A DNA stretch of 64,000 bases from Streptomyces sp. CB01635 (GTDB lineage Bacteria; Actinomycetota; Actinomycetes; Streptomycetales; Streptomycetaceae): NCBI RefSeq assembly GCF_002803065.1, contig NZ_NNBL01000017.1, positions 62,001 to 126,000 of the forward strand, read 5' to 3'. Positions 1 to 64,000 of the stretch are shown here, one piece after another. The position numbers and the translations under genes are program-made. The notes below the pieces were generated by a model. The model saw nothing but the letters and a program-made list of their open reading frames with translations, was not told the origin of the DNA and ran no database searches. Within the stretch, counting starts at the first letter, position 1. Each line of letters begins with the position of its first letter.

Positions 1-82
1 TGGAGGGAATGCGGAGGACGGGCCGGGAGGGGGAAATCGACGCCCGTCCTCCGCCGTCGGCGCGGGCCGGGGAACGGGTTCC

Positions 83-517
83 TCAGCCGCTGATCTGCTT
101 GTGGTCGGACTCCCCGCCGATCGCGATCTTGCGGGGCTTGGCGCGCTCGGCGATCGGGATGCGCAGGGTCAGCACACCGGCCTCGTAGTCCGCGGTGATG
201 TGCTCGGTGTCCAGGGTGTCGGCCAGTACCAGCTGGCGGGAGAAGACGCCCAGGGGCCTCTCGGAGAGTTCCATCTGCACGTCGTCCGCCTTCGTGGCTG
301 GGCGGCGCTCGGCCCGGACGGTGAGCATGTTCCGCTCGACGTCGATGTCGATCGCGTCCTTGGCGACACCGGGCAGGTCGAGGGCGATCACGTACTCCTC
401 GCCCTCGCGGTAGGCGTCCATCGGCATCGCCGAGGGCCTGGACCAGGTGCCGGTCACCCCCGTCAGCTGCTGGGCGAGCCGGTCGAGTTCACGGAACGAG
501 TCGGTGCGCATCAACAT
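83..517 (-). CDS. hsp18: Hsp20/alpha-crystallin small heat-shock protein (Hsp18)
   Basis: A cytoplasmic ATP-independent holdase that keeps unfolding proteins soluble during heat stress. The 144-residue product opens with MLMRTDSFRELDRLAQQL, the usual start of Streptomyces Hsp18. An alpha-crystallin domain follows (MDAYREGEEYVIALDLPGV), with the late consensus GVLTLRIP and a C-terminal I-x-I type motif (KIAI). The ATG at 517 is chosen because GGAGG lies nine bases upstream; a longer reading frame to 571 would run through that site. The gene is divergent from a RheA-like gene, and two RheA-type operators lie between them, so repression at normal temperature is expected. Confidence 0.93.
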   Translation of the reverse strand: MLMRTDSFRELDRLAQQLTGVTGTWSRPSAMPMDAYREGEEYVIALDLPGVAKDAIDIDVERNMLTVRAERRPATKADDVQMELSERPLGVFSRQLVLADTLDTEHITADYEAGVLTLRIPIAERAKPRKIAIGGESDHKQISG

Positions 518-581
518 CACGGAACACCTCCACAGGTCTGGCAGAACCTGCCAATGCGCTTCACCTGACACCGTTGTAGCA

Positions 582-626
582 CGTCATCGAAACGATGACA
601 AGCGAAATGTCATCTATAGGATGACA
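582..626. promoter_or_regulatory. Two RheA-type operators between hsp18 and its repressor gene
   Basis: The palindrome TGTCATC-N5-GATGACA is perfect at 608-626. A second copy with one mismatch (CGTCATC-N5-GATGACA) is at 582-600. This matches the operator described for RheA, the thermosensing repressor of hsp18 in Streptomyces albus. The two sites lie between the divergent starts at 517 and 644, so both promoters can be controlled. The spacer of the second site contains TATAG, a possible -10 for the rightward gene. Confidence 0.85.
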
Positions 627-643
627 TTTATGAGGGGATCTTC

Positions 644-1282
644 GTGGACGGTTACCGGCAGGCCCCCGCCTCGTTCCTCGCCGCCGCTGCGGCGCTGGAA
701 ACGATCAACGAGGCGGTCCACAGCGCCCAGAACGCGCAGGAACCGTCGGCCCACGGAGAACAGGTCAGTTCCGACGAGGCCCTGGCCGCCCTGCTGATGC
801 TGCGCGAACTACGCGAACAGCTCGCCGGATGGGAGCCAGGACTGATCGAAGCGGCCCGCGCCGCCGGCACCAGCTGGGCCGACCTCGCCCACCCCCTGGG
901 TGTTGCCAGCCGACAGGCCGCGGAGCGGCGCTACCTGCGGGTCCGCCCCGGCGCCCCCGGCACCACCCGCGAACAGCGCGTGCAGGCGACCCGAAGCCGC
1001 CGCGCAGCCGACCGCACCCTCACCGCCTGGGCCCGGACCAACGCCGCCGACCTGCGACAGCTCGCGGGCCAGATCATCGCCCTCACCGACCTCCCCGCCC
1101 AAGCCCAGCCGCCGCTGGCCCGTCTCACCGAAGCCCTCGCCGACAACGACGCCGCCAACCTCATCACCCCCCTCTCCGCCACCCACGTCCACCTCAAGGC
1201 CGGCCACCCCGAACTCGCGGCACGCATCGATACCCTCACCCGCAACACCGGCCACCTCCGCCAAGGCAACGACGTCCGCTAG
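644..1282 (+). CDS. rheA: RheA-like heat-shock repressor (HSP18 transcriptional regulator)
   Basis: A 212-residue, Ala/Arg-rich protein predicted to repress the adjacent hsp18 and probably itself. Residues about 45-105 (SSDEALAALLMLRELREQL, then WEPGLIEAARAAGTSWADLA and a GVASRQAAERRYLR helix) look like a helix-turn-helix segment followed by a basic helix. The GTG start at 644 follows a GAGGGGAT ribosome site. The functional assignment rests on three things together: divergent position next to hsp18, the exact RheA operator sequence in between, and a length close to that of RheA. Sequence identity to characterised RheA was not measured, so orthology is inferred. Confidence 0.72.
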   Translation: MDGYRQAPASFLAAAAALETINEAVHSAQNAQEPSAHGEQVSSDEALAALLMLRELREQLAGWEPGLIEAARAAGTSWADLAHPLGVASRQAAERRYLRVRPGAPGTTREQRVQATRSRRAADRTLTAWARTNAADLRQLAGQIIALTDLPAQAQPPLARLTEALADNDAANLITPLSATHVHLKAGHPELAARIDTLTRNTGHLRQGNDVR

Positions 1283-1564
1283 CTAGGGCACATGAGCGCC
1301 CGAGTCGCACGCGTGACCCTTATCCGCAGGGTGGTGCGTCCGGCCCCGGCCGCCCGTCGGCGTGGACCATCGCGTGCCGCCTGACGTGCGGCCTCCCACG
1401 GCCCGCGAGCTCGGCGAACAGCTCCGAAGGTGCAAGGGAGACCCCGGAAAGGGCAGAATTGGAGCAGGCCGTGCGGGCCCAAGCCAGCTTCACAACTCAC
1501 CCAACCCGCGCGGCCCTTCTCATGTCACGGCCCAACAGCCCAGCCGGCACTTCCCCCGACGTCG

Positions 1565-1825
1565 TTAGCCATTCAAGAAGTGGAGGCCGAAGACGAACTT
1601 GGCCGCGAGCACAGCGGTAACGACGGCCAGCGTGATGAGCCGGCCCTGCCACGTCTGCGGTCCCCAGCCCATGCCGTGGCGCTTCGGACCGAACCAGCTC
1701 TGCTTGCCCTCGGCCCCGCCACCGCTACGCGCATTGCGGCGGCCCGGGCCCACCCAGGCCCGGTACACGAGGGCGGCTACGACCCCGAGCCCGGCCACGG
1801 CCCACCGGATCACGCGCGAGGTCAC
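1565..1825 (-). CDS. Small two-pass membrane protein, unknown function
   Basis: An 86-residue protein with hydrophobic segments at about residues 5-22 (VIRWAVAGLGVVAALVY) and 63-84 (LITLAVVTAVLAAKFVFGL), joined by a basic, Gly-rich cytoplasmic loop. No enzymatic motif is visible. The GTG start at 1825 lacks a convincing ribosome site, so the true start may differ slightly. It lies alone between the RheA-like gene and a terminator hairpin. The preceding 282 bases (1283-1564) hold no gene I can support. Confidence 0.5.
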   Translation of the reverse strand: MTSRVIRWAVAGLGVVAALVYRAWVGPGRRNARSGGGAEGKQSWFGPKRHGMGWGPQTWQGRLITLAVVTAVLAAKFVFGLHFLNG

Positions 1826-1937
1826 CAGGAAAGCGCCGGTGGGCAGCGAGAACGCGAGCGCAGGACGACTGGGCGGTACTGCCTTTGCCAGTGTCGTTGG
1901 CCGGGGAGGCGTTGTTCTTGAGCGGCGAGAAGCAGTG

Positions 1938-1994
1938 ACCGGCCGGGGGCCTCTCGCGTGCCCGGAGAGCCACGGAGGTCGGCCCCCGGCCGGT
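1938..1994. terminator. Large hairpin terminator
   Basis: ACCGGCCGGGGGCC at 1938-1951 pairs perfectly with GGCCCCCGGCCGGT at 1981-1994. The loop contains a second small stem (CTCTC/GAGAG). It sits just past the stop of the leftward gene that ends at 2018 and probably terminates it. Confidence 0.7.
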
Positions 1995-2017
1995 GTCTGT
2001 GCTGGGAACTGCCGGGA

Positions 2018-2203
2018 CTACATCGGGTGGATGTCCGGCTTGCCCGTACCGCCTATCTGCTCGCTCTGCTCCTTGAGGTGGCGTGCCTTGTCCTTCAGGC
2101 GCTGACGCTCCTGCGGGTCAGTGGCGCGTTCCGCGGCCTGTTCCAGGTCCTGGGCCTTGGCACGGATCTGCTGGGCACGGCCGGACTCGCCTGCAGCGCT
2201 CAT
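2018..2203 (-). CDS. Small coiled-coil protein, DUF6381-like
   Basis: A 61-residue, highly charged helical protein starting MSAAGESGRAQQIRAKAQDL. It has a heptad-like ERATDPQERQRLKDKARHL stretch and ends in DIHPM. This pattern matches the small Streptomyces DUF6381 family, whose role is unknown to me. The ATG at 2203 has GGAG six bases upstream (AAGGAGTGATCATG). The GTG at 2209 would overlap that site and is rejected. It is monocistronic, with a strong hairpin downstream. Confidence 0.7.
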   Translation of the reverse strand: MSAAGESGRAQQIRAKAQDLEQAAERATDPQERQRLKDKARHLKEQSEQIGGTGKPDIHPM

Positions 2204-2209
2204 GATCAC

Positions 2210-2578
2210 TCCTTGGGGATGAGGAAGAGCGGGTCACATGAGCGAAACAGGACTCGTCACCCCCGGCATCTCGATCAATCACCCTCTGCTATCTACACAG
2301 TTGGAAAAGCCCACGCGGAACGACTTGCGTGCCGGTGCAGACACGGCGCCCATCGCATATGCAAGGGCCTCGACATCCCCCTCAGCCTGAGCGGAGCCAG
2401 CTCGGCGGCCCAGCGCCTGTTCACCGCCAACACCACCTAGAGGCCTCCCCGGCCAGCAAGTCAGCTGGTCAGGTTGGTCCCCCGGTCGGCAGCCTCGGTT
2501 ACCGGGCAGGTCGGCGAGGCTGCCGGCCGGTACAGCGGGTGCGGGAATGAGGGGCGGAGATCACCGCACCACGCTGGC
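2210..2578. other. Intergenic stretch without a supported gene
   Basis: No reading frame here shows credible codon use, ribosome site or family motif. The right part appears to be debris next to several small or broken genes. Confidence 0.5.
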
Positions 2579-2764
2579 CTATCGGGTGGGCCACGGGCAC
2601 CTGTCTGCCAGCCTGCCCCACTCCCGGTCGATCTGCCCCGGCACGACACGCCCTTCCGCCTTCCAGCGGGTGGCCAGCTGCGCGAAGATCGGCTCACCAG
2701 GCGCTGGAGGAACCGTTTCCTCGCGGCCGGTGACCGGGGCTGACTGCGGGGTCGTCGTGGTCAC
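2579..2764 (-). CDS. Possible small hypothetical protein
   Basis: A 61-residue frame starting at GTG 2764. It has a Thr/Pro-rich N-terminus and a compact part, EPIFAQLATRWKAEGRVVPG followed by QIDREWGRLAD, which reads like a real folded segment. I do not recognise the family and there is no clear ribosome site. It sits among small broken genes, so it may itself be a remnant. Confidence 0.35.
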   Translation of the reverse strand: MTTTTPQSAPVTGREETVPPAPGEPIFAQLATRWKAEGRVVPGQIDREWGRLADRCPWPTR

Positions 2765-2821
2765 ACAGTTCTAACGCGCGAATCCAGCTGCAGTCACCCC
2801 TGGGACGCCTCCACGTGTCGC

Positions 2822-3108
2822 TCAGTGACTCCGGTCCCACGGGATCGGATACGAAACGGTCGGCGCCGGCCGGGGCCGCGGCCTGTCCCAGTGAGGGAAC
2901 TTCACCGGGTAGACGGCCGTCGACCCGGGCGGGGCGTCTGCCTTCCGGAGCCGTCCGCGCTGCCGCTCCCTGAGGTGCCGGCCAAGCCGACAACCACTAC
3001 AGCGATCACAGCCAGGACACTCATCTCCCCCCGCGCACCGGCCGCCCACCGCGAGTGCTCCCGGACCCTCGTGCCGTCCTCACGGACATACTCCCTCACG
3101 CGCACCAC
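2822..3108 (-). pseudogene. Small single-pass membrane protein, frameshifted
   Basis: From GTG 3108 (GGGGGAG seven bases upstream) the frame reads VVRVREYVREDGTRVREHSR, then one membrane segment (SVLAVIAVVVVGLAG), and stops at 2902. The neighbouring frame continues with YPVKFPHWDRPRPRP and ends APTVSYPIPWDRSH at 2822. That is a plausible native C-terminus, so one indel near 2910-2960 appears to split the gene. The joined protein would be about 95 residues. The family resemblance is from memory and the function is unknown. Confidence 0.45.
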
Positions 3109-3189
3109 GTGGCTACTCCCCCGTCCAGACCCGGTACGCCCCTGCGCGCACGGGACCCACCAGCAAAGCAGCCACCACCGCCCTGGTCT

Positions 3190-3423
3190 GTGGAGCCGAA
3201 CGAGAACGGCATCGCCGCGACCGGCCACGGTCCCCACGACATCGCGCGGCCGCCGACCCCGGGCTACACGGAGCAGCAGAGCGCCGAGGTCGCCCGGCTC
3301 AAGGCGGACGTCATGCGCCTCGCCACGCTCGTGACCGGGCACGAGTTCTGGGGCAGCTTTTCCGGCCCGGAGCTGGTCGAGGCACGCATGGACCTGATCA
3401 GCGCGGCGAAGGTGATCGTCCCT
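3190..3423 (+). pseudogene. 3'-truncated small hypothetical gene
   Basis: From GTG 3190 the frame reads VEPNENGIAATGHGPHD, then an amphipathic helical part (EVARLKADVMRLATLVTGHE, FWGSFSGPELVEARMDL). It stops making sense after about 3420, exactly where the opposite-strand oxidoreductase fragment also ends. It looks like a small Streptomyces protein cut by a recombination junction. No function is known. Confidence 0.4.
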
Positions 3424-3628
3424 GCCACGTCCATGCCGGGGACAAAGGGAGGCTCCGCGTCCCGGTACCACTCGGCGAGAGAACCGCGCGGAGCATCACG
3501 TCGGCCGGGCTCACCTCGGCCGCGCGCACCCGTAGACGCACCTCACCAGGACCGGCGTGCGGTTCGGGCAGGTCGACGACGCGTAGCACCTGAGGGCCGC
3601 CGTACGAGGACAGACCGATTGCCTGCAT
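3417..3628 (-). pseudogene. N-terminal remnant of a quinone oxidoreductase/MDR-family gene
   Basis: The start at 3628 has a good site (AGGAGACTTTTCC) and encodes MQAIGLSSYGGPQVLRVVDL, then GPGEVRLRVRAAEVSPADVM. This is the classic start of zinc-independent NADPH:quinone oxidoreductases of the MDR superfamily. The frame then breaks: the continuation LAEWYRDAEPPFVPGMDVAG lies in the next frame, and homology ends at about 3417. Only about 65 of some 320 residues remain, so it cannot be functional. Confidence 0.7.
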
Positions 3629-3726
3629 GGAAAAGTCTCCTGGTCAGGTGGGTATGAGGGGATTGAAAAGAAGGGGGAAGCGGGGAGCGGGGGCGCGCTC
3701 CCCGCCCTCCGTGCGCCGCGCGCTCA

Positions 3727-4707
<981 letters not shown>

Positions 4708-4874
4708 CGGATACTCCTTGTCGTAAAGAGCGTCAGGCATGGCTGACGGGTAGGAATCGAAGCCGTGCGGAGCACGGCTCTGCCCGGGGACCGGAAGCAC
4801 CCATGACGCGGCACGCCTTTCCCCGACTTGGCAGCGAGGACGGAGGGTTGTCCGTCCGGCCTCACTGCGTCTTG

Positions 4875-5720
4875 TCACGCGGTGACGTCGTCGTGGCCGA
4901 GGTTGCCGCCGAGCTCGCGGGACGCCTGGGCCTGGGCGAGGAGTTCCCTGGCCTTGGCCTCGACGCCCTCGATGGCGTCGGCGCCGGCGACGAAGCGCAG
5001 CGGGGGCTGGGGCTGGTCGGCGATGGCCAGCAGGGCACGGGCAAGCTTGACTGGGTCACCGCCCTGCCGCCCGTTCATGCCCTTCCAGGCCTCGACGGTC
5101 CGGGCGGTGCGCTCGGCGTAGTCGGCGATGGTCGGCTCCGGCCAGGTGGTGGAGGCGTCCACGAGCAGCTCGGTGCGGAAGAACCCGGGCTCCACCAGGG
5201 TGATGCGGATGTTGTAGGGCTCGATGTCGAAGCGCAGCGACTCCATCCAGCCCTCCACGCCGAACTTGGAGGCGGCGTAGGCGGCGCAGAACTCCTGGCC
5301 GATCAGTCCGGCGGAGGAGGAGAGGGTGATGATGTGCCCGTCGCGCTGCCTGCGCAGGATCGGCAGGATGGCTCGGGTGACGTTCATCGGGCCGAAGAGG
5401 TTGGTCTCGAACTGCTGGCGCATCTGCTCGGGAGTGACCTCCTCGAAGTAGCCGGCGTAGAAGTTCCCGGCGTTGTTGATCAGTACGTCGATGCGGCCGA
5501 AGCGGTCGACGGCTGCCTGGGCTGCGGCTTCGGCGTCCTCCAGGCTGGTGACGTCCAGCTTGGTGACCAGGAGGTTGTCCTGCGTTCCGCCGAGAGTCCT
5601 CTCGACCTCCTCGGGACGGCGGCCGGTGGCGACGACCTGGTGGCCGCTCTCGAGGGCTTCGCGGGCGATGTCCGTACCCAGACCGCGCCCGGCGCCGGTA
5701 ACGAAGATGACCTTGCTCAT
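4875..5720 (-). CDS. Short-chain dehydrogenase/reductase
   Basis: A 281-residue classical SDR. The Rossmann motif is TGAGRGLG near residue 8, the NNAG motif is present, catalytic Ser lies in ITLSSSAG and the YxxxK pair is YAASK. The Arg-rich start of the second strand (ATGRRPEEVE) suggests NADP(H) preference. A long C-terminal part (EPGFFRTELLVDASTTW) resembles SDRs annotated as oxidoreductases acting on small ketones. It is read leftward after the frameshifted SDR, with a 70-base gap. The substrate cannot be read from sequence. Confidence 0.92.
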   Translation of the reverse strand: MSKVIFVTGAGRGLGTDIAREALESGHQVVATGRRPEEVERTLGGTQDNLLVTKLDVTSLEDAEAAAQAAVDRFGRIDVLINNAGNFYAGYFEEVTPEQMRQQFETNLFGPMNVTRAILPILRRQRDGHIITLSSSAGLIGQEFCAAYAASKFGVEGWMESLRFDIEPYNIRITLVEPGFFRTELLVDASTTWPEPTIADYAERTARTVEAWKGMNGRQGGDPVKLARALLAIADQPQPPLRFVAGADAIEGVEAKARELLAQAQASRELGGNLGHDDVTA

Positions 5721-5790
5721 GGGGAATCCATTTCTTTCGGGCGCCGTGCGGCGGCGCCTGGGGGGGTGACGGTGCGGGCGAGCGGCGCGG

Positions 5791-6557
5791 TCAGGCCTGG
5801 TCGGTGGGCATGATCCACAGTTCGCCGACCGAGGCGTGGCGGGGGCGGGTGACCATGTAGGCGACGCTGTCGGCGATGTCCTCGGAGGTCAGGACCTCGG
5901 TCTGCTCGTAGAAGGCGGCGGTCGCTTCGCGGATCTCGGGCTTGTGGTCGTTGTGCGAGGCAAGCTCGGTGTCCACACCGCCCGGCTCCAGGACACCGAC
6001 GCGCACATGGCGCTGGGTGATCTCCTTGCGGAGGGACTCGGTGAAGCCGTTGACGCCGAACTTGGTGAGGTTGTAGACGCCGTAGCGTTCCAGGCGACGC
6101 GGCCGGCGATCGAGCTGATGTTGACGATGTCGGCTACCCGACGCGGACCCTCCTCGGCGGCCTTGAGCAGGTGCGGCAAGGCGGCGTGGGTGGTATGCAG
6201 CAGGCCCTGGACGTTGACCGCGATCATGCGCTCCCACTCCGTTGGGTCGGCGCCGACGACGGGGCTCAGGAGCATCAGGCCGGCGTTGTTGACCAGGATG
6301 TCGAGGCGTCCGAACTGTCCGATGCTCTGCTGCACGGCCGCCTCGGCCTGGGCGCGGTCGGTGATGTCCGCCCCTACCGCCAGGGCCGCCCCTCCGGCCT
6401 TGGTGATCTCGGCGGCGAGGTCGTCGAGGCGGTCCTTGCGGCGGGCCACCAGCGCCACTGCGGCGCCCTGCTCGGCGAGCAGACGGGCGGTGGCGGCGCC
6501 GATACCGCTGCTCGCGCCCGTGACGAGCGCGACGGCGCCGGTGAGTTTCGAAGTCAT
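5791..6557 (-). pseudogene. Short-chain dehydrogenase with a single-base frameshift
   Basis: From ATG 6557 the frame gives MTSKLTGAVALVTGASSGIG, NNAG and the catalytic Ser region (VNISSIAGRVAWN). It then loses frame at about 6093. The next frame carries the YNLTK-containing catalytic part (YGVYNLTKFGVNGFTESL) and a normal SDR C-terminus ending ELWIMPTDQA at 5791. The total of 767 bases is one short of a whole number of codons, so one deleted base restores a 255-residue enzyme. It is either a recent pseudogene or a sequencing error. It would head the leftward operon, with the promoter repeat about 90 bases upstream. Confidence 0.85.
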
Positions 6558-6646
6558 GAGGCGGATCCGTTCTGGCGGTGCACCGCGCTTTCAGTCGATG
6601 CGGGCACTTCGCGCATTTTTCGCTAAAGGGTTCTAACGGTTCGATA

Positions 6647-6732
6647 TCCAGGCAATCACCCGCGGAACCTGCGTGGGGCGCCGTACGGGGCACCGTTCTT
6701 CCGGGGGTCTGCCAGTGCCCCCTTCGGCAGAC
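6647..6732. promoter_or_regulatory. Promoter repeat, copy A
   Basis: An 86-base element about 80% identical, without gaps, to the element at 8521-8607. Its core is an inverted repeat GGGGG-N10-CCCCC (6703-6722). It lies upstream of the leftward SDR/SDR/AKR genes. Its twin lies in front of the MmyB-like regulator, so it is a candidate binding site for that regulator. Confidence 0.6.
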
Positions 6733-6765
6733 ATGCCCGCGCCTGGCTGTTCCGGGCGAGGGCCG

Positions 6766-7839
6766 TCAGTCGACGATGACGACCGGCTTGACGACGCTCT
6801 GGTCGCGGCTGCGCATCAGTTCCAGGCTGGCTCCGACCTTGTCCCAGCCGTGCAGTACGTGGGTCGCCAGCGGCTGGGTGTCGAGCTTTCCGTTCGCGAT
6901 CAGCAGCAGGAGCCGCTCCATGTAGTCCCGGCCCTGGTTGGCCTGAGCCGCGGTGAGGAACTTCTCCATCACGCCGTAGTTCCAGACGTCCATCGGGAGC
7001 GTCACGGTCTCGTCGTCGAAGAACCCCGAAACCACCGACACGTGACCGCCGAACTTGGTGATCCTCATAGCGGTGGTGATCTGGTCGCTCGCGCTGCCGC
7101 CACTGGCAACCAGCACGCTGTCGACATGCGCGCCACCGGTCAGCGCCATGATCTGCCCGTAGATGTCGCCCTGCGTGTAGTCGATGAGGTCAGTCGCCCC
7201 GTACTGCGTCGCGAGGGTCATCCTGTCCAGGCGCGAGTCGACGGCGACAATACGGCCGGCCCCCCGAAGCGCCGCCGCGGCCACACCCATCAGCCCCACG
7301 GGCCCCACGCCCAGTACGACGACGACCTCACCGAACTGGATCTCCATCCGTTCGACGCCGGTGAAGGCGGTGGCGGCCATGTCGTCGACAAAAACTGCCT
7401 GGACATCGGTGACTCCGTCGGGGATGTGCGCCAGGTTGGAGTCGGCGTCGAAGCACTTCACCACTTCGGAGAACCACCCGCCGTTGGTCGGGTCGTCGGA
7501 GAAGTAGGGGCTCTTGCTCTGGTGGAACTTGCCCTCGCCCCGCTGCGCCCTGGGATGTCGCCAGTCGGCCAGCCCCGCGGGAAGGACGACACGGTCCCCG
7601 GCAGCGAAATCGGCGACCAGGTCACCGACCTGCTCGACGACCCCCACAGCCTCGTGCCCGATGACCTTGCCCAGCGCATTCGGGAGCGCGAGTGAGTCGA
7701 TGAGGTGTACGTCTGTCGTACAGGTCGCCACCGCGGTCGGGCGGACCAGCGCGTCGTACGGTCCGATCTCCGGGAGCGGGACCTTCTGCCAGTCGGCGCG
7801 GCCCTTCTCCTGGATGACGTAACCCTTCATGGTCTTCAT
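6766..7839 (-). CDS. Zinc-dependent secondary alcohol dehydrogenase
   Basis: A 357-residue medium-chain dehydrogenase resembling the NADP-dependent isopropanol dehydrogenases of Clostridium and Thermoanaerobacter. Zinc-site residues are visible: Cys in ATCTTDVHL, His-Glu in GHEAVG and the Asp of FVDDMAATAF. The Rossmann motif is VLGVGPVGLMG. It interconverts secondary alcohols and ketones. The start at 7839 (MKTMKGYVIQEKG) follows GAGAGGAAATCC. DUF2255 lies upstream on the same strand, and the two probably share a promoter that faces the MmyB-like regulator. Confidence 0.92.
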   Translation of the reverse strand: MKTMKGYVIQEKGRADWQKVPLPEIGPYDALVRPTAVATCTTDVHLIDSLALPNALGKVIGHEAVGVVEQVGDLVADFAAGDRVVLPAGLADWRHPRAQRGEGKFHQSKSPYFSDDPTNGGWFSEVVKCFDADSNLAHIPDGVTDVQAVFVDDMAATAFTGVERMEIQFGEVVVVLGVGPVGLMGVAAAALRGAGRIVAVDSRLDRMTLATQYGATDLIDYTQGDIYGQIMALTGGAHVDSVLVASGGSASDQITTAMRITKFGGHVSVVSGFFDDETVTLPMDVWNYGVMEKFLTAAQANQGRDYMERLLLLIANGKLDTQPLATHVLHGWDKVGASLELMRSRDQSVVKPVVIVD

Positions 7840-7939
7840 GGGGGGGATTTCCTCTCGTGTCGTCCCGCCCTGACGTTGCGGGTGGAGCCCTGCGTCTCCG
7901 GGCGAGCCCGAATGTGGGTGGGCACGCGAATTGCCGGGT

Positions 7940-8302
7940 TCAGCAGGGCGAGATGCGGACCGTGGCCGCCTTCGGCCCGTCGCCCTGCATGATCGGGACG
8001 GCGTCGCTGCCCGGGTACTTCGCCTCGTACGCCGCATCGATGTCGCCGCCGCCCGCGGGCTCGAAGACGACATCGTGGAACTCTCCGGCGTTACGCACAC
8101 GACCGGCCCGCTGACTGACGGCCGCCCGGTACCAGCTCGACTGCCGGCCGCTGGCGGCACGCACATAGACGTCGCCGTCCACGACGAGCGCCCAGGTCTG
8201 GGTCGGGGTGCCGTAGGTGGTCCTGTCCGTACGGAAGGGAGAAACGAACAGGTCCGTGTTCTCGGTGATCGCACGAAGTTCTGCCGGGCTCCAGGAGGTC
8301 AT
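7940..8302 (-). CDS. DUF2255 family protein
   Basis: A 120-residue protein with WSPAELRAITENTDLFVSPF, then TQTWALVVDGDVYVRAASG and YRAAVSQRAGRV. This is the pattern of DUF2255, a small family with a split-barrel-like look that is common beside oxidoreductases. The biochemical role is unknown. ATG 8302 has AAGGA nine bases upstream. It is co-directional with the alcohol dehydrogenase (100-base gap) and divergent from the MmyB-like regulator. Confidence 0.85.
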   Translation of the reverse strand: MTSWSPAELRAITENTDLFVSPFRTDRTTYGTPTQTWALVVDGDVYVRAASGRQSSWYRAAVSQRAGRVRNAGEFHDVVFEPAGGGDIDAAYEAKYPGSDAVPIMQGDGPKAATVRISPC

Positions 8303-8520
8303 GACAGTCCTTCCTTCGGTGTGGTGCGGGTGGTGGGGTGAGACCGGCCGCAGGCGGTGGGCGCGCCACTGCTCGCACACGAGAGCACTACCGCCAGAGA
8401 TCGTGGTGCTCAGCGCCGCGACAGGTAGGTGACCTGGGGCGCTGCGCGATCCGGCCTGCATTGCGCTTCGCTTCTGCGGCCCTCGGTGTCTCGACGCCCC
8501 GTGCCGGTCTCTGCCTGTTC

Positions 8521-8607
8521 TCCAGGCAACCACCCGCGGGGCCAGCGCGGGGCGCTGTACGGGGCACGTCTCTTCCGGGGGTCTGCTGGTACCCCTTTAC
8601 AGGTGAC
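8521..8607. promoter_or_regulatory. Promoter repeat, copy B
   Basis: The second copy of the 86-base element at 6647. Its inverted-repeat core is GGGGT (8578-8582) and ACCCC (8591-8595). It ends about 30 bases before the regulator start at 8640 and is in the divergent promoter region of the DUF2255/alcohol dehydrogenase pair. It is well placed for both autoregulation and control of the divergent genes. Confidence 0.6.
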
Positions 8608-8639
8608 TGGCCCTGAGGTGTCCGCCGTAGCGTGGAGGC

Positions 8640-9536
8640 ATGGACCACAGCACCGAGATCCGCGAGTTCCTGCGCACCCGCCGGGCCCGGATCACCCCGG
8701 AGGAGGCGGGCCTGACCCCGCACCCCGGCGCCCGCCGGGTACCGGGGCTACGGCGCGAGGAAGTCGCCCAGCTCGCCGGGGTCAGCGTCGACTACTACGT
8801 GCGCCTGGAGCGCGGCCGCACCCAGGGCGTCTCCCGCACGGTCCTCGAAGCCGTCGCCCGCGCTCTGCGCCTGGACGACGCCGAACGGTCCCACCTCTTC
8901 GACCTCGCCCAGCCCACCTCAGCCCGTCCCCGGCGCAAGCGGCCCCTCAGCCCCCAGCGAGTCCACCCCACCCTGTACCAGGCCCTGGACGCCATCAGCT
9001 CCCCGGCATTGGTCCTGGGGCGCCGCATGGACGTCCTGGCCACCAACCACCTCGGCAGCGCCCTCTACACCGACTTCCAGGCCCGCCCGCATGCCGAGCG
9101 CAACTTCCTGCGCTACCTCTTCCTCGACGAGGATGCCCGCACCCTGTACGGCGACCACTGGGACAAGGCCGCCGCCGAGACCGTCGCCACGCTGCACCTG
9201 TACGCCGGAAGCCACCCCGACGACCCCCAACTCACCGAACTCATCGGCGAGTTGTCCCTGCACGACGAGGCCTTCCGGCGCATGTGGGCCGACCATGACG
9301 TTCTCGCCCACGCCACCGGCACCAAACACTTCCACCACCCACTCGTCGGCGACCTCGCCCTCAACTACGTGACCCTGAATGTCGCCGGCGCCCCCGACCA
9401 GTCCCTCGTCATCCTCACCCCCGAGCCCGCCTCCCCCTCAGCCGAAGCACTCTCCATACTCGCCAGCTGGACCGGTACCGCCGCTGCCGCTTCCGCGTCG
9501 GCCCCCGCTGAAGACACACGCGACCGGACCGGTTGA
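8640..9536 (+). CDS. MmyB-like helix-turn-helix regulator
   Basis: A 298-residue regulator with an N-terminal XRE-type helix-turn-helix (VPGLRREEVAQLAGVSVDYY, then VRLERGRTQGVS) and a C-terminal PAS-like MmyB ligand-binding domain (DAISSPALVLGRRMDVLATN, LTRYLF-like NFLRYLFLDEDAR). Such proteins often repress adjacent SDR or oxidoreductase genes. The start has AGGCATGG with GTGGAGG upstream. The shared 86-base element in front of this gene and of the SDR operon suggests a local regulon covering 3.7-8.3 kb. The ligand is unknown. Confidence 0.9.
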   Translation: MDHSTEIREFLRTRRARITPEEAGLTPHPGARRVPGLRREEVAQLAGVSVDYYVRLERGRTQGVSRTVLEAVARALRLDDAERSHLFDLAQPTSARPRRKRPLSPQRVHPTLYQALDAISSPALVLGRRMDVLATNHLGSALYTDFQARPHAERNFLRYLFLDEDARTLYGDHWDKAAAETVATLHLYAGSHPDDPQLTELIGELSLHDEAFRRMWADHDVLAHATGTKHFHHPLVGDLALNYVTLNVAGAPDQSLVILTPEPASPSAEALSILASWTGTAAAASASAPAEDTRDRTG

Positions 9537-9824
9537 CGTCCGCGACGGTACGAGGGCGATGCGCGGAAATGTCATGACCAGGACCAGCCTGCGCCTGACG
9601 CCTCATGCCGATCGCCGTCATCCGGAGATGCGAGACCGGGGCTGGCGTGACCGGGATCGTCACCGCTGCCGGAGTCCTCGGCAGCAGCACATCTGTGTCG
9701 GTCCTTACCGCGTCGGCTCAAGAGCCTGGGCGGGAAGTCAGGCACGATGCGCCCATTCGACCCGCCTACGGGCCAGCCCTGAGCCGACCTCACCCTCCCG
9801 TAGGAACGATCAAGGAAAAGAGCC

Positions 9825-10238
9825 ATGGAACACATCACCTCCACCCCCACCATGAAGGCGCCGGCCGAGCGTTTCACCGGCGACGTCTACCTCAACATGA
9901 TCGAGGCCCCTACCGAGCCCGCCCGCCTCGCGGCCGCCCTGGTGCGATTCACCCCCGGCGCCCGCACCAACTGGCACTCCCACGCGCTTGGCCAGGTCCT
10001 CTACATCACTGACGGCGTCGGTCTGGTCGGCACCCGAGACGGCAACGTGGTGCGCGTCAGTGCTGGTGAGGCGCTCAAGTGCCCGGCCGGTGAGGAACAC
10101 TGGCACGGTGCCACCAACACCCGTCTCATGGCGCACATCGCCATGGTGGTGGGTGACGGAACCGGCGACGGCACCACCTGGCTGGAGCCCGTGACTGTCG
10201 AGCAGTACACAGCGGCTCTCACAGCCCTCGGCGGCTGA
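9825..10238 (+). CDS. Cupin-domain protein
   Basis: A 137-residue single-domain cupin. Metal-binding motif 1 is visible as FTPGARTNWHSHALGQVL (G-x5-H-x-H pattern) and motif 2 as AGEEHWHGATNT. The family binds a metal and often acts as an isomerase, dioxygenase or quorum-type enzyme; small cupins of this kind with PGARTNWHSH resemble carboxymuconolactone-decarboxylase-associated cupins. ATG 9825 follows AAGGAAAAG. It is downstream of the MmyB regulator and separated from it by 288 bases that carry no gene I can support. Confidence 0.88.
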   Translation: MEHITSTPTMKAPAERFTGDVYLNMIEAPTEPARLAAALVRFTPGARTNWHSHALGQVLYITDGVGLVGTRDGNVVRVSAGEALKCPAGEEHWHGATNTRLMAHIAMVVGDGTGDGTTWLEPVTVEQYTAALTALGG

Positions 10239-10546
10239 TGGGCGGCCACCGAGCAGTCGATGGCCGCTGGGCGCCAACTCGCCCGCCCCTCACCGCCCTC
10301 GCCTACAGCCTCTACACCTCGCTGGGGCTCGAGCGGGCCCGAGTACGCCACCTCGCCCTGCGAGCCGACCGGCTCGGGCCAGACGAGACTGCACACCATC
10401 AACTGCTGCTCGACGACGGCGACGACAAAGCCCGCCGCATCGAAGCCGTCGCAGATGCCGCTCGCAGTCGGTTCGGACCACACGTCATCACAGCCGCCAC
10501 CCTCGCGCGCCGCAAGCGAGGCGGGCACCCCAGGGAGCAGTCATGA
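10238..10546 (+). pseudogene. C-terminal fragment of a Y-family DNA polymerase (DinB/ImuB-like)
   Basis: The frame reads TALAYSLYTSLGLERARVRH, LALRADRLGP and DDKARRIEAVADAARSRFGP. This is the little-finger end of Streptomyces DinB-type translesion polymerases. The palm and thumb, including the catalytic Asp residues, are absent, so it is a remnant. It begins at an ATG overlapping the stop of the cupin gene (TGATG) and ends overlapping the next ORF (ATGA), so it could still be translated. Roughly 100 of more than 350 residues remain. Confidence 0.65.
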
Positions 10547-10854
10547 GCGGCGTGAGAGCAGGCCACTACCACCCGGTCCTCACCATCAACGGAACCGACG
10601 TCCTGCACGGCTGGTGGAGCAACGCCGACATCAGAGAGTTCACCAAATACAAGGAGCACACGGCGAGCGCCTCCGCACAACTCCGGCTGGCCGAGGCCGA
10701 CGACGCCGGCGTCGAGTGGGAGCTCCGCAGATGGTCTACGTCCTCGGGCGGTGATGTTCCGTCGTCTGGAGCGGTCGCTCCGACCTGGGGCGCCAAGGTG
10801 ACGCGAGGCGTGCGGACGCTAAGACCTGAGGATAGGTCAGCGGGCCCCCAGTAG
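10543..10854 (+). CDS. Hypothetical protein coupled to the polymerase fragment
   Basis: A 103-residue frame starting MSGVRAGHYHPVLTINGTDV, then LHGWWSNADIREFTKYKEH. The first 45 residues resemble the small proteins often encoded just downstream of Streptomyces DinB genes (P-V-L-T-I-x-G start, then GWW). The C-terminal half is low-complexity and probably out of the original frame. The ATGA overlap suggests translational coupling to the preceding fragment. The function is unknown and it may be decaying. Confidence 0.4.
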   Translation: MSGVRAGHYHPVLTINGTDVLHGWWSNADIREFTKYKEHTASASAQLRLAEADDAGVEWELRRWSTSSGGDVPSSGAVAPTWGAKVTRGVRTLRPEDRSAGPQ

Positions 10855-10915
10855 CCGCTGGGGCGTGTCGGCTCCAGGTTCCGCCGGCCTCGGTGACCAG
10901 ACGGGTGGTGGTCAT

Positions 10916-11390
10916 TCAACGGGCAGGACGGCTGACGACTTCCGCCAGCTCGTCAGCGGCCTCCGGGGTCAGACGGTAGAACCCCTGGAGGCTGATCGAT
11001 CTTTCGAGGCGACCATCCACCACGTACTTCAGACCGCGGGTCTGCCCTCGCCGGTTGCGCCAGGTAAGCCTCGTGAGCCCCACAGCCGCCCGCTCCGAGC
11101 ATCGACCAGTCGTCATGCCCGGGATACGCAGGATCGTCCCAGGCGGCGGGGGCTATGCCGCAGCAGTCGCGACGCTCCACGTCGATCACTCGCATCTGAC
11201 TCACCACGAACACTTTGCGCTGCTTGACGTGCAGCGCGTACACCTCGTCCCCAGCACGGGCACCCGTCCACGCTGGCAGGGACGAGTGAACGCCACTGAA
11301 AGCGACCGGAGGTCGCTCGCCCACGCGCCCTTCCTTGCGCAGCGCGCGGCACGTGTCATGGGTCCACAAGACGGTGAAGGCATCAGACAT
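10916..11390 (-). pseudogene. Frameshifted hypothetical protein
   Basis: From ATG 11390 the frame gives MSDAFTVLWTHDTCRALRKE, VGERPPVAFSGVHSSLPAWT and GDEVYALHVKQRKVFVVSQM, then GHDDWSMLGAGGCGAHEA. The native-looking end (LTWRNRRGQTRGLKYVVDGR, LERSISLQGFYRLTPEAADE) is in another frame ending at 10916. An indel near 11060 separates the two parts. The pieces match a Streptomyces hypothetical family of unknown function, recalled from memory. Confidence 0.55.
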
Positions 11391-11486
11391 GCCGTGATCT
11401 TATGAACAGGGACTGACAGCCTCCTGCTGGAACGTCCGCGATGCCTCCCCTGTCTTCGGCATCGCCTCATTGTGGTGCGCGGATCT

Positions 11487-12008
11487 TCAGGCCGGCTCGG
11501 GAGCGCAGCGGGGGCACAGCGCGCCGGGTGCGCCCACGGGCCGTCCGCACAGGCCGTCTTGTCCCGGGCGCTCAGGCTTGGGCGTGATCGCGTCCATCGC
11601 AGATGTATTGGGGATTGGCTCGGGGCTCGTGGGTTGTGGCGGCGCCGTCCAGGAACGGCGAGCTTGACCGGAGGCTGCGGCCAGGAGCGCGAGCTGCTGC
11701 AGGCGGGCGGCGTCGAGGGCGGACAGGGAGTGGGTGAGCTGCTGAGGTGGCGGATAGGGGCGCCCCACGAGGGCCTCTCGGATGTGTTCGCGGCTCACTC
11801 CGCCCCGCAGGAGGCGGCCGACGAGCGGGGTCTGGTCGGCGAGGGTTGTGCCCGTGGCCAACGCCGCGTGGACTTCTGGGTGGTGTTGGGCGATCGACAA
11901 CAACGTTTCCTCACCCCGGGCGGCCGTCTCTGTGTCCCTCCCTCCCCTGCCTTCGCGCGTGTCCTGGGCGGAGGGAGGGGGCCCGGCTGGGAGGACCGCA
12001 CGGAGCAC
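11487..12008 (-). pseudogene. C-terminal fragment of a Streptomyces HTH-associated protein
   Basis: Residues 30-90 (ETLLSIAQHHPEVHAALATG, TTLADQTPLVGRLLRGG, VSREHIREALVGRPYPPPQQ) and the Cys-rich tail (CGRPVGAPGALCPRC) match the C-terminal half of proteins annotated as helix-turn-helix-domain proteins in Streptomyces. The N-terminal wHTH half is missing, and the first 30 residues look non-native. It is likely a truncated remnant. Confidence 0.45.
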
Positions 12009-12153
12009 ATCGAGAACATCGATGATCCACGCGAGGAGCTGATCACGGCGGCGCGAGCACTACTGATCGCGGACGGCGCACTCTAAAGTCACATCCACTG
12101 GGCGACCCGTGGAGACAGTTGGAGGACCCCCAGTCCGATCTGGCGCCGCCGTG

Positions 12154-12191
12154 GGCTTTGACGGCGCCCGGGCCCGGGCACCGTCGAAGCC
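12154..12191. terminator. Hairpin terminator after the copper-protein gene
   Basis: An 18-base inverted repeat (GGCTTTGACGGCGCCCGG at 12154 onward against CCGGGCACCGTCGAAGCC). The only two mismatches become G-U pairs in RNA. It lies 14 bases beyond the stop at 12205 in the leftward direction. Confidence 0.65.
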
Positions 12192-12204
12192 GATCAGGCA
12201 GGGA

Positions 12205-12567
12205 TCACATCGTGGCGCCCGCCATCGCGCGGCACATCTCCGCGCTGCGGCGACACGCCTCGGCACAGCGCATCATCTGCTGATCGTCCGGCATGGACAT
12301 ACACGCCTCGGCGCACATGTCGCACGCCTTGGCGCACATCGCGCACATCTCGGGCGACATCGGCGAGCGGCGCATCATCATGTCCGCGCACATGCGGGTC
12401 ATCTCGGAGCAGTCAATGAGCGCGCGCATGATCTGCATCTGGGGCTGGCCGCCCATCTGCATGCAGGAGCTCATGGTCTCCTCGCAGACGCTGTGGCACG
12501 ACATGCACGCTGCGACGCAGTCCTGCATCTCCTTGCTCATCGCGGTCATGGATCCGGCCTGGGTCAT
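12205..12567 (-). CDS. Four-helix-bundle copper-binding protein (Csp/DUF326-like)
   Basis: A 120-residue Met- and Cys-rich protein with repeated Cx2-6C helices: DCVAACMSCHSVCEETMSSC, DCSEMTRMCADMMMRR, MCAMCAKACDMCAEACMSM and CAEACRRSAEMCRAMAG. This is the hallmark of cytosolic copper storage proteins that load many Cu(I) ions inside a four-helix bundle. No signal peptide is seen, so it acts in the cytoplasm. ATG 12567 follows GGAGGAGCC. Upstream, 12601-12620 contains an ATACCCC half-site that might be a CsoR-type copper operator; this is only a suggestion. The space 12568-12836 holds no other gene. Confidence 0.88.
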   Translation of the reverse strand: MTQAGSMTAMSKEMQDCVAACMSCHSVCEETMSSCMQMGGQPQMQIMRALIDCSEMTRMCADMMMRRSPMSPEMCAMCAKACDMCAEACMSMPDDQQMMRCAEACRRSAEMCRAMAGATM

Positions 12568-12859
12568 GGCTCCTCCTGGGGGTGAGGGGGCCCGGGGCGG
12601 ACCCCATACCCCTGTCTTACGCCTGCCCGTGCCCTCCCGCCATGGAACGGATGGAAGGATTTCGCAACCTTTGCGCCGAAAGCATATGATCCCCGGCATT
12701 TTCTCCAGGGGCACGTCACGAGTCCATCGGAGTTGTCGACCCACGGCTTCCGGCCACGCCCCCGAAGCGGGCGCCGTCGCGCCGTCGACGATCTCCCCGT
12801 CCGCAGCCTCGGGGGCGCCGGCGCGAGCACGAGACGTTGCCAGGTTCGAGGAGTTCCAC

Positions 12860-13005
12860 CGCCCGAAGAGGCGGACGAGGTCTACACGGCTGCACGGACG
12901 CATCGCCGACGCCTGGCCGGACCAGGACGACGTGTACGTGTACTTCAACAACGACCTGGGCGGTGCGGCCGTCGTCGACGCTACAAGGTTCGCCCTGGCC
13001 GTGGC
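12860..13005 (+). pseudogene. C-terminal remnant of a DUF72 gene
   Basis: One frame contains RLHGRIADAWPDQDDVYVYF followed by NNDLGGAAVVDATRFA, which is the conserved end of DUF72 proteins (DVYVYFNND plus GGAAV). The preceding EEADEVYT fits the same protein but is in another frame, so the piece is frameshifted as well as truncated. It has no start and no function. Confidence 0.6.
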
Positions 13006-13156
13006 CACGCTGGGCCCGCACGGTGAGCCAGACGCCGGCGCAGGGACGCCCGGCCTGTCGCTCCGGATGCGCGGACCCACCCACCAACGGGGCGCGGATG
13101 CGTCGGCGGCCCGCGACGCGGGGAGCCTCCTCGGTGCTTGAGAGGGCCCCAACGCG

Positions 13157-13180
13157 TGCTGCTGCTGCGCAGCAGCAGCA
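13157..13180. repeat. Perfect 24-base palindrome of CTG/CAG triplets
   Basis: The sequence is palindromic around TGCGCA, built from GCT repeats on the left and AGC repeats on the right. It lies in the gap between the DUF72 remnant and the 3' end of the BrkB-type gene. It may fold as a cruciform or serve as a weak terminator. No T-tract follows. Confidence 0.6.
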
Positions 13181-13307
13181 GCAGCTAGGACAGGAGATCG
13201 GCGAGGGTGTCCAAGGGCAGCGGTGCTTCAGGCCGGCTCAGAGGCCCAGAGTGACAGCCGGGCGAAGTCGCTACCGCGCGAGGGAACCGCTGACGTGCCG
13301 GCCGTCA

Positions 13308-14330
13308 TCAGAGCTTGCGGGTGTCGCGGGGCTCGGCGTACGGCTCGTTGCCCGGTGGGAGGCCGCCTTCGATGGCACGTCCGCGTTCGAGTTCGGCGTT
13401 GAACTCCAGCCCGAGCAGGATCGCGATGTTCGTGAGCCACAGCCAGATCAGCGCGACGATGGGGGTGGCGAACGTGCCGTAGGTCTTGTTGTAGCTGCTG
13501 AGGTTGGCGACGTAGAGAGCGAACAGCGCGCACGCGATGAGCCAGATGACTACCGCCAGGGCTGCGCCGGGCATCACTCGCCGGACTCGGCGTTTGACGT
13601 TGGGTGCGGCCCAGTACAGCAGCATGACGATCAGCACGACCAGGATGAGCATGACGGGCCATTTGGCGATGTTCCACACGGTCACCGCCGTGTCGCCAAG
13701 CCCCAGGACCGACCCCATCTTCTTGGCCAGGGTGCCGGTGAAGACGACGCCGACCGCGGTAAGGGCCAAAAGGATCACCACCGCCGCGGTGATGGCGAGG
13801 CGGACCGGCAAGGTCTTCCATACCGGCCGGCCCTCACCAATGTCATAGACGATGTTGGAGGCGCGCATGAAGGCGGCGACGTAGCCGGAGGCCGACCACA
13901 GCGCCAGGACGACACCGATGATCAGCGCGATCAGGGCCTTGCCCTGGCCGCCCTTGAGCTGCTCCAGCATGGTGGTGAGGATGTTGCGCACGGACCCGGG
14001 CGCCATGCTGGAGAGGTTCTTGATCAGCGAGTCGATGGTAGAAGGACTCAGCAGGCCCAGAATGGACACAAGAGCCAGCAGGGCAGGGAAGATCGCCAAG
14101 ACTCCGTAGTAGGTCAGGGCAGCTGCCCAGTCCGTGAGATTGTCCTCTTTGAACTCGCGCATCGTGCGCTTCACGGCGCCTCTGGACGAACTACCCTCCG
14201 CGGCACCTTTCCGGGATGCACGGCCGGCATCGGCGCCGTGGCCCTCCTCGCCGCCGTGCGCAGGGCTAGCTGCGCCATCACCGTTACCGCCCTTGCGTGC
14301 CTGGGGGCCATCCGAGGAGGGCGTTGCCAC
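13308..14330 (-). CDS. YihY/BrkB family integral membrane protein
   Basis: A 340-residue protein. Residues 1-55 are a charged, Gly/Ser-rich cytoplasmic tail. Then comes FKEDNLTDWAAALTYYGVLA, the conserved entry of the YihY/BrkB family, followed by about six membrane helices (for example FPALLALVSILGLL, ALIALIIGVVLALW, LAITAAVVILLALTAVGVVF). The C-terminal hallmark YGTFATPIVALIWLWLTN is present. The family is wrongly called ribonuclease BN in some records; its function is unclear. GTG 14330 is chosen because AAGGAG lies five bases upstream; the frame runs on upstream without support. It is monocistronic. Confidence 0.88.
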   Translation of the reverse strand: MATPSSDGPQARKGGNGDGAASPAHGGEEGHGADAGRASRKGAAEGSSSRGAVKRTMREFKEDNLTDWAAALTYYGVLAIFPALLALVSILGLLSPSTIDSLIKNLSSMAPGSVRNILTTMLEQLKGGQGKALIALIIGVVLALWSASGYVAAFMRASNIVYDIGEGRPVWKTLPVRLAITAAVVILLALTAVGVVFTGTLAKKMGSVLGLGDTAVTVWNIAKWPVMLILVVLIVMLLYWAAPNVKRRVRRVMPGAALAVVIWLIACALFALYVANLSSYNKTYGTFATPIVALIWLWLTNIAILLGLEFNAELERGRAIEGGLPPGNEPYAEPRDTRKL

Positions 14331-14623
14331 ATTCACTCCTTCGTCGAGCGCCGACACCCACGGCAGTCGGCGCGCTCTGCCTCACCTGCACTCCAGCGGC
14401 AGATGCCGGCCGTCGAGGCGGTCGACGGACCGCACCCCCATCACACCCGCGGAGCTGGGTATCTGCGACTGGACGGCACCCACATGGGCCAGCCGACCAG
14501 CGCCGGGGGCCGCCTCCAAGGCTTGCCTAGGGCCAGTGGTAGCGGACATGTTGGTGCCTGCGGCGCTCACCGCGGCCTCGGCAAGGGCTGGACCATTGCA
14601 TTCCTCCCCCGCCGCCCCCTACC

Positions 14624-15112
14624 TCAGGCCATCGACGGCGGCGCCACAGCATCTGATACTTCGGGACCTCGCGTGTCCTCCGGCGTGGATACCCAGGCGC
14701 GATCGGTGTCGGTGATCTCGTCGTCGACCCATGTGAATGAGCGTCCGGCAGCCCAGTCGACGAGGGCGCGGGTTTTCCAATGCAGTCCGTCTCGCTCGTC
14801 CTGCTCTTCTGGGTCGGACGACTCCGGCCAAAGCACAACTGCCAACTGCGGCAGGCCGATACGCGGGGCTATGTGTTCGTTCGCATCCGCCATCCATGTC
14901 GTGGCCCAGACCAGATCGCACGGCAGCGCCGCCAACCGGGGCCCGTGCGCCGGATTGATCCTGGCCAGCAACAGATTCGCGTTGGCCCCCTGCAGTTCGG
15001 GGGCCGGGTAGGTCGGATAGCCGTTTGGGCACTGCTGCGGCGTCGCCCCGAAGAGAATGAGGGGTCCGTCGACAACGAGGAAGAGCAGTGGAGGCTGTGC
15101 AGAACCGGTCAC
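14624..15112 (-). CDS. HAD-like domain protein with altered catalytic motif
   Basis: The core reads PPLLFLVVDGPLILFG, RINPAHGPRLAALPCDLVWA, TTWMADANEHIAPRIGLPQL, WKTRALVDWAAGRSFTWVDD and EITDTDRAWV. This matches Streptomyces HAD-fold proteins whose first motif is normally FLDVDGPL. Here the first Asp, the usual nucleophile, is Val (GTT in place of GAT), so phosphatase activity is doubtful. The last Asp-Asp motif is kept. The start is uncertain: GTG 15112 directly abuts a GGAG, and the longer frame to 15310 does not look coding. The C-terminus (SDAVAPPSMA) may be altered. Confidence 0.6.
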   Translation of the reverse strand: MTGSAQPPLLFLVVDGPLILFGATPQQCPNGYPTYPAPELQGANANLLLARINPAHGPRLAALPCDLVWATTWMADANEHIAPRIGLPQLAVVLWPESSDPEEQDERDGLHWKTRALVDWAAGRSFTWVDDEITDTDRAWVSTPEDTRGPEVSDAVAPPSMA

Positions 15113-15251
15113 CTCCGCACGATAAGCATCAAGTACGGGCAGCAGTCCGTGCAGCTCAAAGACATCTGGTCGAGCATGTGCTGGACGTTGGCGGCTGTAG
15201 TCGGCGAGTTGTAGGGAGGCTGTAGACGGCCATGGCCGCGAGGCCAACAGC

Positions 15252-15446
15252 TCAGCTCTCTGAGGGAATTCGTGTGGCGATCTCCCGGGCGAACCACTCG
15301 GCTTCCTCACTCAGATCGTCCAGGCCCTCCGCAGCGATCAGTTGAAGAAGGCGTAGCAGGTCGTGGGATTCGTCGAGGGTGAGCATTTCCAGACGGCGCG
15401 TTGTGGGGTCCTGCGCCGGGATCAGGCTGGTGGCATCCGAGTTCAT
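15252..15446 (-). CDS. Small helical protein, DUF6417-like
   Basis: A 64-residue acidic helical protein: RRLEMLTLDESHDLLRLLQL, IAAEGLDDLSEEAEWFAREI and the end ATRIPSES. The pattern LTLEE(S/A)HDLLRLL plus AREIATRIPSE matches the DUF6417 family of Streptomyces, of unknown function. ATG 15446. It is followed leftward by the HAD-like gene but separated by about 140 bases. Confidence 0.65.
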   Translation of the reverse strand: MNSDATSLIPAQDPTTRRLEMLTLDESHDLLRLLQLIAAEGLDDLSEEAEWFAREIATRIPSES

Positions 15447-15557
15447 GTCCTGGGTAACGACCGCCAGAGTTCAAGAGCATCTGGAAGAGCCGCCAGAGCA
15501 CCCGCACGGACCTACCCATATCCGTGTACCTGCCGGGCTGGGCCCTGACGGCTAGGG

Positions 15558-16103
15558 TCAGCGGTCGATCGGCTGAACCTGGTCCAGCCCGGTCTCGCGC
15601 ACGATGCGCGCCACGGTCCCCTCCAGCGTGCTGCTCGCGTCAATCACCGTCTCGATTCCGCTGGGCAGCAGATCTCGCTCCCGGTACCAGCCCTGAAGGT
15701 GTTGCTCGGTGACGTGGGTCAGATAGTCGAGGTCGGGCTTGGTCGCATGCCGCGCGAACGTCTCCACCAAGGGCACGTCCAGGTAGTAGCAGCGGGAGAC
15801 ACCCCGATGCTCGCCGACCAGATCCTCGAGCATCGGCCCGTACCGGTCCGCGTACATGATGCCCTCGACCACGACGTGGTAGCCGGCGTCGAGCGAATAG
15901 CGGGCCACCGTATCGATTAACCCGATGTTCTTGCCGCCGGGCACATCCCGCTCACGCAGCACAATCCTGCGCAGGTTGTCCTGACCGACCAGGGCCAGGC
16001 CCCGGCCGAAGCGGTCCCGGATCCCGGCCGCCACCGACGACTTGCCCGATGCCGAGTTCCCGCGCACGACCACAAGCCGGGTCTCTTCACTTCCCACGAA
16101 CAC
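15558..16103 (-). CDS. P-loop kinase-like ATPase
   Basis: A protein of about 181 residues with Walker A RGNSASGKSSVAAG near the N-terminus. Then come LVGQDNLRRIVLRERD, a Walker-B-like YHVVVEGIMYADRYGPML, and CYYLDVPLVETFARHATKPD. This is the layout of the Streptomyces kinase/AAA family that resembles zeta-toxin or shikimate-kinase-fold small-molecule kinases. The substrate is not predictable. The start is taken at GTG 16103; GTG 16097 is an alternative and neither has a strong ribosome site. No antitoxin-like neighbour is seen. Confidence 0.75.
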   Translation of the reverse strand: MFVGSEETRLVVVRGNSASGKSSVAAGIRDRFGRGLALVGQDNLRRIVLRERDVPGGKNIGLIDTVARYSLDAGYHVVVEGIMYADRYGPMLEDLVGEHRGVSRCYYLDVPLVETFARHATKPDLDYLTHVTEQHLQGWYRERDLLPSGIETVIDASSTLEGTVARIVRETGLDQVQPIDR

Positions 16104-16290
16104 CCGAGAAGCGTAGCCACCACCACTGACAACAGCCCACCTGCCGGTCAACACGGCCGCGGCATTGCGTACGGCTCCAAGCCGTCCCGCTCCCGCCGGC
16201 TTGCGGCGGAACGGGGGGCGTTGCGGATCTTGAGGTCTGCTCGACGTCCTTCCTGACACCTTCGACAGACTTCCGGAGGCCGAGCTCTGG

Positions 16291-16734
16291 TCAGTTGATG
16301 TCGAACTCGTTCCCTTCGGGGTCCTTCATTCCGACCGCGTAATGGTCGATTCCTTCCTCGTACATGACAACCGTGATGAGGGCGCCCAAGCCCATCAGGC
16401 GGTCGGCTTCGGCGTCCACTCGCCTCCTCCGCGTCTCGATCGGGTCTGTCCGGTCGCCGCTGGCGTGGATGTCGATGTGCAGCCGGTTCTTCACGGCCTT
16501 CGCGTCCGGGACTGCATGGAACCAGATGGCCGGTCCACCGCCCTGCGGGTCGCTGATCCGGTCCGCGCCGCCGGTCAACGCTTCTTCGGGCAGCCCCAGG
16601 TCACGGTAGTAGTCGTCCCATGTGGCGAAACCGGATGGGGGCGGTGCGAGTTCATAGCCCAGCGCGGCGGCCCAGAAGTGGGCCTGGCGGTCGGGGTCGG
16701 CGCAGTCGATCACCAGCTGGTAGCGAACGGACAT
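16291..16734 (-). CDS. VOC family (glyoxalase-like) protein
   Basis: A 147-residue protein with MSVRYQLVIDCADPDRQAHF, WAAALGYELAPPPSGFATWD, the mid-domain VKNRLHIDIHASGDR and the end GMKDPEGNEFDIN. These are the paired beta-alpha-beta units of VOC proteins, and His and Glu of the metal site are present. Members include glyoxalases, dioxygenases and resistance proteins; the function here is unknown. ATG 16734 follows AAAGGAAT. It stands alone between a kinase-like gene and the Tap remnant. Confidence 0.85.
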   Translation of the reverse strand: MSVRYQLVIDCADPDRQAHFWAAALGYELAPPPSGFATWDDYYRDLGLPEEALTGGADRISDPQGGGPAIWFHAVPDAKAVKNRLHIDIHASGDRTDPIETRRRRVDAEADRLMGLGALITVVMYEEGIDHYAVGMKDPEGNEFDIN

Positions 16735-16879
16735 CGGGATTCCTTTCTCAGCCGCACAACTCAACCCGTCATCCTGCCAGTTGTGAGACAAAAGCCGCGG
16801 CCCTGGAAAGTCACGCGCCGACACGAAGTGACAACACGCCTGCCCATGTGACAACCATCGCGCTTCGCCTCACTGAATA

Positions 16880-17768
16880 GGGGCGCTGCGATCGCCTCCA
16901 GGAACTCCTGGCCGCCCATGCTGGTGGTGACGCCGGGGTCGGCCATGGTCGCGATGTAGGCGTCGCGCAGCCGCTTGTACCAGGGGTCCAGATAGCGGCC
17001 GGTCTGGGTGCGGACGTACGCCTCGATCGGCGCGACGTCGAAGCCGAGCTCCACCGCGTCCTGCACGGCGGGCGTGGCGTACCAGGCAGGGCCCTCGGGC
17101 CGGCCGCCGTTCGGCGTGCGTGAACGGGCTCGGGAGCCGGTCGCCGTCGACGGTGCCGCCGTTGACCTCCACGCGGGACAAGTCCACGCGCAAAAAGTCG
17201 ACCAGCCACGAGCCGGGCAGCGACGCGTCAAACCTTGGGTTGCCGGTCAGGTGGGTCAGCCCGTTCAGCCAGACCGTGAGCCCGTTCGCGGCCGCGGCGA
17301 ACGACACGTTGATCTCGACCGTGACCAGGAACTGGCTCATGCACTCCTCATCGGTCAGCGGCCGGCACCAGTCGTAGGGCTCCTCCATCAGCATCTCAGC
17401 CGCAGTGCGCAGGCGGTGACGGGAGAACTTCCCCTCAAGGACGGGGTGTTCGTCGGGAACCTCGCACTCCACCACGGGATACAGCGCGGTGAGCGCGTCG
17501 TCGATGAAAGCTCGCTTGAACTCGCCGGTCGCCTGGTCCTTCTCCGCGCGGGTCGGCGGGCGCAGCGCGACCATCAGCTCCAGACCGGTCGTCGCGGTGT
17601 GCCGCGCGGCGTCATCACCCGCTCCGCGTACAGGCCGAGGTACCGGGCGAGGTCGACCGGGTGCATCGTCGGCAGCTGCGGGTCGTCCTTGCGGTCCCAC
17701 TCCCGGGCGTCCAGCGCGTTCCAGGGCAGGATGCACAGCTGGACACCCAGCGCCAGCACGGTGGATTG
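16880..17768 (-). pseudogene. Internal remnant of telomere-associated protein Tap
   Basis: Three consecutive frames together give a colinear match to Tap of linear Streptomyces replicons: VQLCILPWNALDAREWDRKD and YLGLYAERVMTPRGT, then TTGLELMVALRPPTRAEKDQ, EVPDEHPVLEGKFSRHR, EPYDWCRPLTDEECM and NVSFAAAANGLTVWLNGLTH, then GPAWYATPAVQDAVELGFDV and YLDPWYKRLRDAYIATMADP. Frameshifts lie near 17610 and 17115. The N-terminal HTH half and the C-terminal third are missing. Tap recruits the terminal protein to chromosome or plasmid ends. The remnant abuts an IS5-type transposase piece that may have caused the loss. Confidence 0.75.
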
Positions 17769-17835
17769 GACGAGCTCGGCGGCGGTGAGGAGCTTGGGGA
17801 TGCCGCCGCAGCGTCCCCCAGTAGGTGGTTGGGGG

Positions 17836-18045
17836 TTACCGGATGCGGGGGCTGGCGGGTCGGGTGTCCCAGCCCTGGGTGTACCAGGCCCGACGGATGA
17901 GGCTACGGACGGTGATGATCGCGGTGGCCAGGGCTAGGTAGAGCTCCACGCATGCGCGGCGGCGTTCGGTGTTGCGGCGGAGTCTGCCGAAGTTGTTCAT
18001 CCACGAGTTCGTGCGCTCTACCACCCAGCGGCCGTCAGTCTGGAT
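17836..18045 (-). mobile_element. IS5-type transposase C-terminal fragment
   Basis: The frame reads SPIQTDGRWVVERTNSWMNN, FGRLRRNTERRRACVELYLA and LATAIITVRSLIRRAW. This is the C-terminal end of Streptomyces IS5/IS112-like DDE transposases, including the catalytic Glu region VERTNSW. Only about 70 residues are left. A CCCCCAGTAGG/GGTTGGGGG-type end lies near 17814-17838. The element is inactive and sits where the Tap homology begins. Confidence 0.75.
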
Positions 18046-18072
18046 CGGGCTCCGCGGACGCCGGCTCGGGCT

Positions 18073-18639
18073 TTAGTCGGTGATGTACCAATTGCTCTTG
18101 AGGTACTCCAGGGTGCTGCTGCCGAGCTCGCTCTCGGAGAAGGTGACGGAGGCCCTGATCGCTTCGGTTGGGATCTCGACCTTGTCGGGGGCCAGCACAG
18201 CGACGCGCTGCGGGTCGACCGTCGCGGTTCGCAGGGCCTTCTTCTTCGCAGGCGAGATCATCTGGAACGTGACGACGAACGTCGACGTGCACGGGCCGAA
18301 CCCCTGGTCCTCTGCCTGCTTCGCGGCGGGCCCAGCCACTTCGCAGACAGCGTTGATGTCCTCACGGCCCACAGCATGGAGGTACTGCTCGTACCGCTGG
18401 ATCGCGCCCTCCTTCGTCCTGGGCGCGGGCTGGTCCCCGGTCGGCGCGGCCGACGGCTTCTCGGTCCGAGGCGACGAGGACGGCGTGGCCGACGGTTTTC
18501 CGGGCCGTGCCGATTCGGACGACTGCGAAGGCTTCGCGGCCGTGGAGGTGTCTTCTTCCGACTTCTCCGGACCACACGCGCACGCCGCCAGCGCCACGCA
18601 AGTCGATACCGCCACGCTCACCAGTGTCCGAACTCGCAT
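18073..18639 (-). CDS. Secreted lipoprotein, unknown function
   Basis: A 188-residue protein with a lipoprotein signal (MRVRTLVSVAVSTCVALAAC, lipobox L-A-A-C), a Ser/Pro/Lys-rich linker (about residues 25-75) and a compact domain (IQRYEQYLHAVGREDINAVC, EVAGPAAKQAEDQGFGPCTS, TFVVTFQMISPAKKKALRTA). Two Cys in the domain could form a disulfide. ATG 18639 follows GGGGGACTGG. It is membrane-anchored on the outer face and similar in design to many Streptomyces DUF-bearing lipoproteins. It is not part of an operon. Confidence 0.8.
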   Translation of the reverse strand: MRVRTLVSVAVSTCVALAACACGPEKSEEDTSTAAKPSQSSESARPGKPSATPSSSPRTEKPSAAPTGDQPAPRTKEGAIQRYEQYLHAVGREDINAVCEVAGPAAKQAEDQGFGPCTSTFVVTFQMISPAKKKALRTATVDPQRVAVLAPDKVEIPTEAIRASVTFSESELGSSTLEYLKSNWYITD

Positions 18640-19059
18640 CCAGTCCCCCTCAGCAACAGTCGGCAACAGAGGAGGACACGCGAGATCTGGGGGAACGGTT
18701 CCTGAGCCGGTCCGTATGACATTCGATCGTGGTCGCCCCAGCCGGCACCGAGTCGTTTCACGTCAGGAACTCCGAGCAGAGCCAGAAACTCGGGATCGGC
18801 ATGAAGTCCTCGGCCCGTTCCGCGGTTTGTCCGGCGGCCGTCGTACTGCTCGTACAGCGTCTTCTCGCCCGCCGAACCCGAGCCAGACGACGGACAGTCC
18901 CTACGGCTGCCCGTCCAGCGGGTTGAGGGCGGGCGGCCACCGCGGTCGTCGCCGGTCGACCCGGCCGTGATCAACAGCGGTACAACCTTGTCCTCTTCAA
19001 GATCGTCTGCTTGTCGAGGAGTTGGACCGTCCGGCTCCCCGACATCCTTGGGGGATGCA
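18640..19059. other. Intergenic stretch with possible leftward gene debris
   Basis: A leftward frame around 18720-18870 contains LHADPEFLALLGVPDVKRLG, which reads like protein, but there is no start, no continuation and no family I can name. Nothing else is supported. Confidence 0.3.
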
Positions 19060-19685
19060 ATGCACAGAGTCTCCGTCGGCCGCGCCCTGCGGCTGGGAGC
19101 GTGCGGTACCGCGTTCGCGGGCCTGTTCGTGATCGGCCTGGGAGCTGAGACTGCAGCGGCCTCCGACACACTGTGGATCCAGTCGCCGTACGAGCTGAAC
19201 GTGCCGCTCGGCGTCGACGGCGGCGAGGCCCCGGCCCGCTCGCTCGACCTCGGGCTCTACCACGACAACAGTAACGTCTCGGTCACCGACGGGCGGTTGA
19301 CACTCGATGTCTTCGGGCTCGCCGGAGTGGCCGACATCATCTGGCCGGCGAACTGCACGCCCGAGGGCACCGTCGCGGTGTGCACAGTCGACGGCGAGAT
19401 CCCGGTGACCAACGTCGACGCCGTGCACCTGGGGATCCGGGCCGCCACCGGCGCGCTGAAGGGCGCGCAGGGCACTCTCTCGTACACGGCGACGGCCACC
19501 ACGCCGTCCGGCACGATGAAGTCGCCGCAGGGTTTCACCACCACGGTGACGGTGGCGTCGGGCCCGGACTCGCGCTCAACGACCCCGGCAAGGCAGAGGG
19601 CGTGCAGCCGGGCGCCAACCTTCCGCGGCCGGTCAGCGTGACCAACGAGGGCAACGAGACGGCGCACGGCTACACCGTCAACTAC

Positions 19686-19705
19686 CCCGGTCGTGAACGA
19701 CCGGG
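19686..19705. repeat. Subterminal hairpin, right end of the TnpB element
   Basis: A perfect 9-base stem with a GA loop, 52 bases beyond the tnpB stop. It has the same architecture as the hairpin at the other end and is the expected TnpA recognition structure and reRNA 3' region. Confidence 0.8.
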
Positions 19706-19756
19706 CTTGCTGCTCGAGTCATCACTGGTGGTGATGGGGTCGGCTGCGTCCAGTTC
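19686..19756 (-). ncRNA. Predicted reRNA (omega RNA) scaffold of TnpB
   Basis: Inferred from TnpB biology: the guide RNA overlaps the tnpB 3' end and runs through the right-end hairpin, and its guide is the first bases of flanking host DNA. Here the guide would start GTAGTTGACGGTGTAGCC, read leftward from 19685. The 5' limit is unknown and probably lies within tnpB. Confidence 0.4.
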
Positions 19757-20929
19757 TCACGCGATGAGGGTAAGTTCAGGGGCCGTTGACTGGGCCCCGC
19801 AGACCCATGCCATCCAGCCGCGTTGGCGGATGTTGTGGGACGCGTTGTGGTCTGCGTGCTCAACGAAGCCGCAGACCCGGCACGAGAAGACGGCCTGGGA
19901 GGGCCGGTTTCCGCGTGCGGTGTGATGGCACTGGGAGCATTCCTGGCTGGTGTACGCCGGGTCGACGTAGACGACCGGCACGCCGGCCTGCTTCGCCTTG
20001 TAGGCGATGAACGAGCCGAGTTGCGCGAAGGGCCAGGAGTGGATCTTGACACGTTGGGGCTTTCTCAGCCGTGCCCGCTCGCGGATACCCGTGAGTGTCT
20101 CCAGGGCGATCCCGCGACCGGTGCGTTCAGCCTCCGCCACGATCCGCTTGCTGATCTTGTGGTTGATGTCCTTGGCGCGCCTGGCTTCCTTGCCCGCATG
20201 CTTCTTCGCCCGCCGCTTGGCGGACTTGGTGTTCTTCTTCTGCAGCTTGGACCGCAGGTTGCGGTCACTCTCGCGCTTGCGGTTGATCCGCCTGCCGCAG
20301 TGGCGTGCCCCGTCGGAGGTGACCGCGATGTTCACGATCCCCAGGTCGACGCCGAGGAACCCGACCGGGTGAGTGCTCGCGGTCGCTTCGTCGATGTCGC
20401 AGGTCGCGATCAAGAACCACTTCCCGCCCTGGCACACCAGGTCGGACTCACCCTTGCGGTACGCAGCCAGGACCTCCAGCTGCCCGGCCTGCCCGGTGAA
20501 CGCCACGTTCTTCAGCCGGCCTGCCGTGGACCAGATCGACACCGTTTGCTGCTCGTACTGCCAGGACAGCATCCGGTCGTCGTAGGGCTGCGCCACTTGG
20601 GGCCGGAAGACCACCGGTTTGCCCGAGGCGCGAGTGTGCCGCCTGCAACCGGGCCGCCCGTACCGGCCGTTACGCAGGTTCGCCTTCAAGGTGGTGTAGG
20701 CATCGCAGGTCTTCTTGATGGCGTGCTGGGCGGCCTGGGCGCCCAGTTGCCACCTGGCCCGGAACTCGGCATAGGTGTGCTTGCGGAGCTCAAGCGGACG
20801 TCGCGCGTTTTCCTCGAAAGCTACCCCGGCCGCCCAGGTCGCCGCTTGATTGCAGGCATACAGGGTCGCCTCAAGTGCCGCCGCCTGTACGTGCGTCGGC
20901 AGCAGCTTCACCCGCACTACCAGCTTCAC
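19757..20929 (-). CDS. tnpB: RNA-guided TnpB nuclease/transposase accessory
   Basis: A 390-residue TnpB, ancestor-type of Cas12. The RuvC residues are all present: Asp in GFLGVDLGIVNIAV, Glu in GIALETLTGIRERARL and Asp in EHADHNASHNI. The zinc ribbon CSQCHHTARGNRPSQ...CRVCG lies before the last motif. The start is set at GTG 20929 because KLVVRVKLLPTHVQAAALEA is the family N-terminus; the longer frame to 21007 has no such support. The gene is complete, so the nuclease may be active. It cuts DNA matching its reRNA guide next to a TAM and thereby helps the element persist. Confidence 0.93.
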   Translation of the reverse strand: MKLVVRVKLLPTHVQAAALEATLYACNQAATWAAGVAFEENARRPLELRKHTYAEFRARWQLGAQAAQHAIKKTCDAYTTLKANLRNGRYGRPGCRRHTRASGKPVVFRPQVAQPYDDRMLSWQYEQQTVSIWSTAGRLKNVAFTGQAGQLEVLAAYRKGESDLVCQGGKWFLIATCDIDEATASTHPVGFLGVDLGIVNIAVTSDGARHCGRRINRKRESDRNLRSKLQKKNTKSAKRRAKKHAGKEARRAKDINHKISKRIVAEAERTGRGIALETLTGIRERARLRKPQRVKIHSWPFAQLGSFIAYKAKQAGVPVVYVDPAYTSQECSQCHHTARGNRPSQAVFSCRVCGFVEHADHNASHNIRQRGWMAWVCGAQSTAPELTLIA

Positions 20930-21125
20930 GATCAGCGAACCTATACACCTGGACGAAGACCCACCACACGTTCGCCCCACCTCACCCGAACGAGCGATAC
21001 CGGCCACGGCCCTGACCGCACACCGGCAGAGCCCGGCTCCGCCGGAACGCCCCGGGCCGCTCCGCGGCCGTCATGGCCTGCGGCACATCACGGCGACGCT
21101 CCGCGTCGCATCCCATGCGATTCCT

Positions 21126-21145
21126 CCCGGGCGTGAACGCCCGGG
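21126..21145. repeat. Subterminal hairpin, left end of the TnpB element
   Basis: A 9-base perfect stem (CCCGGGCGT/ACGCCCGGG) with a GA loop. It lies about 16 bases inside the inferred element boundary and is the partner of the hairpin at 19686. Confidence 0.8.
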
Positions 21146-21886
21146 GTTCCTCGCAAGAATCCGCTGAAGATGAGCGCCTCCTACGGCCTGGACTTCGTCA
21201 CCTCGTACCCGCAGTGCACGTACCGCAAAGACGAGGGCGGTGGCGAGGACGCGCCGATGACGCATGCCACGTGCACCTTCGACGACGAGATCGCCCCGGG
21301 AGCCCGCGTGGAGCTGCCCGAGCAACTGGTGGTCGCCGTCAACGACAAGGCGCTGTACGAACGGCTCGATCTCAGCGTGGACCCGGCCGGCGGCGTCACC
21401 GACATCGACAGCGGCGACAACTACGTGGCGCAGGAGGTACTCGCCGACAACACGGCCGACTTCGCGGTGCGCGGCACCGACGTCATGGGGAGCGCAGGCG
21501 AGACGGTCACTGCCGAGGTCCGGTTCCAGAACGAGGGCCCCGCCTGGTTCGGCAACCTGGGCTCCGGCGACCCGGCCGCAGTCGTCGAATTCCGGGTACC
21601 GCAGGGAACGACCGTCTCCGACGCCCCCACGGAGTGCCGCCCGCGCACGCTGACCGGCGGCTACTACCCGAACCGGGTGGGAGCCCCGCGCTACGACTGC
21701 AACCTGCCGTACTGGGTGTCGGAGAACACCGAGCGTGCCTTCGCCTTCCAGCTGCGCGTGGACACCGTGGTGCAGGACGCCACCGGACCAGTCGTGGTGC
21801 GCCCCGTCTTCGGGGAGTTCGCCTTCGACCCGGATACGAAGAACAACTCCGCGGAGGTCGTGGTGAACGCCACGCCGAAGGCCTGA

Positions 21887-22462
21887 CACTGCCCGCCTCG
21901 GGCCCGGCCCCCTGACGGATCGTTCGTGAACCTCGAGGGGTCCACGGGCAGGGGCAAATGCTGCGGCTGGAGCAGTGCTGACATGAACATCGCGTGGACC
22001 GGCCGCCCGAGGCACAGCGCATCGCTCCGGCGCCGACGGTGACCGGTCGCACCGAGCTGTGGCGCGAGCAACAATTCCTGGCTTGCGGCTTCTTCGGCAG
22101 GCCTTGGCTTGCCGAAGACGCCGACCCGGCCCTGCAGCTCAACCGGAGAGAGCAGAGACCAACTCTCCTGACCACCCGGAACCCAGCCGATGGAACAGGC
22201 CGGGTGTTCCCCGTTCATTGATTTCCTGCCAACGTGACGACAGGTGCGTCGAGTTGAGCGCAGGGGCGTCCGACAGGCGGTCCCGACCGCCGGAAGTCGG
22301 GACCGCTCGGTACGGCATCGCGCCTCTACAAAGTCACAGTCGGCGGCCCATCTGGGAAAGGAGAGCCAGCCGGGTGGTCACGGGCATTCGCATGTGCGCT
22401 GCCTGCGCGCAGACAGTCTCGGCAAGAGCGACATCGCAGCACTTGTGAGCCGACGCACTGCT
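21887..22462. other. Gene-free stretch after the secreted-protein remnant
   Basis: Long open frames exist on both strands, but none has a ribosome site, family motif or coherent protein. It borders a transposase remnant, so it is probably element debris. Confidence 0.4.
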
Positions 22463-22603
22463 GCCTGCGACTTCATCGAGAGCGTCACCCTGACCGGCCG
22501 ACGCCACTACATCCTGGCCATCAGCGAACACGCCACCCGCCGCATCCGCGTCCTCGGAAACACCGCGCACCCGAACGCGATCTGGGGCGCCCAAGCCGGG
22601 CGG
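22463..22603 (+). mobile_element. Integrase-core transposase fragment (first catalytic part)
   Basis: The frame gives ACDFIESVTLTGRRHYILAI, SEHATRRIRVLGNTAHPNAI and WGAQAG. This is the first third of the DDE integrase core of the Streptomyces transposase family whose other pieces occur at 37.4, 48.5 and 50.3 kb. It has no start or stop of its own and is inactive. Confidence 0.7.
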
Positions 22604-22726
22604 CGAAGCGCACCAGCGCGGAAACCGCGGTCGGCGACCCGCGTTCCATAGCCCCGGAGAGGAGTGGCTGCGCAGTTGTCCCTGGCACTCGTGCACGGCG
22701 CAGCCGCAGGAAGCACCGGGCCCGGC

Positions 22727-22780
22727 GTGAAGTGCCCTGCGCCCACCTCCCCCGGTCGTGGCGGGCGCAGGGCACTTCAC
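22727..22780. terminator. Long perfect hairpin after the TauD remnant
   Basis: GTGAAGTGCCCTGCGCCC (22727-22744) pairs over all 18 bases with GGGCGCAGGGCACTTCAC (22763-22780). It lies 10 bases past the stop of the leftward TauD remnant, so it was probably that gene's terminator. Confidence 0.75.
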
Positions 22781-22789
22781 CGAACGCGG

Positions 22790-23090
22790 TCAGGCCGCGG
22801 GCTGCCGCACCGGTTCCACTCCGATGACCTTGCGGTAGGCGCGGGCGCCGTCGCCGTAGTCGTCCACGGCGTAGTGCCAGGTCGCCCGGTTGTCCCAGAG
22901 CACGAAGTCGCCCGGGTTCCAGCTGAAGCGGATCGTGTAGTCGGGCGACGACGCGTGCCGCAGCAGATGGTCGAGCAGCGCCTTCCCCTCCGACTCCGTG
23001 AGGCCGGTCAGGCCCTTCGCCGATGTGCTGATGAACAGCCCCTTCCGGCCCGTCTCACCCCCTGTGTGCTGCCGTACGGGGATCTCGCGC
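22790..23090 (-). pseudogene. C-terminal remnant of TauD/TfdA-type dioxygenase
   Basis: A frame without a start codon reads GGETGRKGLFISTSAKGLTG, LTESEGKALLDHLLRHASSP and FSWNPGDFVLWDNRATWHYA, then VDDYGDGARAYRKVIG. This is the C-terminal third of alpha-ketoglutarate-dependent taurine/sulfonate dioxygenases, including the distal iron-binding His in NRATWHYA and the Arg of YRKV. The HxD half and start are lost. A decayed sulfur-type leader peptide sits directly upstream, so it was once a sulfur-regulated desulfonation gene. Confidence 0.75.
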
Positions 23091-23125
23091 TGAGGCCGCC
23101 TCCTCCTGGACAGGGGAAGGCGACG

Positions 23126-23196
23126 TCAGACGCGGCGACACGCGGACGCGCGCCAGATCCACGTACAACCTGCGGTACAGCAGCGTTGGGACTCAC
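23126..23196 (-). promoter_or_regulatory. Decayed Cys-type leader peptide
   Basis: The frame after GTG 23196 is broken, but it still contains YRRLYVDLARV, the core shared with the intact leader at 51376. The tail ACRRV-stop is present in a neighbouring frame ending at 23126. Two small indels therefore destroyed a leader of the same family. It lies upstream of the TauD remnant. Confidence 0.6.
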
Positions 23197-23264
23197 CTCA
23201 CCAGGTCTACCAGGCGAGCCCCGGGCGGATCATTGCAGGTGCATGAATCTTCCGGGCAAGCGTG

Positions 23265-23978
23265 TCAGAAGCCCACGGCGTCGCGGACGAGGACGACCAC
23301 ACCGCGCTCGGGGAAGGCCTCGCGCTCCAGAATGAGGATCTTGCCGATGAAGGAGGTCTGGCCGTAGTTCTCCTGCAGCCGACGCCACTCCTTGGGCAGG
23401 CTGTAGTCATGGATGCGGCGGAGCCCGGTCGCCACATCCGGGACGATCTTCTGCGCGCCGACCACCCAGATCGCCTTGCGGGCGCCCGACGCGTAGGGGG
23501 CGACCTGGCTGCCGCTCGCGGAGCCGACCAGCAGGTATCCGTCCTCGGAGACCGCGTGCACACTGCCGAGGACCACATCGGGCGTGGCGCCAAGCCGGAC
23601 CTGGGCGTCCACGTCGGCGCCCAGGTCGCCCGCGGCGGTCCGTACCGAGGTGAAGTCGCCGGACTGGTCGATCGCTTCGGTGATTTTGGACAGGCGCAGC
23701 GTCTCGCTGCTGGCGGTGAACACAGTCTCCTCGCGCGGGACGAGCGAGAGGACGAGTTCGCGGGCGTCGGTCAGCGTGTCGACGAGGTGCACAATGAAGT
23801 TGTGGTCGCGTAGTGCTACGGCGGCACGGTCCAACTGGGCCTCGTCGGCGGGCTTCGCGAAGGTCTCGTCGACTACGGGTGCTGGTGCGGTCGTGGGGTC
23901 CTCCCGGTGAAGGCATCGGATCCGTCTGGTTACTGGCGTCAGTCTGCGAAACCCTGGACCGCCCACGGAAGACGGCAC
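23265..23978 (-). CDS. LUD-domain protein (LutC-like)
   Basis: The coding core starts VVDETFAKPADEAQLDRAAV and runs through FIVHLVDTLTDARELVLSLV, TVFTASSETLRLSKITEAID, YLLVGSASGSQVAPYASGAR, AIWVVGAQKIVPDVATGLRR and ENYGQTSFIGKILILERE. This is a LUD domain, found in lactate-oxidation proteins LutB/LutC. The start is doubtful: the GTG at 23978 is far upstream, whereas a good GGGAGG lies five bases before an ACG at 23894, as if an ATG had mutated. It is divergent from an HxlR regulator. A quinone- or iron-sulfur-linked role is possible but unproven here. Confidence 0.75.
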   Translation of the reverse strand: MPSSVGGPGFRRLTPVTRRIRCLHREDPTTAPAPVVDETFAKPADEAQLDRAAVALRDHNFIVHLVDTLTDARELVLSLVPREETVFTASSETLRLSKITEAIDQSGDFTSVRTAAGDLGADVDAQVRLGATPDVVLGSVHAVSEDGYLLVGSASGSQVAPYASGARKAIWVVGAQKIVPDVATGLRRIHDYSLPKEWRRLQENYGQTSFIGKILILEREAFPERGVVVLVRDAVGF

Positions 23979-24009
23979 TTTTTACTGCCTCAGTGAGCCG
24001 GAGGGAACC

Positions 24010-24396
24010 ATGACCACCCACGACGCCGATCCCATGAGAGTGCTGAACGGGCGGGACGACACCACCTGCCGGGTCCGTGACGTCCTGGACCGCGTCGGCT
24101 CCAAGTGGTCGCTGACCGTCATCAACGAACTCGGGCCGGGCACGAGGCGTTGCACCGAAATCAAAAACGCCGTCCCCGGTATCAGCCAGCGCATGCTCAC
24201 CGAGACCCTGCGTGGTCTGGAACGCGACGGTCTGATCTCGCGCACCGTGCACCCCGTCGTGCCGCCCCGCGTCGACTACGAGCTCACCTCGCTCGGCCGG
24301 ACGCTCCTCGACACGGTGCGCACGCTCCTCGACTGGGCTCTGGACCACATCGACGACATCGACAAGGCCCGGGACGTGTACGACACCCGCGCCTGA
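24010..24396 (+). CDS. HxlR family transcriptional regulator
   Basis: A 128-residue MarR-like winged-helix protein. The HxlR signature DTTCRVRDVLDRVGSKWSLT has a Cys near residue 20 that in family members can sense electrophiles or redox change. The recognition part is GISQRMLTETLRGLERDGLI and the wing VVPPRVDYELTSLGRTLL. ATG 24010 follows GAGGGAACC. It is divergent from the LUD gene and 100 bases before the MFS exporter, so it probably regulates one or both. Confidence 0.9.
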   Translation: MTTHDADPMRVLNGRDDTTCRVRDVLDRVGSKWSLTVINELGPGTRRCTEIKNAVPGISQRMLTETLRGLERDGLISRTVHPVVPPRVDYELTSLGRTLLDTVRTLLDWALDHIDDIDKARDVYDTRA

Positions 24397-24496
24397 GACG
24401 CACCACCCTCTTCCTCGTCACCTGCGAACGCGATGTTTCCGTTGTGCGAACAGGCCCCTGTGACGGGAGACAGGGACCGGCCGCCGGTGTGACCAT

Positions 24497-25966
24497 GTGC
24501 GCATGCTCCCGGGAGAAGATCGCGCCGCCCGGCGGGTGCTGATGGTGTGCATGGCGGCAGGGACCACGACTCTGCTCGACCAGTCAGTCCTCAACATCGC
24601 TGTGCCGGCGCTGCGTCATTCGCTGGGCGCGGGTCCCACCGACGTGCAGTGGATCGTCGCCGGTTACTCGCTGACCTTCGGGCTGATGCTGGTGCCGGGC
24701 GGCAGCCTCGGTGACGTGCACGGGCGCAAAGGCCTGTTCCTCGTCGGGCTGTCGGCTTTCGTCCTGTTCGGTGCGGTCGCAGCTACCGGTGCGCGACCGG
24801 ACCTGGTGATCGCCGCGCGGCTGGTGCAGGGCGCCGGGGCGGGTCTGGTCAACTCCCAGGTCATAGGCACCCTCCAGGACGTCTTCAGTGGCCTGGACCG
24901 GGCGCGTGCTCTGGGCCTGTACGCCGTCACGGGCGGCGTCGCCGCGGCGCTCGGACCGGCCCTCGGTGGCGCCCTGGTCGCAGCCTGCGGCCCTGAACTG
25001 GGATGGAGGCTGTGCCTGCTCCTCAACACACCCTGCGGGATGGTCACCCTCTGGCTCGCGTTCCGCTGGCTCCCCAAGGCACGACGGACCGCCGGGCGCA
25101 GTCAGCTCGACTGGTGGGGGCTGGTGTGGGCCGGTGCCCTGACCTTGGCCCTGATGCTGCCCTTCATCAGTACACCGGGCAGCGCCCTGGTAGCGGCACT
25201 GTGGGCCGGCGCCGCGGTCGCACTGGCCTGCTGCCTGGTCCTGGGGCAACGTCTGCGCAGACGATCCGGGCGGGTTCCGCTGGTACACCCCTCGCTCCCG
25301 CGCTCGCGCCCCTACACGCTCGGGACAGCCATCGCGATGGCCTCCTTCGGCTCCTCACTGGCCGCGACGCTGGTCCTGACCATGTTCCTGCAGAGCGGTC
25401 TCGGACTGTCCGCGCTCACCGCCGCTCTCGTCACCCTCCCCTCGGCCGTGGCCATGGGAGTCACCTCGGCCGTGGCCTGGCGCGTGGTGCGCCACCTCGG
25501 ACCGCACACCGTCACGCTCGGTCTCGCCCTGGGAATCCTCACGCTGCTGGGCGGCGCGGCCGTCGCCCTCACCGTGCCGCGCACCTCGCTCCCTCTGGTG
25601 CTCGCCGCCGTTCAACTCCTGTCCGGTGCCGCCGCCGGGCTCACCGTCTCCCCCAACCAAGCCCTGGTTCTTCAGCACGCCCCGGCCGAGGCAGCCGGAG
25701 TAGCCGGCGGCATTCTCCAGATGGCTCAGCGGATCGCCGCGGCCGTCGCCCTGAGCGCCGTCTCCGGGAGCTACCTGCGCGGTACGTCGGGAGCAACGGG
25801 CGGCTCTCGTGCGCCTTTCGCGCAGGCGATTCTCATCTGTGCCGGTCTGCTTGCCGCGGCCGCCGTCCTGTCGCTGCTGCGCCCCGGCCTCACGGCCCGC
25901 CGGCGCCGTCCTCCGCTTGCCGCGCCCGGGCACCCTCACTCCGCCCCCGCTCGCGAGGAAGCGTGA
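24497..25966 (+). CDS. MFS exporter, DHA2 (14-TMS) type
   Basis: A 489-residue integral membrane proton antiporter. The motifs are LDQSVLNIAVPALRHSLGAG in helix 1, WIVAGYSLTFGLMLVPGGSL with GDVHGRKGLFLVG (motif A) and GALVAACGPELGWRLCLLLN (motif C region). The total fits 14 helices, typical of drug and lincomycin-type efflux. The start may be GTG 24497 or ATG 24503; neither has a strong ribosome site. It follows the HxlR regulator on the same strand and is the likely effector of that module. The substrate is unknown. Confidence 0.88.
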   Translation: MRMLPGEDRAARRVLMVCMAAGTTTLLDQSVLNIAVPALRHSLGAGPTDVQWIVAGYSLTFGLMLVPGGSLGDVHGRKGLFLVGLSAFVLFGAVAATGARPDLVIAARLVQGAGAGLVNSQVIGTLQDVFSGLDRARALGLYAVTGGVAAALGPALGGALVAACGPELGWRLCLLLNTPCGMVTLWLAFRWLPKARRTAGRSQLDWWGLVWAGALTLALMLPFISTPGSALVAALWAGAAVALACCLVLGQRLRRRSGRVPLVHPSLPRSRPYTLGTAIAMASFGSSLAATLVLTMFLQSGLGLSALTAALVTLPSAVAMGVTSAVAWRVVRHLGPHTVTLGLALGILTLLGGAAVALTVPRTSLPLVLAAVQLLSGAAAGLTVSPNQALVLQHAPAEAAGVAGGILQMAQRIAAAVALSAVSGSYLRGTSGATGGSRAPFAQAILICAGLLAAAAVLSLLRPGLTARRRRPPLAAPGHPHSAPAREEA

Positions 25967-26069
25967 TGGCTGGATCACCGGGCCTGCGCAGTGTCGTCGA
26001 CCGGATCGGCGTGCGGTCGAGAATCCTCAACGACGGTGCGGACACACCGCCCCCGACGTCCCTAGCTCC

Positions 26070-26168
26070 GACGTGGTCGATCACAGCCTCGCGGCCCTCG
26101 ACGCCGAGATTGACCGCCTGACCCGTCTACGCACCGGCCTGGCACAGCGCACCTACGAACAGCGGTGA
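26070..26168 (+). pseudogene. C-terminal coiled-coil remnant of a MerR-type regulator
   Basis: The frame VVDHSLAALDAEIDRLTRLR followed by TGLAQRTYEQR and stop matches the dimerisation helix that ends MerR-family regulators. No DNA-binding part remains. Confidence 0.35.
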
Positions 26169-26343
26169 CGACACGTCTTCGGGCAGCGGGACCGGCCCCG
26201 CCGAGAACGTCCAGGGGAGGCGGCGCCCGCCTCCCCTCTCCGACCTGCCCGCCGCCACACCGATCCGGTGCGTGTCGCCGCCGCGCTCTGATACGCCGCC
26301 CCCACTGATCACCCGAAGGTCCTGGCACTGATCGTCCAGCGCC

Positions 26344-27471
26344 TCACCTCTTGCGCCACTCCTCGGCCAGCAACTCGTAGGACCGCACCCGGTCCGCGTG
26401 GCCGTGGGTGATCGTGGTGATCAGCAGCTCGTCGGCGCCGGTGGCCTCCTGGAGCTGTTCCAGCTGGTCGGCGACCCGGGCCGGGGAGCCGACGAACTGG
26501 GTGTCGAGGCGGTCCTGGACCAGCGTCCGATCCGCGTCGGACCATGCGTGGGCGCGCGCCTCGTCCGGCGTGGGGAACTGGATCGCGCCCTCGGCCGTAC
26601 GGATGCTGCGGACCCAGAGGCCGTAGCCGGTGGCGAGTTCGCGGGCGGTCTCGGCGTCCTCGGCGACCACGACGTCCGCGGACACACTGACGTACGGCTC
26701 GTCCAGGACGTCGGAAGGCTGGAAAGCGGCGCGGTAGCCCTCCGCCGCCTCCAGCACCGTGCCAGGACTGACGTGGTAGTTCGCCGCGAACCGCAGACCG
26801 TTGCGGCCCGCGACCTCGGCGCTCTCGCCGCCGCTGCTGCCCAGGATCCAGATCTCGACGTCGGCGCCCTCCCCTGGCACGACGTGGGCCTCTACGCCGT
26901 CGGCGGAGCGGTACGTGCCCGCCAGCAACTCCAGGATGTCGTCGATCTGCTCGCCGTAGTCCTGCGAATCGGCGTTCGGCTGCTGGAGCAGCTTGCGCTG
27001 GAGGGCGATGCGCGGTGAGCCGAGCAGATGCTTGAAGGAGGCCCGGGGCGGGACGCGCAGGCCGCCCGGGGCCCGGCCATCGACCACCTCAGTCGCGGTC
27101 GGCAGCGGGGTGGCGGCCCCGCCGGGCGGGCGTCCGCCGGAGCGGCCGAGGCCCAGGTCGAGGCGCCCGGGGTGCAGTGCGTCGATCAGGCCGAACTCCT
27201 CGACCGTGGACAGGGCGGTGCGGTGGCCGAGTTGTACGGCACCGGAGCCGAGCCGGATGGTCGAGGTCGCGGAGGCGGTCAGGGCGAGGACGACTGCGGG
27301 CGAGGTGCCGGCCACGCCCGGGTTGAGGTGGTGTTCGGCGAACCAGTATCGGGCGTACCCGAAGCTCTCCGTCTGCCGGGCCAGGTCGATGGTGTTGCGC
27401 AGCGCCTCGGTGGCGGTGGAACCGGATGAGATCGGGACCAGGTCCAGGACGCCGAGGGGGATGTCAGTCAT
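26344..27471 (-). CDS. LLM class flavin-dependent oxidoreductase
   Basis: A 375-residue bacterial-luciferase-like TIM barrel. It has PLGVLDLVPISSGSTATEAL, SFGYARYWFAEHHLNPGVAG (the YWFAEHH motif), LALTASATSTIRLGSGAVQL, GRLDLGLGRSGG and a C-terminal QFVGSPARVADQLEQLQEAT. It uses reduced FMN or F420 supplied by a partner. ATG 27471 starts 14 bases after the previous stop, making it the last gene of a four-gene LLM operon (31181 to 26344) behind a Cys-type leader peptide. That context suggests oxidation of an organosulfur compound; the precise substrate is unknown. Confidence 0.88.
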   Translation of the reverse strand: MTDIPLGVLDLVPISSGSTATEALRNTIDLARQTESFGYARYWFAEHHLNPGVAGTSPAVVLALTASATSTIRLGSGAVQLGHRTALSTVEEFGLIDALHPGRLDLGLGRSGGRPPGGAATPLPTATEVVDGRAPGGLRVPPRASFKHLLGSPRIALQRKLLQQPNADSQDYGEQIDDILELLAGTYRSADGVEAHVVPGEGADVEIWILGSSGGESAEVAGRNGLRFAANYHVSPGTVLEAAEGYRAAFQPSDVLDEPYVSVSADVVVAEDAETARELATGYGLWVRSIRTAEGAIQFPTPDEARAHAWSDADRTLVQDRLDTQFVGSPARVADQLEQLQEATGADELLITTITHGHADRVRSYELLAEEWRKR

Positions 27472-27485
27472 GTACGGAGGGCTCC

Positions 27486-28583
27486 TCAGTGGTCGGCGGG
27501 CACGGACTCGGACACGGGCACGGACTCCGCGAGGACGGGGCCCCATGAGAACGGCGGATCGGGGATCTCGCGGCGCAGCACCGGCGCGACCTCCGACTGG
27601 AAGAGCGCGAGGGATTCCTGATGTTGACGGTCCGTCAGTCCGCCTGCGTCCGCGTGCAGATGCAGCACCGTGTGCCCGAACCGTTCGTGGTAGCGGTGCA
27701 CCTTCTCGATGATCTGCTGGGGGCTGCCGATCAGCGCCGAGCTGCGCTCCACGAAGTCCTCCAGTGTCGAGAACACCGGCTCCAGGCCCAGCTGTTTCTG
27801 GAATGCCAGGTTCCCCTCGAACACGGGCCGGTAGGCGGCGATCGCCTCTTGGGAGGTGCGGGCCGCGTAGAGGCCCGCCGTCCCCGCGCCGACCGCGATG
27901 GCAGCCGGATCGTGGCCGTAGTGTCCCCAGCGCTCGCGGTAGTAGCGGATCAACTCGGCATAGGGCTCTATAGGGTTGGTGACGTTGGCGGAAAAGAGCG
28001 GGTCGCCGTAACGGGCGGCCAGATCGACCGACTCCTTGCTGGTCGCGCTACCGTGCCAGACCCGGATTGGCTGTTGGAGGGGCCGGGGCCACACCTCCGC
28101 GTCCTTGAGTTCCGGGCGGAAGCTGGTCTCGGCGGTCACCTTTTCCTGGCGCCAGATCTTGCGGAACACCTCGTAGCTCTCGGCGTTGCGGTCCCACTGG
28201 TCCTCGGGGGTGACCTGGAACAGGTCCCGCTGGGCGGCTCCGTTGCCCTTGCCGATGATCAGGTCGAGGCGTCCACCGGAGAGATGGTCCAGGGTCGCGT
28301 AGTCCTCGTACGCCCGCACCGGGTCGAGGAGGCTGAGCGTGGTGACCGCCGTGAACAGCCGGATCCGGGAGGTGAGGGCGGCGATGTGACTGAGGACGAC
28401 GGGTGGCGAGGAGGAGATGAAGGGCCGCTCATGCCGCTCCCCCACGCCGAAGCCGTCGAAGCCCAGCTCCTCGGCGAGGAGCGCGTTGTCGAGCACTTCG
28501 CGGAAGCGGTCCTGGGTGGGCTTTCGTACGCCCGTCACCGGATGCGGGGCGTGCACGATCAGTGTGATCGCGAGGAACTTCAT
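27486..28583 (-). CDS. LLM class flavin-dependent monooxygenase
   Basis: A 365-residue luciferase-family enzyme. It starts MKFLAITLIVHAPHPVTGVR, with LAEELGFDGFGVGERHERPF, SRIRLFTAVTTLSLLDPVRA, YATLDHLSGGRLDLIIGKGN and RVWHGSATSKESVDLAARYG. The C-terminus holds ALIGSPQQIIEKVHRYHERF. Its start overlaps the stop of the upstream LLM gene (ATGA at 28580-28583), so the two are translationally coupled. It is probably a two-component monooxygenase that needs FMNH2 from a reductase such as those at 48719 or 54925. The operon and leader peptide suggest C-S bond cleavage. Confidence 0.9.
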   Translation of the reverse strand: MKFLAITLIVHAPHPVTGVRKPTQDRFREVLDNALLAEELGFDGFGVGERHERPFISSSPPVVLSHIAALTSRIRLFTAVTTLSLLDPVRAYEDYATLDHLSGGRLDLIIGKGNGAAQRDLFQVTPEDQWDRNAESYEVFRKIWRQEKVTAETSFRPELKDAEVWPRPLQQPIRVWHGSATSKESVDLAARYGDPLFSANVTNPIEPYAELIRYYRERWGHYGHDPAAIAVGAGTAGLYAARTSQEAIAAYRPVFEGNLAFQKQLGLEPVFSTLEDFVERSSALIGSPQQIIEKVHRYHERFGHTVLHLHADAGGLTDRQHQESLALFQSEVAPVLRREIPDPPFSWGPVLAESVPVSESVPADH

Positions 28584-29953
28584 GACGCCGCACCCTCGTC
28601 GCGCACCTGGTCCGGGTGAGCCAGGCCGAGGTGGTCGCGCAGAGTGGTGCCCTCGTACTCCGCGCGGTACACGCCGCGTTCCTGGAGCAGGGGGACGACC
28701 TGGTCGGCGAAGGCGTCGAGGCCGGTCGGCGTGATGTGCGGGGCGAGGATGAAGCCGTCACTGACATCGGCCTGGACGTAGTCGTTGATGGTTCTGGCGA
28801 CGGTGGCCGGGGAGCCGACGAAGTTCTGCCGGTTTCCGGTCTCGATGACCAGATCCCGGATCGACCAGTTGTTGGCGGTCGCGAGCTCGCGCCACTCGCG
28901 TGCGGTGGCCAGCGGGTCGCGGTACATCCGGACCTGGGCTCGGCCTCGGGCGATGGTGTGCTCGCCGAGATCGGGATCGACGTCGGGGAGGGGGCCGTCG
29001 GGGTCGTACGAGGACAGGTCCCGGTTCCAGACGAACTCCAGGTGCTTGATGGCGGTGGCTCCGCTCACCTGCCGCCGACGCACCTCCTTGGCGATCTCCT
29101 CTGCCTCCTCGTCGGTGTCACCTAGGACGAAGCTCGCGGCGGGCAGGATCAGCAGCTGTTCGGCGCGGCGTCCGTACCTGGCGAGGCGGTTCTTGACGTC
29201 CGTGTAGAAGGCCTGGCCCTCCTTCAGGGTGGCGTACCGGCTGAAGATCGCGTCGGCACCGGCCGCGGCGAACTCGCGGCCCTCCTCCGAGTCGCCGGCC
29301 TGGAAGATCACTGGGCGGCCCTGCGGGGAGCGCGGGACGTTGAACTGCCCCTCGATGTCGAAGTGCTGTCCCTGGTGCACGAAGGCGCCTGCCTTCGCGT
29401 CGCTCAGGAAGGCGCCGGTGGTCTGGTCGGCGACGATCTCGTCCCCGTGCCAGGAGTCGAAGAGTTCGTGCGCGGTGGTCAGGAACTCCTTGGCCCGGGA
29501 GTAGCGCTCCTCCTGCGGGAGATAGCCGCCGCGGCGGAAGTTCTCGCCGGTGAAGGCGTCCCAGGAGGTGACGACGTTCCACGCCGCGCGCCCGCCCGAG
29601 AGGTGGTCGAGGCTGGCGAACTGGCGGGCCACCTCGTAGGGCTCGTTGAAGGTGGAGTTGATGGTGCCGGTCAGGCCGAGGTGTTCGGTGACCGCTGCCA
29701 GCGCGGTGAGGATCGTAAAAGTGTCCGGGCGTCCGACGACATCCAAGTCGTAGATTTTTCCGCCCTGTTCGCGCAGTCGCAGGCCCTCGGCGAGGAACAG
29801 GAAGTCGAACTTGGCACGTTCGGCGGTCCGTGCGAAGTGCGCGAAGGAGCTGAACTCGATGTGGCTGCCGGCCTCGGGGTCGCTCCACACGGTGGTGTTG
29901 TTGACACCAGGGAAGTGGGCCGCGAGATGGATCTGCTTGAGCGGCTTGCTCAT
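28580..29953 (-). CDS. NtaA/SnaA/DszA-type FMN-dependent monooxygenase
   Basis: A 457-residue enzyme of the NtaA/SnaA/DszA branch of LLM proteins. MSKPLKQIHLAAHFPGVNNT and TVWSDPEAGSHIEFSSFAHF open it, followed by STFNEPYEVARQFASLDHLS, GGRAAWNVVTSWDAFTGENF and RPVIFQAGDSEEGREFAAAG. The family includes dibenzothiophene-sulfone, nitrilotriacetate and pristinamycin monooxygenases. ATG 29953 follows GGAAGGATCC. It is the second gene of the four-LLM operon, with a 19-base gap to the upstream gene. A sulfone or bulky sulfur heterocycle is a plausible but unproven substrate. Confidence 0.92.
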   Translation of the reverse strand: MSKPLKQIHLAAHFPGVNNTTVWSDPEAGSHIEFSSFAHFARTAERAKFDFLFLAEGLRLREQGGKIYDLDVVGRPDTFTILTALAAVTEHLGLTGTINSTFNEPYEVARQFASLDHLSGGRAAWNVVTSWDAFTGENFRRGGYLPQEERYSRAKEFLTTAHELFDSWHGDEIVADQTTGAFLSDAKAGAFVHQGQHFDIEGQFNVPRSPQGRPVIFQAGDSEEGREFAAAGADAIFSRYATLKEGQAFYTDVKNRLARYGRRAEQLLILPAASFVLGDTDEEAEEIAKEVRRRQVSGATAIKHLEFVWNRDLSSYDPDGPLPDVDPDLGEHTIARGRAQVRMYRDPLATAREWRELATANNWSIRDLVIETGNRQNFVGSPATVARTINDYVQADVSDGFILAPHITPTGLDAFADQVVPLLQERGVYRAEYEGTTLRDHLGLAHPDQVRDEGAAS

Positions 29954-29972
29954 GGTCGGGGATCCTTCCGGC

Positions 29973-31181
29973 TCAGGCGGTAGCGGCGTAACGGTTGGCG
30001 GGGCGGGCGAGGCCCAGCAGGCCGCGCAGGGTGTCAGCCTCGTAGGCATGCCGGAAGGCGCCCCGGCGCTGGAGCTCAGGGACCAGGCCCTGCGTGATCG
30101 CCGGGAGGTCGTGACCGGCGACGGCGGGACGCAGCCGGAAGCCGGACAGTCCCGACGACTGCAGATCCTGCAGCAGATCGGCGAGTTGGGCTGGGCTGCC
30201 GGTGAAGATCCGGGCGTCGCTGGTGTACGGGTATCCCGCGAGGTCGTCCAGGCGCTCGCGGCGGGCCGCGGCCTCGGCGGGGTCGTCGTCGAGGAAGACG
30301 ACAAGGTCGCCGAAGACGTGCAGGGTCTCGTCGGCACGGCCAGCCGCCGTCTGCTCGACGCGGATCTCCTCGACGGTGGCACGGGCCTGGCCGGCGTCGT
30401 GCGGGGTGACGTAACCGATGTCGGCGGCTCGGGCCACCAACCGGTAGGGAACGGTCGAATGGGCCAGGGCGCTGACGATCGGCTGTCCCTGGGGCGGGCG
30501 GGGGGTGATAGAGGGGCCCTTGACGCCGAAGTGCCTGCCCTCGAAGTCGATGTAGTGCAGCTTGTCCCGGTCGACGAAGCGGCCGGTGGCCACGTCCCGT
30601 ATCTCCGCGTCGTCCTCCCAGCTGTCCCAGAGGCGGCGCACCACCTCGACGTAGTCGGCGGCCTCGTCGATGGCGTCGGCCACCACTTCCTGCACAGCGG
30701 GCGTGTCGTAGTCCTCTTTGCGGAACGGCGGGAACGTACGGCGTCCGAAGTGCGCGGCCTCGTTCTGGCGTGCCGTGATCTGTACACGCAGGCCCGCGCG
30801 GCCGGTGCTCACGTAGTCGAGGGTGGCGATCGCCTTGGATATGTGGAACGGCTCCGTGTGCGTGGCCACCACCGTCGGCACCACACCTATGCGGCGGGTC
30901 AGCGGGGCGACTCGTGCGGCGATGAGGACGGCGTCCAGGCGTCCGCGGACCTGGTCGGTGCGGCCGTCGGGTTCGCTGAAGGACGAGGACTGGAGGCCGA
31001 GCGCGTCCTCGATGGTTACGAAGTCGAGCAGACCGCGCTCGGCCTCGACGACGAGGTCGGTCCAGTAGGCGGCGGTGAGGAGTTCGCGGGGGCGGGCGAC
31101 GGGCTCGCGCCAGGCGGCCGGGTGCCAGCCGGCGCCGTCGAGGGCGACGGCGAGGTGCAGAGGGGAGGGTGACGAGGACAC
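29973..31181 (-). CDS. LLM class monooxygenase, first gene of the operon
   Basis: A 402-residue luciferase-like protein: PLHLAVALDGAGWHPAAWRE, YWTDLVVEAERGLLDFVTIE, RIGVVPTVVATHTEPFHISK, AIATLDYVSTGRAGLRVQIT and GQPIVSALAHSTVPYRLVAR, with a GSPAQLADLLQDLQSSGLSG end. It resembles the N5,N10-methylene-H4MPT-reductase-like and DszA-like proteins found in sulfur clusters. GTG 31181 has AGGAAGG ten bases upstream. It lies 76 bases after a 40-residue Cys-Cys leader peptide, with a possible hairpin near 31218-31243 in between, so attenuation control is likely. Confidence 0.87.
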   Translation of the reverse strand: MSSSPSPLHLAVALDGAGWHPAAWREPVARPRELLTAAYWTDLVVEAERGLLDFVTIEDALGLQSSSFSEPDGRTDQVRGRLDAVLIAARVAPLTRRIGVVPTVVATHTEPFHISKAIATLDYVSTGRAGLRVQITARQNEAAHFGRRTFPPFRKEDYDTPAVQEVVADAIDEAADYVEVVRRLWDSWEDDAEIRDVATGRFVDRDKLHYIDFEGRHFGVKGPSITPRPPQGQPIVSALAHSTVPYRLVARAADIGYVTPHDAGQARATVEEIRVEQTAAGRADETLHVFGDLVVFLDDDPAEAAARRERLDDLAGYPYTSDARIFTGSPAQLADLLQDLQSSGLSGFRLRPAVAGHDLPAITQGLVPELQRRGAFRHAYEADTLRGLLGLARPANRYAATA

Positions 31182-31257
31182 GAGAGTGACGCCTTCCTGA
31201 TCAGCCGTACGAGAGAGCCGGCCCTCCTACGAAGGGCGCGGCTGCGAGAACAAGAGG

Positions 31258-31380
31258 TCAGGAGCAACAGAGCGCGCCGGCCACGCGCATCAGATCGATG
31301 TGCGGTCGGGAGTACAGGTGCAGGCGGTGGAGCGAGGCGGGTTTCACGGCGTGGAGGCGGGACACAGGACGCAGGCGCAT
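31258..31380 (-). CDS. Leader peptide with Cys-Cys end, upstream of the LLM operon
   Basis: A 40-residue ORF, ATG 31380 preceded by GGAGG eight bases away, ending LYSRPHIDLMRVAGALCCS. The core PHIDLMRV matches the other short ORFs of this window, and the tail has two adjacent Cys before the stop. Ribosome stalling at Cys codons when charged tRNA-Cys is scarce could open the downstream genes. The next gene starts 76 bases later. Confidence 0.8.
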   Translation of the reverse strand: MRLRPVSRLHAVKPASLHRLHLYSRPHIDLMRVAGALCCS

Positions 31381-31490
31381 GTGCCTCACCTCCACCCTTA
31401 CGGTCCGGCGGCCGCGGGGTCCCTGCCGGTCTCGCGCTCGAGGGTCCCCGGAGGAACACCACTCGCTCGTCGACAAGTACAACAGCACGG

Positions 31491-31787
31491 CTATGCCCTT
31501 CCTTCCGGCTGTCCGTCCCGGCCTTGCGTTTTTGGCTGTCCGCCCGGGGTGCGCACCAGCATGAGCCGGGTACGGCGGCGCAGGGTGAACCCGATCGACT
31601 CGTAGCGCCGGATCGCGTGGGTGTTGCTCGCGGCCGCGTGGAGAAAGGGAGTGTCGCCGCGTTCCCTGATGCCCGCCGCGACCGCGCGGACCAGCCGGGT
31701 GGCCAGGCCGCGGCCGTGGTGGTCCGGGATCGCCTCGACGGGCGGCGCTGGCGCCAACGACGCAACGATGCCGGGAGATTCACTCAT
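31491..31787 (-). pseudogene. Truncated GNAT acetyltransferase behind a leader peptide
   Basis: From ATG 31787 (GGAG upstream) the first 21 residues (MSESPGIVASLAPAPPVEAI) join directly to DHHGRGLATRLVRAVAAGIR and GDTPFLHAAASNTHAIRRYE, SIGFTLRRRTRLMLVRTP. The latter is the C-terminal acetyl-CoA-binding end of a GNAT (GRGLATRLV), almost the same as in the complete paralogue at 50517. About two thirds of the enzyme is deleted, so it should be inactive. It keeps its own leader peptide at 31954. Confidence 0.7.
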
Positions 31788-31953
31788 GGAGGGCTCCAGC
31801 GGTTTTGGACACCCAGGACCACGGAAGGCGGCAGAACCACACGGCACGGGACCGGCTCGGCACGGGGGGACGCACGGGTTACACGTGGAACTGGGGCTGG
31901 GCAGGGAAAGAACACACCACGACAACGGTGGTCGTCAGAGACTCAGAAAGCCG

Positions 31954-32100
31954 TCAGCCTTGGCAGAGGGCGCAGCAAGGAGCCGTACACTGCGCGCTGT
32001 TGACGCGCAGCAGGTCGACGGAGCGGTCCGAGCACAGCAGGACGCGGCCGAGGCGCCGCCGTGCGGCCATCCCGTCAGCTGCGTACATCGCTGTCACCAT
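31954..32100 (-). CDS. Cys-rich leader peptide upstream of the truncated GNAT
   Basis: A 48-residue ORF. ATG 32100 has GGAG five bases upstream; a shorter start at 32070 is possible. The core is DRSVDLLRVNSAQC and the tail TAPCCALCQG holds three more Cys, giving four in the last 11 residues. It is the most Cys-rich member of the leader set. The truncated GNAT begins 166 bases later. Confidence 0.7.
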   Translation of the reverse strand: MVTAMYAADGMAARRRLGRVLLCSDRSVDLLRVNSAQCTAPCCALCQG

Positions 32101-32427
32101 CACGTCTCCGGCCCTGGGGCATCTCGGTCTCCGGCGCAAGTTAGGCAGCTCCCGAAAAGAATGTCAATGCGAGTGACCACCAGGTGAGACCGCATTGTCG
32201 GCCTTCTTGACGGAGTCACGGAGCGCACCGAAACTGACGTGAACGGTCACGATTGTCAGCGCCCACGGCGCGGGTTCGCCCCGCTCATGTGGTCATCGGC
32301 CCCGGCCCGCTGACAGGCAACCCTTCCACCGCGACGGGGTGCCCCGGGTGACGACCAGGTCCCGCCGGTGCGGCGGGGCAAGCGTGGTCTCGCGTCTTGC
32401 GAGCCCCGGGAGGTGGGACCGGTGGGA
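32101..32427. other. Divergent control region between two leader peptides
   Basis: No gene is supported. This is the shared promoter space of the leftward leader (31954-32100) and the rightward leader (32428-32493). I could not identify confident promoter boxes. Confidence 0.4.
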
Positions 32428-32493
32428 ATGCCCTGGAACGGCTTGACGAGACGCCTGCACATCGATCTGTTGCGCGTCTCCAGCGCTTACTGA
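32428..32493 (+). CDS. Leader peptide lacking Cys, upstream of the GST-like gene
   Basis: A 21-residue ORF, MPWNGLTRRLHIDLLRVSSA, ending in Tyr and stop. The core RRLHIDLLRVSSA is the best fit to the family consensus. The last codon is TAC where relatives would have Cys (TGC), one base away. GGTGGGA precedes the ATG. The downstream gene starts 111 bases later. Confidence 0.75.
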   Translation: MPWNGLTRRLHIDLLRVSSAY

Positions 32494-32604
32494 TCCGCCA
32501 CCGGTCCGTGCGATCCGGACCGGTGCGGCAAGCGCAGCCGCTCCACATTCGGCCGCTGACGCCCACAAGGCGGCGGTGGCTTCCTCGTTCCCAAAGGGAG
32601 AGTC

Positions 32605-33552
32605 ATGTCCGAGACATCTTCACGCAGTTCTAGCACAGACAAGTCCGGTGCCTGTATCCAGAGTTCGTCCGCTTCGGGCCACCGCCCCAGAGCGGCCGCA
32701 CCGTCCCCCCTCCCCCACCGCTTCCACAGCCGGATCGGCGTCGGTCTGGCCGGCGGCTTCTACCCGGCACCGCACCGCTACGAACTGTTTCTGTCGCAGA
32801 GTTGTCCGCGCTCGCTGCGCATCTCGATCAGCGTCGGCCTGCTCGGCCTGAAGGACTCGATCGCCACCACACTCCTGGGGCACCCCGCCGAGACACCCGA
32901 CGCCCTCGCCTCACTGCGCCGTGCGTACGAGGCCACGGTGCACCACTACGACGGACCGCTGACGGCGCCCGCGCTGTGCGACCGGTGGAGCGGGCGCATC
33001 GTCAGCAACCACACCCCCGACATCCTTCGCGATCTCGCGGGCCTGCTGTCCGGCCACGACGGAGACTGCCCCTCCCCGCTGCACCCGCCGGCCCTCGCCG
33101 CGGACATCGACGCCCTCCGTGACCTGCTGGAGCTGGACGTCGCCCCGGCCGCCGAACCATCAAGGCGATGGGCGGCACTGGACCTGTTGGATCGTCGGCT
33201 CGGCGGTCAACCCTATGCGCTGGGCGAGGATCTGACGGCTGCTGACGTGGACCTGTGGGTGGCGCTCGTCCATCTCGGCCCGGTCGGCACCCTCTGCTCG
33301 CATCCCCGTCTCCGGGACTACGTTCGCCGCCTCGGCGACCACCCCGCCTTCCCGGGCAGGACCGACTCGGTGTCCGACGCGGCGTGGAAACCCGGGACTC
33401 AGGTGCCCGTCACGGGCGGTCGGGGCGGATCCTGGGACCATTCCTCGACCCGAACCGTCGTACAAGGCGATGTCCTGACGGCCCAGGAGCGTGAGGGCGA
33501 GCGCGGTGCCAGCGGCGGTGATGCCGCCGCCACGATAGAGGATCACCGGTGA
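32605..33552 (+). CDS. Glutathione-S-transferase-like protein (ECM4/omega type)
   Basis: The first 250 residues carry RIGVGLAGGFYPAPHRYELF and LSQSCPRSLRISISVGLLGL (Cys-Pro-x catalytic position), then AYEATVHHYDGPLTAPALCD, GRIVSNHTPDILRDLAGLL and a C-terminal helical domain (YALGEDLTAADVDLWVALVH, LCSHPRLRDYVRRLGDHPAF). This is the layout of glutathionyl-hydroquinone reductase/putative GSTs; in Streptomyces the thiol would be mycothiol. The final 60 residues are antisense to a rhodanese pseudogene and probably not native, so the true C-terminus was lost near 33370. ATG 32605 follows GGGAGAG. A leader peptide precedes it. Confidence 0.72.
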   Translation: MSETSSRSSSTDKSGACIQSSSASGHRPRAAAPSPLPHRFHSRIGVGLAGGFYPAPHRYELFLSQSCPRSLRISISVGLLGLKDSIATTLLGHPAETPDALASLRRAYEATVHHYDGPLTAPALCDRWSGRIVSNHTPDILRDLAGLLSGHDGDCPSPLHPPALAADIDALRDLLELDVAPAAEPSRRWAALDLLDRRLGGQPYALGEDLTAADVDLWVALVHLGPVGTLCSHPRLRDYVRRLGDHPAFPGRTDSVSDAAWKPGTQVPVTGGRGGSWDHSSTRTVVQGDVLTAQEREGERGASGGDAAATIEDHR

Positions 33553-34035
33553 CGCGTCGCGGTTGAGGACCGTGCCGACGCGTTCGGCGAGTTCGGCGGC
33601 GGGCAGGAACCAGCCCGTGCCGAAGAGGAGGCCGCGCCCCGGGAGGCCGAGACTGCCGGGGATGTGGCTGCATCGGCTGCAGCGGGTAGGGGCTGAGCCG
33701 TTGAAGTCGCCGTGCGGCTGCGCGCACACCAGCGTGCCGGGACGCTCGCCGCGGCTGACAGCCCCCGCCGTCTCGATGCCGGTCCACATGCCGGGGCGGG
33801 ATGAGGCGACGGGTGACCGGCGTGGCACTCGTCTCGCCGCCATCCCTCTCGTCGCCGTGGCCGATCGGGTGTCCGCCCGCCTCCCACGCCTGCCATCCGC
33901 CGTCGAGCACCGCCACCGGCACGGAGATCGGCCGCAGCATCCACCAGAGCCGGGCCGCCCAGATGCCACCGCCGCTGTCGTAGGTGACGACCTACTCGCC
34001 CCAGGCGGTGGCTCAGGCGCGGCGGGAAGCGGCGG
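33399..34035 (-). pseudogene. Decayed double-rhodanese sulfurtransferase
   Basis: Scattered over three frames are GGGIWAARLWWMLRPISVPV, AVLDGGWQAWEAGGHPIG, GSAPTRCSRCSHIPGSLGLP, FLPAAELAERVGTVLNRDAS, GITAAGTALALTLLGRQDIA and finally VEEWSQDPPRPPVTGT with stop at 33399. This is a SseA-type protein. The active-site motif that should read LYCGGGITA reads LYRGGGITA, so the catalytic Cys is Arg. Frameshifts and an internal TAG near 34010 are present. The intact paralogue is at 40175. Confidence 0.75.
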
Positions 34036-34098
34036 CCGCGTTCGAGTAGGGAACGTTCGGGACGGGACGCAGCCGCCGGGCCGCCGGTCAGTCGTCGT

Positions 34099-35361
34099 TC
34101 ACAACACGCCGAACAGCCGTTCCGCGTTGTGCAACGTGTGCTCCGCGACCCGCTTGCCGAGGACAAGGCCGGCCTCGTCGGCTGAGCGTGTGTGGATGCC
34201 GGAGTACACGCGGGCGTCCAGGTTGTCCTGGGACAGTTGGCGCCAGGCCGTGTAGGTGCGGGTCACGCCGGGAGCGGTGGGGCTGGTCAGCTCGAACGGG
34301 CCAGTGCGCGATCCGGTGAGCGCCGTGAGAACCGTCTCCGCCGCGCCGGCGTAGGTGTTGTGCCCGCTGGGGTAGTCGGGGTGGGCCGGCGTGATGTGCA
34401 GCGGCGTCCATTCGGGGTCGGGGTCGATGGCGCCAGCGTGGATGGCTGTAACCGGGCGCCAGCGCAGGTAGGTGTACTTGGTGTCGGACGTGGCGATCTG
34501 CGTTTCCACCAGGGCGACGTGGAACAGGGCCACCAGCCTGGCCTGTCCGGCGGTGGAATGCGGTGCTCGGGCCAGGGCAACCCGCAGCGGCTCGATGTAC
34601 AGCGTCAGAGAGGAACCGAACCAGAAGATGGCGGTCTCGGTCTGTCGCTCCGTGCGTACGGAACTATTCATGGCCCCGTACGCACGGACCTCGGCCAGGT
34701 CGGCACGGTAACGCGCGGAGTCCAGGACGGGCGGCGCCGGCAGCCGGTACTGGTCGGGGCCGACCAGCAGGAAGGGCCTGGCGATCCGGTTGCCGTACTG
34801 TGCGGCCGTGGCGTAGGCGGGCGGGGTCGGCTGCCAAACGCCCGGGGCCGCCGGCGGCACGGTGAACGGTGCGTTCACCGAGGCCGGGTCGAGGCCATCG
34901 CCCTCACGGGAGGCGAGGACCAGCCGTGCTTCTCGGGCACCGGCCGCCGCTCCCTTCGTTTTGGCCGGTCCGTCCGGAACGCGGTCCAACGTCGCGCGCA
35001 GCGCAGCGTCCAGCTCCTGAGTACGGGACGGAGCCAGGGCCACCAGGGAGTCGTGTACGGCGGACGCCAGGGCCGCGTCCTGGAAGTCGCTCCTGTCCAC
35101 TCCGAGCGGCACCTCGCGGGTGGCTCGGGCCGCCGCGAGCCAGCTGACGGCCCAGGTGCGGCTGTTGGTGATCTGAGTTGCGGCTCCGGCCGCCGAGATG
35201 GTCGTGGCGGTCGCGTCATACCAGTCGAGCACCACGGACGGGCGTGACTCCCGCTCGTCCGCCACGGCGGCCGTGGCGGACGGGACGGTGCCGGAGGCAG
35301 CCAGCAGGGCGGCCGAGCCCAGCGCCTTCAGGGCTGAGCGGCGGGTTCTGATCGGGTTCAC
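34099..35361 (-). CDS. Vanadium-dependent haloperoxidase-like (PAP2 superfamily), Tat-exported
   Basis: A 420-residue protein with a twin-arginine signal (NPIRTRRSALKALGSAALLA) and the vanadate/phosphate site in three parts: DTKYTYLRWRPVTAIHAGAI (Lys and Arg), DYPSGHNTYAGAAETVL (PSGH) and ARVYSGIHTRSADEAGLVLG (G-x-H and R-x-x-D). This is the profile of vanadium haloperoxidase/acid phosphatase relatives. GTG 35361 follows AAGGAGTATCC; the longer frame to 35577 runs through the leader peptide. A Cys-type leader 124 bases upstream suggests sulfur-responsive expression, unusual for this family. Activity as peroxidase or phosphatase cannot be decided. Confidence 0.88.
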   Translation of the reverse strand: MNPIRTRRSALKALGSAALLAASGTVPSATAAVADERESRPSVVLDWYDATATTISAAGAATQITNSRTWAVSWLAAARATREVPLGVDRSDFQDAALASAVHDSLVALAPSRTQELDAALRATLDRVPDGPAKTKGAAAGAREARLVLASREGDGLDPASVNAPFTVPPAAPGVWQPTPPAYATAAQYGNRIARPFLLVGPDQYRLPAPPVLDSARYRADLAEVRAYGAMNSSVRTERQTETAIFWFGSSLTLYIEPLRVALARAPHSTAGQARLVALFHVALVETQIATSDTKYTYLRWRPVTAIHAGAIDPDPEWTPLHITPAHPDYPSGHNTYAGAAETVLTALTGSRTGPFELTSPTAPGVTRTYTAWRQLSQDNLDARVYSGIHTRSADEAGLVLGKRVAEHTLHNAERLFGVL

Positions 35362-35485
35362 GGATACTCCTTCGCGGACGTGCGGGTGAGTGTTGTTGCC
35401 GGGGCGCACGCGCCGACCTGCACACGCTCGATATCGGAGCCAACGGCGGATGGGCATGAGGACAGCCGCGGCGATGCGGTGAGGG

Positions 35486-35572
35486 TCAGCTACACAGCGC
35501 GGCGGCGACACGCAACAGGTCAACGGCACGCCGCCGGGTGAACCGCAGAGAGATCCGCAGAGAGATCCGCAT
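35486..35572 (-). CDS. Leader peptide upstream of the haloperoxidase-like gene
   Basis: A 28-residue ORF starting at ATG 35572 with a short repeat (RISLRISLR), then FTRRRAVDLLRVAAALCS and stop. The core RRRAVDLLRV and the near-terminal Cys place it in the leader family. It is the same length (28 residues) as the leaders at 39191, 52443 and 54673. Confidence 0.8.
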   Translation of the reverse strand: MRISLRISLRFTRRRAVDLLRVAAALCS

Positions 35573-36428
35573 GACAAGGACGCTATCCGCGCCCCAATTC
35601 TTGGTCAACAAACCGGTGTTGACCGCTTGGCATTGCAACGACCGCTTCGTGTCTCCGCCATGCGCCCGTTACCCGAGGGAGCTTCACGGAGAAGCCGGAG
35701 AAGCCGGAGAAGGGGTCGTCACCTCGGCTCCTGCACCACCGGCTCGAGCAAGGCCACGTCGAACCACGCGCCGGCCGGCAGCTCGACCAGCGAGGCCCTT
35801 TCGAACACGGACCGGAACGGCCTCTCGCTGTCCGTCCACGTACTACGCGTAGATAAGGGCCGTTTCCACCCATCAGGCGGACATCTGCCGCCCATTGGAC
35901 GGCAGTTCGGACGACGCCTCCCTGATCACGGACGGTGTTCGGTGGTCAAGGTTGTTTCGGCGGGGCGGCCGTGTTCACGGTCGTACGCCTCGCGGGAGTC
36001 CGCGATGGCCTCACGGCGCCGCTCGGCCCACTTCGTCAGGTCCGTGAGCGAGCTGTACCACTCGACGGCCATGCCAGTCGCCCGGTACTCGACCTTAGGC
36101 GGCACGGTCGCGTACACCTTGCGCGACACGTGGGCTACTGCCGCACCGTCTCCACTGTCTGTCCTTCCGCACGTCTTTGAGCCCGGTCGGCCCGTCGGGC
36201 CGACGGTTCGGAAGGAACTCCATGTCCGGCCCGCACTGCGGCTTGCCGCCGAAGTCGCCGCCGTCGCGGAGAACACCGGGTTCACCCTGATCCGGCGCGG
36301 TGGACCGAGCCGCGTTCCTCATCGGCGTCGCGAGACTTCTTCCAGCAGCGGCAGCCGGTACCAAGCCGCCACGAGCTTGTCATAAATGAGCCGGAATGGC
36401 GGTCGCGCGACTATTGGTTGCCGTGAGT
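35573..36428. other. Gene-poor region with leftward protein debris
   Basis: Leftward frames show protein-like pieces without starts: SVFERASLVELPAGAWFDVA ending EPVVQEPR near 35720, and YATVPPKVEYRATGMAVEWY with KWAERRREAIADSREAYDRE (about 35940-36110). I do not recognise a family. They look like C-terminal scraps of lost genes. Confidence 0.35.
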
Positions 36429-37346
36429 ATGACCATCGGAGTAACGCTTTCACTTCAGAACCGAGTCGACAGTGCGGTGCAACTCGCGCGGGAAGCTCAC
36501 GAGGCCGGACTGCGCTCCGCGTGGTTCGGCCAGACCTTCGCGTACGACTCCCCCACACTCGCCGCGATCGTCGGCCGCGAGGTGCCGGGACTGCACGTCG
36601 GCACCGCAGCGATCCCGATCTTCGGCCGTCACCCCTTGCTTGTCTCCAGCCAGGCCCAGACGGCCCAGGCCGCGACCGGCGGCCGCTACCACCTGGGCCT
36701 CGCGCTCGGCACAAAACAGCTGACCGAAGCGGCTTTCGGTTTCCCGTACGAGCGTCCCATCGGCCGGCTCCGCGAATTCCTCACCGCCTTGCGCCAACTT
36801 CTGGAGACGGGCAACTCCGACTTCCACGGCGAGCTGCTCAACGCCACCACACCCCTGCCGGCGCAAGTACCTGGTGCCGAGCCACCGGTACCGCTCCTGG
36901 TGGCCGCCATGGGCCCGCAGGCACTGCGTGTCTCGGGTGAACTCGCGGACGGCATCCTGCCGTTGCTGGCCGGTCCGCGCGCGCTCTCCGAGCACATCGT
37001 CCCGGCCGTCACGGCCGCGGCCGAGGTAGCGGGTCGACCCGCGCCCCGGATCGTGGCGTTCGTGCCCGGCGTCGTCACCGCCGACGCCGAGACGGTACGG
37101 GAGACCGCGACCGGGACTCTCTCGTTCTACGAGCAGTTCCCCTCCTACCAGCGTGTCATCGGGCTCTCCGGCGCCACCCGGGCCGTCGACCTCGCCGTCA
37201 TCGGCGACGAGGAGACTGTCGCCGCCGAGGTGCGCCGGTACCGAGAAGCCGGGGCGACCGAGGTGGTGTTCACATCGACGGACCTGGGCGGCGAGGCGGA
37301 CCGACGCCGTACATGGAAACTACTCGGAGAGCTGGCGAACGCCTGA
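36429..37346 (+). CDS. LLM class F420-type oxidoreductase
   Basis: A 305-residue luciferase-like TIM barrel: MTIGVTLSLQNRVDSAVQLA, HEAGLRSAWFGQTFAYDSPT, VPGLHVGTAAIPIFGRHPLL, QTAQAATGGRYHLGLALGTK, PVPLLVAAMGPQALRVSGEL and ADGILPLLAGPRAL. This is close to actinobacterial LLM proteins annotated as F420-dependent (TIGR03564-like). The reducing cofactor is inferred from family. No leader peptide or strong ribosome site is seen; GTG 36423 is an alternative start. It is isolated, with remnants on both sides. Confidence 0.85.
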   Translation: MTIGVTLSLQNRVDSAVQLAREAHEAGLRSAWFGQTFAYDSPTLAAIVGREVPGLHVGTAAIPIFGRHPLLVSSQAQTAQAATGGRYHLGLALGTKQLTEAAFGFPYERPIGRLREFLTALRQLLETGNSDFHGELLNATTPLPAQVPGAEPPVPLLVAAMGPQALRVSGELADGILPLLAGPRALSEHIVPAVTAAAEVAGRPAPRIVAFVPGVVTADAETVRETATGTLSFYEQFPSYQRVIGLSGATRAVDLAVIGDEETVAAEVRRYREAGATEVVFTSTDLGGEADRRRTWKLLGELANA

Positions 37347-37399
37347 GGCGCGCCGGTGGTGCCCTTGCGAGTGCCGCTAGCGAGCAGCGCGGCGGCCTG

Positions 37400-37601
37400 G
37401 ATGCCGAGAGCCGCGAGTTCGCGTGTCCAGGCGCACCAGCAACAGGAGATGCTGCGGCTTGTCCATCGGGAGGTGGGTGAGCAGGCCGGCGAGGACGGCA
37501 CAGTCGGTGTCGAGGAACCTGGGCTTGCCGACCTGGCGCTAGAGGACCAGCAGTTGGTGTCACAACGCCAGGATCTCGATGTCATTGTTCCGCTCACTCA
37601 T
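37400..37601 (-). mobile_element. Integrase-core transposase fragment (N-terminal)
   Basis: From ATG 37601: MSERNNDIEILAL-stop-HQLLVL-stop-RQVGKPRFLDTDCAVLAGLL and THLPMDKPQHLLLLVRLD. This is the N-terminal helix-turn-helix part of the same transposase family found at 22463, 48468 and 50301, with two in-frame stops. It is inactive. Confidence 0.7.
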
Positions 37602-38238
37602 CGGCAGTAGGCACGAGAGCGCGGAGGTGTTGGTCGCGGCGAGATAGACCGGGCGAAGCAGCATTACAGATCACGAAGACGTAGATACCCTGATCAGACG
37701 AAGGCCCTGACACTAGTGGCGGACACGGCCCGGAAACTGTCGATCAAGACCGTGACCTGGGTGGATGATTCATTGGCAGCCGCAGCGTCCGCGTCTTCGA
37801 AGTCCCTGGTCCCGCGCTTTTCGCGGGTTCGTCCGTCGGCCAGCGGACCGTCTTCACGACGCTTGACCCACCAGGTGTCGCGACCCTACGCCGCCGCAGC
37901 TTCGAGGACTCGACTGGCCGGCTCCCGCGGGAGGACCCGCCGCGGATTGCCGCCCACGTGTCTCCCCTTCTGCCGGTGTTACTCAGAACACGGTGCACCC
38001 CGCCCTTCCCTATCGCCAACCGATCTTGTCCCTGCGCACACGCCGTGTCCGCTCCTTGCCGGGACGGGCCGAACTGCGCGGTGGCGGGAGGCAGTTCTGG
38101 CGGCCTTCGTCCGGGCACAGGCCCATGGCCCGCAGAGGCGGGGGCCAGCGTCGTGGCGAGTGCCGTGACCTGGTCTACAACGCGGGACCGCATCGCCGCG
38201 TCGGACACAACTCGTACGGGCCAGCCACCCGCCTGGTG
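37602..38238. other. Remnant zone before the LysR gene
   Basis: No gene is supported. It contains a 36-base motif (37752-37787) repeated in inverse orientation at 48416-48451, and a small hairpin CCCGCG-CTTTT-CGCGGG near 37811. Confidence 0.4.
37752..37787 (-). repeat. 36-base motif, inverted copy of 48416-48451
   Basis: On the minus strand it reads CGCTGCGGCTGCCAATGAAT followed by CATCCACCCAGGTCAC, identical at 32 of 36 positions to the plus-strand copy at 48416. Both copies lie upstream of fragments of the same transposase family. Confidence 0.65.
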
Positions 38239-39087
38239 TCAGCGCAGCAGGTCCCGTACGGCCTCGAAGGCGGCCGTAACGGTGGCCGGGTCCGCACCGG
38301 GGCGGGCCAGCGCGCTCATGGCGATCGGGGCGACCGAGGGCAGCCCGTCGTACGGGGTCAGGCCGTCGGGGGCGGGTCCGACCGCGGCCAGCAGAGCCAC
38401 GCCCTGGCCGGTGCGGGCGATGTCCAGAACGCCCGCCAGATAGCCGGCGTCGCCGACCACCGAGGCCGCCACGCCGTGCGCGGCGAGGGTCGCGATGGCC
38501 CGGCGCCGGATCGCGCAGGGGTCCTCGATGGCAACGAGCGGAACTGGAATGGGCGCAGTGGGCGGCGCCCAGCCGGGTGTCGCGTGCCAAGTGAGCGGCA
38601 GTCCGCCGACCGGAGTGCCCTCGGTGGCGGCGGCTTCAGTGACATACACCGCTACGTCCACGCTGCCGCGCTCCACGGCCTCGACGAGGCGTGCCGAGCG
38701 GTCGATGCGGAAGCGCACCCGGCAGCCGGGGCGCACCTCCTGGACGGCGGCGGTGAGCCGCGGCAGGAACTGGTCGGCGGCATGCTCGGTGGAACCGACG
38801 GTGACGGTGTCGCCGTCCGTGTCGAGCAGGGCTCGTACCGCCTGGTCGTGGACAGCGAGGATACGGCGGGCTTGCTCCACGAGCAGCCGCCCCTCGGGCG
38901 TGAACCGCGTACCGCGGCCCTCGCGTTCGACAACCGGGCGGCCGAGCGTCTTCTCCAGCCTGCGCACGTGCTGACTGACCGCGGACTGGCTGAGGGCGAG
39001 GGAGTCGGCCGCGCGATGGAAGCCGCCGCGGTCGGCTATCGCGGTCAGGCTGCGCAGGGCCACGATGTCGAGGACAGGTTGGGGCAT
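38239..39087 (-). CDS. LysR family regulator of the Ssu operon
   Basis: A 282-residue LysR-type protein. The N-terminal HTH is VALRSLTAIADRGGFHRAAD, SLALSQSAVSQHVRRLEKTL; the effector domain has TVTVGSTEHAADQFLPRLTA and GSVDVAVYVTEAAATEGTPV. It is divergent from the hydrolase/SseA/SsuCBA operon, with a T-N11-A palindrome in the gap. By analogy with CysB/Cbl/SsuR-type control it probably activates sulfonate uptake when sulfate or cysteine is low. The effector is unknown. Confidence 0.9.
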   Translation of the reverse strand: MPQPVLDIVALRSLTAIADRGGFHRAADSLALSQSAVSQHVRRLEKTLGRPVVEREGRGTRFTPEGRLLVEQARRILAVHDQAVRALLDTDGDTVTVGSTEHAADQFLPRLTAAVQEVRPGCRVRFRIDRSARLVEAVERGSVDVAVYVTEAAATEGTPVGGLPLTWHATPGWAPPTAPIPVPLVAIEDPCAIRRRAIATLAAHGVAASVVGDAGYLAGVLDIARTGQGVALLAAVGPAPDGLTPYDGLPSVAPIAMSALARPGADPATVTAAFEAVRDLLR

Positions 39088-39112
39088 GCGGTGACCGTAG
39101 CCCGCTTCCAGT

Positions 39113-39135
39113 ACCGATCGCGATTGCTTATCGGT
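39113..39135. promoter_or_regulatory. LysR-type operator (T-N11-A palindrome)
   Basis: ACCGAT-N11-ATCGGT is a perfect interrupted palindrome matching the LysR T-N11-A rule. It lies 26 bases upstream of the LysR start and about 55 bases before the rightward leader peptide. Confidence 0.7.
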
Positions 39136-39190
39136 TTCGATGCGGAATCGTCGTTGGACGCGATCGGTCGCGGCCGGTCATGATGAGGCC

Positions 39191-39277
39191 ATGCTTCACA
39201 CGACCGCTTCCGCTGCCTTCCTGACGCAGCGCCGAGTCATCGACTTCGGCGTGGCGAGCAGCGCGCGCTGTCGCTGA
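39191..39277 (+). CDS. Leader peptide upstream of the hydrolase-SseA-Ssu operon
   Basis: A 28-residue ORF with FLTQRRVIDFGVASSARCR before the stop. The core is looser (RRVIDFGV) but the length, position and near-terminal Cys agree with the family. The first structural gene starts 193 bases later. GATGAGGCC precedes the ATG. Confidence 0.65.
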   Translation: MLHTTASAAFLTQRRVIDFGVASSARCR

Positions 39278-39470
39278 ACTCCTGAAGAGCTCCGCGATCT
39301 CCTGAAGCGCTCCGCCGACCGTCACTGACGCGTCCGGCCCGCTGAGCCTCCTCCCTCGCATCCCTCCCGGGTCGCGTGCTGTCCGACTGACACGTGACAA
39401 CGGGTTCTGAGCAGTGCCTCGCGCCGCCATATGCCCCTGTTCCCCTGCCCCTCAAAGGAGTTGCCCCCTC

Positions 39471-40178
39471 ATGCCCACATCTCTCTCCTCCTGGAACGAA
39501 CCCGAAGGACTCGCCGCGCGCGGCACGCTGATCGTGCTGGCCGGGCGGGGCGAACACGGCGGCGTGTACGAGCGGTTCGGCCGCCGGCTCGCGTTCGACG
39601 CCTACCGCGTGCGTGCCCTCGGTGACCCGTCCGCGGACCCGTCGGTGCTCGAAGAGGCCGCCAAACTCCTCGCCGACGAGACGCTGTCCGGGCCGAAGGT
39701 GCTCGTCGGCTCGGACACCGGGGCTCGGTACGCCGCCCACCTCGCCGCCGAGCAGACGCCCGGGATCGACGCTCTGATCCTCGCCGGCCTGCCTACCGCC
39801 CCCTGGGTCGCCGGGAGCTGGGACGCCGAACTCGAGGCACGCACCGCCTGCCCCACCCACCGGGGCCGTCTCACGAACGACCCGGACTTCCGGCGCGGAT
39901 CCCTCGACGAAGCCTCGGACCTACCGGAGCTCCGCCTCGATCTCGTCCGCGTCCCGGTGCTGGCCCTGCACGGCGCGGAGGACACCGTCAGCCCCCTCGA
40001 CCAGGCGCTCAGCGCGTACGCGGGATTTGCCGGGGTGCGGACCGTCACTTTCAACAGCGGCCGCCACGACGTACTGAACGACGCGCTGCACCGCACGGCC
40101 GCCGCCACGGTCGTCCTCTTCCTGGAGCGGCTGCGCCTCTCCGCCGAACTGCCCCTGATCGCCGAGGACCTCGCATGA
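39471..40178 (+). CDS. Alpha/beta-hydrolase-fold protein
   Basis: A 235-residue protein: RGTLIVLAGRGEHGGVYERF, SGPKVLVGSDTGARYAAHLA, IDALILAGLPTAPWVAGSWD, VPVLALHGAEDTVSPLDQAL and VRTVTFNSGRHDVLNDALHR. Asp and His of the triad are visible, but the nucleophile elbow G-x-S-x-G reads G-S-D-T-G, putting Asp where Ser is usual. ATG 39471 follows AAAGGAG. It is the first gene of the operon after the leader and overlaps SseA by ATGA. It could release or hydrolyse a sulfur-compound side product; the substrate is unknown. Confidence 0.82.
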   Translation: MPTSLSSWNEPEGLAARGTLIVLAGRGEHGGVYERFGRRLAFDAYRVRALGDPSADPSVLEEAAKLLADETLSGPKVLVGSDTGARYAAHLAAEQTPGIDALILAGLPTAPWVAGSWDAELEARTACPTHRGRLTNDPDFRRGSLDEASDLPELRLDLVRVPVLALHGAEDTVSPLDQALSAYAGFAGVRTVTFNSGRHDVLNDALHRTAAATVVLFLERLRLSAELPLIAEDLA

Positions 40179-41023
40179 CAGCCCGCGTGACGACGACGGT
40201 CGCCGAGCTCGACACCCTGCTGCACTCCGACGCCCCGCCGGTGCTGCTCGACGTCCGCTGGGCGCTCGGCGATCCGCATGGCCGCGTCCACTATGCGGCC
40301 GGGCACATCCCTGGTGCGGTGTACGTCGATCTGGACACCGAGCTGGCCGCGCCGCCGAGCCCGACCGGTGGCCGTCATCCGCTGCCGGACCTTGCGGATC
40401 TGCAGGCCGCCGCGCGGGGGTGGGGCGTGCGGGCCGGGCGGCCGGTCGTGGTGTACGACGACTCGGGGAACACGGCCGCGGCTCGGGCGTGGTGGCTGCT
40501 GCGCTACGCCGGCGTGGCCGACGTGACACTCCTGGACGGGGCGTTGAGTGCCTGGCGCTCGGCCGGGCAGCCCCTGGAGTCCGGTGCGCCCGCCGATCAG
40601 GCGCCGGGTGACATCGTTTTGCGTCCGGGCGGGCTGCCGGTCACCGACGCGGACGGTGCCGCCGAACTCGTCGCGAGGGGGCTCCTGTTGGATGCCCGAG
40701 CGGCCGAGCGGTACCGGGGTGAAGTGGAGCCGGTGGACCCGCGTGCGGGCCACATCCCGGGCGCGGTCTCCGCGCCGACCGGGGAGAACCTCGCGGCCGA
40801 CGGGACCTTCCTGCCCGCCGAGGTGCTGCGCAAGAGGTTCGCGAGCAGGGGCGCCGCCGAAGCCGCCCGCGTCGGCGTCTACTGCGGCTCCGGCGTCACC
40901 GCCGCCCATCAGATCGCCGCGCTGGCCCTGGCCGGTTTCGACGCGACGCTCTTCCCAGGTTCCTGGTCCTCCTGGTCCGCCGATCCCGCACGTCCCGCCG
41001 TGACCGGCCCCCTGCCGTCCTGA
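40175..41023 (+). CDS. sseA: Double-rhodanese sulfurtransferase (SseA-like)
   Basis: A 282-residue protein with two rhodanese domains. The N-domain has LLDVRWALGDPHGRVHYAAG, HIPGAVYVDLDTELA; the C-domain has LLLDARAAERYRGEVEPVDP, RAGHIPGAVSAPTGENLAAD and the active Cys in RVGVYCGSGVTAAHQIAALA. It moves sulfane sulfur between thiosulfate or mercaptopyruvate and acceptors such as cyanide or thiols. It is coupled to the hydrolase (ATGA) and 27 bases before the permease gene. A decayed paralogue is at 33399. It probably handles sulfur released by the operon's monooxygenase. Confidence 0.92.
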   Translation: MTARVTTTVAELDTLLHSDAPPVLLDVRWALGDPHGRVHYAAGHIPGAVYVDLDTELAAPPSPTGGRHPLPDLADLQAAARGWGVRAGRPVVVYDDSGNTAAARAWWLLRYAGVADVTLLDGALSAWRSAGQPLESGAPADQAPGDIVLRPGGLPVTDADGAAELVARGLLLDARAAERYRGEVEPVDPRAGHIPGAVSAPTGENLAADGTFLPAEVLRKRFASRGAAEAARVGVYCGSGVTAAHQIAALALAGFDATLFPGSWSSWSADPARPAVTGPLPS

Positions 41024-41049
41024 GGCGACGCGAGAGGAATTCCCCCATC

Positions 41050-41958
41050 ATGACGACAAAACCGATCGGTCTGACGGCCACAGCGCCGCCGGATGAAGAC
41101 GACCCCACACCCGAGATCGACATCGCGCCCTCGAAGGGGGCGCCCGCACCGCGCGTCATCATCCGCGGCACCGCGCGCACGGCCCGCCGTCTTACCGTTC
41201 CCCGCTCGGTACGCCGTGCCGCAGGGCCCGCGGGTCTCGTACTCCTCTGGCTTCTGACGTCGACCACCGGCGTACTCCCCGAGTCCGTGCTCGCCTCGCC
41301 CATGGACGTGCTGGATCAGGCCGTCGAACTGACGAAGAGCGGCGAACTCCCCAGCGCCATCGCCGCGTCGGGACGCCGGGCCGCCACCGGCTTCCTCATC
41401 GGTGCGGTGATCGCGCTGAGCCTGTCCCTGCTGGCCGGTCTCTTCCGGCTCGGGGAGGACGTCATCGACTCCTCGATGGGCATGTTCCGGGCGATCCCCT
41501 GGGTGGGTCTCATCCCCCTGTTCATCGTCTGGTTCGGCATCGAGGAGACCCCGAAGATCGCGCTGGTCGCGCTCGGCGTGACCTATCCGCTGTACTTCAA
41601 CATCTACGGCGGCATCCGCTCCACCGACTCCCAACTCGTCGAGGCCGCACGGATGATGGGCCTCAGCAGGCTGGGCCTGATCCGGTACGTCATCCTGCCC
41701 AGCGCGCTGCCCGGAGCGCTGGTGGGTCTGCGGTACGCGCTCTCCACCGCCTGGCTGGCGCTCGTCTTCGCCGAGCAGGTCAATGCCGACGCCGGGCTCG
41801 GCTACCTGATGAGCAACGCCCAGCAATACTTCCGCACGGACATCATCGTGCTCTGCCTCGTCGTGTACGCGCTGCTCGGTCTCGCCTGTGACTTCGCCGT
41901 ACGCATCCTCTCGCGCCGGCTGCTGACCTGGCGATCCAACTTCGACGGCGAGGCCTGA
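41050..41958 (+). CDS. ssuC: Aliphatic sulfonate ABC transporter permease
   Basis: A 302-residue permease with a long cytoplasmic N-tail and about six helices: AGPAGLVLLWLLTSTTGVLP, GFLIGAVIALSLSLLAGLF, AIPWVGLIPLFIVWFGIEET and KIALVALGVTYPLYFNIYGG. The EAA loop is EAARMMGLSRLGLIRYVILP and the end reads DIIVLCLVVYALLGLACDFA. This is the SsuC/TauC/NrtB type that imports sulfonates, taurine or nitrate; the operon decides for sulfonates. It is two bases from the ATPase gene. Confidence 0.93.
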   Translation: MTTKPIGLTATAPPDEDDPTPEIDIAPSKGAPAPRVIIRGTARTARRLTVPRSVRRAAGPAGLVLLWLLTSTTGVLPESVLASPMDVLDQAVELTKSGELPSAIAASGRRAATGFLIGAVIALSLSLLAGLFRLGEDVIDSSMGMFRAIPWVGLIPLFIVWFGIEETPKIALVALGVTYPLYFNIYGGIRSTDSQLVEAARMMGLSRLGLIRYVILPSALPGALVGLRYALSTAWLALVFAEQVNADAGLGYLMSNAQQYFRTDIIVLCLVVYALLGLACDFAVRILSRRLLTWRSNFDGEA

Positions 41959-41960
41959 CA

Positions 41961-42719
41961 ATGACCGCCTCTGTTCTCAACAGCGTAGAGATCCGCGGGC
42001 TTTCACGCGCCTTCGACGGCCACACCGTCCTGCACGATCTCGACCTCGACATCCGCGAGGGCGAGTTCGTGGCCCTGCTCGGCCACAGCGGCTGCGGCAA
42101 GTCGACCCTGCTGCGCATCCTCGCCGGGCTCGACGACGAGATCGGCGGCGAGGTCACCGTGCCCGAGCGGCGCAGCGCCGCCTTCCAGTCACCCCGGCTG
42201 CTCCCCTGGCTGAAGGTGTGGCGCAACGTCATCCTCGGGCTGCCCGGACGGCCCGACCGCACGCTCGCCGAGCGGGCACTGGACGAGGTCGGCATCGCGG
42301 AGCGGGCAGCCGTCTGGCCGAAGACTCTCTCCGGAGGTCAGGCCCAGCGTGTCTCGCTGGCACGCGCTCTCGTCCGCGAGCCCGAGCTCCTGCTCCTCGA
42401 CGAGCCGTTCGGCGCGCTGGACGCGCTGACCCGGGGCAGGGTGCAGCAGCTGGTCGCCGAGCTGTGGCAGCGGCACGGCTGCGCGATCCTCCTGGTCACG
42501 CATGACGTGGAGGAGGCGCTGCTGCTCGCCGACCGTGTTCTCGTGATGGACGAGGGGCGCATCGCCCACGACCTCACCGTCGACCTGCCCCGCCCCCGGG
42601 ATCTCACCGCGCCCGAGTTCGTCACCCTCCGCGCCCGCCTCCTCGGATGGCTCGGCGTTATCCACACCAACGCTCCGGCCGACGCCGGCACCCGTACCCC
42701 CGAAGGGATCCCCTCGTGA
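41961..42719 (+). CDS. ssuB: Aliphatic sulfonate ABC transporter ATPase
   Basis: A 252-residue ATPase. Walker A is LLGHSGCGKSTLLRI, the Q-loop AAFQSPRLLPWLKV, the signature LSGGQAQRVSLARALV, Walker B ELLLLDEPFGALDAL, and the switch His is in ILLVTHDVEEALLLAD. The short length and AFQSPRLLPW fit SsuB/TauB. It energises import through the permease encoded directly upstream. Its stop overlaps the GTG of the binding-protein gene (GTGA at 42716). Confidence 0.94.
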   Translation: MTASVLNSVEIRGLSRAFDGHTVLHDLDLDIREGEFVALLGHSGCGKSTLLRILAGLDDEIGGEVTVPERRSAAFQSPRLLPWLKVWRNVILGLPGRPDRTLAERALDEVGIAERAAVWPKTLSGGQAQRVSLARALVREPELLLLDEPFGALDALTRGRVQQLVAELWQRHGCAILLVTHDVEEALLLADRVLVMDEGRIAHDLTVDLPRPRDLTAPEFVTLRARLLGWLGVIHTNAPADAGTRTPEGIPS

Positions 42720-43687
42720 TACGCCGACTCGCCGCCGCCGCGCTGAGCCTCTCCGCCCTGCTGACGCTCACCGCCTGCGGCGCCGACTCCTCTGCCGACG
42801 CCGCCGGCAGCGAGGACGCGGTCACCCTGACCATCGGTGACCAGGCCAAGACCCTCCAGACCATCGTGGCCGCCTCCGGCGCGCTCAAGGGTGCCGACTA
42901 CAAGGTGAAGTGGGCGGAGTTCGAGGGTGCGGCCCCGCTCTACCAGGCCGTTCAGGCGGGCGCCGCCGACACCGCGTACTCCGCCGATCTGCCCGCACTC
43001 CAGGCGCTCAGCGGCGGGGTGAAGTTCAAGAACGTCGCCGCGCTCAAGAACGACGGCCGGCACGTCGGAATCGTCGTCCGCAAGGGCTCGGGCATCAGCC
43101 GCGTCAAGGACCTCAAGGGCCAGAAGGTCGTGGTGTCCTCGGCGAAGGGCAGTATCTCCGAGTACCTGCTGGCCAACGTGCTCAGGCAGAACGGACTCAA
43201 GTACTCCGACGTGAAGGTCCAGTACCTGCTGCCGACCGACGCGCAGGCCGCTTTCTCCTCCGGGAAGCTCAAGGCCTGGGCGACCTTCGGCGTATACCAG
43301 GCCGTCGGCCTGGGACAGGGCGGCCGCCTCCTCGTCGACGGCGCCGACGGGCGCGTCAGCGGGTACGGCTTCATCGGCGCCTCGGACAAGGCGCTGGCGA
43401 ACTCGGCGAAGAAGGCCGCGCTCAGTGACTTCCTGCGGCGCCTGACCACGGCCCTGACCTGGACGAGTACACACCAGGACGCGTACGCCGACGCCATCGT
43501 CGAGCGCAACGGCGCCGACGCCTCCGTGGCCAAGACGCTCGCCTCCGCCGCGTACAGCAAGGTCCTGCCGATCACCTCCGATGTGAACGGGACCGTTCAA
43601 GGCGTGGCCGATCTGATGCACGGCATCGGCGTCCTCGACCCGAACGTGGACGTGGCGAAGTCCGCCGACACCTCCGTCCTCAAGTGA
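42716..43687 (+). CDS. ssuA: Sulfonate ABC transporter substrate-binding lipoprotein
   Basis: A 323-residue lipoprotein. The signal ends LSALLTLTACGADSS (lipobox T-A-C). The NMT1/SsuA-like fold shows VTLTIGDQAKTLQTIVAASG, KVKWAEFEGAAPLYQAVQAG, VGIVVRKGSGISRVKDLKGQ and SYGFIGASDKALANSAKKAA-type C-terminal helices. GTG 42716 is chosen because it lies at the signal peptide start, with AAGGGATCC upstream and overlap with the SsuB stop. It captures the substrate outside the membrane for SsuBC. Confidence 0.92.
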   Translation: MIRRLAAAALSLSALLTLTACGADSSADAAGSEDAVTLTIGDQAKTLQTIVAASGALKGADYKVKWAEFEGAAPLYQAVQAGAADTAYSADLPALQALSGGVKFKNVAALKNDGRHVGIVVRKGSGISRVKDLKGQKVVVSSAKGSISEYLLANVLRQNGLKYSDVKVQYLLPTDAQAAFSSGKLKAWATFGVYQAVGLGQGGRLLVDGADGRVSGYGFIGASDKALANSAKKAALSDFLRRLTTALTWTSTHQDAYADAIVERNGADASVAKTLASAAYSKVLPITSDVNGTVQGVADLMHGIGVLDPNVDVAKSADTSVLK

Positions 43688-43731
43688 CCTTTTGAAGCCC
43701 GCAAGCGGCCTTTCGAAGCAAGGAGTTCACA

Positions 43732-44832
43732 ATGCCTGTCGAGTTCATCAGCGCTGTCCACACCGACTCCGGGGCGTCCGGTCCCGCCGCGAGCGCGCGT
43801 ACCGGCTTCGACCCCGACTACGTACGCCGCTACGCCCGCGCCCTGGACGACGGCGGCTTCGACCACACCCTGGTCGCCTACCACTCGGCGTCCCCGGACG
43901 CCCTCCAGCTGGCACAGTTCGTCGCCACGCACACCGAGCGCATCCGCCCGGTCCTGGCACACCGGCCGGGCGTCATCTTCCCGACCCATGCGGCTCGCGC
44001 CTTCGCGACGCTGGACCGGATCAGCAACGGGCGCCTATCCGTGCACATCATTTCCGGCGGCAGCGACGAGGAACAGCACCGCGAGGGCGACTACCTCAAC
44101 AAGGCCGAGCGGTACGAGCGTTCGGACGAGTACATCCAGATCCTGCGCAAGGTGTGGACAGCGGGCGGGCCGGTCTCGCACGAGGGCAAGCACTACAAGT
44201 TCGAGGGCTTCCACTCCGACGTGCGGCCCGCGAACGGGCTCGTACCGATCTCGGTGGGCGGTTCTTCGCAGGACGCGTACCGGGTGGGCGGACAGCAGGG
44301 CGACATCTTCGGGCTGTGGGGCGAGCCACTCAAGGAGACGGCCGAGCAGATCGCCGCCGTCAACGCGGTCGCCGACGCCGCTGGGCGTCCCCGTCCGAGG
44401 ATCTGGGTGTCGTTCCGCCCGATCATCGCGCCCACCGACGAACTGGCCTGGGAGAAGGCACACCGCACACTCGGCGTGCTCCAGGAACAGGCGGCGGGCA
44501 CCGAGCTGTTGCGCCACTACCGGACGACGGGGCGTCCAGCCAACGTCGGCTCGCAGCGACTGCTCGACATCGCCGAGCGTGGCGAGGTCCACGACCGCTG
44601 CCTGTGGACAGCCCCTGCGGCCGCCACCAATGCCGCGGGCGCCTCCACCGCGCTGGTCGGCTCCCCAGAGACGGTCGCCAAGGCGCTGCTCGACTACGTC
44701 GACATCGGCTGCGACCTGCTGTCGATCCGCGGCTATGACCCCCTCAACGACGCGATCGACTACGCCCGTTACATCCTGCCGCTGGTCCGTCAGGAGCTCG
44801 CGCACCGCGCCGCGACCTCCCAGGCCGCCTGA
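43732..44832 (+). CDS. ssuD: Alkanesulfonate monooxygenase-like LLM enzyme
   Basis: A 366-residue SsuD-like enzyme: PVEFISAVHTDSGASGPAAS, ALDDGGFDHTLVAYHSASPD, RIRPVLAHRPGVIFPTHAAR, ATLDRISNGRLSVHIISGGS and DEEQHREGDYLNKAERYERS. It also has LVPISVGGSSQDAYRVGGQQ and STALVGSPETVAKALLDYVD. It uses FMNH2 and O2 to split alkanesulfonates into aldehyde and sulfite. AAGGAG precedes ATG 43732 by six bases. It sits between two binding-protein genes of one uptake operon. A second SsuD-type enzyme is at 56781, so the substrates may differ. Confidence 0.9.
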   Translation: MPVEFISAVHTDSGASGPAASARTGFDPDYVRRYARALDDGGFDHTLVAYHSASPDALQLAQFVATHTERIRPVLAHRPGVIFPTHAARAFATLDRISNGRLSVHIISGGSDEEQHREGDYLNKAERYERSDEYIQILRKVWTAGGPVSHEGKHYKFEGFHSDVRPANGLVPISVGGSSQDAYRVGGQQGDIFGLWGEPLKETAEQIAAVNAVADAAGRPRPRIWVSFRPIIAPTDELAWEKAHRTLGVLQEQAAGTELLRHYRTTGRPANVGSQRLLDIAERGEVHDRCLWTAPAAATNAAGASTALVGSPETVAKALLDYVDIGCDLLSIRGYDPLNDAIDYARYILPLVRQELAHRAATSQAA

Positions 44833-44860
44833 CCCCCCTTCCACCCATCATGGAGATTCC

Positions 44861-45865
44861 GTGTTCCGGCACACCCTGCGCGCGTCCGCCGCCGCCCTCG
44901 TCCTCCTATGGCCGTTCGCGGCAGCCTGCGGGACCTCGGCGAAAGCCGAGTCCGCATCCGACCTGTCGCCCGTGACCCTGAACGTCGGCGCCACCGGCTG
45001 GAAGAACGAGGAGGCGATCCTGAAGTTCGCCCACCTCGACGACACCCCGTACAAGGTCGAGTGGAGCCTCTTCCAGGGCGGTGACCAGCAGCTCCAGGCC
45101 ATCCGGGCCGGAGCCCTCGACGTCGCCTCCTCTAGTGAGATCCCGCCGATCTTCGCGGCGGCCGACGGGAAGCCCAACTTCGAGGTCGTCGCCGTACAGC
45201 GCGCCGCGACACTCAATCAGGAGGTCGTCGTCCCCAAGGGCTCCGAGGTGACCGACATCGCGGACCTGAAGGGCAAGAAGGTCGGATACGTCCAGAACAC
45301 CACCGCCCACTACTTCCTGTACGAACTGCTGAAGCGGGCAGGCCTGAAGTGGTCCGACATCGACGCCAAGCCCCTCCTGCCCAACGACGGACTCGCGGCC
45401 CTGAACGGCGGCGGCATCGACGCCTTCGCCTCGTACGGCACGTCGATCATCACCGCCCGCGATCAGGGCGCCGTCACGGTCGGCTCGGGCAAGGACATCC
45501 TGTCGGGCAACTTCCTCTGGTCGGCGCGTGACAGCGTGCTCGAGAGTCCCGCCCAACGGGCCGCCACGGCCGATCTAATCGCCCGGATCAGCCGCGCGTA
45601 CGCGTACGTCCGCGACGGGCGCCAGAGCGAGTTCGCCAAGGTGATCGCCAGGACCACCCACCAGCCCGTCGTCCAGGCGGAGAAGGATTTCCGCGACGCG
45701 CAGGCGCAGGAGCCGACGCAAGCCAGGACCGTCGGTGACGACACGGTCACCTCACAACAAAAGGTGGCCGACGCCTTCACCGAACTCGGCACGCTCAAGT
45801 CGCGCTTGGACGTCAAGTCCTTCTGGTCCCGCAAGCTGAACACCGACCTCAAGAAGGCACTGTGA
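44861..45865 (+). CDS. Second sulfonate-type substrate-binding lipoprotein
   Basis: A 334-residue lipoprotein (VFRHTLRASAAALVLLWPFA, lipobox A-A-C). Its mature part resembles SsuA: SPVTLNVGATGWKNEEAILK, YKVEWSLFQGGDQQLQAIRA, VASSSEIPPIFAAADGKPNF, VVVPKGSEVTDIADLKGKKV and GYVQNTTAHYFLYELLKRAG. The operon has one permease and one ATPase but two binding proteins, so it may widen the substrate range of the same importer. GTG 44861 follows TGGAGATTCC. Its stop overlaps the next gene (GTGA). Confidence 0.9.
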   Translation: MFRHTLRASAAALVLLWPFAAACGTSAKAESASDLSPVTLNVGATGWKNEEAILKFAHLDDTPYKVEWSLFQGGDQQLQAIRAGALDVASSSEIPPIFAAADGKPNFEVVAVQRAATLNQEVVVPKGSEVTDIADLKGKKVGYVQNTTAHYFLYELLKRAGLKWSDIDAKPLLPNDGLAALNGGGIDAFASYGTSIITARDQGAVTVGSGKDILSGNFLWSARDSVLESPAQRAATADLIARISRAYAYVRDGRQSEFAKVIARTTHQPVVQAEKDFRDAQAQEPTQARTVGDDTVTSQQKVADAFTELGTLKSRLDVKSFWSRKLNTDLKKAL

Positions 45866-46998
45866 ACGCGCACGTGACGGCCCGCCTCGCCGAACTGGCC
45901 CCCGGATACGACCAGTCGGCGACGTTCCCCGCCAAATCACTCGAGGCCGTCCACGGCGCCGGACTGCTCACCGCCACCGTCGGCGAGCGGTACGGCGGCC
46001 GAGGCGCCGGGTTCGCCGAGACCGCGCGCATCCTGCACACGCTCGGCCAGGGAGACCCGTCCGTCGCCCTGATCACGGCGATGACGCTCAACACCCACGC
46101 CCGGCAGGCCGCGCAGCCGCACTGGCCCGACGAGGTGTACGCGCGGGTACTCAAGGAGTCCGAAGAGCGACCGGTTCTCATCAACCACGCGCGCGTGGAG
46201 CCCGATCTCGGCTCCCCCGCGCGTGGCGGCCTGCCCGCGACGCGCGCCCGGCGCACCGCCGACGGCTGGTCAGTCAGTGGCCGCAAGCGGTTCGTGACCG
46301 GCGCCGACGGGCTCGACTGGTTCCTCGTATGGGCCACCACCGACGAGCCGGAGCCGCGCGTGGGCACCTTCCTGGTCCCGGGCGGCTCCCCCGGCATCGA
46401 GATCACCGACCGGTGGGACCAGCTGGGGCTGCGCGCGAGCGGCAGCCACGATGTGGAGTTCCGCGAGGTGCAGATCCCGTACGAGCACGTCGTCGGCCTG
46501 GGCCCGCACGGTCCCTCCTCCGAGCAGGACAACCGGGCGGGCGCGGCCCTCCATCTGCCGCTGGCCGCGCTCTACCTGGGTGTCGCGCGGGCCGCGCAGG
46601 CCTTCTTCCACACCTTCGCGCACTCCCGCGTGCCCGCCAATCTCGGTCATTCAGTGGCCCGTACGGAACGCTTCCGGCGGACAGCCGGGGAGATCGAGGT
46701 GCTGCTCGGCGCGGCCGAACAGCTGGTGTTCGACGGTGCCGCCCGGGTCGACGCCGGCGACTCCTCGTACACCCCGGAGCAGGCACTCGGCGCGCGCGTA
46801 CTGGCCGACCGCCACGGCGTACGGGCCGTGGAGCTGGCCGTACGCCTGCTCGGCAATCCGGGCCTGGCCCGAGGCAACCCCTTGGAACGGCACTTCCGCG
46901 ACATCCAGTGCGCGCCTGTGCACGCACCCCAGGAGGACATATCCCTGCTCGCGATCGGAACGAAGGCATTGAACGACACGAAGGCACAGGACCTGTGA
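45862..46998 (+). CDS. Acyl-CoA dehydrogenase-type flavoenzyme (SfnB/DszC-like)
   Basis: A 378-residue protein with TARLAELAPGYDQSATFPAK, GLLTATVGERYGGRGAGFAE, LGQGDPSVALITAMTLNTHA, WSVSGRKRFVTGADGLDWFL, LGLRASGSHDVEFREVQIPY and a C-terminal helical part (SYTPEQALGARVLADRHGVR). In sulfur clusters such proteins (SfnB, DszC) are flavin-dependent monooxygenases rather than dehydrogenases. GTG 45862 overlaps the preceding stop. It may oxidise a sulfide or sulfoxide before C-S cleavage. The exact reaction is inferred from context. Confidence 0.88.
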   Translation: MNAHVTARLAELAPGYDQSATFPAKSLEAVHGAGLLTATVGERYGGRGAGFAETARILHTLGQGDPSVALITAMTLNTHARQAAQPHWPDEVYARVLKESEERPVLINHARVEPDLGSPARGGLPATRARRTADGWSVSGRKRFVTGADGLDWFLVWATTDEPEPRVGTFLVPGGSPGIEITDRWDQLGLRASGSHDVEFREVQIPYEHVVGLGPHGPSSEQDNRAGAALHLPLAALYLGVARAAQAFFHTFAHSRVPANLGHSVARTERFRRTAGEIEVLLGAAEQLVFDGAARVDAGDSSYTPEQALGARVLADRHGVRAVELAVRLLGNPGLARGNPLERHFRDIQCAPVHAPQEDISLLAIGTKALNDTKAQDL

Positions 46999-48386
46999 CA
47001 ACACCGGCAGCACCGGCAGCACCCGCGACCACCACGTCCGCCAGGCTCCTCGGCCTCCTCGCCCGCGACCTGGCCCCCGACCGGCTCACCACCGACCCAC
47101 CCACGCTCGCCGCGCACGCCACCGACCGCTCCGGCACACGGCCCGACGGCATCCCCCTGGCAGTCGTACACGCCCAGCGGACCGAGGACGTGACCGTCAC
47201 CCTCCGGCACGCGCACGCCCTGCGCGTGCCGGTGGTCCCCCGTGGCGCGGGCACCGGCCTCTCGGGAGGGGCGACGGCGGGCGAGGGCGACCTCGTCCTG
47301 GATCTGTCCGGGATGAACCGCATTCTCGAACTGTCGCCGGACGACCAGCTCGCGGTCGTCGAACCCGGCGTGATCACAGCGGAGTTGGACAGGGCGGCAG
47401 CCGCACACGGGCTGCGCTATGCGCCCGATCCGGCGAGCGCGGCCCTGTCCACGATCGGCGGGAACATCGCGACCAACGCCGGTGGGCTGCGGTGCGCGAA
47501 GTACGGGGTGACGCGGGACAGCGTGCTCGGCCTGGAGGTGGTGCTCGCGGACGGCACGGTCGTACGCACCGGCCGCCGTACGGTCAAGGGCGTCACCGGC
47601 TACGACCTCACGGCCCTGCTCACCGGCTCCGAGGGCACGCTCGCCGTGATCACGTCGGCGACACTGCGGCTGCGGCCCGTCCCGGTGGCGACGGCCACGC
47701 TCGCCGCGTACTTCGCCTCCTTCGAGGCCGCTGCCGAGGCCACGTACGCAATCGGGCGGGCCGGGGTCGAACCCGCTCTGGCGGAGCTGGTCGACGGGCC
47801 GGTGCTACACGCCATCGACCCCGCGCTGCGCGAGCGCGGCTCGGCCCTGCTGCTCGTGCAGTGCGACGGCGCGGGCGCGGCGGCCGAGGCGGAGACGGTC
47901 GCCCGGCTCCTCGCCCCGCTGGCCACGACGGTCGAGACGACGGCGGACCCGGCCGAGGCCGAGGCCCTGCTCGCCGCCCGTCGGCTGGCCCTGCCCGCGC
48001 TGGAACGCCTCGGCCGTCCACTGATCGAGGACATCGCGGTGCCCCGTTCCCGGCTGGCGGAAGCGGTCACCGAGATCCGCGCCATCTCCATACGCCACGA
48101 CGTGCCCGTCTTCACCATCGCGCACGCGGCGGATGGAAACCTCCATCCGATCATCGTCGTGGACCCTTCGCTGCCGGGGCTCCCGGACGCCGCCTGGGAG
48201 GCGGCCGGAGAGATCTTCGCGCTGGCCCTGCGGCTGGGCGGCACGCTCACAGGCGAGCACGGGGTGGGTGTCCTGAAACGGCAGTGGGTGGCGGACGAAC
48301 TAGGGCCCGCGGCGCATGCGTTGCAGCGACGGCTGAAGGATGCCTTCGACCCGCAGGGGATCCTCAATCCGGGTAAGAGCCTCTGA
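46995..48386 (+). CDS. FAD-binding oxidase, GlcD/LDH-D type
   Basis: A 463-residue flavoprotein of the VAO family. The FAD domain has VPVVPRGAGTGLSGGATAGE, LDLSGMNRILELSPDDQLAV, STIGGNIATNAGGLRCAKYG and GYDLTALLTGSEGTLAVITS. The C-terminal cap has VPVFTIAHAADGNLHPIIVV and TLTGEHGVGVLKRQWVADEL. It likely oxidises a 2-hydroxyacid, such as glycolate, D-lactate or a sulfolactate-like compound. GTG 46995 overlaps the preceding stop. It ends the Ssu operon; a hydroxy-sulfonate substrate would fit but is only a guess. Confidence 0.9.
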   Translation: MTTPAAPAAPATTTSARLLGLLARDLAPDRLTTDPPTLAAHATDRSGTRPDGIPLAVVHAQRTEDVTVTLRHAHALRVPVVPRGAGTGLSGGATAGEGDLVLDLSGMNRILELSPDDQLAVVEPGVITAELDRAAAAHGLRYAPDPASAALSTIGGNIATNAGGLRCAKYGVTRDSVLGLEVVLADGTVVRTGRRTVKGVTGYDLTALLTGSEGTLAVITSATLRLRPVPVATATLAAYFASFEAAAEATYAIGRAGVEPALAELVDGPVLHAIDPALRERGSALLLVQCDGAGAAAEAETVARLLAPLATTVETTADPAEAEALLAARRLALPALERLGRPLIEDIAVPRSRLAEAVTEIRAISIRHDVPVFTIAHAADGNLHPIIVVDPSLPGLPDAAWEAAGEIFALALRLGGTLTGEHGVGVLKRQWVADELGPAAHALQRRLKDAFDPQGILNPGKSL

Positions 48387-48415
48387 CCAGCGTCTTCCCG
48401 CAGTGGCTGCGCCGG

Positions 48416-48451
48416 CGCTGCGCCTGCCGATGATTCATCCGCCCAGGTCAC
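48416..48451 (+). repeat. 36-base motif, partner of 37752-37787
   Basis: CGCTGCGCCTGCCGATGATT followed by CATCCGCCCAGGTCAC. It matches 32 of 36 bases with the inverted copy at 37752. It lies between the flavoenzyme stop and a transposase fragment. Confidence 0.65.
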
Positions 48452-48467
48452 CCGTTCCCAGCCGGGG

Positions 48468-48664
48468 TCAGCGACCGCGTCCTGGGTCACTCAGGCGATC
48501 AAGAACATGGCCATGGACCCGGAAGACGCTGGCACCAAGGCCAAGTTCGTCATCCGCGACCGCGACGCGAAGTACCCCGCCGTCATCGACGAGGTCCTCG
48601 CCGGCGCCGGCATCCGAACCATTCTCACGAGCATCCGGATGCCATGCATGAACTCGGTCATGGA
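48468..48664 (+). mobile_element. Integrase-core transposase fragment (central)
   Basis: The frame reads SATASWVTQAIKNMAMDPED, AGTKAKFVIRDRDAKYPAVI, DEVLAGAGIRTILTSIRMPC and MNSVMD, the central DDE integrase core with the second catalytic Asp (RDRDAKY). It lacks both ends. It belongs to the same family as 22463, 37400 and 50301. Confidence 0.75.
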
Positions 48665-48718
48665 TGCTGACCAGCAGAGCGGTGCGCCCGAGCGGGAGGT
48701 ACTCCATCGTCGCTACGC

Positions 48719-49315
48719 TCACGCCGGGTAGGGAGCGGCGTTGCGCGCAGACCGGAGCGCGGCAGCCCACCAGGCCAATTGGTCGAGCAGCGTCTTGGCG
48801 TACCCGGGGGCCTCAGGGGCGAGGGGATGGCCGTCCTGCCACGCCGTGAAGTAGTTCGGAAAGGCCAGACCATCGCGAATCGTCACCGCGTGCAACTCGG
48901 TCAGCACGTTCTCCAGGTGCAGCACCGCGTGCCGACCACCTGCTGCACCGCCGTAGCTGACGAAGGCGACGGGCTTGGCCGTCCACTGGGTGAAATGCCA
49001 GTCGATGGCCGCCTTCAACGACGCGGGATAGCTGTGGTTGTACTCCGGGGTGACCACGATGAACGCGTCAGCGTTCTCCAGAGCCGACGTCAGTGCCGCC
49101 ATCCCTGCCGGACGGGGGTAGTCATCGCCGGCGAACTTCGGCGATGCCGCAGGCAGCGCCAACGGGATGTCGATCTCGGCCAGATCGACGACTTCCACAT
49201 CGAAACCACCGTGAATGCCTGCCTGTTCGACGACCCACGAGGCCACAACGGGGCCGAAACGTCCATCCCGGACGCTTCCGACGATGATCACCAGCTTGTG
49301 CTTAATCTTTTCCAT
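48719..49315 (-). CDS. NAD(P)H-dependent FMN reductase
   Basis: A 198-residue flavodoxin-fold reductase: KLVIIVGSVRDGRFGPVVAS, DVEVVDLAEIDIPLALPAAS, ADAFIVVTPEYNHSYPASLK, AAIDWHFTQWTAKPVAFVSY and GGAAGGRHAVLHLENVLTEL. The GSVR phosphate loop and PEYNHSYP are typical of ArsH/SsuE-like NADPH:FMN reductases. It could supply FMNH2 to the nearby LLM enzymes. ATG 49315. It is divergent from an MmyB-like regulator, with a 12-base palindrome in between that is probably its operator. Confidence 0.9.
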   Translation of the reverse strand: MEKIKHKLVIIVGSVRDGRFGPVVASWVVEQAGIHGGFDVEVVDLAEIDIPLALPAASPKFAGDDYPRPAGMAALTSALENADAFIVVTPEYNHSYPASLKAAIDWHFTQWTAKPVAFVSYGGAAGGRHAVLHLENVLTELHAVTIRDGLAFPNYFTAWQDGHPLAPEAPGYAKTLLDQLAWWAAALRSARNAAPYPA

Positions 49316-49359
49316 GCCCACCACGATCAGGCCGCTCCGTGGCTCCAGCCAGACCGTAT

Positions 49360-49388
49360 TCAGGCTGGCCCCCACAGGGCCAGCCTGA
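49360..49388. promoter_or_regulatory. Perfect 12-base palindrome between reductase and regulator
   Basis: TCAGGCTGGCCC-CCACA-GGGCCAGCCTGA. It lies 44 bases upstream of the reductase start and 39 bases upstream of the regulator start. The position suits an operator of the MmyB-like protein encoded at 49428. Confidence 0.7.
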
Positions 49389-49427
49389 GCACTCCGCGAT
49401 CAGCGGGCAGCACCCTATGCTCCCAAC

Positions 49428-50264
49428 ATGGGTACGCCGTTAGGGGACTTCATCCGGGCCAAGCGCGACAGCACCCAGCCGGAATCGCTGGGCCTACCGG
49501 ATCGCGGCCGCCGCCGGTCACCGGGTCTACGACGCCTGGATCTCGCCGCGCGGGCCGGCATCAGCGTCGAATACCTGACCCGCATCGAACAGGGCCGTGA
49601 CCGTAATCCTTCTGTGGCGGTGGTGAACGCGCTGGCCGATGCGCTCAACCTCGACCCGTCGGAACGCAACCACCTGCGCTACCTCGCAAAGATCACTGGC
49701 GGCGAATGTTCCGCTCACACCCGGCCCGCACCGCCGCGCCGCGACGTCCGTCCGTCGGTCCTGGAGACACTCCGCCTCCTTGAACCGGGGATCGCCATCG
49801 TGACCAACCGGCTGGGCGACATCCTCGCCCACACCGGCGGCTACGAGTCCGTGACCAGCGGAACCGGACTGCTCGACGCCGACACCCCGAACCTCACCCG
49901 CTACCTCTTCACCGACCCTCGCGCCCGGACGTTCTTCGCCGACTGGGACGACGTCGCGGACGAGCAGGTCTTCGACCTGTGGCTCGCGCCGTCCGTCGAG
50001 AACTCCGAGTGGCTCACCCGAGAACTAGCCCCCATCGCCAGCCCCGACTTCACGCGCCGCCTGAACCGTCACGTGGTTCCGCAACGTGGAGCCCTCCGCC
50101 TCAACCACCCGTCCGGATGCGAGCTGCTGCTGCTCCGCGAGACGCTCGAACTCTCCTCGGGCGCTCAGCAACTGGTCGTCTTCCTCCCCGCGGACGAGAG
50201 GACGGCCCAGGCCGTCGACCAACTCCGCCGCCGGTCCCCCAGCCGGCTCCGGGTAATCTCCTGA
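49428..50264 (+). CDS. MmyB-like helix-turn-helix regulator
   Basis: A 278-residue protein with an N-terminal HTH (PGLRRLDLAARAGISVEYLT, RIEQGRDRNPSVAVVNALAD) and an MmyB PAS-like domain (LLEPGIAIVTNRLGDILAHT, LTRYLFTDPRARTFFADWDD). It resembles the regulator at 8640 but is clearly distinct. It is divergent from the FMN reductase gene across a perfect palindrome, so it most likely controls that gene and itself. The ligand is unknown; family members may bind fatty-acid-like molecules. Confidence 0.9.
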   Translation: MGTPLGDFIRAKRDSTQPESLGLPDRGRRRSPGLRRLDLAARAGISVEYLTRIEQGRDRNPSVAVVNALADALNLDPSERNHLRYLAKITGGECSAHTRPAPPRRDVRPSVLETLRLLEPGIAIVTNRLGDILAHTGGYESVTSGTGLLDADTPNLTRYLFTDPRARTFFADWDDVADEQVFDLWLAPSVENSEWLTRELAPIASPDFTRRLNRHVVPQRGALRLNHPSGCELLLLRETLELSSGAQQLVVFLPADERTAQAVDQLRRRSPSRLRVIS

Positions 50265-50300
50265 CTCCCCTTGACCCCACGGGACCCGGGCCGGATCGCA

Positions 50301-50366
50301 AATTTGGACATACGACAGCGAGCACGACTAGGCGGCACCCTCCACGAATACCAACATGCGGCCTGA
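50301..50366 (+). mobile_element. Integrase-core transposase fragment (C-terminal tip)
   Basis: The frame NLDIRQRARLGGTLHEYQHA ends with Ala and stop, matching the last 20 residues of the same transposase family (D-I-R-x-x-x-R-L-G-G-x-L-H-E-Y). Only the tip is left. Confidence 0.6.
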
Positions 50367-50516
50367 CCAGCATGGATGAGGTATTCGGCAAGCGCACCGC
50401 ACTGGGCATAGCGCCAAGTTCACGGCGAACTCAAAAGGGGCGCGCGCGTCGTAGGGACCACACCTCCGCCCGCCGGGCCGATCGGGACGGCGCCGTGCGC
50501 CGCCGGTCGTCGTCAA

Positions 50517-51263
50517 TCACAAAGGCCTCGGCCCGCTGCCTGTTCCTGGCGTGCGCACCTGAAGGATCCGGGTGCGAGTGCGCAGGGTGAAGCCGATCGA
50601 CTGGTACAGGCGGATCGCCGTCTTGTTGGTGGCCGCGGCATGCAGGAACGGTGTCTCCCCGCGTTCTCTGATGCCCGCCGCGACCGCGCGTACCAGTCGC
50701 GTCGCGAGGCCCTGCCCGCGGTGGGCCGGGTCGGTGCAGACCGCGCTGATCTCCGTCCAGCCGGGCAGCCGCAGCCGTTCACCGGCCAGCGCGATCAGCC
50801 TCCCCTGTTGCCTGATGCCCAGGTAGGTGCCGAGCTCCACGGTCCGTGCGAGGAACGGCCCCGGTCGGGTGCGGGCGACCAGCTCAAGGATCTCCGGTAC
50901 GTCGCCGGGCCCAAGCCGCACCGCCTCCGGCGCGTGCTCGGGCCGGAGGGACACATCGACCAGCTGGACTCCGCGCCCGCCACCGACCACCTCCCACCCC
51001 GACGGAACCCGGTCAACCCCCTTCACACGCACGGTCGTCGACGGTCCGGCGAGCGTGTGCAGGTCCGCCCAGGCGGCGGGGTCCGCGGGATCGGCGAGCG
51101 CGGCGAACCCGTACATGTCCGCCGGGTAGCGGGCAGCCCTGCCCAGCCTCTCGGCGAAGTGGATGTGTGGTCCGGTCAGGGCGGCCCAAACGGCGTTGTC
51201 CAGATGTCGTGTGTTCGGGGTGATCGCGGCTCCGTCGCCACGAACGTCGATCGGATACGCCAC
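50517..51263 (-). CDS. GNAT family N-acetyltransferase
   Basis: A 248-residue protein. The N-terminal half (NTRHLDNAVWAALTGPHIHF, AARYPADMYGFAALADPADP) is an extra domain; the C-terminal GNAT fold has LGPGDVPEILELVARTRPGP, GWTEISAVCTDPAHRGQGLA (acetyl-CoA loop) and TPFLHAAATNKTAIRLYQSI, ending FTLRTRTRILQVRTP. It transfers acetyl from acetyl-CoA, possibly to a thiol or amine. GTG 51263. A Cys-rich leader lies 112 bases upstream, implying sulfur control. A truncated paralogue with its own leader is at 31491. Confidence 0.87.
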   Translation of the reverse strand: MAYPIDVRGDGAAITPNTRHLDNAVWAALTGPHIHFAERLGRAARYPADMYGFAALADPADPAAWADLHTLAGPSTTVRVKGVDRVPSGWEVVGGGRGVQLVDVSLRPEHAPEAVRLGPGDVPEILELVARTRPGPFLARTVELGTYLGIRQQGRLIALAGERLRLPGWTEISAVCTDPAHRGQGLATRLVRAVAAGIRERGETPFLHAAATNKTAIRLYQSIGFTLRTRTRILQVRTPGTGSGPRPL

Positions 51264-51375
51264 GGAACAGGGGCCTTTCGTGATGCGTGAGCGGGCATCG
51301 AGTTGCGACGGACCGGGCGCCGTACAGGAAGGACGGGGGTGGTCTCCTCACATCTCGAGGGATGGTGAGGGAACG

Positions 51376-51459
51376 TCAAAAGCATCGACACGCGCAGGCA
51401 TCCACCCGTGCCAGATCCACGTACAACCTGCGGTAGAGCGCTTGAGGGCTTTGGCTCAC
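51376..51459 (-). CDS. Leader peptide with three Cys, upstream of the GNAT gene
   Basis: A 27-residue ORF from GTG 51459 (preceded by GGGCAG): LYRRLYVDLARVDACACRCF and stop. The core RRLYVDLARV is followed by three Cys in five residues. The DNA around it is similar to that around the decayed leader at 23126. Confidence 0.8.
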   Translation of the reverse strand: MSQSPQALYRRLYVDLARVDACACRCF

Positions 51460-51762
51460 CTGCCCATGTCTAGCAGGCAGACGACCGAGGATTCATTGCA
51501 GAGGCATGAACTTTGACGGCCCGGCCGCAGAAGTCAACTGCCGCTGTCCAGGCACTTTCTTCAGCAATACCCGCTTCGTGATTGCCGAGCACAACCCACT
51601 CGGCCGGGGAGCGGCTGCCTATCGCCCCGGGGAACGCGCGGGCCGCGTTTCCGGGGCGACGGCCGGTCCTCGGCGTCGACCTGGGCAGGTCCGGCCTGGC
51701 GGCGAACGGCTGCCAGCCCTTCGCTGCAGGGAGTCACGTCGGGTGGGCCACGGCTGAGCGTA
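51460..51762. other. Promoter of the leader plus gene debris
   Basis: The first about 60 bases resemble the upstream region of the decayed leader at 23126, including TTCATGC and CTGCAATGA on the minus strand, so they probably hold the promoter. The rest contains no supported gene. Confidence 0.4.
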
Positions 51763-52164
51763 GTTGGCGGTGAACGTCCACTTCTTGGCGTCCTTGTCGG
51801 ACGTCCACTCGGTGGCGAGCCGGGGCTGGAGTCCGAAGTCCTTGTCCAACCAGACCAGATAGTCGGCGACGAGCTGAATGATGGCGACCGCCGAGCCGTC
51901 GTACGCGGTGACCGGGTCCACGAAGGTGGGCGGCGGGGGCGTGCCGTCGCGTAGGGTGCCGCCCCTCTTCGCGGGCCCGTTGGGCTTGCTGCCGCCGGAC
52001 TTGGTGTCGCCGGGTGCGCAGGCGGCGAGCAGCGCGGCCAGCGAACCGGCTCCGACGGCGGCCAGGAAGCCGCGGCGGGAGGTGCCGGGCAGGACCTCCC
52101 GCCAGACGCGCGGCGGGGCGCCGACGGTGGTACCGGGGTCGTTCCCGGTGAGCGGTCCAGGCAT
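51763..52164 (-). pseudogene. N-terminal remnant of a family-5 (Dpp-type) binding protein
   Basis: From ATG 52164 (GGAGA upstream) the product has a twin-arginine lipoprotein signal (SRRGFLAAVGAGSLAALLAA, Cys, APGD), then GGTLRDGTPPPPTFVDPVTA, IIQLVADYLVWLDKDFGLQP and RLATEWTSDKDAKKWTFT. This is the start of a peptide/nickel-type substrate-binding protein. Homology stops at about 51766 after some 130 of about 540 residues. A leader peptide at 52443 still precedes it, so regulation outlived the gene. Confidence 0.75.
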
Positions 52165-52224
52165 GGCGATGTCTCCAGGGGAGGGAGATGAGCGGGTGAG
52201 GGGACGCCGCGTACGGAATCAGTC

Positions 52225-52272
52225 GGCGGGCACCGGCGGGCACCGGCGGGCACCGGCGGGCACCGGCGGGCA
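52225..52272. repeat. Tandem repeat of GGCGGGCACC, nearly five copies
   Basis: The 10-base unit repeats without error over about 48 bases. It lies between the leader peptide (52443) and the truncated binding-protein gene (52164), so it would be part of the leader transcript. Confidence 0.85.
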
Positions 52273-52442
52273 GCATGGAGCGACGGCCGGCGATACGTAG
52301 GTGTGCCACCGGCACCGAGCCGACACTGATGTGCCATCGGCCCACCGGGCCGATACTGCGGAAATGAGCGTGCCGGGAGACGCGCAGCGCCGGGGCGCTG
52401 CGACGCGCGAGCGGCTTGCGCAGGCGCGCGTGGCCTACCGGA

Positions 52443-52529
52443 TCAGTCAGCCGTACACCGGCACGCGACCACACGCAGCAGGTCCACATGGAGCCTGCGC
52501 GTCAGAAGAGTGGTCGCTGTCGTCGTCAC
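52443..52529 (-). CDS. Leader peptide upstream of the truncated binding protein
   Basis: A 28-residue ORF from GTG 52529 (AGGA upstream): LLTRRLHVDLLRVVACRCTA followed by Asp and stop. It has the core RRLHVDLLRV and two Cys. Its 5' side faces the rhodanese-winged-helix regulator gene across an inverted repeat at 52571. Confidence 0.8.
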   Translation of the reverse strand: MTTTATTLLTRRLHVDLLRVVACRCTAD

Positions 52530-52570
52530 CCGTCATTCCTACCGAGCCCGCCCGGACGCCCGCAACGGTC

Positions 52571-52596
52571 CAGCTGTTTCAGCTTCGAGACAGCTG
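52571..52596. promoter_or_regulatory. Inverted repeat between leader and rhodanese-wHTH regulator
   Basis: CAGCTGTTTC-AGCTTC-GAGACAGCTG has nine of ten arm bases paired. A TGACGTCA palindrome follows at 52599-52606. It lies between the divergent starts at 52529 and 52655 and is a candidate operator for the regulator. Confidence 0.6.
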
Positions 52597-52654
52597 CATG
52601 ACGTCACGTCGATTACCCTCCCCTGGCCGGCACTTGGGTGCCTACGCTGGTCGG

Positions 52655-53441
52655 GTGGCCATCGATCAAGGCGATCTCCGCACCCCCCAGGACGGCCCTC
52701 CCTCCGTAGAAGACCTGGTTCACTCCGCCAGGTCCCGGCTGGACCGACTCACACCCGAACGGGCCGTCACCGAACTGGCCCACGGGGCGCTGCTGGTGGA
52801 CCTGCGCCTTGAGCCAACGAGGCGGCTTGGAGGTGAGATCCCCGGCTCTCTGCTCCTGGACCGCAACGACCTGGAGTGGCGGCTCGACCCGTGCAGCAAA
52901 TGGCGCATCGAGGAAGCGGTCGATCACGATCTGCGGGTCATCCTCATGGACAGCCGGGGCGATGTCTCCAGCATGGCCGCGGTCGGCCTCCATGTGCTGG
53001 GGCTGCGCCGCACCACTGATGTGATTGGCGGATTCGACGCCTGGCAACGGGCGGGGTGCCCGGTGGTCCACAGCGTCACGATGACCGGTTCGTACGTCGG
53101 GGTGCCCGGCGGGGCGATAGTGCTGGATCACGGCGGTCAGGGAATGGTGGTCAACGGCCGGCCAGTACCGCTGACCCGCCTGGAGTTCAAGGTGATGGCC
53201 ACGCTGCTACGGGCAAGCGGCGGTGTGGTCTCACGGGAGCAGTTGCGGGCCGACATCGGCGACTGGGCCGGCAGCCGCAGCCGCTCGGTGGACCTCCATG
53301 TCCACCGCATACGCCGTAAGTTGGGCCGTGAACTGGCCGCCTCGCTCACCACGGAATGGGGGGGTTGGCTTCCGGCTGCGCACGGGGGGCGCGACGGAGG
53401 ACGAACCGGGGCGCGAGAGCGATCCGAGGCGGGACGATTGA
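52655..53441 (+). CDS. Rhodanese-like domain fused to an OmpR/PhoB-type winged helix, frameshifted
   Basis: Residues about 20-140 are a rhodanese fold (TPERAVTELAHGALLVDLRL, GEIPGSLLLDRNDLEWRLDP, RVILMDSRGDVSSMAAVGLH, TDVIGGFDAWQRAGCPVVH). The loop that would carry the active Cys reads LMDSRGDVSS, with Asp instead of Cys. Residues about 165-240 are a winged helix (LTRLEFKVMATLLRASGGVV, SREQLRADIG, SRSVDLHVHRIRRKLGRELA). The family's GVGFRL ending lies in the next frame after a run of seven G (53358-53364); with six G the protein ends at 53441. GTG 52655 may be leaderless, with TACGCT close by. Probably a sulfur-responsive regulator. Confidence 0.78.
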
Positions 53442-53658
53442 GGACGAGGCGCGTCGGCTCGGGAGGAGGCGTGCGGGGCTCAGGGCTGTGTTTGGGTGTG
53501 CCCGCGTTGCAGCGCGGGTCGGAAAGGTACGCCCATGGTCAACGTAGTCACCGCCGACAGCTCCACCAGTCCGCTCTTTGCGCGTCGGATCGAGCTGGGC
53601 GGGAGGCCTACGGGTAGGTTCCGCCGGGCGCCCGCGGAGCCGGCGCATCAGGGGCGGG

Positions 53659-54573
53659 CTATTCGCGAGTGATCGCGCTGCCGAGGGAGCCCGCCTGGGC
53701 CCGCAATGACGCGTGCAAGGCCCGCACGGCCCTCGGCACGTCGCCCGTGCGGCGCTGCAACACCACCAGCACGCGTGTCGTCTCATCAAGAAGCGGTCGG
53801 TACGTGATCAGGCCCGCCCGCTCCAGCGGGTCGCCCGCCACGCTGAAGTCGGGCAGCAACGTGACGCCCAGGCCCTCGGCGACCAGGACCTTGCCGAGTT
53901 CGGCGCCGTCCGTGGAGTAGGCGAACTGCGGGGCGCTGCCGCTGAACAGCCGGTGGGCGTAGCGGTGCATGACATAACCCGTGCGCATCCCGATCAACGG
54001 GACCCCCGCCAGGTCGGCGGGGGCGAGGGCGCTCCGCTCGGCCAGTGGGTCGTCGGCGCGCAGGCACACCACCGGGCGGCCGCGCAGCAACTCGGTCGTG
54101 TGCAGGTCGGGCGGAGTGTCGTCGCCGTCGAGGTAGTTGACCAGACCGAGGTCGAAGCGGCCCTCGCGCAGACCCCGGTGGATGTCGTCCTGTTGCGAGC
54201 CGACCATTTCGACCTGCGTCGCTGGGTGTTCGGCGCGGAAGTCGCGGACAGCGGGCACGAGGAGCGGAACCGTCGCCGCGTTCACCGTGCCGACCCGTAC
54301 CATCCGGCTGCTGTGGTGCTGGTCGTGCGCCGCGCGGCGCAGTCGGTCCACAGATTCCAGGACACCGATGATGTGGGGCAGCAGCTCCCGCCCCTCGTCG
54401 CTGACCTTGGCACCCGAGCGGTGCCGGTCGAGCAGTGCGACGCCCAGTTCACGCTCCAGGTTGCGCACCGTCTCGCTCAACGCGGGCTGGGAGATGTGCA
54501 GTTCGGACGCCGCGCGGCGCAGCGAGCCGAGCCGGGTCACCGCCTCGATGTACTCCAGCTGTTCGGTCCGCAC
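53659..54573 (-). CDS. LysR family regulator of the SsuE/SfnB/SsuD operon
   Basis: A 304-residue LysR protein. The HTH is RTEQLEYIEAVTRLGSLRRA, ASELHISQPALSETVRNLER; the effector domain has MVRVGTVNAATVPLLVPAVR, VEMVGSQQDDIHRGLREGRF and VPLIGMRTGYVMHRYAHRLF. GTG 54573 is chosen because AAGGAG lies six bases upstream; the frame continues uselessly upstream. It is divergent from a leader peptide and the reductase/monooxygenase operon, so it is likely the operon's activator under sulfur limitation. Confidence 0.9.
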   Translation of the reverse strand: MRTEQLEYIEAVTRLGSLRRAASELHISQPALSETVRNLERELGVALLDRHRSGAKVSDEGRELLPHIIGVLESVDRLRRAAHDQHHSSRMVRVGTVNAATVPLLVPAVRDFRAEHPATQVEMVGSQQDDIHRGLREGRFDLGLVNYLDGDDTPPDLHTTELLRGRPVVCLRADDPLAERSALAPADLAGVPLIGMRTGYVMHRYAHRLFSGSAPQFAYSTDGAELGKVLVAEGLGVTLLPDFSVAGDPLERAGLITYRPLLDETTRVLVVLQRRTGDVPRAVRALHASLRAQAGSLGSAITRE

Positions 54574-54608
54574 CCGGATCTCCTTGCTACCCCCAACGTG
54601 TAAGGGAA

Positions 54609-54621
54609 ACCCTATCAGGGT
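54609..54621. promoter_or_regulatory. Possible LysR site
   Basis: The short palindrome ACCCT-ATC-AGGGT lies 36 bases upstream of the LysR start and 52 bases before the leader peptide. The arms are short, so this is a weak call. Confidence 0.35.
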
Positions 54622-54672
54622 CTCGTGATTACCGACTCGACGGACCGGCCGAACGGCTGCTTGAATCGGGGC

Positions 54673-54759
54673 ATGGATGCAGGGCGACAGGAACTCACGC
54701 GGCGACGTCACGTCGACCTCGCGCGGGTCTGTAGTGCCGCCTGTTGCCTTTCCAGCTGA
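54673..54759 (+). CDS. Leader peptide with Cys-Cys, upstream of the SsuE operon
   Basis: A 28-residue ORF from ATG 54673: ELTRRRHVDLARVCSAACCL followed by Ser-Ser and stop. It has the core RRRHVDLARV and three Cys, two adjacent. The reductase gene starts 165 bases later. Confidence 0.82.
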   Translation: MDAGRQELTRRRHVDLARVCSAACCLSS

Positions 54760-54924
54760 GCCCTTTCGCGGCCTCTCGCACCCGAACTCCTCCCGCCTGC
54801 CCGGCGGTCGAGGACTGCCATGTGTGCGACCAGCTCCCCAGCCGCGGCCGCCGCGTCGCATTCGCGGCCCGTCCCTGTCGCGCCCGTTCCGCAGCCCGAC
54901 TCACTCATCCTGCAAGGACTTACT

Positions 54925-55479
54925 GTGGCCTTTCTCCTCACCCTCACCGGCAGCGCCTCCGCCCCCGGCGCCTCCCGTACCGCCCATCTCGTCGCGCACC
55001 TGGGGCGGCAGTTCGCCGAGGACGGCCACGAGGTCCGCCACTTCGACGTGCGCAGCCTGCCCGCCGAGGCGCTGCTGTCAGCCGACGCCAAGGACCCCGA
55101 GGTCGCGCGGGCCGTCGAGCTCGTGGCGCGCGCCGACGCGCTGATCGTCGCCAGCCCCGTGTACAAGGCCGCGTACTCGGGAGTCCTGAAGACCTTCCTC
55201 GACCTGTTGCCGCAGTACGCGCTGCGTGACAAGGCCGTGCTGCCGCTGGCCACCGGCGGTTCCCCCGCACACGTCCTCGCCGTCGACTACGCGCTGCGCC
55301 CCGTACTCACCTCGCTGGGCGCCGACGTCGCGCAGGGGTGGTTCGTCCTCGACCGACACATCACGGTCGACGCCGACCGCACCGTCACGCTCGCGCCCGA
55401 GGCACACGACGCGCTCGCCCCGGTCGTCGAACGGTTCCGCGCCGCCCTGCCCGCCGGCTCCCGGCTCGCCGCCGCCTGA
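54925..55479 (+). CDS. ssuE: NADPH-dependent FMN reductase (SsuE/MsuE-like)
   Basis: A 184-residue flavodoxin-fold enzyme: FLLTLTGSASAPGASRTAHL (phosphate loop), ARADALIVASPVYKAAYSGV, LKTFLDLLPQYALRDKAVLP and LATGGSPAHVLAVDYALRPV. The SPVYKAAYSG and LPLATGGS motifs are typical of SsuE/MsuE. It makes FMNH2 for SsuD in the same operon. GTG 54925 follows AAGGACTTACT; the upstream extension to 54820 is not supported. It is expected to be controlled by the leader and the LysR protein. Confidence 0.92.
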   Translation: MAFLLTLTGSASAPGASRTAHLVAHLGRQFAEDGHEVRHFDVRSLPAEALLSADAKDPEVARAVELVARADALIVASPVYKAAYSGVLKTFLDLLPQYALRDKAVLPLATGGSPAHVLAVDYALRPVLTSLGADVAQGWFVLDRHITVDADRTVTLAPEAHDALAPVVERFRAALPAGSRLAAA

Positions 55480-55541
55480 CCCATGGCTATCGGCTTTCCC
55501 TTTCACCTCACCGTCCCTCACTCCGCGGAAAGGCCCACGCC

Positions 55542-56756
55542 ATGAACCGCGCCACCCACACCACCCGTGTCACACCGTTCGGCCCGGACAGCACGGAAGC
55601 CGAGGTACTGGTCGTTGTGCGGCAGTTGGCTGCCCGGTTCAGCACCGAGGATGCCCGGCGCGACGCCGAGCGCATCCTTCCGTACGAGGAGATCCGCACC
55701 CTGAGCGGAGCGGGCCTGTTCACCCTGAGCGTGCCGAAGGCGTACGGCGGGCCCGGCCTCTCCACGCGCACGCTCGGCGAGGTGTTCACTGAGCTGGTCG
55801 CGGGCGACGCGAGCATCGGGCAGATCCCGCAGAACCACTTCTTCTTCGTCAATGTCCTGGCCAGTGCCGGGACACCGGAGCAGCAGGCGTTCTTCTACGA
55901 GGAGATCCTCCGCGGCCGCCACTTCGCCAACGCCCTGTCCGAGCGCGGCTCGCGCACCGCACGGGACTTCGAGATCGGCTTCGCGCGGCAGCCCGACGGC
56001 AGCCGGATCCTGAACGGCACCAAGTACTACGCCACCGGCACCCTGTTCGCGCACTGGATCCCCGTCTACGCCGCCGACGAGGAGGGCCGGGTACACGCGG
56101 CCTGGGTGCCCGCCGACGAGCCCGGTGTCACCGTCGAGGACGACTGGAACGGCATGGGGCAGCGCACCACCGGCAGCGGCACCGTCCGCTTCGAGCAGGT
56201 CCGGGTGCCCGCCGAGCGGATCGTGCCGGTGTACACGATCTTCGAGAAGGACGAGGTGTTCGGCGCGTTCGGGCAGTACCTGCACGCCGCCATCGACACC
56301 GGCATCGCGGTCGCCGCGCTGCGCGACGGGAAGCGGCTCATCCACGAACTGGCCCGGCCCCGCAAGGAGACCGGCCTGGACCGGGCCGCCGACGAGGAGG
56401 CGATCATCGATCTCTTCGGGGAACTGGCGCTGGGCGTGCGCACCGCCCGCGCCCTGCTGCGCGAGGCGGGAGACGCCGTGGACGCGGCCCGCGCCGACCT
56501 AAACACCCTTACCGCGGCGGAGGCTTCGGCCGCCGTCGCCGCGGCCCGCGCCCACTCCGACGAGGTCTCCCTGAAGGTCTCCAGCGGCATCTTCGAACTG
56601 ATCGGCACCCGCGCCGCCGACCGGGATCTCAACCTGCACCGGCACTGGCGCAACGCTCGCACCCACACCCTGCACGACCCCCGCCGTCTCAAGCTCCGCT
56701 ACCTCGGCGGCTGGGAGCTCAACGACACCCCGCCGCCCGCCAACGGCCTGGTCTGA
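55542..56756 (+). CDS. SfnB-type acyl-CoA-dehydrogenase-like monooxygenase
   Basis: A 404-residue protein: AEVLVVVRQLAARFSTEDAR, LFTLSVPKAYGGPGLSTRTL, DASIGQIPQNHFFFVNVLAS, DGSRILNGTKYYATGTLFAH, WNGMGQRTTGSGTVRFEQVR and NLHRHWRNARTHTLHDPRRL. The IPQNHFFFV and HWRNARTHTLHDP motifs match SfnB and DszC-like flavin monooxygenases of sulfur metabolism (dimethyl sulfone or DBT oxidation). ATG 55542 follows GGAAAGG. It lies between the FMN reductase and SsuD genes, consistent with a two-component pathway. Confidence 0.9.
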   Translation: MNRATHTTRVTPFGPDSTEAEVLVVVRQLAARFSTEDARRDAERILPYEEIRTLSGAGLFTLSVPKAYGGPGLSTRTLGEVFTELVAGDASIGQIPQNHFFFVNVLASAGTPEQQAFFYEEILRGRHFANALSERGSRTARDFEIGFARQPDGSRILNGTKYYATGTLFAHWIPVYAADEEGRVHAAWVPADEPGVTVEDDWNGMGQRTTGSGTVRFEQVRVPAERIVPVYTIFEKDEVFGAFGQYLHAAIDTGIAVAALRDGKRLIHELARPRKETGLDRAADEEAIIDLFGELALGVRTARALLREAGDAVDAARADLNTLTAAEASAAVAAARAHSDEVSLKVSSGIFELIGTRAADRDLNLHRHWRNARTHTLHDPRRLKLRYLGGWELNDTPPPANGLV

Positions 56757-56780
56757 CCCCCGCCCTGCCTAAGGACTCCC

Positions 56781-57926
56781 ATGTCTCTGACCTTCCACTG
56801 GTTCCTGCCCACCAACGGCGACAGCCGCCACATCGTCGGCGGCGGCCACGGCGTCCCCACCGGCTCGGCCGGCGGCGACCGCCCCGCCTCGCTCGCCTAC
56901 CTCGGCCAAGTCGCCCGTACAGCCGAGCAGCTGGGCTTCGACGGGGCGCTCACACCGACCGGCGCCTGGTGCGAGGACGCCTGGCTGACCACGGCGATGC
57001 TCGTCGAGCAGACGGAGCGCCTGAAGTTCCTCGTGGCGTTCCGGCCAGGGCTGGTCGCACCCGCGCTCGCCGCGCAGATGGCCGCCACCTATCAGCGTCA
57101 TTCGGGCGGGCGGCTGCTCCTGAACGTCGTCACGGGTGGCGAGGACCACGAGCAGCGCGCGTACGGCGACTTCCTCGACAAGGAGGCCCGCTACGCCCGC
57201 ACCGACGAGTTCCTGCACATCACCCGTGCCCTGTGGCGCGGCGAGACCGTCGACTTCGACGGGGAGCACGAGCGGGTCGCCGAGGCCCGACTGACCCGGC
57301 TGCCCGACCCGGTGCCGCCCGTCTACTTCGGCGGCTCGTCGAAGGCGGCGGGCCCGGTCGCCGCGCGCCACAGCGACGTGTACCTCACCTGGGGCGAGCC
57401 GCCTGCGCAGGTCGCCGAGAAGATCGACTGGATCCGGACGCTGGCGAAGGCGGAGGGCCGGGACATCCGCTTCGGCATCCGGCTGCACGTCATCGCGCGC
57501 GACACGGCGCAGGAGGCATGGGCTCAGGCGCACCGGCTGCTGTCCGGCATCGACCCGAAGATCATCGCGAACGTCCAGGCGGGGCTCGCCCGTTCGGGAT
57601 CGGAGGGGCAGAAGCGGATGCTCGCGCTGCACGGCGGCAGCGCCGACGGCCTGGAGATCTACCCGAACCTGTGGGCCGGCGTCGGCCTCGTGCGAGGCGG
57701 CGCCGGCACCGCCCTCGTCGGCTCGCACACCGAGATCGCCGACCGTATCGCCGAATATCACGCCCTGGGCATCGACGAGTTCGTGCTCTCCGGCTATCCG
57801 CACGTGGAGGAGGCGTACTGGTTCGGCGAGGGCGTGCTCCCGGTGCTCGCCGAACGCGGGCTGTGGCACCACCCGGACGCGGCGGGCCTCGACCGGACTC
57901 CGGCGGCGGTTCCGTTCGCCTCGTAA
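56781..57926 (+). CDS. ssuD: FMNH2-dependent alkanesulfonate monooxygenase
   Basis: A 381-residue SsuD. It starts SLTFHWFLPTNGDSRHIVGG, then EQLGFDGALTPTGAWCEDAW, LKFLVAFRPGLVAPALAAQM, GRLLLNVVTGGEDHEQRAYG, DFLDKEARYARTDEFLHITR and PPVYFGGSSKAAGPVAARHS. The active-site Cys and His regions of SsuD (GAWCEDAW, DHEQRAYGDF) are in place. It converts alkanesulfonates to aldehydes plus sulfite using FMNH2 from SsuE. It ends the operon 15 bases before a strong bidirectional hairpin. Confidence 0.95.
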   Translation: MSLTFHWFLPTNGDSRHIVGGGHGVPTGSAGGDRPASLAYLGQVARTAEQLGFDGALTPTGAWCEDAWLTTAMLVEQTERLKFLVAFRPGLVAPALAAQMAATYQRHSGGRLLLNVVTGGEDHEQRAYGDFLDKEARYARTDEFLHITRALWRGETVDFDGEHERVAEARLTRLPDPVPPVYFGGSSKAAGPVAARHSDVYLTWGEPPAQVAEKIDWIRTLAKAEGRDIRFGIRLHVIARDTAQEAWAQAHRLLSGIDPKIIANVQAGLARSGSEGQKRMLALHGGSADGLEIYPNLWAGVGLVRGGAGTALVGSHTEIADRIAEYHALGIDEFVLSGYPHVEEAYWFGEGVLPVLAERGLWHHPDAAGLDRTPAAVPFAS

Positions 57927-57940
57927 TTCACCTGGACGCG

Positions 57941-57979
57941 GCGAACGGCCCCGGGAGTGCCACTCCCGGGGCCGTTCGC
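57941..57979. terminator. 19-base-pair bidirectional terminator
   Basis: GCGAACGGCCCCGGGAGTG and CACTCCCGGGGCCGTTCGC pair perfectly around one C. It is followed by CGTTTTC. It separates two convergent operons (ending 57926 and 57986) and should stop both. Confidence 0.92.
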
Positions 57980-57985
57980 CGTTTT

Positions 57986-59353
57986 CTAACCTCGCCGGTG
58001 GCGAGCCGCCGGGTGCGACGCGGGCAGCCGGTCGCCGCGCCCGAACAGCTTCTGCCGCAGCGTGCCCTCCTCGTACGCCGTCTTCAGCAGGCCCCGCTTC
58101 TGCAGCACCGGCGCCAGGTTGTCGGAGAAGTCCGTGAAGGTGCCCGGGCTGGTGACGTACGCGAGGTTGATGCCGTCGACGCCCGCGTCCCGCCACCGCT
58201 CCAGCTCGTCGGCGATCCGCTCCGGCACCCCGGCGATCGGCCGTGTCCAGGCGCGCGCTCGCAGCACCTCGCCGAACGTCCACGTCTTGTCCGGCGCCCC
58301 CTCGACCAGCGAGCGTACGAACCCCTGCACCCCGTTCGTGTCGATCTCGCCGACCGGGGCGTCGAAGTCGACCTGAGACAGGTCGAGTTGGAGCGAGCCC
58401 GACATGTGCGCGGCGAACCCGTCGAGGCTCGTGTGCTCCCGGTAGTCGGCGAGCTTGCGCTCCGCCTCCTCCTCGGTGCTGCCCACGATCAGCGTCAGCC
58501 CTTGGAAGAACAGGATGTCGCCACCGTCCCTGCCGTACGCCACCGCCCGAGCCCGCACGTCCTCCACCTGCGTCCGCGCGCCCTCCGGCGACACGGCCCC
58601 GAGGAAGACGGCCTCCGCGTTCCGGGCCGCGAACTCCCGTCCCCGCTCGGACGATCCGGCCTGGAACAGGATCGGCGTGCGCTGCGGTGACGGCTCCGAG
58701 AGGTGGGGGCCGTTCACGCGGTAGAAGCGGCCCTCGTGGTGGACGTCGTGGATGCGGGCCGGGTCGGCGTACACGCGCCGCTCGCGGTCGCGGACGACGG
58801 CGCCCTCCTCCCAACTCCCCTCCAGGAGCTGGTAGAGCACGTCCGTGTACTCTTCGGCGCGCTCGTAGCGCTCGTCGTGCAGCGGCAACCCGTCCAGGCC
58901 GAGTCCTTTCGCCGCCGACTCCAGGTACGACGTGACGATGTTCCACGCGACGCGGCCCTTGGTGAGGTGGTCGAGGGTGGAGAGTCGGCGGGCGAAGTTG
59001 TACGGGGGTTCCTGGAGCACCGACTGGGTGAAGGCGAGGCCCAGGTGTTCGGTGGCGTGGGCGATCGCCGCGACGAGCAGCGACGGGTCGTTGACCGGGA
59101 TCTGGAGCCCTTCGCGGACCGCCGTGTCGCGGGAGCCACGGTATGTGTCGTACGTGCCGATGACATCGGCGAGGAAGAGCGCGTCGAAGTAGCCGCGCTC
59201 CAGGGTCCGCGCGAGCTCCGTCCAGGTCTCCAGGTCGGTGTAGGAGGTCTGGCTGGTGTCGTCGCGCACCCACTGGCCGTGGTTGATGTGCGAAACGCAG
59301 TTCATGGCGAAGGCGTTGAAGCGCAGGGGGCGGGGTGCGGAGGCGTTGGTCAT
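57986..59353 (-). CDS. NtaA/DszA-type FMN-dependent monooxygenase
   Basis: A 455-residue LLM enzyme: RPLRFNAFAMNCVSHINHGQ, YTDLETWTELARTLERGYFD, TEHLGLAFTQSVLQEPPYNF, RVAWNIVTSYLESAAKGLGL and TPILFQAGSSERGREFAARN. It belongs to the same branch as the 28580 enzyme (dibenzothiophene sulfone/nitrilotriacetate type). It is the last gene of a leftward operon with a Dpp-type ABC importer; its start overlaps the ATPase stop (59350-59353). The importer plus this enzyme suggests uptake and oxidation of a peptide-like or bulky organosulfur compound. Confidence 0.92.
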   Translation of the reverse strand: MTNASAPRPLRFNAFAMNCVSHINHGQWVRDDTSQTSYTDLETWTELARTLERGYFDALFLADVIGTYDTYRGSRDTAVREGLQIPVNDPSLLVAAIAHATEHLGLAFTQSVLQEPPYNFARRLSTLDHLTKGRVAWNIVTSYLESAAKGLGLDGLPLHDERYERAEEYTDVLYQLLEGSWEEGAVVRDRERRVYADPARIHDVHHEGRFYRVNGPHLSEPSPQRTPILFQAGSSERGREFAARNAEAVFLGAVSPEGARTQVEDVRARAVAYGRDGGDILFFQGLTLIVGSTEEEAERKLADYREHTSLDGFAAHMSGSLQLDLSQVDFDAPVGEIDTNGVQGFVRSLVEGAPDKTWTFGEVLRARAWTRPIAGVPERIADELERWRDAGVDGINLAYVTSPGTFTDFSDNLAPVLQKRGLLKTAYEEGTLRQKLFGRGDRLPASHPAARHRRG

Positions 59354-60996
59354 CGGGTGGCTCCGGTGGTGGCGGTGGGGTGCGGGTGAACGGCGGCCAG
59401 CAGGGCTCGTGTGTAGGGGTGTCGAGGGGCGGCGAAGAGGTCCTCGGCGAGCCCCGACTCCACCACGCGGCCGTCCTTCATCACGAGAACGTCGTCGCTG
59501 ACGTGTCGGACGACGCCGAGGTCGTGGGAGATGAACAGATAGGCCAGGCCGAGGGAGTCCTGGAGGTCGGCGAGCAGGTCGAGGACCTGGGCCTGCACGG
59601 AGACGTCGAGCGCGGACACCGGTTCGTCGAGGACCAGGACGGCGGGGTTCGGTGCCAATGCCCGTGCCAGGGCGGCCCGTTGACGCTGGCCGCCGGAGAG
59701 CGAAAGTGGATGCCGGTCGAGGGTGTCGTCCGGGAGGCCGACCTGCGCGGCGAGTTCGGTCACCCGGCGTGCGGCCTCGTCGGGCGTCGAGAGCGGATGC
59801 CCCGGGCGCCGCAGTCGTACGGCGTCGATCAGCGAGCGGCGCACGGTCCAGCGCGGGTCGAACGCGGACAGCGGGTCCTGGTGCACGAGCTGGATGCCGT
59901 GCCGGCGCGGGCGCCGTTCCCGTTCGGGCAGCGCGCTCCAGGGCTCGCCGTGCAGGGTGATTGTGCCCGTGTCGGGCCGGGTCAGGCCGAGCGCGATCCG
60001 GGCCGTCGTCGACTTGCCGGACCCCGACTCGCCCACGATGCCGAGGGTGCGGCCCGCCGCGAGCGCGAAGGACACGTCGCGTACCGCGTCCCGGCCGCCG
60101 TACGCCTTGTGGAGCCCGTCGGCGGTGAGGACGACCTCGTGCGGGCGGCGGTTGGGCGCGGGCGCGGCCGTCCGGGCCGGGGTGAGCCGCGCCCCCTTCG
60201 GGTGGAGCGCCGGGTCGGCCGCCAACAGACCCTGGGTATAGGAGTGTTGAGGGTCTTCGAGAACGTCGCGGACGCTCCCCTCCTCCACGATCTCGCCGCC
60301 GCGCATCACCGCCACCCGGTCCGCGAGCCGCCGTACGACTCCCAGGTCGTGCGTGATGAACAGCAGACCCCGCTCCCGGCTGCGGGCCGCCGCCAGCAGG
60401 TCGAGGATCTGCGCTTGCACCGTCGCGTCCAGTGCCGTCGTCGGCTCGTCAGCGATGAGCAGCGGCGGGTCGAGCGCGAGTGCGGCGGCGATCAGCGCGC
60501 GCTGGCGCAGCCCGCCGGACAGCTCGTGCGGGCGCTGGGCGGCGCGCAGTTCGGGATCCGGGATGCCGACCTGCGCCATCACCTCGAGGACGCGGGCCCG
60601 GCGCGTGGCCCGGTCGCCGTGGCCGTGCAGCCGCAGTCCGTCCTCGATCTCCTTGCCGACCGGGCGCAGTGGGTCGAGCGAGACGAGCGCGTCCTGGAGC
60701 ACGAACCCGATGCCCCGGCCGCGGACGCGGCGCCAGCGCCGTTCGCGCCAGCCGCGGACGTCCTCGCCCCGCCAGGTCAGCTCGTCGGCCGCCACCCGAG
60801 CACCGGCACCGGTCAGGCCGACCAGGGTGCGGGCGGTGACGCTCTTGCCGGAACCGGACTCGCCGACGAGGGCGACGGTCTCGCCGCGGCGCACGGTGAG
60901 GGAGATGCCGCGTACGACGTCCCGGTCGCCGAACCCGACGGTCAGGTTCCGCGCGGAGAGCAGCACGTCGGAGTTCTCAGGGGGATCGGTGGTCAT
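59350..60996 (-). CDS. Double-ATPase ABC protein, DppD-DppF fusion type
   Basis: A 548-residue protein with two nucleotide-binding domains. NBD1 has Walker A ALVGESGSGKSVTARTL, signature ELSGGLRQRALIAAAL, and LLIADEPTTALDATVQ. NBD2 has GIVGESGSGKSTTARIA, SLSGGQRQRAALARAL and VLVLDEPVSALDVSVQ. Both carry the oligopeptide-binding ends (HPYTRALLAA). It drives the DppB/DppC permease encoded upstream. Overlaps of four and three bases with its neighbours show tight translational coupling. Confidence 0.94.
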   Translation of the reverse strand: MTTDPPENSDVLLSARNLTVGFGDRDVVRGISLTVRRGETVALVGESGSGKSVTARTLVGLTGAGARVAADELTWRGEDVRGWRERRWRRVRGRGIGFVLQDALVSLDPLRPVGKEIEDGLRLHGHGDRATRRARVLEVMAQVGIPDPELRAAQRPHELSGGLRQRALIAAALALDPPLLIADEPTTALDATVQAQILDLLAAARSRERGLLFITHDLGVVRRLADRVAVMRGGEIVEEGSVRDVLEDPQHSYTQGLLAADPALHPKGARLTPARTAAPAPNRRPHEVVLTADGLHKAYGGRDAVRDVSFALAAGRTLGIVGESGSGKSTTARIALGLTRPDTGTITLHGEPWSALPERERRPRRHGIQLVHQDPLSAFDPRWTVRRSLIDAVRLRRPGHPLSTPDEAARRVTELAAQVGLPDDTLDRHPLSLSGGQRQRAALARALAPNPAVLVLDEPVSALDVSVQAQVLDLLADLQDSLGLAYLFISHDLGVVRHVSDDVLVMKDGRVVESGLAEDLFAAPRHPYTRALLAAVHPHPTATTGATR

Positions 60997-61844
60997 CAGC
61001 TGCTCCTCGTGTCGAGCCACGCCTGCAGACGGCGCCCGAGAACGGTCGTGGACAAGGTGGTCAGGACGATGAACAGGCCCGGGAAGAACGACGTCCACCA
61101 GGCGTACTGGAGGAAGGTGCGCCCGTCCGCGAGCATCGCGCCCCACTCCGCGGCCGGCGGCTGCGCGCCCAGGCCCAGGAAGGAGAGCGACGACGCCCAC
61201 ACCACGGACTGGCCGATGCCGAGCGTGGCGAGGGCGGCGAGCGGGCGCAGCACGTTGGGCAGCACCGTGCGCCGTACGACGCGCGCCGGGGAGTGCCCGA
61301 GGCCGCGCGCCGCCTCGACGTAGCCGGAGCGGACGACGGTGGCGGCCTGGGAGCGGATGAGTCGCGCGTACCCGGCGGCCTCACCGATGCCGACGGCGAT
61401 CGCCGCGGTCACCGCGCCCGTGCCGAACACGGCGATGAAGAGCAGCGCGAGCAGCAGCCCCGGGAAGGCGAAGAGGACTTCGAGGACCCGGCCGACGGCG
61501 AAGTCCGCGCGGCGCCCGCCGAGCGCCGCGCCCAGGCCGAGCACGATGCCGAGGCCGAGCGAGATCGCCGTGGCGCCCAGCCCGATGAGGAGGGACTGGC
61601 CGGCACCGTACACGACGCGTGTGTACACGTCGCGGCCGTTCTGGTCCGTGCCGAACCAGTGCGCGGCAGAGGGGGACCGGAAGAAGTCGGCGGGCCTGAT
61701 CGCGTCCGGGGCGTACGAGGTGAGCAGGCTGGGGACGAGTGCGGCAACGACGACCAGGGTCAGGAAGAGCCCGGCGGCGAACAGCCCCGGACGGAGCCTG
61801 GGCCGCCTGCGGGCCGGGGCCAGGGCGGCGGTCAGTGCGGTCAC
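60996..61844 (-). CDS. Dpp-type ABC permease, DppC family
   Basis: A 282-residue permease: LRPGLFAAGLFLTLVVVAAL, SAAHWFGTDQNGRDVYTRVV (DppC hallmark GTDxxGRD), ISLGLGIVLGLGAALGGR, EVLFAFPGLLLALLFIAVFG and EAARGLGHSPARVVRRTVLP (EAA loop). About six helices. GTG 61844 is preceded by GGGAGATCTGACC. It forms the channel with DppB and is three bases from it. Substrates of this family range from peptides to nickel and glutathione; the sulfur context favours an S-containing peptide or conjugate. Confidence 0.93.
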   Translation of the reverse strand: MTALTAALAPARRRPRLRPGLFAAGLFLTLVVVAALVPSLLTSYAPDAIRPADFFRSPSAAHWFGTDQNGRDVYTRVVYGAGQSLLIGLGATAISLGLGIVLGLGAALGGRRADFAVGRVLEVLFAFPGLLLALLFIAVFGTGAVTAAIAVGIGEAAGYARLIRSQAATVVRSGYVEAARGLGHSPARVVRRTVLPNVLRPLAALATLGIGQSVVWASSLSFLGLGAQPPAAEWGAMLADGRTFLQYAWWTSFFPGLFIVLTTLSTTVLGRRLQAWLDTRSS

Positions 61845-61846
61845 GG

Positions 61847-62818
61847 TCAGATCTCCCGAGGGGTGCGGACGCGCGGGTCGACCACCGCGTACAGCAGGTC
61901 GACGGCGAGGTTGACGAGGACGTACACCGTGGCGATGAGCAGCACGATCCCGGTGACCAGCGGCAGGTCGCGGGCGATCACGGCGTTCAGGAGCGCCCGG
62001 CCGACGCCCTGGCGCGCGAAGACCGCCTCCACGACGACCTCGCTGGAGAAGAGCGCGCCGACCGCCCAGCCGGACAGGGTCAGCGGCGGCAGCAGCGCGT
62101 GCCGCAGCGCGCGCCGGGCGCGGACCGCTCCCGGGCTCATGCCGCGCAGCCGCGCCGACGTGATGAACGGCTGGTCGAGGGTCGTGAGGAGCGCGCCGCG
62201 CGTCACCTGGCCGAGATACCCGGCGAGCGGTACGGCGAGGGTCAGCGCGGGCAGGACGAGCCCGGTGAGTCCGGTGCCGCCCGCGACCGGGAACCAGCCG
62301 AGACGGAACGCGAACACGTACAGGAGCACCACACCGAGCCAGAAGTGCGGCAACCCGGCGGCGATCGTCTCGAGCCCCGAGCCGAGGGCCCGGCCGATAG
62401 TCCCCCTGCCGGTCGACAGGAGGACCACAGCCCCGGTGATCAGCCATGCGAACAGCAGGGCCAGAGCGGTGAGTTGGAGCGTCGACGGCAACTGCTCGGT
62501 GATGACGGTACCGACGGACTCCTTCAGGGAGGTCGACACCCCCAGGTCGCCGGTGAGCAGCCGGCCGATGTGCTGCGCGTACTGCACGTACAGCGGCTGG
62601 TCGAGTCCGTACGCGTGGCGCGTCGCGGCGATCGTCTCCGGTGTCGGATTGGCTCCGGAACCGCCGCCGAGCAGGACGAGCACCGGGTCGCCCGGCACCA
62701 GATGCAGTGCGAGAAACGTGACTGTCGCCGCCGCCCACAGCACGAGTGCGGCGCCCGCTACCCGGACAAGAATTCGGCGGTACAAGGGAGTTGCCACAGC
62801 TGTCGGGGTCGTTGTCAT
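61847..62818 (-). CDS. Dpp-type ABC permease, DppB family
   Basis: A 323-residue permease: RILVRVAGAALVLWAAATVT, FLALHLVPGDPVLVLLGGGS, YGLDQPLYVQYAQHIGRLLT, GDLGVSTSLKESVGTVITEQ and a C-terminal GALFSSEVVVEAVFARQGVG, RALLNAVIARDLPLVTGIVL. These are the DppB signatures. ATG 62818 overlaps the stop of the binding-protein gene (62815), and is preferred to ATG 62833. It partners DppC for import. Confidence 0.93.
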   Translation of the reverse strand: MTTTPTAVATPLYRRILVRVAGAALVLWAAATVTFLALHLVPGDPVLVLLGGGSGANPTPETIAATRHAYGLDQPLYVQYAQHIGRLLTGDLGVSTSLKESVGTVITEQLPSTLQLTALALLFAWLITGAVVLLSTGRGTIGRALGSGLETIAAGLPHFWLGVVLLYVFAFRLGWFPVAGGTGLTGLVLPALTLAVPLAGYLGQVTRGALLTTLDQPFITSARLRGMSPGAVRARRALRHALLPPLTLSGWAVGALFSSEVVVEAVFARQGVGRALLNAVIARDLPLVTGIVLLIATVYVLVNLAVDLLYAVVDPRVRTPREI

Positions 62819-64000
62819 CGGGAGCTCACCCACGCGTCGTAGAGGTAGGGCAGGGACAGGGCCGGTTCGAGAGCGGCGCCGCGCACCGATCCGTCGTGAG
62901 CGGCGAGACGGGTCGTCTGCGGGTAGAGGGTCAGCTGGTAGGCGCCCGCGGAGATCAGCCGCTGCGCCGCGCCGTAGAGCTTCTGCTGCTCGTCCGGGTC
63001 CGTGGTGGCCTGTGCGGTACGGAACAGTCGGTCGAGGGCGGGGTCCTTGGCGTATGTCGCGTTGGAGTGGATGCCGTTCTGCACGGCGTATTCGCTGCCG
63101 AAGACGGTGTGCAGCACGTCGGGTGTGTTGGTGTTCCAGTAGCCGTCGCGCAGGTCGTACTTCCCCGCCAGGTAACGGGTGTTGACCGTCGCCGCGTCGA
63201 GCCGTAGCAGCTTCAGCTGGAAGCCGACGTCCTTGGCGGTGGCCTGGATCTGCTCCATCACCGCCAGCTGGTTCGGGCTGATGTCGGACTTGAGGAGCAC
63301 CTCGGCGGTCAGCCGCCCGGTGCCCTTGACGCGGTAGCCGTCACCGTCGCGCTTTCCCCAACCCGCCTGATCCAGCAAAGTGTTGGCCTTCTCCGGGTCG
63401 TACGGCCAGGCGTTCTCGTACGCGTCCGAGTAGTGCGGCGTCACATAGCTGAGCGGGCCGCCCGCCCGCCGGTACTGGCCGAAGAAGACACTCTTGAGGC
63501 CGTCGGCGACATCGGCCGAGTACAGGAACGCCTTGCGGACGCGGATATCGTCGAAGGGGGCGCGGGAGGTGTTCAGGGCGAGGTTCGTCGGATTGCCCGG
63601 CCGGTCGCGCACGACCACCTTCAGGCGGTCGTCGTGTTCGGCGGTCCGCTGGTCCTCCGGCGGCAGCGCGTCGATCACGTCGACCTGCCCCGACTGGACG
63701 GCTGCGAACCGGGTCGCGGGTTCCGGTATGAACCGCCAGACGATCTTCTCCGCGTACGCGGGGCCGGAGTGCTTCGCGTACGGCGGCGGGGAGTTGTAGT
63801 GCGGGTTGCGCACCAGGACGACGTCCGACTGCCGGTTCCACTTCTTCACGATGAACGGGCCGGTGCCGACGGGTGCCGCGCAGTTCGCCTCCTTTCCGCG
63901 GGCGAGGGCCTTGGGCGACTCCATGGCGAGGAACGCCTGCGCGAGCATGTTGAGGAAGGGTGAGTACGGCCGGTCGAGGTGCACACGGGCCGTGAACTCG
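62815..64000 (-). CDS. Family-5 extracellular binding protein, 5' part outside the window
   Basis: The C-terminal 395 residues of a DppA/OppA-like protein: EFTARVHLDRPYSPFLNMLA, CAAPVGTGPFIVKKWNRQSD, GQVDVIDALPPEDQRTAEHD, GNPTNLALNTSRAPFDDIRV, RKAFLYSADVADGLKSVFFG and RYLAGKYDLRDGYWNTNTPD. The start and signal peptide lie beyond 64000. It feeds the DppBC-ATPase importer. Its missing N-terminal part would be the same kind of segment that survives alone at 51763. Confidence 0.93.
   Translation of the reverse strand, partial: EFTARVHLDRPYSPFLNMLAQAFLAMESPKALARGKEANCAAPVGTGPFIVKKWNRQSDVVLVRNPHYNSPPPYAKHSGPAYAEKIVWRFIPEPATRFAAVQSGQVDVIDALPPEDQRTAEHDDRLKVVVRDRPGNPTNLALNTSRAPFDDIRVRKAFLYSADVADGLKSVFFGQYRRAGGPLSYVTPHYSDAYENAWPYDPEKANTLLDQAGWGKRDGDGYRVKGTGRLTAEVLLKSDISPNQLAVMEQIQATAKDVGFQLKLLRLDAATVNTRYLAGKYDLRDGYWNTNTPDVLHTVFGSEYAVQNGIHSNATYAKDPALDRLFRTAQATTDPDEQQKLYGAAQRLISAGAYQLTLYPQTTRLAAHDGSVRGAALEPALSLPYLYDAWVSSR

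Follow-up and report, generated by a model that had tools for sequence, protein, structure and literature searches.

A rhodanese–winged-helix fusion: a rare candidate local regulator of actinobacteria and its probably decaying copy in a Streptomyces genome

A two-domain gene and its divergent neighbors

The window considered here is the whole 64-kb stretch of DNA that was analyzed (G000:C9:62001-126000), which belongs to a 10.06-Mb genome of 61 contigs that reads as Streptomyces-like in the genes it carries. It contains a gene in which a rhodanese is joined to an OmpR-type winged helix, and opposite this gene lie a leader peptide and the stub of a transporter protein. The features of the locus, in window coordinates, are as follows.

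52655..53366, plus strand: gene for the fusion of Rhodanese and OmpR-type winged helix (Pfam); GTG start; the listed frame is open until 53617
53358..53364, plus strand: run of seven G; in the DNA as sequenced the coding frame is broken here, by a frameshift or an error of sequencing
53361..53441, plus strand: displaced frame with the wing end GVGFRLRTGGATEDEPGRESDPRRDD, then TGA (stop at 53439-53441)
52571..52596: inverted repeat CAGCTGTTTC-N6-GAGACAGCTG, with 10-nt arms that are 90% complementary
52558..52591: element conserved with the genome G869, 29 of 34 positions identical without gaps; probable operator and -35 region of the leader promoter
52443..52529, minus strand: Cys-type leader peptide VTTTATTLLTRRLHVDLLRVVACRCTAD, from GTG at 52529 to a stop at 52443
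52224..52272: perfect 10-bp tandem repeat, CGGCGGGCAC in 4.9 copies, between the leader and the binding-protein stub
51769..52164, minus strand: truncated gene for a family-5-type ABC binding lipoprotein, a stub of about 132 residues, by homology to the G869 protein

Both domains of the fusion lie in a single open frame that starts at the GTG at 52655: a Rhodanese domain at residues 40 to 132 (27.5 bits against a Pfam cut-off of 22.2) and a Trans_reg_C domain, that is, the OmpR-type winged helix, at residues 168 to 235 (profile positions 1 to 71 of 77; 47.3 bits against a cut-off of 26.2). The fusion has no N-terminal receiver domain of the kind found in two-component response regulators, Rhodanese and Trans_reg_C being the only domains that Pfam gives. 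Its winged helix also matches the C-terminal part of the NCBIfam profile NF005568 (uroporphyrinogen-III synthase), at 27.5 bits and thus far under the cut-off of 273. A predicted structure of the fusion, made from a nine-row alignment, was too poor for use (mean pLDDT, 46.4; pTM, 0.34). Among the structure matches listed (one set being the best 60 of 75), no solved chain convincingly spans both domains; 1ys6, a weak match, covers residues 78 to 223 in one comparison and the DNA-binding part alone in another.

The frame that bears the two domains does not carry the end of the wing, since the motif GVGFRLR... lies out of frame relative to it in the DNA as sequenced. The four other fusions described below have GVG(F/Y)R in frame at the same place (as GVGFRLR or GVGYRW), and a complete in-frame C-terminal wing hairpin is present in these four and absent in the window copy. 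The original prediction of one gene with a rhodanese and an OmpR-type domain therefore stands insofar as both Pfam domains share one frame, but not as to an intact frame to 53441: the domain-bearing frame runs to 53617, and the position 53441 is the stop of the displaced frame, so that the end coordinate proposed for the gene crosses the frameshift. The assembly fits a real frame break or a sequencing error, and we infer that decay is probably the cause.

On the divergent side, the Cys-type leader had been predicted opposite the fusion and was found there. It scores 21.2 bits against the NCBIfam profile NF042934, “putative leader peptide” (19.6 bits in the genome search), which is under the cut-off of 27; three other matches in the window, at 31267-31323 (minus strand), 32443-32487 (plus strand), and 35492-35545 (minus strand), are over it. 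The binding-protein gene beyond the leader is truncated. The stub is 52% identical to the G869 binding protein over 123 aligned columns, and the homology ends at 51769; the window’s other oligopeptide-type transporter, at 59 to 64 kb, is a relative at 29 to 43% in pieces.

The claim that the gene sits in sulfur-scavenging surroundings is borne out by an SsuE-like FMN reductase at 54820 (profile search) and an SfnB at 55338, both over their cut-offs. The other sulfur proteins are under theirs, namely, an alkanesulfonate monooxygenase-like protein at 56781 and all of the SsuCBA-like and MST-like proteins at 40175-43687. A further leader peptide, ...LTRRRHVDLARVCSAACCLSS (54694-54744, plus strand; 24.3 bits, below the cut-off), stands ahead of the SsuE-SfnB-monooxygenase genes at 54820-57926, and a leader-like sequence, ...LYRRLYVDLARVDACACRCF (51388-51441, minus strand; 17.5 bits, below the cut-off), stands just past the stub and ahead of an acetyltransferase gene at 50517-51263. 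In G220, a genome labelled as the same species, the fusion query found no match at 1e-37, and homology to the window ends at 49772 in a comparison that covered 49000-57900; the segment is therefore strain-variable. Pieces of 50307-50432, about 40 to 125 bases long, match nine places in G220 at 75 to 86%, perhaps as a dispersed repeat.

The closest relative and the intergenic element

The closest relative of the window protein, at 62% identity, is the fusion of G869, which is intact, with its Cys and a full wing. There the fusion gene is divergent from a leader, VTRTTALTRRLHVDLQRVGASVCPRF (28.1 bits against NF042934 and thus over the cut-off), which is followed by a binding protein (SBP_bac_5 in Pfam), two permeases, and an ATPase, making up a complete ABC transporter. 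The genes around the G869 pair are, by a reading of their translations, not evidently sulfur genes. The reading as a divergent, local regulator that acts at the intergenic repeat gains support from this comparison: the orthologous fusion lies opposite a leader and a transporter of like kind, the same element lies between them, and the segment SRSRSVDLHVHRIRRKL, which contains the DNA-recognition helix in domains of the OmpR type, is identical in the two proteins.

The inverted repeat itself is present as predicted, and CAGCT occurs three times in its region, at 52571, 52580, and 52591. An equally good repeat arose in 26 of 1,000 dinucleotide shuffles of the 125-bp intergenic region, and the same count over the 64-kb window gave 133 (nested matches counted separately). 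Such repeats are common in the window, and the repeat was rejected as proof on its own. The 34-bp element shared with G869 covers most of it, and the conservation of most of the repeat in G869 is beyond chance, with none of 500 shuffle pairs as good (best shuffle score, 12, against 19). A 17-bp core, TGTTTCAG(A/C)TTCGAGAC, is the same at 16 of 17 positions in the two genomes, and its distance to the leader start is 46 nt in the window and 45 nt in G869. The inverted repeat is more symmetric in the window than in G869, where the lower symmetry leaves room for reading the site as direct repeats or in some other way.

The element ends just above a -35-like hexamer, TTG(C/T)GG, with TAGGAA or TTGAAT 17 to 18 nt past the hexamer and the leader start 6 nt further, all as read by eye. 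Placed thus in the sequence, the element would sit where an activator site usually does, and its placing is compatible with a leaderless leader transcript; the window leader is probably carried on a leaderless mRNA. Scans of 52100-53700 for sigma-70 promoters (under a strict setting) and for terminators found none, and 51000-55000 holds no riboswitch or other Rfam element at the gathering score. A single GTYTC-N6-GARAC is present in the window against an expected 0.22, and 20 of 100 shuffles have one or more.

Could the element belong to a different regulator, or be the core promoter of the leader only, with the fusion merely adjoining it? We regard this as quite unlikely. The element does run into the -35-like hexamer, and leaders of this kind are common, the window’s genome having 36 NF042934 matches at E<=10 and 12 over the cut-off. 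Against this, the exact element occurs once in the window’s genome and once in G869, the two fusion genomes compared, and has no exact copy in the fusion-less G220. We prefer to read the element as the probable operator of the fusion. Sites with three mismatches are somewhat in excess over a backward control (6 against 2 in the window’s genome, 3 against 0 in G869, and 7 against 4 in G220), and all six of those in the window’s genome recur in G220, without a fusion. With a single exact site in each of these two fusion genomes and all six looser sites of the window’s genome shared with G220, a global sulfur regulon is not supported; a regulon beyond the divergent operon is not visible in either of the two.

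Related fusions and the lost cysteine of the window copy

Rhodanese domains of the window kind are widespread, with a match at E<=1e-20 in 114 of 150 genomes, the window’s genome counted. At each of four such loci that were opened (L002, L024, L025, and L052), the rhodanese follows a cysteine-dioxygenase gene (Pfam CDO_I over the cut-off for the first three; identified by reading for L052), and in L002 a leader peptide stands ahead of the dioxygenase gene. Two-domain fusions without stops are rare: among the genomes searched, they were found only in the window’s genome, G113, G471, G518, and G869. The searches covered 150, 392, 394, 297, 35, and 8 genomes in overlapping draws, at thresholds of 1e-20, 1e-37, 1e-45, and 1e-60, at which a divergent fusion could be missed. 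A scan of genome contigs gave 14 loci, none above 48% identity and each matched over part of the query, and of 23 matching plasmid records none covers 80% of the query. Some matches that extend past the rhodanese part contain internal stops, e.g., G780 (9-238), G040 (6-224), and G060 (17-211), and could be broken or misread fusions.

The four other fusions all keep the loop Cys and the full GVG(F/Y)R wing. Each passes both Pfam cut-offs and outscores the window copy on both domains (59.8 to 80.3 against 47.3 bits for Trans_reg_C and 33.9 to 43.1 against 27.5 bits for Rhodanese). In G113, G471, and G518 the fusion comes directly after a cysteine-dioxygenase gene (CDO_I at 71.8 bits in G113 and 67.5 bits in G471, against a Pfam cut-off of 23; identified by reading in G518), and in G518 a leader, MTARQVVTSVRLYRRTHLDLMRSVSTACRRG, precedes that gene. 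The sequence CTnGTTTCTCCAnTGACAT, with 0 to 2 mismatches, is a promoter element common to the three, ahead of the dioxygenase gene in each (L123 at 7435, L124 at 3547, and L125 at 8680). Among 174 loci, most of the others having short flanks and coming from other families, no genome but these three showed it (7 rows).

In the rhodanese tree, the window and G869 domains are sisters (support, 100/95), and the fusions of G113 and G518 pair with each other elsewhere (94/85, not starred). Mapping the fusion label on this tree takes two changes, and no tree among 200 bootstrap replicates manages with one; the tree is built from few columns, its bootstrap has not settled, its long rows are uncertain, and its starred branches alone are compatible with one origin of the fusion. 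That fusions are rare, and that the two fusion groups may have separate origins, would suit the view that they are chance joinings of an enzyme-like rhodanese to a winged helix with no control over its neighbor and no regulatory role. This view has to contend with two lineages that, at 62% identity between their proteins, have an identical recognition segment and a conserved element, and with the separate promoter element common to the three dioxygenase-operon genomes; we consider it very improbable, and we continue to read the fusions as candidate local regulators.

How should the active site of the window copy be understood? The original prediction read the loop as MDSRGDVSS, as it indeed appears in the translation, and took the rhodanese part to bind rather than transfer. 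The window domain has the rhodanese fold by profile and lacks the catalytic Cys, with Asp in its place in the loop DSRGDVSS. This loss is private to the window copy. Of 98 rhodanese-matching loci, a set from which four copies of the window’s own locus had been excluded beforehand, 92 passed a length and stop filter; the 84 distinct loci besides the window that were compared include the fusions of G869, G113, and G518, and all 84 have the Cys. The G471 fusion was dropped by the length filter (its alignment covers 44-138), and its Cys is visible in a separate alignment. The proposal of binding rather than transfer thus rests on a loop that no other domain compared shares, and since 84 of 84 keep the Cys, its absence here resembles decay, or a change private to this copy, more than a feature of the design.

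Among 39 columns conserved at 95% or more, the window copy also breaks 5, the loop Tyr among them; apart from the distant outgroup L009 (21 of 38), each of the other 83 rows breaks at most 3. Its rhodanese has evolved faster than that of its sister: the two branches are 1.01 and 0.22 long, an approximately 4.6-fold difference, and in relative-rate counts the window side exceeds the G869 side with all nine outgroups (from 13:9 to 19:3), with a chi-square above 3.84 in seven of the nine, the two below being the fusions L023 and L066. By a simple count over the aligned length, dN/dS between the window and G869 is about 0.39. The window gene has therefore been under selection for most of its history, and any slackening would be recent or partial.

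These observations bear on whether the window copy is functional after all, with a rhodanese fold that binds a sulfur ligand or a protein partner without catalysis and a frame break that is a sequencing error. The frame is damaged at one place in about 790 nt, and a lone G in a homopolymer run might be such an error; the dN/dS of about 0.39 and the unchanged segment SRSRSVDLHVHRIRRKL would fit a working protein, as would a repeat more symmetric than that of G869, and enzymatically inactive rhodanese domains that bind are described for TBC1D23 in the available text of PMC7274447. The conservation of the Cys in all of the other domains argues against this, as do the several changed conserved residues with the long branch and the lowest Pfam scores among the five fusions. 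Moreover, the likely target is gone, because the divergent binding protein is a stub. We judge a functional window copy to be unlikely and favor decay: with Cys changed to Asp, the wing out of frame, and the divergent binding protein cut to a stub, the window locus is probably decaying.

A proposed mechanism and its nearest precedents

In our preferred reading, which we hold with somewhat more confidence than doubt, the fusions are rare local regulators of actinobacteria in which the rhodanese serves as a sensor, and the window copy is one that is probably decaying. The fusion would be a one-component regulator, its rhodanese, of the cysteine-dioxygenase-operon kind, acting as the sensor and its OmpR-type winged helix as the DNA binder. 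We posit that the intact G869 form most likely binds the conserved element, which lies immediately before the -35 region of the promoter of the leader, and would thereby control the divergent leader and ABC importer. The likely signal would be a sulfane-sulfur or persulfide group loaded on the rhodanese catalytic Cys, and the state of the rhodanese domain would alter the binding of the winged helix to the element. In this model, cysteine supply would be checked a second time, through translation, by the leader peptide. Sulfur is a plausible signal given the rhodanese fold, the Cys-type leader, and the dioxygenase genes before three of the relatives; the surroundings of the G869 pair, with no evident sulfur genes, speak against it. 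We speculate more tentatively, as something possible but short of likely, that the fusions form an undescribed class of one-component regulators, in which the rhodanese Cys reads sulfane sulfur and the signal goes on to an OmpR-type DNA-binding domain, and that they arose twice in actinobacteria, in dioxygenase operons and opposite a leader-controlled importer.

If the intact relatives do sense persulfide through the rhodanese Cys, the enzyme intermediate itself would be the signal, and the control of both cysteine breakdown and an importer could be coupled directly to sulfur flux. The interesting proteins are then the intact relatives, i.e., that of G869 and those of the dioxygenase operons, and the window copy serves as a natural case of loss.

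By analogy, the nearest known design to the fusion is NnaR, which is not known to have a receiver domain. Like the fusion, it joins an N-terminal domain of enzyme fold to a DNA-binding domain: in the available text of PMC6277429, NnaR is an orphan response regulator of nitrate and nitrite in mycobacteria and Streptomyces, with a HemD-like domain and a response-regulator DNA-binding domain, and the HemD-like domain is reported to be without HemD activity in Streptomyces. The fusion differs from it in that its N-terminal half is Rhodanese by Pfam and not HemD-like, its context is sulfur and not nitrogen, and its reach is, as far as seen, local rather than multi-target.

Rhodanese-like domains within regulators have other precedents. 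According to the part of PMC3817168 that is available, ChrB has a C-terminal rhodanese and, by the same authors’ statement, ArsR proteins have rhodanese-like domains; in comparison with the fusion, the DNA-binding domains and the signals differ (chromate and arsenic), and the domain order is unlike that of ChrB. CstR, SqrR/BigR, and the Streptomyces ScCsoR are persulfide-sensing repressors through which sulfane sulfur controls sulfur genes (available parts of PMC9774590 and PMC7533328); unlike the fusion, they have other folds and sense by their own Cys residues, and those parts mention no rhodanese domain. Among the matches listed in searches of open-access papers, none described the fusion of a rhodanese with an OmpR-type winged helix.

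Within the window’s own genome, the rhodanese of L002, after its CDO_I gene, is 46% identical to the window protein over the rhodanese part; it is unlike it in standing alone, in keeping the loop CNEGYASS, and in having no DNA-binding domain. The leader also has a known counterpart, in that mycobacteria have cysteine-responsive leaderless short open reading frames with Cys codons ahead of an operon (cited in the available part of PMC9031893). The window leader is unlike these: it belongs to the TRRLHVDLxRV kind, and its two Cys codons stand apart from each other.
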